IMG/VR virus record: IMGVR_UViG_3300035698_000694
Location: 1-21,088 of that record
Source: a virus
DNA length: 21,088 nt
Direction: 5' to 3' (one strand)
Shown: in pieces, positions 1 through 21,088 of the stretch
Layout: each line of letters opens with the position of its first letter
Numbering within the stretch: position 1 is the first letter of the stretch
The notes under the pieces: generated by a model
Databases searched by the model: none
What the model was told of the DNA's origin: nothing
Seen by the model: the letters and a program-made list of their open reading frames with translations, nothing else
Position numbers and translations under genes: made by a program

Positions 1-9
1 TATATATTC
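1..9 (-). promoter_or_regulatory. Candidate phage promoter box GAATATATA for the next gene beyond the window
   Basis: The minus strand reads TTAGTGAATATATA over 14-1. The identical 14-mer occurs at 13611-13598, 19 nt before the start codon of the 1652-residue gene. Similar boxes lie 18-19 nt before the starts at 1101 and 2186. If spacing holds, a minus-strand gene should start about 18-19 nt beyond the left edge. The box recalls AT-only T4 late promoters (TATAAATA) but is not identical. This is inference from position and repetition. Confidence 0.3.
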
Positions 10-17
10 ACTAAGTC

Positions 18-349
18 AGTTTGTTTCAGACTATTTGAATCTTTTTATCTATTATTGCAGTTATATCATTCTCACGTAAGCTAAATACAGTTTTGCCATC
101 ATATTTAAATTCAGTACCTGCTAAATCGTGGAAAAGAACCTTTATTCCAATTTGATATTCTTTATCTTCTACACCATCACCTACACCAATGATAGTTCCT
201 GAATATGGAGGAGCATACATGCCATCTTGTTTTATTAGAATTATACTACCTTTATGGTCTGGTTGTTGGTCTTTATCTATAAAAATTCTATTCCCTAGAG
301 GTTTTAACATATTATTTTAAATTTAATTAGTGTAAAGCTGAAACAAACT
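18..349. repeat. 12-bp inverted repeat bracketing the groES-like gene
   Basis: The plus strand reads AGTTTGTTTCAG at 18-29 and its exact reverse complement CTGAAACAAACT at 338-349. One arm overlaps the stop codon of the co-chaperonin gene; the other lies in its leader, 27 nt upstream of the ATG. In a minus-strand transcript the arms could pair as a 12-bp stem closing the whole ORF. The bases just outside the arms do not match. A chance origin cannot be excluded. Confidence 0.4.
26..310 (-). CDS. GroES-like co-chaperonin (Cpn10 / T4 gp31 functional type)
   Basis: This 94-residue protein has the length and layout of a GroES subunit. The start MLKPLGNRIFI matches the first strand of the family (RPLxDRVxV). 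It is followed by a mobile loop with the hydrophobic triad I23-I24-L25 in a GSIIL context, equivalent to the GroES IVL triad that docks on GroEL. A strand GTIIGVGDG and the family's usual C-terminal ENDITAIID complete it. GroES forms a heptameric lid on GroEL. In T4 the phage-coded counterpart gp31 adapts host GroEL to fold the major capsid protein, and the same role is inferred here. There is no Shine-Dalgarno sequence; the leader reads AAATTTAAAATAAT before ATG. A 236-bp gap lies upstream, so it may have its own promoter. The stop is TGA at 26-28. The family call is strong; the capsid-folding role is inference. Confidence 0.9.
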   Translation of the reverse strand: MLKPLGNRIFIDKDQQPDHKGSIILIKQDGMYAPPYSGTIIGVGDGVEDKEYQIGIKVLFHDLAGTEFKYDGKTVFSLRENDITAIIDKKIQIV

Positions 350-546
350 CCACATGTTGCAATATAATTTTTAACTATTGAATTGAAGAATAGTATCTAG
401 TTGCTAGTTGTTTGCTTTTAATGCTTTAAGTAAACAATGATTCATCTTATTTGATTATTTAGAATAAAGTAATTATTAGCTAATTTCATTATCAGATCTG
501 TTCTTTAAAAATTCAGCTATTTTATTTCGTTATTATTTTTATCTTT
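311..546. other. Longest intergenic gap, between GIY-YIG gene and groES-like gene
   Basis: This 236-bp AT-rich stretch holds no convincing gene. On the minus strand the longest open frames I find are 13 and 15 codons. One of them ends in a peptide reading LLKALKANN, which echoes ILRALKANS near the C terminus of the RuvC-like protein. A short tandem CTAGTTG repeat lies near 396-410. The right arm of the inverted repeat (338-349) and the leader of the co-chaperonin gene are at its left end. I see no strong hairpin terminator. A promoter for the co-chaperonin gene is plausible here but I cannot place it. Confidence 0.5.
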
Positions 547-1101
547 TCAATATAGAATTCTAGCTTGTCGTATCTTTTCTTTATGCTCATCTGTCATTTT
601 TCTATCTAGGCCTGCTTTTGATATCTTTAACTTTGTTTCTGTTAATTTCTTATCTGCTATTGCTTTACCATATTTACTAACCCATATATCATAAGCACTC
701 CTACCGTACATTGCGTTATTTGAACCAGAGCTTCGATCTGACATCTTAGCTTTAGTTTCATCAGTATGTTTATATCCTCTTAATGACTCTGAAATTTTTC
801 TTTTAGTTTCTTTATGCAATGATGTACCGGTTCTACTCTCAGCCTGACCACCTTCATTTAAGTTATAACCAATATTTCTATCAGTTGAGTTATATTCCTT
901 AATCAAAAATATTTCAGCTTCATCTAACTCCCTTTGCGTATTAACCTCTAGTAAGATATCTTTTTTAAAATTTTCTTTACCATACTTTTTAATAGCTTTA
1001 TGGAGTAAGACACCAGAACCTATATAAGATTCTTTATTATGTATAGTTTGGCCTATGTAAATTTTGCTATTGATTAAATTAGTAGTTAAGTATATGAACA
1101 T
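547..1101 (-). CDS. Free-standing GIY-YIG homing endonuclease with NUMOD3 repeats
   Basis: This 184-residue protein starts with a GIY-YIG nuclease domain. Y4 and the Y15-I16-G17 triplet form the signature, followed by YIGSG (26-30), AIKKYGKENF (36-45), a probable metal-binding Glu in LDEAEIFLIKEYN (E63) and GYNLNEGG (78-85). The rest is basic and made of NUMOD3-type DNA-binding repeats: HKETKRKISESLRG (about 96-109), a second unit with SGSNNAMYGR near 125-134, and further units near 154-182. T4 Seg proteins are free-standing nucleases of this kind that cut alleles lacking them and spread by repair. There is no intron around it: it sits between the RuvC-like and groES-like genes. A GAATATATA box lies 18 nt before its start. 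It appears full length and intact. Confidence 0.88.
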   Translation of the reverse strand: MFIYLTTNLINSKIYIGQTIHNKESYIGSGVLLHKAIKKYGKENFKKDILLEVNTQRELDEAEIFLIKEYNSTDRNIGYNLNEGGQAESRTGTSLHKETKRKISESLRGYKHTDETKAKMSDRSSGSNNAMYGRSAYDIWVSKYGKAIADKKLTETKLKISKAGLDRKMTDEHKEKIRQARILY

Positions 1102-1119
1102 ATTATAGTTGTATTTAAT

Positions 1120-1128
1120 TATATATTC
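1120..1128 (-). promoter_or_regulatory. Candidate promoter box GAATATATA before GIY-YIG gene
   Basis: The minus strand reads ACGAATATATAATTAAATA just after the stop of the RuvC-like gene. The box ends 18 nt from the ATG at 1101, nearly the same spacing as boxes before the starts at 2186 and 13578. The call rests only on recurrence and spacing in an AT-rich genome. Confidence 0.3.
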
Positions 1129-1131
1129 GTT

Positions 1132-1824
1132 TTAGTCCTTTTTTAATGTAGAAGTCACTATATTTTCTGAATTCGCTTTTAATGCCCTTAAAATAAAATA
1201 TGCGTCGAAAATATCATCAAGCGGCTTAGGTATCTTTTCACTAAAGTCCTTTCCTTGAGTCCATTTCCAAAGTTTAGTTGATCTTAAGTTCTTATCATTA
1301 AGGACATCATCTTGGAATGCTTTAGCCATATAATGTTTGTTTGCATTTCCTTTACCTGCTAATTTCTTTACATGAGATGGTTGAAACACAGATAGATTCT
1401 CTATAGAGTACTTATCTATTAGTTCCTTTCTTAAAAATGTATTGTATTGGATAATGTCTATAAATGAATTCCCTTTGGATCCATACGAGAAACCTTCTAG
1501 TGCAACTGATACTTCATCACCTTCGAATAGTGTAGAAAAAATGTTAACCATTAATGAGCTAATATTACCAGCATCTTCTAATTTCTGTCGCTCCCTGGGT
1601 AAAAACTCTTTGCTTGTTACATCTCTATTATATGGAAATCCTAGCATTGCAGAATCATCCATTAGTTCTTTATGTACACTAAACGATTTTGGTATCTTTC
1701 TACCTTCCTCATCCCATATACGATTCCCATAATTAAAAAAAGTTATGAAGTGGTATTTCCCATCAGCAGTTTCAACACATACACCAGGGCTATTGAGTGA
1801 AAAGTCAATTCCTATATTAATCAT
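1132..1824 (-). CDS. RuvC-like Holliday-junction resolvase (RNase H fold)
   Basis: This 230-residue protein shows the RuvC/RNase H-fold acidic set. D7 lies in the first strand (INIGIDFSLNSPG), E110 in VSVALEGFSYGSKGN, and D203/D204 with D207 in DDIFDAYFILRAL. The segment PSHVKKLAGKGNANKHYMAKA (149-169) matches the RuvC pattern of P-x-x-V-K-K followed by G-x-G-x-A-x-K. RuvC family enzymes are metal-dependent and cut four-way DNA junctions. In a phage this would resolve recombination or replication branches before packaging, the job endonuclease VII (gp49) does in T4. It is somewhat longer than bacterial RuvC, with extra sequence around 30-90 and 175-200. It starts 5 nt after the stop of the capsid-targeted protein gene, so the two are probably co-transcribed. 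Fold assignment is strong; substrate is inferred. Confidence 0.82.
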   Translation of the reverse strand: MINIGIDFSLNSPGVCVETADGKYHFITFFNYGNRIWDEEGRKIPKSFSVHKELMDDSAMLGFPYNRDVTSKEFLPRERQKLEDAGNISSLMVNIFSTLFEGDEVSVALEGFSYGSKGNSFIDIIQYNTFLRKELIDKYSIENLSVFQPSHVKKLAGKGNANKHYMAKAFQDDVLNDKNLRSTKLWKWTQGKDFSEKIPKPLDDIFDAYFILRALKANSENIVTSTLKKD

Positions 1825-1829
1825 ATTGT

Positions 1830-2186
1830 TTATATTCTCTTACCAAGTACTGCGCCTAAGGCAGCACCAACAAGACGTGAAGTCATTAAATCATATAAAG
1901 CACCCTTTTCAATACCTAGGACTCTGGCAATTGCTTTACCCATAGTTTTACCTAAAGCAAAACCAGTAAGACCACCAAATATACTTCCCAAGATACCTTC
2001 ATTTATTATTTCTTCTACTACAGCTTCTAAATCTTTACCATTTTTATGTTCTTCCATAATTCTATCAACTGCAATATCAATCGCGGCATCCTGTTCTTCT
2101 GTTAAAGTATGGGATTCATTTAGTAAGTTTTGTATATCTACACCACCATCGTGAGATTCTGTTAAATAGTCTTTAAAGGTTTTCAT
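1830..2186 (-). CDS. Putative capsid-targeted internal protein with glycine-zipper C terminus
   Basis: I do not recognise a named family for this 118-residue protein, but its layout is telling. The N terminus MKTFKDYLTE closely resembles the capsid-targeting sequence of T4 internal proteins (IPIII: MKTYQEFIAE). It ends in L-x-E before a small residue, as T4 gp21 prohead protease requires. Three such sites are visible: LTE10/S11, LNE24/S25 and INE63/G64. Residues 27-62 are acidic and helical. Residues 64-118 are hydrophobic and glycine-rich: G67, G71, G75, G79 and G83 form an unbroken GxxxG series, and G107, G111 and G115 a second. Such glycine zippers pack membrane helices. Cleavage at E63 would free this 55-residue segment. 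It could be a prohead core protein or an injected membrane-active peptide. A TAATATATA box lies 19 nt upstream of the start. Confidence 0.6.
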   Translation of the reverse strand: MKTFKDYLTESHDGGVDIQNLLNESHTLTEEQDAAIDIAVDRIMEEHKNGKDLEAVVEEIINEGILGSIFGGLTGFALGKTMGKAIARVLGIEKGALYDLMTSRLVGAALGAVLGKRI

Positions 2187-2205
2187 GTTGAGTTCTTTAT
2201 TTGTT

Positions 2206-2214
2206 TATATATTA
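2206..2214 (-). promoter_or_regulatory. Candidate promoter box TAATATATA before capsid-targeted protein gene
   Basis: The minus strand reads CCTAATATATAAACAAATAAAG, with the TAA being the stop codon of the tail-tube-like gene. The box ends 19 nt before the ATG at 2186. It differs by one base from the GAATATATA boxes at 1120-1128 and 13598-13606. This is a weak call based on spacing and recurrence. Confidence 0.28.
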
Positions 2215-2766
2215 GGCAACGTTAACTACGACATCTAAGATGTTATACGTGAATTCTAAATCAAAAGTTTGAAATTCAACTGTATTACTCGAGAAGTTTA
2301 AATCTAATGCACCAATACTTTTTATAAACATGTCCTTCAGTTGGATTGTTACAAATACATTACCTTCAGCATCTAACATCTGTACACCTACCCCTTCTGG
2401 TAAATATGGGTCTTTGCCACTTAGCTTATAGTAGTAATTAAACATTTCAATAGCCATCCAATAATTAACATAACCATCAAATGCCTGCATTGTAACAGTT
2501 AGAGATTTATCAAATAGTTGCTGTGTAGGTATACTTGACCTAAATGATCGTGTATTACCTAAGTAGTCTGTTTGTGTTACTGGATCAAAAGATGGGCCAG
2601 GTAAATTAATAGACTGTATTCCATAGTTCCAATAATCAATAGGTTCTTTGATCAATCCACCTGGGATTCTTGTAAGAAATGGTTTATATTTCTCAGCAAT
2701 ATCCTTAGGAATAAAATTCCTTGGGAAGTCAAATTTAAATTGGTTATTTCTAGCGCTTAATATCAT
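2212..2766 (-). CDS. Tail-tube-like protein (T4 gp19 / baseplate tube superfamily)
   Basis: This 184-residue protein is slightly longer than T4 gp19 (163). The C-terminal part, MFIKSIGALDLNFSSNTVEFQTFDLEF, follows the gp19 pattern in which an 'I-x-G-x-x-P-x-x-V-G-E-L-x-L-D-W' strand precedes SNNEIQTFEV and a last hydrophobic strand. The middle part (FDKSLTVTMQAFDGYVNYWMAIEMFNYY) fits the strand-plus-helix of tube proteins. Tube proteins stack as hexamers inside the contractile sheath; baseplate proteins gp48 and gp54 share the fold, so this could be a tube initiator instead of the main tube protein. Its ATG overlaps the stop of the 277-residue gene (ATGA at 2763-2766), implying translational coupling. 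The assignment is by pattern, not overall similarity. Confidence 0.6.
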   Translation of the reverse strand: MILSARNNQFKFDFPRNFIPKDIAEKYKPFLTRIPGGLIKEPIDYWNYGIQSINLPGPSFDPVTQTDYLGNTRSFRSSIPTQQLFDKSLTVTMQAFDGYVNYWMAIEMFNYYYKLSGKDPYLPEGVGVQMLDAEGNVFVTIQLKDMFIKSIGALDLNFSSNTVEFQTFDLEFTYNILDVVVNVA

Positions 2767-3596
2767 AGAGTAAATTTCTGTAAATTTCCAGCAGCAACTT
2801 TATAAAATGCCTTACCGTTACCGCCCTCAGATGTAATTCGTTTTAAAGATTTTGTTTGCTGTATGAATCTATATAGTTCTTGGTTTTTTGCTGAAGCTTC
2901 TTTTGATCTTTTATTCATTGCCGTGATCTTAGCAGATTTTGCATCTTTGGTTAATTCTGAAATTTCATCAACCATTTCATCATTACTAGACTGTAGTGCT
3001 TGTATTGTTAATGCTTGCTTTTCAATAGTAGTAATTAATAATGAGTTATCTGCTGATATTGCTGCATTCTTTTCATGAAGTCTTGCAAGTTCAATGCTAT
3101 ACTTTATTCGCTGTTCTTCGATCTGCGATGTTAATGTGATTCTACTAGCATCATCAAATGCTAGCCATGTCCCTTGGTATAGAATAGATTCATCTGAAAT
3201 AGAACCATCATCCTCACTAACCATTTTAGTAGAGATATAAAAATTATTATTAGTTAATGCCAAAACTTTTTTGCTATCAGATTTTGTAATTCTGAATAGT
3301 ACTTCCCCTTGTGATAAATCAACTTCGGCCACTTGTGTATGGTTCTTTATAACAATCTCGTCAGATGTACCAACAAAGCTCAAGAAAATATTACCAACAT
3401 TACTTAAATCAATTGGGGTATCTTCACCATCAATTTCATCAAACACAGTAAATAAGAAGTAATCATCAAATGGTGATATTCTTATAGTTGCATCACCCTG
3501 TGGTAAAGCTTCTGTATTAACTGATAAGTTAACAAATTTTTGATAATATTCTTTCTGTGTAGGTGTTACAGATATATTAGTTTGTATTGCTGTCAT
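2763..3596 (-). CDS. Possible baseplate protein: beta-rich N domain plus coiled coil
   Basis: The 277-residue product has two parts. Residues about 1-150 alternate strands and turns (for example PIDLSNVGNIFLSFVG and LSQGEVLFRITKS). This is reminiscent of the immunoglobulin-like N domain of baseplate upper proteins (BppU), but the likeness is loose. Residues about 155-250 form a long heptad-like, Lys/Glu/Ser-rich stretch (QIEEQRIKYSIELARLHEK to NQELYRFIQQTKSLKR), a probable trimeric coiled coil. A short Gly-rich tail follows. The gene is coupled by ATGA overlap to the tail-tube-like gene, supporting a tail or baseplate role. It is the only gene here with a clear Shine-Dalgarno-like AAAGGA. The precise function is unknown. 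Confidence 0.5.
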   Translation of the reverse strand: MTAIQTNISVTPTQKEYYQKFVNLSVNTEALPQGDATIRISPFDDYFLFTVFDEIDGEDTPIDLSNVGNIFLSFVGTSDEIVIKNHTQVAEVDLSQGEVLFRITKSDSKKVLALTNNNFYISTKMVSEDDGSISDESILYQGTWLAFDDASRITLTSQIEEQRIKYSIELARLHEKNAAISADNSLLITTIEKQALTIQALQSSNDEMVDEISELTKDAKSAKITAMNKRSKEASAKNQELYRFIQQTKSLKRITSEGGNGKAFYKVAAGNLQKFTL

Positions 3597-3602
3597 TTAG
3601 GT

Positions 3603-3608
3603 TCCTTT
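3603..3608 (-). promoter_or_regulatory. Shine-Dalgarno-like AAAGGA before the 277-residue gene
   Basis: The minus strand reads AAAGGAACCTAA directly before the ATG at 3596, a 6-nt spacer. Most other starts in the window have A-rich leaders without any G run, so this site stands out. Confidence 0.5.
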
Positions 3609-3610
3609 TT

Positions 3611-5014
3611 TTAATTAGCAGTAGAACTAAAACCTGATGTTGGTTTTGTCTCATCTGTTATTGTTTGTATTTTAACTGGAGATACAGCAGTTTTCACCCT
3701 TAGCCTATCTCTAAATGTAGTTACATATTTTGTTTTTACTACTAACTGAGCAGTAATTTGCTCCGACGTATTCGCACCAGTATCAGTAGGTGCTGCCGTG
3801 CCTATTACTAATTGTTTACCTGTGTCATTATTAATTTGGTTGTACACATTTGCAACAGTTGGAACTACTCCCAAATTAATCTGTAGCATTTGTCTACCAT
3901 ACTTCTGAGTCTCAAACGAAGTTAGGCTCGCATTTTTAATTATCTGAGTTGCATCTACTTTATTATATAATCTTAGTATATAATTAATGTTAAAAGAAAC
4001 TGCAGTGTTTGCATTTTTGATAATAGGCCTAAACAAAATAGGTTCATCAAAGTCTGGTCCTTTTTGTGTAAACACTTGGAAACTAGTTTGTGAAAATACT
4101 GTGCCTACTTGTTCAGTAACACTTACCTCATGAAATATTACATAATTACCACTACCTGTACTGTTCAACTGAGCAATTAAGTTTTCCATACTAGATCCAG
4201 CTACCTGGCCTGATAGCTCATAGTAATCACCGTTAGTAGATTGAATTACTTGTGCATATAAATTGTCATAAATATCTCTGTTTAATATAGAGGCAGAATT
4301 AATTTCTTGCATCTCATAGAAACTGTATGAATTTTCTACTATAGTCTGGTAAATTCCAGTAGCTCTTAGTGTAATTGGTGGTGTTCCTAAAAACCCCTGC
4401 CCTTCAGTTATCTTATAAGCTAAACCATTTGGATCTGATGCTGTAAATAAGTTATTCATATAGAACAATGACGGTACTCTCCATTCAATATAAGTAGCAT
4501 ATAACTTATCTGCTAATAATAAAGGATCAGGATTAAATGTTGGTGTATCTGTTGCTAGGAAGTTGATAGATGCAAGATTCAACATAACACCATCTCTCCT
4601 CGGTGCTAATGTTTCAAATACAATACCATCAAAACCTTGAAAACTAAACCCAGCAACAAAATGAACTCTAACTTTATCATATGCGACATCTAAATTCGGA
4701 CTGAATGTTTGTAAAAGATTAACACTATCTGTTAACTCTGGACTATAATCATTGTATGGAATCCCTACACTTGTATCTAAAGAAACATACTGAGTCTTGT
4801 TTTTGTTATTAGAAACAGCAGAACCATCTCTATCATTACCCATTGTAGGATTGACTGTATCAGTATTAAAGAAATAAGTTCCTTTAGTATTTGCATCCCT
4901 CATAAGCTCTATCGGGTACGTAGCCGTATCGAAAGTAGTAGGTACCGATTGACTAGTATAGACATACTCTATAAGTATTTGATCCGATATTTGTATAAAC
5001 CTTGATGATTCCAT
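3611..5014 (-). CDS. Beta-rich virion structural protein, unassigned
   Basis: I do not recognise this 467-residue protein. It has no signal peptide, membrane segment or enzymatic motif. The composition (Thr, Asn, Ser, Tyr, Val) and alternating short hydrophobic stretches fit a beta-sandwich virion protein. Recognisable local features are an N-terminal FIQISDQILIEYVY, an aromatic stretch IEWRVPSLFYMNN near the middle, and a C-terminal half with long strands such as AVSFNINYILRLYNK followed by a Thr-rich end. It lies 14 bp upstream of the possible baseplate gene and 14 bp downstream of the membrane-anchored protein gene, on the same strand. A tail, baseplate or connector role is inferred from this placement. 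A TAAATAAATA box lies 7 nt before its start. Confidence 0.55.
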   Translation of the reverse strand: MESSRFIQISDQILIEYVYTSQSVPTTFDTATYPIELMRDANTKGTYFFNTDTVNPTMGNDRDGSAVSNNKNKTQYVSLDTSVGIPYNDYSPELTDSVNLLQTFSPNLDVAYDKVRVHFVAGFSFQGFDGIVFETLAPRRDGVMLNLASINFLATDTPTFNPDPLLLADKLYATYIEWRVPSLFYMNNLFTASDPNGLAYKITEGQGFLGTPPITLRATGIYQTIVENSYSFYEMQEINSASILNRDIYDNLYAQVIQSTNGDYYELSGQVAGSSMENLIAQLNSTGSGNYVIFHEVSVTEQVGTVFSQTSFQVFTQKGPDFDEPILFRPIIKNANTAVSFNINYILRLYNKVDATQIIKNASLTSFETQKYGRQMLQINLGVVPTVANVYNQINNDTGKQLVIGTAAPTDTGANTSEQITAQLVVKTKYVTTFRDRLRVKTAVSPVKIQTITDETKPTSGFSSTAN

Positions 5015-5021
5015 TATATTC

Positions 5022-5031
5022 TATTTATTTA
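5022..5031 (-). promoter_or_regulatory. TAAATAAATA box at gene junction
   Basis: The minus strand reads GGTAAATAAATAGAATATA then ATG. The first TAA is the stop of the 261-residue gene and the box ends 7 nt from the next start. The same decamer lies across the stop at 17594-17596, 20 nt before the start at 17570. It may be a promoter like the T4 late type or simply an A-rich translation leader; the short spacing favours the latter. Confidence 0.22.
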
Positions 5032-5814
5032 CCATTGTAAAAGCTTTGGACTCCAAGATACACCAATACCAAGATACGGCGTAAAATCACCAGTACCTGT
5101 TATTCCCATACCCATATTTAAACCAAAGCTAAACTGTTTTCTGTTTTTCATCTGCAAACTTCTAAACTCTTTACTTTTTCTATCAATCATTATTCCTTGT
5201 GTACTGTTAAATGTAGTTCCTGGATAGTCAGAAGTTAATTTAATAAATATTTCTTTAGTTTTCATATCTTGCGATAATGTTGCATTCAACCAAATATTTT
5301 GATTGAGGCTAACTGATGCAGTACCAAAAACTAAACTGTCTGCTAGACTATATGGCAAGCTCACTTTAATTGATCTTGAACTTTTGGGCCAGCTGCTATC
5401 AGAGTTAAAACTTAATATTGAATTAAAACTATTATCGCCTTGTGCAATAACAGTATCCTTAGTTATAACTGGAACTTCAACAATCTTTTCCTCTATTACT
5501 GTTTGATATTTGATAATAGTGATAGGTGGTCTACCCTTTTCATATTCTAAACTATCCCTAAGTTCTTCTAATGATAAACTCAATCCCTTGATTTCTCCAA
5601 CAGATTCACCTCTTTCATTAACATAATTAAGAATAGTATCATTAGCAGCTACAAGGTTATTCTGGAACCTCATAACCTCACCCTTTGCAATTTCAGTTTG
5701 GTTACATTGTCTAAGAAGTAAAAACATTAACACTCCAATTCCACCCAATAAGAACATCCTTGTGTTCTTTGGGTCTGTTAGAATACCTATAATATTTTTA
5801 ATAATTAATATCAT
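5029..5814 (-). CDS. Membrane-anchored envelope protein with coiled coil and beta C terminus
   Basis: The 261-residue product has one clear membrane segment near the N terminus (about 20-34, MFLLGGIGVLMFLLL) followed by R-Q-C. Cys37 is not in a good lipobox, so an uncleaved anchor is more likely than a lipoprotein. Residues about 40-95 are helical and charged (heptads around LSLSLEELRDSLEYEK). Then comes a Val/Ile-rich strand region (TVIEEKIVEVPVITKDTV) and a beta-rich end closing with PYLGIGVSWSPKLLQW, whose alternating pattern and final aromatic recall the end of an outer-membrane beta strand. This topology (inner-membrane anchor, periplasmic rod, beta end) would suit a protein bridging the envelope, such as a spanin-like lysis factor, but I have no family match. 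It starts in an ATGA overlap with the 77-residue gene, suggesting the two products act together. Confidence 0.5.
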   Translation of the reverse strand: MILIIKNIIGILTDPKNTRMFLLGGIGVLMFLLLRQCNQTEIAKGEVMRFQNNLVAANDTILNYVNERGESVGEIKGLSLSLEELRDSLEYEKGRPPITIIKYQTVIEEKIVEVPVITKDTVIAQGDNSFNSILSFNSDSSWPKSSRSIKVSLPYSLADSLVFGTASVSLNQNIWLNATLSQDMKTKEIFIKLTSDYPGTTFNSTQGIMIDRKSKEFRSLQMKNRKQFSFGLNMGMGITGTGDFTPYLGIGVSWSPKLLQW

Positions 5815-6044
5815 CCTATATACTTAAGAAGCTTATTAGGTGTTACCTCCGCTGCTCCGTATTTTTTTGCAATTTTTTCAATAAACTTAGTCTCCTTACT
5901 TTTCATTGAATCTACTTCAACAAAAAGAGCATCCCTTTTCTTTGCTAAACTTACAATACTTTTTTGCATTAGGTCAAGAGAAAGTTGTATTTCTCTATAT
6001 CTATTTACAAAACCATTTAAATCTGTTATTTCTTTCTTTGTCAT
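5811..6044 (-). CDS. Small coiled-coil protein of unknown function
   Basis: This 77-residue protein is mostly one amphipathic helix, with heptad-like leucines and isoleucines through YREIQLSLDLMQKSIVSLAK and a charged stretch after it (KSKETKFIEKIAKKYG). It ends in a short tail (TPNKLLKYIG). There is no membrane segment or catalytic motif. Its TGA stop overlaps the next gene's ATG (5811-5814), so production of the membrane-anchored protein is probably coupled to it. It lies 27 bp after the tail fibre gene. A chaperone, structural adaptor or lysis partner are all possible; none is shown by the sequence. Confidence 0.5.
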   Translation of the reverse strand: MTKKEITDLNGFVNRYREIQLSLDLMQKSIVSLAKKRDALFVEVDSMKSKETKFIEKIAKKYGAAEVTPNKLLKYIG

Positions 6045-6071
6045 TTAATTAATATTTAAAATTATTATGTC

Positions 6072-8609
6072 TTACGTTTGCGGTCCACTTATATTAGATA
6101 TTAACATACGACCAGGATTAGCACTTGACGCAATAGGCCCGTCTACACTATCGGATACAATATGCCACCCAAGCTGCGTTTTTGTTGAGACTACATTTGG
6201 AGGTGCCAATAGCGAGGTATTTCTACCCGATTGGGTACTTTCGGTACCATCCCATACTAACTCTAGTACTCTAGTCAAACCAGTACCTCTTGTAGAATCC
6301 GAATCTGTTGTATTAAGGCTTATCTGATGATAACCTTGTGCATAACCAATGATGGTGTTATCACCAGTACGATACCAACTAGTGTAAGCACCTGTTGATT
6401 CAGGTATCTTAACTCTATATGCTGGTATGCGTAGCATTATGTCACCATAGAAACGATGGCCTACTGCAAAACCACCCTTACCTAAAGTTTGCCAAAGTGC
6501 CGCCTGGTTTTTAAACATTACGGTGAGTTTTTGACCAGGATACGATCCAACTGGGAAATCTAACTGATAAGAGTACAAATTCGTAAATGTTGTAGTACCA
6601 CCTGCATTTAGTCCTAAACCAGGCCCATAATTTAAAAATATAATTGGAACATTTAAGTCTTCTGTTGTTGGCATTGCAGATGCAGTCGGGCTAGCAACCT
6701 GTGTTGTATCCCAACCCCAGTTGTATGGTGATGTAACCACACCCCCGCCAAGACTAGCAGTATATGCTGGGTTCTGATTTTGTGCTGCATTTTTACCTCT
6801 TACTCGTTTCAGTACCATTGGTGTTGCCAACCCCAGTTTACCTTTACCTAGTGTAATATACTCTTCCTGATCATTACTGCTTCTAACTGCTACTTGTAAT
6901 GAATTATCCCACATGAATTTATCAGCAGGTATCGGCTCAGTTGGTCCTTCATTACCAACTACTATTTTTATTGAACCTGCATCTACACCACTAACTTGCC
7001 CACCAATCCAATTCTCCATAATCCCACCAGGTTGGTAATCATTATTACTTGCTGTTCCAGTTTGCCTGAATGTATTACCACTAGTTAAAAAATTACCCAT
7101 ATCATTTGATTGCTGTACCCCAGCAAATGGTTGGGTTATAGTACCAACAAGCTGTGTCTGTGCCCACGTCTGTCTTCCAACAATTCTAGTATGAGGGTTC
7201 GGCGAACCACCCCCAGCGACTGCAGTATAATCTAAAGTAATACTAGGATTTATTAACGCAGTAAGATCTGCTTGCTTACTAAGTACGATATTAGAATTAG
7301 CCCTTATTAGTATCTTACCCACATTTGAATATTGAGCTATAGCTATATTACCGGGTGTATTCAATAAAGTTTGAGCTATTGAAATACCACCACCAACACT
7401 AGTTGCAGTAATACCACCAGTTCCGGAAAACAAAACTATATTACCACCAAAACCACCGGTGAATGTGCTTAGGTTTATATTACCTGCAGCTTTTACTGCA
7501 AATTCACCAGATGCCGCATTAGCCGTTGTAGTAACAAATCTAGTAGCACCGGTCAATAGTTGGTATTTACCACTGTTTGTAGTCTGTGTACCTAATAATG
7601 TAATTAGCCCGCCCATCTCCATCGAAGTGTTTGATCCAACTGATAATGTAGATACTTTGAATTTATTATTTGTAGTTGAAGCCCCAGCCCCAACTGAAAT
7701 TTCGAAGTTTGAATTTTCACCAGGAATACCATAACTTGCAACATCTTGTCCAGTAACAAACCTAATCTGTTGTCCTGCAGTATACGCCTGTGATCGGTAA
7801 ATGCTATCGACCTGGAACCCTATCATCTCAGACATATTATTAGGTGTTGGTCTGTTTGTTGTCTTGGGTACACTTAGTATTAATCTATCATCAACACCAA
7901 TACTAATATTACTTAAATCATAAATATCACTTTGTTCATAGAAGTCATTAGGATCTGCAGCACCACCATGAAATACTATTGATGTTCCGCTTGAATTTTT
8001 CTGGTGAATTAAAACTGAAGCAACATCGGATGATAATGCTAATTCTATTGCTGATGGTAAAAGATATGCATTTGTTAATGCTGGTGACGGAACTGGTGAA
8101 GTACTAGGATCATATATTGATGAAATACCCCCCATCATAATAGAAGGAACACCTTCATTAGTAGAATTAGCACCAGTTGTAGTTGTACCTATTTGCCCGT
8201 TATATATAGTATTCTCAAATAATATATTTGGAGCTGCACCAAATTTCAAACCAAACCCACCAGCAGGTCCTGTTGGTCCAATTGGTCCAATAAGATTAAT
8301 CGTAGTCTGTGCCCAAGCAGATCCATCATATTCCCAAACCCACCCATCAAAGTCTAAGTAGAAATCTCCTGCTAGTAAATTAGGTGATACGATAATAGTA
8401 TTAGGATCTGTTGCTGTTGCATTAGGATCTTCATACCATGTACTACCCTTAGGTCCTCGCCCACCTGCTGGTCCGATTGGTCCTTGGATACCTGGAGGTC
8501 CTGCCGGACCACCTCCGTTAAGTAGTAACTGGTCAAAATTAAAGTTAGTCTTATCGACAAGTTGTGAAATAGTATCCGATGCTATTATTTCTTGTATAGT
8601 GATTGGCAT
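6072..8609 (-). CDS. Tail fibre / adhesin with collagen-like repeats
   Basis: The 845-residue product has a short N-terminal motif (I3, E7, I8, D12, S15, N22, N24, F25, L28) shared without gaps with the short fibre-like protein at 20379-21038, probably a virion docking element. It is followed by collagen-like Gly-x-y triplets (glycines at 34, 37, 40, 43, 46, 49, 52, 55). A second run, GPIGPTGPAGG, lies near residue 110. The long middle is Ser/Thr/Asn/Gly-rich with short repeated strands (for example GEFAVKAAGNINLSTF), typical of beta-helical or beta-prism fibre shafts. The last ~190 residues are aromatic-rich and look globular, including YPGQKLTVMFKN near 690. Collagen triplets in phage fibres make trimeric stalks. 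Its likely role is host recognition, the distal C terminus carrying the receptor-binding head. The receptor is unknown. Confidence 0.78.
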   Translation of the reverse strand: MPITIQEIIASDTISQLVDKTNFNFDQLLLNGGGPAGPPGIQGPIGPAGGRGPKGSTWYEDPNATATDPNTIIVSPNLLAGDFYLDFDGWVWEYDGSAWAQTTINLIGPIGPTGPAGGFGLKFGAAPNILFENTIYNGQIGTTTTGANSTNEGVPSIMMGGISSIYDPSTSPVPSPALTNAYLLPSAIELALSSDVASVLIHQKNSSGTSIVFHGGAADPNDFYEQSDIYDLSNISIGVDDRLILSVPKTTNRPTPNNMSEMIGFQVDSIYRSQAYTAGQQIRFVTGQDVASYGIPGENSNFEISVGAGASTTNNKFKVSTLSVGSNTSMEMGGLITLLGTQTTNSGKYQLLTGATRFVTTTANAASGEFAVKAAGNINLSTFTGGFGGNIVLFSGTGGITATSVGGGISIAQTLLNTPGNIAIAQYSNVGKILIRANSNIVLSKQADLTALINPSITLDYTAVAGGGSPNPHTRIVGRQTWAQTQLVGTITQPFAGVQQSNDMGNFLTSGNTFRQTGTASNNDYQPGGIMENWIGGQVSGVDAGSIKIVVGNEGPTEPIPADKFMWDNSLQVAVRSSNDQEEYITLGKGKLGLATPMVLKRVRGKNAAQNQNPAYTASLGGGVVTSPYNWGWDTTQVASPTASAMPTTEDLNVPIIFLNYGPGLGLNAGGTTTFTNLYSYQLDFPVGSYPGQKLTVMFKNQAALWQTLGKGGFAVGHRFYGDIMLRIPAYRVKIPESTGAYTSWYRTGDNTIIGYAQGYHQISLNTTDSDSTRGTGLTRVLELVWDGTESTQSGRNTSLLAPPNVVSTKTQLGWHIVSDSVDGPIASSANPGRMLISNISGPQT

Positions 8610-8619
8610 TTCTGTTCTA

Positions 8620-11600
8620 TTATTTTTTAACTATAGTAACGCTGAAACCAAACGATTCAGAGAAACCTGTTCTTTTATTATATATTAGCCTTAAATCAAA
8701 TGGGTTTGTATTTAAAGCTTTTGATGCTACATTATTGTTAATAGTTAAACCTGCACTAATTTTTTCGCTATCGCTTAATTCAGCAGTAGTATAATTAGAA
8801 GGTAACTTTTCTCGGCTAGCCAATGTATAAAACTCAACCTTTTCTATTTTATATAATTTTAATATATTTTCTCTAATGTACTGGTTAACATCATCATCTA
8901 AAGTTTCTAAGTCACCCCACCCATATAGCATATTAATATACTTAACAAATTGAGCTTTGATTGGACCAAACAGATGTTCCATTAATCTTTTCTGGTTAAA
9001 TAAGTAAAATTCAACTGTTGCTGATGATGGTACTTTTTTGATATCTCTAGTGTTCACAACTCCTTTAGTTTTAATCACTCTTTTGTTAATAGTAACTGAT
9101 GGTACTGCTTGGTGCATAAAAGTACCATTTATTAAATCAGGTTGCTTAATAGCCCCCTTAATAAAAGGATCAGGTTTAAAAGTTTCTAAAATTATAGTTT
9201 CAGGAACTTTTAAATATTTAGAACCGAAGAATGCTTTTCTTTCTGTCATTGATCGAGTTCCTATAATATATTCTATTAATGATTTATCAATACTTTTTAT
9301 AAAATATGAAGGTTCCCAGTTGGAAGAAAATGCATAAACATCTTTATAGTCAATTCCTATCTCCTGTATGAGTGGGTATAAACTAGGGAATGCACTGTCT
9401 TTTGATAGTTCTAAAACACTAGATGGGTCTTGTTCATTTACCTTGTGATAGAAGAAGTTCTTTATCTGTCCAAAATTAATATCCGCACTATTGAATTGTG
9501 AATTTTTATATTTGCATAGCTCCAATACTTTTAAACGATATGCCTCATCATCAACCCCACCAGTTACATCAAAATCTATATTCATATAAGGATCTCTAAA
9601 TGATAAAATCGGCAATGCATACGGTGCATAATAACCAGCATGTCTTGCAATAGGGGTTATATTCGGAGTTTTCTGTAACGATAAATCATACCCAACAATA
9701 TCAGTTAAGTTGAATGTTGTTGGTTTAGCAGGATCTGGTAGAACACCTATATAAACAGATTTAAGAATATCAGATTGTGCTTTTAATTCAATATTAAAAG
9801 TTTGTGATAATGTACCATCAGTATTTCTAACTTGTTTACCTGTACTATCTATAGTCTCATAAATAACATTAGGATTACCTATATTAACTGCGTTAAATAT
9901 TTCACCAAAGCTAATTGATCTTAATCTATTTTCAAACTGAAGATATCCATTATCTTCTATTATATATGTAGCTGATTTTAATGATGCGGTATTTGGTGTT
10001 CCTAGTGGTGGGTTAATTGCCACACCATTCCTAGTAAAAGTTACACAAATTAGCTGATTGGATGATACTATTGTTTTAATACCACTAATTACAAAATTAT
10101 CTGCCCCTATAGTAAACTTAATTGGTGAATACGCACCATTCTGTAAAACTCTTATATCATTTATAAAATCAGGCAAAGTATCATCAACATCAGACATGCC
10201 ATTAATAGTAAACTCTTGTTTAATATTATCATAAGAGCATGCAGCTAGATCAATTGCACCCTTTAGAGTTCCACTAGTATAGACATATTCCCCTGCTGTT
10301 GTTTTTATTGGATCACAGTTATTTGTTTCATATGAACTGTTTAATGAATATAGTGTTGTTCTATCTATAATTGGTTCTGTTCCGCTATTTAAACAATTAT
10401 CAACATAATCTACTGAAATTAACATTACAATAGTTTTCCATTTTTCGTTTTTGATAAACTTAACTTGGCTATCAGGTTTGTTTGGTAAATTTGGTACTAA
10501 TATAGTAGAGAAACGATAATCATTAAATGAACCATCAGGTACATATGATAATGCTCTTGTATCAAAGTTTGCTTTTTCTGTTCCTATTGCTTTTTGTCTT
10601 GCAACAATTCTAACACCTCTTAAGAAAGTTTCAGCAAAATTCTTTTCATCCCCACCACTGAATCTACCATATCTTAATTGTCTATCAATCTCAGTAATAC
10701 CACCCGTTGTAAATTTTTCTACAATAAAATAATCATCAAATTTATTACTAGTAACATCCTGGAAAGTACCTGGCACAAAAACCTGACCTGTTGTTAGGTT
10801 AGCTTCAGTATTATCAACTGGTGCAACATCAGTATAGCTCCATGAACTTTTTATAGCATCTTGTGTAAAGTATTGTGGAAACTCAGATAAGTAATACCAC
10901 TCATGCGAATATCCACTAGCCTCTTGTAGCAAATCCCACCTAGATGGTGCAAAGTTGTTTAAACCGAATGCTTGGTTAATATCTAATCTATATGGGTGAT
11001 TTCTTACATCCTTTCCGTCATTAATCCACCCCCATTTATTAATATATGGTGCAATTCTAGAAATATTGGATTGTGATGTTAGAAAGTTTTCTTCTAATCT
11101 AATATACTCACTTTTGATAAATGTATTATCAGGATTTGACTCCTCTTTGTCACCTAATAAACCAATAAGATTATAAAAGCCGCCGTTATCATAAAAATCT
11201 CTAATCTGTGGATTATTACTTATGCCAGTATATACTACAGGATTAGTTCCTGTTGATTGGTTATATTCTTTAGTTTCATAACTTAATTCACCATCCTCAC
11301 TATACATAGTACTATAAAAATCAAAATCAAAATCTCTAACTTCAAAAAATGAAAATCTACCAAATGATGGTTTATAGTCTGAATATAGTGCAACCTGACC
11401 AGATCTTGTAACCATTATTTGATCATCATCACAAGTTATAACTGCGAATTTATTAATATTAGTATAGCCTATTATTTGGTTAGCATTATTATATATAGGT
11501 TCTTCAGTATATGGTACCCAGTCACCGATAGTAGTAAATCCACCAGTAGTTTGTACAAAGTTACCATTTACAAACCTATCTTGATCACTCAGTTCAACTT

Positions 11601-13578
11601 TAAGTAAACTGTTAGTCACATCATTACCACCTACAAAGTTTTTTATGGGATCGCTTATATTAGTTACAGGATATGTTTGTATCTGTGTAAACTGTTCAGG
11701 GTATGCAACATCTAACTTGAAGTTCAGTTGATTAAACCTAGTACCACTAAATCTTGATTTTACATACACTGTACTATCATTATATGATGCAGTGAAGAAC
11801 CTAACATTTTCATCTATACCTCTATTAATAGCAGATGTTATTGCTTGTGCAACTTCTTGTGTAGTTCCATTAGGATTAAAGAATGTTTCGAAAGATTTAC
11901 CAGGTATTGGTGCTAGTGTGCTGTTTGCAAATATCTCACCAGTCAATATAGTGTTATCATAAAAGGATATTTTAGAACCTTCTTGTATTTGCTTATCTAC
12001 TAACACTTCAGGTGTAAAAATCAGTAATGCATTATCTGGTAGTTTAACATCGGCACTTAGTGTCATTGTAGATATTCCAGGCTGAGTACCAACAACCCCA
12101 GTACTAATAACAGTTGTTCCCTCAGGTATTACTGCATTCGGTGTACTTGATGTTACTACACGACCTGTCGCTATTGTATTGCTAATACTATTAATATTTA
12201 TTATCCCACCAGCAACTACAACCTGTTGCCCATTAACCACAGCTGTTGCTGTCGGTAGTGGTGTTGCTTGGTTAACATTTCCAATAATATCCATATGCAT
12301 CTGCCCAAACCCTTCATGCTGAATAATACTTGCATTCGCGAAAGTATCAGGCTGTTTATAACCCGTGAACAATGATACATCTACTTTAGTATCAAACAAT
12401 CTTATTTGTTCAGCATCCCAAAAAGAACCCTTTTTAATTGTATGGAAATCATCTTCTTTATCCTTAACATAAAATACAGATTCCACTTCATCAACTCTCG
12501 TTGGTGTTGGTACTCCTGTTATCGTTGTCGTTTTTGTTGGGTCTAAAAATAGTAAGATACCATTTTCATTTGTAATTTCAAATGGTGTATTCAAATACTG
12601 TGATACTTCTGTTATCGTTTTTATCTTAGGTAATTGGCTCTTCTCTGTATTTTTATAAAATGCCTCACCTGATAAATCAAACTGACCTTCTTCTATTTCA
12701 TTAACATACATACCAAAGTATCTATTAATTGAATAGTCACTAGCAGTTGGATCATCAAATAAGAATTCTAAATTTAAAAGATTTGCTAAAAGTATTCCAT
12801 TATTTTGGAATCCTTGGGTAAACATGTACTCATCTTGCATGATTGTTGAATCTTTAACAACCATATCTTCGTATGCAAAATTACCACTACTAGTAAACCC
12901 ACCATGTTTATATGATATACCATTCCATAAGATTGGCTCATCCTTTCTCCATGTCATGTTAAGTGGTACTTCAGGAAAATCTTCTTGATTTCTATAATTT
13001 CTGATGTATGAACCTAGTGCAGTACCTTCAGTTAAATCAAATGTTTTAATTGCAGTACAATTCTCTAATACTTGTTTTGTAAAGTTAGCTGAGGTTTGTG
13101 CATTAGCTGTGTTAGTATTTTCGTTAGCCGCATTTAAGTTATTAACTGCAGCAGGGTTGTTTAATCTAAAAATTACAAACGCACTAGGCATTTGTTCATT
13201 TAACCACAATGGCGCAAGAGTACCTAGACTCTGTGAATACGATTCTGATGCTATAGATCTAGTTCCACTACAGTAGAACATTTCATACTGGTTGCCATAA
13301 TTAGACAACACCGCAGTATCTTGGAATTCTTGGAATATTTCATAAGCAGCTTCTATTGGAAACTTACCATAATCAAAGAACTTAAATACATCTTGATCAT
13401 ATGTACTAGTTCCATCAACCTTGAATGCTTTAAATTTCTGAGAAGCTAATCTTGTATTGGCACTAAACGATTCTAAGTAGATATCAGTTCCATCAGATAC
13501 TACTTTAACATTTGCCGTTAATTTAGGATTAGTTCTTATAACGCTATACGACGCTTGGTCAAGAAGGTTTTCAGCCAT
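8620..13578 (-). CDS. Very large virion structural protein (1652 residues), unassigned
   Basis: This is the largest gene in the window. I do not recognise an experimentally characterised homologue. The N terminus (SYSVIRTNPKLTANVKVVSDG, then YLESFSAN) has the feel of a conserved family of large phage structural proteins. A Val/Gly/Thr-rich segment at about 435-515, with GTTVISTGVVG and STMTLSAD, resembles the small beta repeats common in tail fibres. Much of the rest alternates strands with aromatic, Asn-rich turns. The last ~160 residues include a helical stretch (FNQKRLMEHLFGPIKAQFV) and end in a strand pair (FDLRLIYNKRTGF...SVTIVKK). No membrane segment, peptidase or lysozyme motif is evident. 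It sits between the 1308-residue protein and the fibre, so a baseplate, tail-peripheral or fibre-network role is inferred. A GAATATATA box lies 19 nt before the start. Confidence 0.6.
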   Translation of the reverse strand: MAENLLDQASYSVIRTNPKLTANVKVVSDGTDIYLESFSANTRLASQKFKAFKVDGTSTYDQDVFKFFDYGKFPIEAAYEIFQEFQDTAVLSNYGNQYEMFYCSGTRSIASESYSQSLGTLAPLWLNEQMPSAFVIFRLNNPAAVNNLNAANENTNTANAQTSANFTKQVLENCTAIKTFDLTEGTALGSYIRNYRNQEDFPEVPLNMTWRKDEPILWNGISYKHGGFTSSGNFAYEDMVVKDSTIMQDEYMFTQGFQNNGILLANLLNLEFLFDDPTASDYSINRYFGMYVNEIEEGQFDLSGEAFYKNTEKSQLPKIKTITEVSQYLNTPFEITNENGILLFLDPTKTTTITGVPTPTRVDEVESVFYVKDKEDDFHTIKKGSFWDAEQIRLFDTKVDVSLFTGYKQPDTFANASIIQHEGFGQMHMDIIGNVNQATPLPTATAVVNGQQVVVAGGIININSISNTIATGRVVTSSTPNAVIPEGTTVISTGVVGTQPGISTMTLSADVKLPDNALLIFTPEVLVDKQIQEGSKISFYDNTILTGEIFANSTLAPIPGKSFETFFNPNGTTQEVAQAITSAINRGIDENVRFFTASYNDSTVYVKSRFSGTRFNQLNFKLDVAYPEQFTQIQTYPVTNISDPIKNFVGGNDVTNSLLKVELSDQDRFVNGNFVQTTGGFTTIGDWVPYTEEPIYNNANQIIGYTNINKFAVITCDDDQIMVTRSGQVALYSDYKPSFGRFSFFEVRDFDFDFYSTMYSEDGELSYETKEYNQSTGTNPVVYTGISNNPQIRDFYDNGGFYNLIGLLGDKEESNPDNTFIKSEYIRLEENFLTSQSNISRIAPYINKWGWINDGKDVRNHPYRLDINQAFGLNNFAPSRWDLLQEASGYSHEWYYLSEFPQYFTQDAIKSSWSYTDVAPVDNTEANLTTGQVFVPGTFQDVTSNKFDDYFIVEKFTTGGITEIDRQLRYGRFSGGDEKNFAETFLRGVRIVARQKAIGTEKANFDTRALSYVPDGSFNDYRFSTILVPNLPNKPDSQVKFIKNEKWKTIVMLISVDYVDNCLNSGTEPIIDRTTLYSLNSSYETNNCDPIKTTAGEYVYTSGTLKGAIDLAACSYDNIKQEFTINGMSDVDDTLPDFINDIRVLQNGAYSPIKFTIGADNFVISGIKTIVSSNQLICVTFTRNGVAINPPLGTPNTASLKSATYIIEDNGYLQFENRLRSISFGEIFNAVNIGNPNVIYETIDSTGKQVRNTDGTLSQTFNIELKAQSDILKSVYIGVLPDPAKPTTFNLTDIVGYDLSLQKTPNITPIARHAGYYAPYALPILSFRDPYMNIDFDVTGGVDDEAYRLKVLELCKYKNSQFNSADINFGQIKNFFYHKVNEQDPSSVLELSKDSAFPSLYPLIQEIGIDYKDVYAFSSNWEPSYFIKSIDKSLIEYIIGTRSMTERKAFFGSKYLKVPETIILETFKPDPFIKGAIKQPDLINGTFMHQAVPSVTINKRVIKTKGVVNTRDIKKVPSSATVEFYLFNQKRLMEHLFGPIKAQFVKYINMLYGWGDLETLDDDVNQYIRENILKLYKIEKVEFYTLASREKLPSNYTTAELSDSEKISAGLTINNNVASKALNTNPFDLRLIYNKRTGFSESFGFSVTIVKK

Positions 13579-13597
13579 ATTTATCTTTTACTTTTTT

Positions 13598-13606
13598 TAT
13601 ATATTC
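13598..13606 (-). promoter_or_regulatory. Candidate promoter box GAATATATA before the 1652-residue gene
   Basis: The minus strand reads TTAGTGAATATATAAAAAAAG in the 65-bp gap after the 1308-residue gene. The box ends 19 nt from the ATG at 13578. The 14-mer TTAGTGAATATATA is repeated exactly at 14-1. This is the best supported of the candidate boxes because both the sequence and the setting (directly after a gene end) recur. Confidence 0.35.
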
Positions 13607-13626
13607 ACTAAAAGAAAAAGTCAATA

Positions 13627-13643
13627 ATTAGGCAACGTTTAAC
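13627..13643 (-). repeat. Echo of the tail-tube gene 3' end
   Basis: The minus strand reads GTTAAACGTTGCCTAAT directly after the stop of the 1308-residue gene. The tail-tube-like gene ends GTTAACGTTGCCTAAT (2226-2211), where the TAA is its stop. The two differ only by one inserted A, and both are followed by an AATATATA box and a new start codon. Chance 13-mers are expected in a window this size, so only the shared position gives it weight. Confidence 0.3.
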
Positions 13644-16600
13644 TTACATTGGGTTATTGTTAGCGCTACCACCACCCCACGCTGTACCGTTGCGTGCACC
13701 TTGGTTTGATACATTAATTAGCGTTTGATTCAACGAAGGTCTAAGTCCTCTTACAACTTTCTCTAAATCATTTAATCCTTTAGTAACTGTTGCTTTAGGG
13801 AATTGTTTAATACTTAACCTATCAGATCTATAATTAGCAGAAATTTCAATATCAAACTGTACAACATCGCTGTTGTTTGGGTAGATATCAAAACCTATCT
13901 TTTTAGCATAAGTAAGATTCACAGTATTTCCAGTAGAGTCTCCAGCTATATTTCCTAAACCACTACCTGAAGTAACTCCAAAATAATCAGTCATTCTATA
14001 TTGGAATACTAATGGAATACTAACAGCATTTTGTTGACCGAATGGGATAATCTCATATGATTGGATTGCATCACCATCTACTTGGATGTTTTCATGATTA
14101 TCAGACGAAATAAACAAATAAGATCCACATGACTGTTTTCCTAGCGTGTATTGGTCAAAACCTTCAAACGAAGTTTTTGCATTTCTGCTATAATTAATAT
14201 AACCTGGTAAACTAGCATCCCATAAGTTAGGTACGTTAATCAATGAAGGGCTGGCTTGTAGTATTTGCGAACTGTCAAATATGGTAGGCATTGATATACC
14301 TAGTGCATTTAACTCAGTAACATTTTCATTTATGTATATTGCTTGCTGTTGCCCATAACTATCATCTGTCTTAAGTGGAGCAAACTTAGATTGTCTAAAC
14401 ATAACTGAAGCAGTACCATTACCACTATCTGTCATATCCAAATCAGCTTGTGATCCTGGATTAGCTAATAGCGTTGTAGTATCTCCAGTTAATGAAATAT
14501 ATGCTAATCTATATGCTTCATAGCTCCTCAACCACGGGTGGGCAGTTGAAACTTGTACTACATCATCAGTTGTAGGGTAGCTTAGTGTTGTCGTTGGTGG
14601 CAATCCTGGTACTGTAAAGTCAAAACTACCTCCCCAAATAAATTGAGTAACTGGAGTAGATACATTAGATGGTGCCGTGACACTGTAGAAATTCTCAGTT
14701 GAATCTAAATTAAATGTATAATTACCAGCAAGAACACCACTAACTGTATCTGCATTAACATAACTATAAAAATTATTATCATCAGATACATCGCTAAACC
14801 TATTATAAATAAATTGGTTTTTGTTTTGGGTTGACTGAAATGGTGGTAACGAAACAGTTTGACCATACTTAGTAGAAGTCTTTACTGTTGGGTTAGTTAA
14901 TAAGATTGGTGATAGATCATATTTTCTAATAGTATTATAGTCAACATCATCAGCTCTAAATGTAGCTCTAGAATTTGTTTGGTTAACCGCGCTGTTATCT
15001 AACCATGAGTACGTTGCAGGCAATATAGTAGCACCGCTTGTTACATCAGTAGCCGAATATGCTGGGTTTTCTGATTGTTTAACCATTCTAGTTCTACTAC
15101 CAGTTATCCTAGCAATCAACTGTAGCGCAGTTTGTGAAGCATTTGCAATATTAATAAAATATGTCTTTGAAATAACAGCTCCTCTTGGATCATCTAAGTC
15201 TCTTACTTCTTGTGAATAGAATCCAGCAAAAACTTTAGTTACTGAGTTCCTTCTTAAATTAAAAGTATTACCAGTATCGTCTACTAGTGTAGTTGTTAAC
15301 TCTCCTAATGAATTGTTTAATATCTCAGCAAATAAATCTAACTGATTTTGCATTTCATTCAATTTAGTAAATAAATCAATAGGTGTTTGATTCTCTGATA
15401 AAAACCCTGATGCAATTACAGGTGATGAATGTGCGAAGTATGTTTCATTTGTAGTAAAAGAACTGCTTAAATGTGTTGGTAACCCAATAGATTCTAAATT
15501 CTCGTTTAATGCAACTAATGCTAAGTCTTCTTGATTTTGTGCTAGGATAGCATCTACTGCACTATCAGAACTAAGATCAGCTGGAAATTCAACTCGTATA
15601 GTAGAACTCCATTCACTTTCTAATGGGTTAGATGGCCACCCTGCTTCTGATATAGACTTTGCTTGTATTTCTACTTGCTCACCCTTTCTAATAGGAATAT
15701 CTAATTGATTGATGTTAACTGAATCAGCATTGTCATCGTCAATTGGAGTCCACTCATATAATCCCGTTATTAAATTCTTAGTCCTAGGTCTTAGTACGCT
15801 ATCTATAATAACATAGTTTGAAAAAGCACCTTGGCTCGTACCACTCCCATCAGTATATTTAAACTGATCTACTGGATTAGCTGCGCCGTCTGAAGAAAGG
15901 TATCGGTATCTATATTTAAATTTTATAATATCTTGTACACCTGTTTCTGGTGCAGATTTTTCTTCAGGCATTGCCCAGAATCCTCTTACCCTATATTTAG
16001 GTGATATACTGCTAACTGAATTATCTTGCGCAGATGCATCAATTTGATTAACTACAGATGCATAAAGTTTTGCTTGCGATGCTCTCTCAGTAATAAGACC
16101 TTGTAAAGCATTCTTATCAGCATCCCTCTCAACTTCAGTAGAATAATTCGTTGTTTGTATTCTAGCTCTGCTTTGTGAAATGGATGTGTCCAATTCAGTT
16201 AAAGTAGAACTAACTCTATTCTTTTGGTTATTTAATTTCTTAAGTTGTATGATGGCAGTTGAATTACTAACCTGACCATTTATTAATGATACAGTAAAAT
16301 CATCAGATGATAACAATGGTGCATTAGGAGTTAACCCTTCTCTACTAGTAGGAATCTTATCTTGTGCAAACGATAGAAGGTATCTTCCAAAGTCAACTGC
16401 ATTTTGTTGATAATAATCTGCTAATGTTTGTTTATTACCACTTGCATCTATAGTATTTAAGTCATTAGTATAAAAACCACTACCTGGTGACCAATTGACC
16501 GCAGGTATTTTAGAATCTGGATCAATTGGTTTAATAAAGGTTACACACCTTTCATCAAAACCAACAGTAACATCAACTTCTAATAAGTTATTTAAACTTG

Positions 16601-17570
16601 ATCCTATTTTTAATACATCAGCACCAATACTAATAGTTCTTGACCCTTCTTGTAATCTTACTGTTATAGAGTTTGTACTTGTATCAATTTGGGTTACTGT
16701 ATATCTAGTATCAATCGGCGTCGATACGACTTCTAAGCTATCCCCAACATTAAGCTGTATCGTATCAGGGAAGTCAGCTTCCGTATCTGAATAAAATACT
16801 TTGTTAAGTTTATATAATTTTTGAACTATAGTTTGACTAACGCCATTAATAGTCTCGGTAACACTTTCTTCACCAATTCTTATTACACTAAAATTACCAG
16901 AGTATCTCTTATCTCTTGGTGGTAAGTCTACAACTGCTTCATCTAAAACATAAGCTATATTCTTTTCAACTATTTGTTGTAAAAAAGTAGCACGACTTAA
17001 TTCTGCATTACCGTTATATTCACTATCGAAAAAATTAATTTTACTTTGTGAATTAGTATCTAAAATATATCGCTGAACAATTGCTCGCTCAGTATCAATA
17101 GGTGCTTGTCCTGTAATATTAAATGAAATGTACAATAATGGATTAATTAGTTCTTCAAAAAACCAGTTAGGTTTAATGTTGAATTCATTAATAGAATTCA
17201 TTGCAGTCAAATCTTGAGCCTCTGTTGGTAATTTTGCTAAAACTAATTTTCTAAAGGTACCATCAGGTAATCTTATTGAACTATTAGCATCATTAAAATT
17301 AGTAAGAGTATTAATGTTTGTATTTAATCTATCAACTGAATTCTTAAGATACCCAAAACTAGGAACAGTAACTCTAGCATTAGTTCCATCATTATTTTGA
17401 ATATTGACAACTACTGAGTCTCTGCTTGATGTAATCGCTTGGTTAACTTTCTCAAAACTCTCCAGCGAATTGTTAAAAAGCCTCAACACTGCCGGAAGCA
17501 TTGTTTGTATTGAATTATTCGCTGACTTCGCGTTTGAAGGCGTTGCTGAATTTGAAGGTGTTGCTGCCAT
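13644..17570 (-). CDS. Large baseplate-like structural protein with coiled coil and FN3-like region
   Basis: This 1308-residue protein is unassigned by family. After a low-complexity Ser/Asn/Ala N terminus (about 1-20) comes a helical then beta-rich region. Residues about 440-515 form a predicted coiled coil (IIQLKKLNNQKNRVSSTLTE and on, with EVERDADKNALQGLITERAS). Residues about 530-660 look fibronectin-III-like: YRYRYLSSDG, then a strand pattern ending in EQVEIQAKSISEAGWPSNP and SEWSSTIRVEFP. FN3-like domains of this sort occur in tail-tip and baseplate proteins such as the lambda J family. A second helical stretch around 740 (LFTKLNEMQNQLDLFAEILN) precedes a beta-rich C-terminal half ending in Gly/Asn-rich sequence. 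No enzymatic motif is visible. Order in the operon and domain content point to a baseplate or tail-tip component; the exact T4 equivalent cannot be named. Confidence 0.58.
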   Translation of the reverse strand: MAATPSNSATPSNAKSANNSIQTMLPAVLRLFNNSLESFEKVNQAITSSRDSVVVNIQNNDGTNARVTVPSFGYLKNSVDRLNTNINTLTNFNDANSSIRLPDGTFRKLVLAKLPTEAQDLTAMNSINEFNIKPNWFFEELINPLLYISFNITGQAPIDTERAIVQRYILDTNSQSKINFFDSEYNGNAELSRATFLQQIVEKNIAYVLDEAVVDLPPRDKRYSGNFSVIRIGEESVTETINGVSQTIVQKLYKLNKVFYSDTEADFPDTIQLNVGDSLEVVSTPIDTRYTVTQIDTSTNSITVRLQEGSRTISIGADVLKIGSSLNNLLEVDVTVGFDERCVTFIKPIDPDSKIPAVNWSPGSGFYTNDLNTIDASGNKQTLADYYQQNAVDFGRYLLSFAQDKIPTSREGLTPNAPLLSSDDFTVSLINGQVSNSTAIIQLKKLNNQKNRVSSTLTELDTSISQSRARIQTTNYSTEVERDADKNALQGLITERASQAKLYASVVNQIDASAQDNSVSSISPKYRVRGFWAMPEEKSAPETGVQDIIKFKYRYRYLSSDGAANPVDQFKYTDGSGTSQGAFSNYVIIDSVLRPRTKNLITGLYEWTPIDDDNADSVNINQLDIPIRKGEQVEIQAKSISEAGWPSNPLESEWSSTIRVEFPADLSSDSAVDAILAQNQEDLALVALNENLESIGLPTHLSSSFTTNETYFAHSSPVIASGFLSENQTPIDLFTKLNEMQNQLDLFAEILNNSLGELTTTLVDDTGNTFNLRRNSVTKVFAGFYSQEVRDLDDPRGAVISKTYFINIANASQTALQLIARITGSRTRMVKQSENPAYSATDVTSGATILPATYSWLDNSAVNQTNSRATFRADDVDYNTIRKYDLSPILLTNPTVKTSTKYGQTVSLPPFQSTQNKNQFIYNRFSDVSDDNNFYSYVNADTVSGVLAGNYTFNLDSTENFYSVTAPSNVSTPVTQFIWGGSFDFTVPGLPPTTTLSYPTTDDVVQVSTAHPWLRSYEAYRLAYISLTGDTTTLLANPGSQADLDMTDSGNGTASVMFRQSKFAPLKTDDSYGQQQAIYINENVTELNALGISMPTIFDSSQILQASPSLINVPNLWDASLPGYINYSRNAKTSFEGFDQYTLGKQSCGSYLFISSDNHENIQVDGDAIQSYEIIPFGQQNAVSIPLVFQYRMTDYFGVTSGSGLGNIAGDSTGNTVNLTYAKKIGFDIYPNNSDVVQFDIEISANYRSDRLSIKQFPKATVTKGLNDLEKVVRGLRPSLNQTLINVSNQGARNGTAWGGGSANNNPM

Positions 17571-17590
17571 TATATAAGTTTCAATTTTAT

Positions 17591-17600
17591 TATTTATTTA
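17591..17600 (-). promoter_or_regulatory. TAAATAAATA box overlapping a stop codon
   Basis: The minus strand reads GTTAAATAAATAATAAAATTG, with the second TAA being the stop of the 703-residue gene. The box ends 20 nt before the ATG at 17570. The 15-mer AATAAATAATAAAAT within it recurs exactly before the 219-residue gene (21084-21070). Low complexity limits the inference. Confidence 0.25.
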
Positions 17601-19705
17601 ACTACATCATATACGAAATTCAATACTCCCTGCTCTGTGCAAATCAAATCAATGATTGGGATATTGCTTAAATCAATATTTTGTATAGTTGCTATTAGTT
17701 TACCGTATGAGCCACTGTTTAATCTACTTGGTGCATCGGTGTATACATTTATATTTCTTGATCCTATAAGTGGAACATTATTAAATGTTAACCTCATAGT
17801 TTGACCAGTTCTCCATGGAGTACCAGTATCATTTACATAAATATTAAGATCACCACCTGCTTGGTTGATTGTATCTAATCGTAACATATTAGTATATGTA
17901 CCTAAGTCAGTATATACCCCTGGGTTTACTACATTTAAGTTCAATGGATTCGTTGCTGATATTTGTACACTATTAATATCTAACGGAACCATTAGGTTAT
18001 ATGCTTGTACATTACTTGATACTTGTATCTTGTTCGGTGTGTTTGTATTAATTGTGATTCCTGTTCCTTGCTGTACTACCGCTGTGTTATATTGTAGTGT
18101 AGTTGTAACATCCCCATTTGCTAATGCTTGGATCTCGTCTGAGTTTTTAGCAATAAGATCTAGTAATGTAGTACTGCTTGCAAAGGCTAATGACGCATTA
18201 TCAACTTTAGTATTTAATGTTGTAATTTGTGATTGTAAGAATGCTGAAGTACTAACAGAATTTAAAGTATTTTCTACGGCTGCCAATCTAATTTCCAAAT
18301 CAGCAATCTCTAGCTGTTGTCTTTGGAATATTTGAGCAGATGCTTGTAACTGAGCAGACGCATCAGAGAAAAGACCCATTGAAAAAGTATTATAATCATT
18401 TACGATAGTATCAATACCTGCAGTTCCAGGCGAAGCATCAAATCGTAAATTAATTTTAAACCCATAACTATTACCATTTTGGCCTGTTGTTGCATTAGGT
18501 TTATATTTTGGATATCTTTGAATATAACCACCATCAGTTGTTGGTGTTACATTATCTAATAATAAAATACCATATAAGTTAGTAGTTGTTTTAGATGAAT
18601 CGCTCATGTCGACCATATCATAATAAACTAACACTGCATTAAATTCAAATGACTGCGCTAAGTTACTACCATTAAATTGTGGTATTGTGCTTATTGTCGA
18701 ATCAAGTGCAATCTGTTGATAATCGTTAGGATTAAAATCTACACTGATCCCATCCAATTCACTTCTTACGTAAGCAGAGCCATTATAACCTGTAGGGCTA
18801 CCATAATCAGCAGGATATTTTTGTATATTAGCATTAAGTACACTTGTGAACGTGTTAGGTTCTGTAAAATATGCATCTGTAGTTGACGGTGGTGTTGGCT
18901 CATCCATCCAGTTTGCATCTGAATCAGTGTAACCTGCAGGACCAGGTCCTAATAGTGGTTGATCATAATCATAGAATGCCTTTATATCTAAACCTTGCGG
19001 GTGTATCGTTGCAGAATTTCTTCCAAGTATAAACTCACTTGTTCCTTGGATTTTTAGTGATGGTTGATAATTCGTATCAGATATAGAACTAAAGAGTATT
19101 GTAGGTGTTCTACCCACTTCTGTTGGTACATTAATATACAATTCAGTATAAGCTTCTCCTGCTTTATCTACATTATTTACAATATCAATTTCACCAATGT
19201 ATTTTACTACTCTTCTATATTGGCGTGTACCTGATGTTACTTCATCTTCCTCACAAAAACGTGGGGTAGTTAAACCGCTAACCTTTTCCAGTATAGTAGC
19301 TTCTCGAAACCTCATAGCTCCACATTCTTTTAACCATTTAAAAAATACTCGCTCAGTAACTGTTAAATTTGTAGTGTTATCATACCCTACATCACTTATA
19401 ATAAGCTCCTCTAAATTTAATGCATAATTCTGAAGGCTCTCGGTAAAGTTAACATTAGGGTCACCTTTTAGGCCACCGTTTGCTATAGCACCATCAATTG
19501 TATCAAACTGCATATAGTTTTGATAATTGCTAAATGTTGTGGGATCCAATCTATCAAAATCTGGTAGGTTAAGAAGCACAAACTTAGAAAAGACTAATTT
19601 AAGATCATCATTATTGAGTGTCCTAGATAAGTCTTTTGCAGAAGAAGAGAACGTATAAAAAGTTCCCCCGTTTGCTTGCGGTGTTTTAATTAAGGGTGTT
19701 GTCAT
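17594..19705 (-). CDS. Virion structural protein with central coiled coil (703 residues)
   Basis: The 703-residue product begins LIKTPQANGGTFYTFSSSAKDLSRTLNND, followed by a segment of mixed fold to about residue 250 (for example RVFFKWLKECGAMRF and RRVVKYIGEIDIVNN). It continues with a Pro/Tyr/Asn-rich middle. A coiled coil is likely at about 455-530 (QRQQLEIADLEIRLAAVENTL and the QITTLNTKVDN stretch). The last ~140 residues are beta-rich and include RTGQTMRLTFNN near 635, a motif also seen near the C termini of both fibre-like proteins. This suggests an elongated trimeric protein with a C-terminal beta head, perhaps a baseplate-attached short fibre or wedge component. Its ATG overlaps the stop of the GIY-YIG gene (ATGA at 19702-19705). 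No enzyme motif was found and the exact role is unknown. Confidence 0.57.
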   Translation of the reverse strand: MTTPLIKTPQANGGTFYTFSSSAKDLSRTLNNDDLKLVFSKFVLLNLPDFDRLDPTTFSNYQNYMQFDTIDGAIANGGLKGDPNVNFTESLQNYALNLEELIISDVGYDNTTNLTVTERVFFKWLKECGAMRFREATILEKVSGLTTPRFCEEDEVTSGTRQYRRVVKYIGEIDIVNNVDKAGEAYTELYINVPTEVGRTPTILFSSISDTNYQPSLKIQGTSEFILGRNSATIHPQGLDIKAFYDYDQPLLGPGPAGYTDSDANWMDEPTPPSTTDAYFTEPNTFTSVLNANIQKYPADYGSPTGYNGSAYVRSELDGISVDFNPNDYQQIALDSTISTIPQFNGSNLAQSFEFNAVLVYYDMVDMSDSSKTTTNLYGILLLDNVTPTTDGGYIQRYPKYKPNATTGQNGNSYGFKINLRFDASPGTAGIDTIVNDYNTFSMGLFSDASAQLQASAQIFQRQQLEIADLEIRLAAVENTLNSVSTSAFLQSQITTLNTKVDNASLAFASSTTLLDLIAKNSDEIQALANGDVTTTLQYNTAVVQQGTGITINTNTPNKIQVSSNVQAYNLMVPLDINSVQISATNPLNLNVVNPGVYTDLGTYTNMLRLDTINQAGGDLNIYVNDTGTPWRTGQTMRLTFNNVPLIGSRNINVYTDAPSRLNSGSYGKLIATIQNIDLSNIPIIDLICTEQGVLNFVYDVVK

Positions 19706-19713
19706 ACTATACT
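19702..19713. repeat. Direct repeat copy at the 3' boundary of the GIY-YIG gene
   Basis: The plus strand reads TCATACTATACT; the matching copy at 20379-20390 reads TTATACTATAGT (10 of 12 identical). On the coding strand this is AGT ATA GTA TGA, the last codons of the endonuclease, and it includes the ATG of the 703-residue gene. Confidence 0.5.
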
Positions 19714-20364
19714 ATTCTTTTGTTTACAATTATCATTATGAAATCTACTATACACATTTATACTAACGTCTTTATTACAGTAAGGGCATTCCTTTCTCTT
19801 ATGTTTCATTCCAAATGAAGGTGCAAAGTTACCGATACGTTTTTTTCTAGATGTTGACATCTTCTTTTTTGTCTCTTCTGAATGAAGCATTCCTATATGA
19901 GCTACTGATAGTTTAAGTTTACAAGTTCCGGTTAATTTCTTCCCTAAATTCGCATTTCTTAATTTTTGTCTAGTTTCTTTTGAAACAAGTCGCCCTTTTA
20001 ATGATTCAGATATTTTTGCTTTAGTTTCCCTCGATAATTTTGTACCAGTAGGATCATATCGGAATTTATTTATTGTTTGTCTTGATCTATTATAGAATAT
20101 TGGATTTTTATCTACTTCATATTCATTATGTAAATTAGATTCATGTATATCAGCGTCTTCTCGCGATGTAAAGGTTTTAAAAATATCATATTTATAATTA
20201 CTTGGCTTTTCTTTTTGGTCAATTATAAATTCTTTATCTGATGAACTTGAAAAATAAAGTTTACCTAAATCATCACTAGGATTTAATATAGTTTCTCTTG
20301 AACCTATATATTTTTTACCGTTCACCAAGTTTATTATACAATATGTATAGTAATTCTTTTTCAT
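19702..20364 (-). CDS. GIY-YIG homing endonuclease with NUMOD3 repeats and C-terminal zinc finger
   Basis: The 220-residue product has a GIY-YIG domain at its N terminus. Y8 and Y19-I20-G21 form the signature, R23 follows, and E75 in DADIHESNLH is the likely catalytic Glu; NPIFYNRSRQT closes the domain. Residues about 107-175 carry NUMOD3-type basic repeats (LSRETKAKISESLKG, VSKETRQKLRNANLGK, HSEETKKKM). The C terminus has a probable zinc finger with C193, C196, H209 and C213 (CPYC then FHNDNC), seen in other phage homing endonucleases. It is free-standing between two structural genes, with its stop overlapping the next start. Near-identical 12-nt sequences lie at both of its boundaries, which I read as an insertion footprint. 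It looks intact. It probably cuts endonuclease-free alleles of the neighbouring virion genes. Confidence 0.9.
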   Translation of the reverse strand: MKKNYYTYCIINLVNGKKYIGSRETILNPSDDLGKLYFSSSSDKEFIIDQKEKPSNYKYDIFKTFTSREDADIHESNLHNEYEVDKNPIFYNRSRQTINKFRYDPTGTKLSRETKAKISESLKGRLVSKETRQKLRNANLGKKLTGTCKLKLSVAHIGMLHSEETKKKMSTSRKKRIGNFAPSFGMKHKRKECPYCNKDVSINVYSRFHNDNCKQKNSIV

Positions 20365-20378
20365 CTGTTTTCTTTTTA

Positions 20379-20393
20379 TTATACTATAGTATA
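20379..20393. repeat. Direct repeat copy and 14-bp palindrome at the 5' boundary of the GIY-YIG gene
   Basis: The plus strand 20380-20393 reads TATACTATAGTATA, a perfect palindrome, covering the last codons and stop of the 219-residue gene (ACT ATA GTA TAA). Its first part (20379-20390) is the partner of the repeat at 19702-19713. It has no GC content to speak of and no following U-run typical of a terminator, so I do not call it one. Confidence 0.5.
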
Positions 20394-21038
20394 CCCATTC
20401 CCACCAACTACAAACCAGACTGCTCCACCTGATCCATCGTCAATCGCTAAAAGATGTACAGATTCTCCTACATCATTTAATGTAATTGAAGTACCACTCC
20501 CAGATAATACCATATTATTATTAATACCTATTATACTTACAATGTTAGTACCTGCCACACTGTATGTAAAGAAGATTTCCTGTCCTATAACTCCAGTATT
20601 TAATTGTAATGTTAATAGTCCTAATGCTCCAGCCGTTGGATCGTTATTTCCAACCCTATACATAGTATAAGGCGGAATAGCTGTACTTGTTCCAACTTGG
20701 ATAGTTGCAGGCATTGATTGCCCTGTATCATCCAATGTAGTTGGGCTTGTATCATTTCTGAATATACCGCCACCTGTCATGTTTAAATTACCAGTCATTT
20801 TAACATTTGTTAAAATATCGAATGTACTTGCATTAATATCTAATAATATTGTACTTAAACCTACTCTTAGTGCTTCTGTTGAAACATTGTTAAGATTAGT
20901 GATAGTACCAGCTGATGGCGCAAAGTATACTTCCATCGCATTAATTTCACTAGTAAGAACGTTAAAGTTATCATTAATTACTAGTCTTGATCCGGATAAG
21001 GAATCTGTTCCTAATATTTCTGTTACTGATATCGCCAT
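20379..21038 (-). CDS. Short tail fibre-like protein
   Basis: The 219-residue product shares its N terminus with the 845-residue collagen fibre. I3, E7, I8, D12, S15, N22, N24, F25 and L28 are identical at the same positions, without gaps. After a linker with heptad character (about 50-80) comes a Gly/Thr/Asn-rich beta region. The C-terminal head has GQEIFFTYSV near 152 and SITLNDVGESVHLLAIDD near 185, ending VWFVVGGNGYTIV. That last pattern (strand, 'DVGxSV', strand, 'WFV..G.GYT') is common at the ends of phage fibre and neck-whisker type proteins. It is probably a small virion appendage docked at the same site type as the large fibre. It is the first complete gene in transcription order here, with an A-rich leader and no Shine-Dalgarno sequence. 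Confidence 0.6.
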   Translation of the reverse strand: MAISVTEILGTDSLSGSRLVINDNFNVLTSEINAMEVYFAPSAGTITNLNNVSTEALRVGLSTILLDINASTFDILTNVKMTGNLNMTGGGIFRNDTSPTTLDDTGQSMPATIQVGTSTAIPPYTMYRVGNNDPTAGALGLLTLQLNTGVIGQEIFFTYSVAGTNIVSIIGINNNMVLSGSGTSITLNDVGESVHLLAIDDGSGGAVWFVVGGNGYTIV

Positions 21039-21069
21039 GATTTGGTTTTATTTTTCATTGTTATTTGTT

Positions 21070-21084
21070 ATTTTATTATTTATT
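21070..21084 (-). promoter_or_regulatory. A-rich leader element AATAAATAATAAAAT
   Basis: The minus strand carries this exact 15-mer 31 nt before the ATG at 21038. The same 15-mer lies at 17598-17584, before the 1308-residue gene. It could be a late-promoter-like element or part of an A-rich untranslated leader. Low complexity makes chance likely enough that confidence is low. Confidence 0.22.
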
Positions 21085-21088
21085 CGAA

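Follow-up and report, generated by a model that had tools for sequence, protein, structure and literature searches.

The window (the whole stretch of DNA analyzed, 21,088 nucleotides) encodes a 118-aa glycine-zipper protein that is probably an internal head protein, targeted to the capsid and trimmed by a protease to yield a basic hairpin with the glycine zipper. Judged from sequence, a probability of roughly 0.72–0.75 was assigned to this reading. The leader, the predicted cut sites, the protease, their conservation and the core status of the gene were read directly from the sequences of the window and its relatives.

Architecture, distribution and genomic context of the zipper gene

The initial annotation had described a gene with residues numbered up to 118 at this place. 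The frame was confirmed, while its strand had to be corrected to minus (Table 1). The leader MKTFKDYLTE at the N terminus, the sites LTE10/S11, LNE24/S25 and INE63/G64 and the glycines G67, G71, G75, G79, G83, G107, G111 and G115 were all found where they had been described. In comparison, the description of the C-terminal part as 55 hydrophobic residues was overstated, since residues 64–118 hold nine charged residues (K80, K84, R88, E93, K94, D99, R104, K116 and R117; net charge +5).

Table 1. Features of the zipper gene and its neighbors in the window.
Feature	Positions	Strand	Basis
118-aa glycine-zipper protein gene	1830..2186	minus	whole ORF, ATG start, stop 1830-1832
Residues 1–10 MKTFKDYLTE, capsid-targeting-type leader, predicted cut E10/S11 at its end	2157..2186	minus	T4 IP leaders and entropy minima
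Residues 11–24, disordered linker up to predicted cut LLNE24/S25	2115..2156	minus	pLDDT and homologue counts
Residues 25–63, acidic helical segment up to N62-E63/G64, possible third cut	1998..2114	minus	AF2, homologues
Residues 64–118, predicted basic glycine-zipper helical hairpin, lysine ladder K80/K84/K-R88	1833..1997	minus	AF2, homologues
Tail tube gene, adjoins upstream	2212..2766	minus	phrog_45 E=9e-9
RuvC-like resolvase gene, adjoins downstream	1132..1824	minus	phrog_159 E=2e-10

Shuffling the whole protein gave at least three (L/I)-x-E-(S/G) sites in 0.5% of cases, with 0.38 sites expected on average, and shuffling residues 64–118 gave a run of five glycines at i+4 spacing in 0.7%. Conservation among homologues is a stronger test of the sites and glycines than these shuffle statistics. 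The 118-aa protein is real, and its dN/dS of 0.10–0.20 in nine pairs with relatives indicates purifying selection. IMG/VR contained 144–160 relatives near the window, and a scan with the zipper protein of a second subclade as query returned 190, giving more than 300 in total from two sets that may partly overlap. Among annotated phage records searched by tblastn, LR756500 (462 kb) holds a homologue (49% identity), and the genomes of fifteen Lak megaphages match at about 40% identity over residues 41–115; no match was found beyond these. Neither cultivated phages nor annotated families yielded a homologue, and one scan of genome contigs returned no cellular or prophage homologues. The phages carrying the gene are a large, mostly uncultivated group of T4-related giant phages from marine and gut sources, Lak relatives included. 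Among IMG/VR contigs with relatives of the LR756500 protease, the zipper gene was present in 7/7 protease-bearing contigs longer than 80 kb; by this distribution it is core to the group.

Conservation was counted over 83 distinct homologues. In the leader, F4 was kept in 82, Y7 in 78, L8 in 74 (I or M also occurring) and E10 in 78, with A at position 10 in a few homologues. E24 was kept in 80, the P3 position of its site being L, I or V in 82, and E63 and G64 were invariant (83/83 each). G71, G79, G111 and G115 were likewise invariant, and G67, G75 and G83 were each present in 82/83. Alongside the glycine face, the lysine ladder K80/K84/K-R88 was kept in 80–82 of the 83 sequences. Lak homologues showed a partial zipper register only (G replaced by S, T or M). 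Thus, the leader, the E24 and E63-G64 sites and the glycine register were retained among the homologues, and the initial proposal withstood this comparison.

AlphaFold2 (AF2) predicted for the full protein (mean pLDDT 69) a leader helix, disorder over residues 11–25 (pLDDT below 50 at 11–16 and 18–25), an acidic part with helices 30–48 and 53–62, and the hairpin. Residues 64–118 alone were predicted with helices 65–90 and 104–117 at a mean pLDDT of 80. Mean charge among the homologues was −13.7 for leader plus propeptide and +5.6 for the C-terminal part. With a 19-residue Kyte-Doolittle mean of at least 1.6 as the transmembrane threshold, segment 64–118 reached it in 0/83 homologues (best means 1.18–1.57). 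Pfam and PHROG returned sub-threshold matches only, among them Gly-zipper_Omp PF13488 (16.1 vs a curated cut-off of 25 bits) and Rick_17kDa_Anti PF05433 (14.8 vs 24.2). A PDB sequence search gave nothing below E=0.5; matches to prion proteins were rejected because of their glycine/alanine-rich composition. A fold search of PDB and BFVD gave no significant match, and the literature yielded no account of a phage virion protein with a glycine zipper.

The tail tube gene lay at most 1.2 kb upstream of the zipper gene in 134/145 testable loci. The 11 exceptions were one Lak locus and ten loci with about 1.3 kb of extra sequence between the two genes (L226, L229, L233, L234, L236, L238, L243, L267, L275 and L277). 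A RuvC gene was found at most 1.5 kb downstream in 155/161 testable loci, the six exceptions being L090/L091, Lak and three scoring artefacts. Two homing-type endonucleases (GIY-YIG/NUMOD3) are encoded amid virion genes of the window, at 547-1101 and 19702-20364.

Leader, predicted processing sites and prohead protease

The likeness of the leader to T4 capsid-targeting sequences, noted in the initial annotation, was borne out by the positions conserved among the homologues. In the T4 record AF158101, IPII and IPIII begin with MKTYQEFIAE and IPI with MKTFKEF. The first ten residues of T4 IPIII suffice, and mutagenesis assigned targeting mainly to residues 4 and 7 and processing to residues 8 and 10 (PMC9026906). 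In the 83 homologues, entropy at positions 4, 7, 8 and 10 was 0.09, 0.42, 0.73 and 0.41 bits, while positions 5, 6, 9 and 11 were free (1.88, 1.76, 2.39 and 2.52 bits). The same four positions were still conserved when the set was reduced to 32 sequences sharing less than 85% identity. Since these are the targeting and processing residues of T4 IPIII, the pattern supports packaging into the head and trimming. The zipper homologues of L090/L091 lack this leader, although neighboring genes carry leaders. Lak homologues have a different leader, yet L8-F-E10/G11 is retained.

Lack of a gp21-type protease would have counted against the initial proposal, but one was found in the window's own clade: G059, a contig of 181 kb, carries both the protease and the zipper gene. 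The window, a fragment of 21 kb, contains no protease. The gene order in G059 is portal, S77 domain fused to a helical scaffold-like part, and capsid protein. The S77 domain was confirmed by Pfam (E=3e-14), and the catalytic residues of T4 gp21, H85 and S140, are retained. Peptidase_S77 also scored above the Pfam cut-off in LR756500, whose protease has 473 IMG/VR relatives, and in two Lak phages; in Lak, protease and zipper gene are about 4.4 kb apart. The first 38 marine contigs yielded no S77 protease, since protease and zipper gene are about 30–55 kb apart; longer contigs resolved this. At G059 18182-19903 and L087:31-1929, the S77 domain was observed with a long helical scaffold-like C-terminal part containing many repeated short motifs.

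Of 52 capsid proteins near these proteases, 50 have an L-x-E site at the junction of the N domain. Window-like MCPs carry LNE/S there, the same four residues as at E24/S25 of the zipper protein. The E10 and E24 sites match the consensus in most homologues. For E63/G64, proposed initially as a gp21-type site, the picture was mixed: the E-G pair is invariant, with Glu at P1 in 83/83, while the canonical L/I-x-E was weakened, P3 being I or L in 31/83, V in 13 and T in 39. With Thr at P3 in so many homologues, E63 may either be cut under a relaxed P3 requirement or form a structural turn.

Further leaders were sought and found on unrelated proteins of related phages. Of 190 N termini in G051, a related contig of 166 kb, 18 carried the strict leader motif, mostly in the form MKHIKLFEQFINE, compared with 2 of 811 internal Met windows (p=7e-12). 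Pooled over five contigs, the enrichment had p=3e-11; G059 alone, with five strict N termini, gave a weak signal (p=0.06). Known domains were recognized in 2/10 scanned leader bearers (CTP_transf_like and HD). By this occurrence, the leader is a module common to unrelated proteins.

Proposed role, alternatives and known systems

From these features, we infer packaging, cleavage, ejection and membrane insertion in four steps. First, residues 1–10 would act as a capsid-targeting sequence and bring the precursor into the prohead core. Second, a gp21-type (S77) protease would cut on the C-terminal side of E10, E24 and possibly E63, removing the acidic leader and leaving a small basic product that comprises at least residues 25–118, perhaps only the 55-residue hairpin. 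Third, this basic product would remain in the head with the DNA. Fourth, it would exit along with the genome and, through the glycine faces, enter the inner membrane of the host or oligomerise there, aiding genome entry. Membrane action at infection is the likeliest of the roles considered, slightly ahead of a structural one, yet can be proposed tentatively only, since the segment is moderately hydrophobic, basic and below the usual transmembrane threshold and half of the homologues deviate from the canonical L/I-x-E at E63. The bolder version, in which an ejected pore-forming glycine-zipper peptide stored in the head builds or seals the inner-membrane passage in phages of the T4 lineage, is rather unlikely; if true, contractile-tailed phages would possess a head-derived membrane component replacing the tape measure protein or acting beside it.

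Superinfection exclusion, one of the roles suggested in the initial annotation, fits poorly with a gene found in every long protease-bearing contig. T4 internal proteins with counter-defence or exclusion roles vary among phages (PMC9026906; PMC3012670). Thus, the core status of the zipper gene speaks against host-specific functions in counter-defence or exclusion, and a role in genome entry or head assembly fits better.

The hairpin could also serve within the head, with no membrane role, as a core or DNA-associated structural peptide like the T4 gp67, gp68 and IPIII products. It would then pack in the head, bind DNA or core proteins and aid assembly or condensation, the glycines serving helix packing only. 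The net charge of +5 to +6 with the conserved lysine ladder, the hydropathy under the transmembrane threshold in all homologues and the core conservation of the gene are consistent with this, and T4 offers precedents: IP lysines contact DNA (PMC3012670), and head assembly is slower without IPIII (PMC9026906). However, a hydrophobic first helix half (65–79) with five i+4 glycines would be unusual for a DNA-binding peptide, and the explanation is considered somewhat unlikely.

The invariant E63-G64 between core helix and hairpin would also suit a prohead membrane tether, in which the zipper holds the initiation complex in the inner membrane, with the leader taking part in the core, and the cut at E63 helps to release the head. 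Membrane attachment and protease-linked release of proheads have been described: T4 heads start at the inner membrane via gp20/YidC and come off once gp21 has carried out its proteolysis (PMC9026906), and SPN3US proheads without protease remain on the membrane (PMC9026906; PMC10052503). However, as the site of protease action is the prohead interior, an anchor outside would have to pass the portal, and the hydropathy of the zipper segment is weak; a tether is improbable.

If leader and L-x-E sites were coincidental, the protein would be an unprocessed small membrane protein, e.g., a holin-like or superinfection-exclusion factor, as the weak sub-threshold matches to Gly-zipper_Omp and Rick_17kDa_Anti might suggest. 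This is quite improbable, as strict conservation is restricted to targeting and processing positions, and the protease, the matching MCP site, the leader bank and the position of a core gene in a structural block speak against it. That the protein belongs to the tail or neck and is made together with the tail tube, its leader resemblance being secondary, is conceivable from the adjacency of the tail tube gene in every non-Lak group, but is highly improbable given that the leader conservation pattern, the leader banks and the L-x-E sites indicate the head core and that the Lak zipper gene lies near the S77 protease instead.

As a probable trimmed internal head protein, the zipper protein is like T4 IPI, IPII and IPIII in its ten-residue leader pattern, its predicted L/I-x-E cut site, its predicted basic product and the S77 protease of its phage group. 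It differs in that no similarity was seen past the leader, where the T4 proteins have a soluble fold and the zipper protein a predicted glycine-zipper hairpin, and in that the T4 genes are variable accessory genes, whereas the zipper gene is a conserved core gene with extra internal sites. With T4 gp67 and gp68 it shares a small charge-segregated precursor, several L/I-x-E sites and a virion block near the tail tube or portal gene; these have no zipper, and no similarity was seen, the T4 sequences being compared by reading only. The gene order is tube-portal-67-68-21 in T4 and tube-zipper-RuvC here. P22 gp7/16/20 and the SPN3US E proteins resemble the proposed route, i.e., storage in the head, exit with the genome and action on the envelope. 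However, they are far larger, no homology was found, and ejection here is only proposed. PF13488 and PF05433 share a hydrophobic helix with glycines regularly spaced at i+4 but are envelope protein families rather than phage head proteins, and the matches lie below their curated cut-offs. The front end would thus work like that of a T4 internal protein, and the predicted product resembles nothing annotated.

On the preferred reading, the T4 capsid-targeting and prohead-protease system would extend to giant phages from marine and gut sources, a large group including Lak relatives, with a readable leader for predicting head cargo. Unlike the variable T4 internal proteins, one cargo with a membrane-like motif would be universally conserved, so that inner-membrane crossing by such phages becomes testable.

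Candidate cargo and glycine-rich neighbors in related phages

The leader bank of G051 (IMGVR_UViG_3300035135_002398) lies at 66117-74349, 122280-126859 and 136929-145772. It encodes about 16 proteins with leaders of the MKHIKLFEQFINE type, including the cytidylyltransferase-like and HD-domain proteins, all candidate head cargo in this contig alone. Runs of small genes were observed directly after the zipper homologue at L090:10321-13438 and L091:10198-13051, most of them with MKSLxxYLxE or similar N termini.

Glycine-rich stretches after L-x-E-type sites were also noticed in neighboring proteins. In LR756500 (L082:12380-13231), a 283-aa ORF between the zipper gene and RuvC contains LEE/G followed by a basic glycine-rich stretch. 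In Lak (L083:10527-11777 and L084:10539-11792), the opposite-strand neighbor of the zipper gene encodes a helical protein with ALNE/LFGFG and a hydrophobic glycine-rich stretch. Finally, a 513-aa protein with a leader-like N terminus is encoded next to the capsid gene at L193:257-1798 (G051 40257-41798, minus strand). It carries LITE/A, followed by a glycine/alanine-rich hydrophobic stretch (LIAAGVVGGAAVGITVLIKK), and is possibly a second packaged membrane-type protein.
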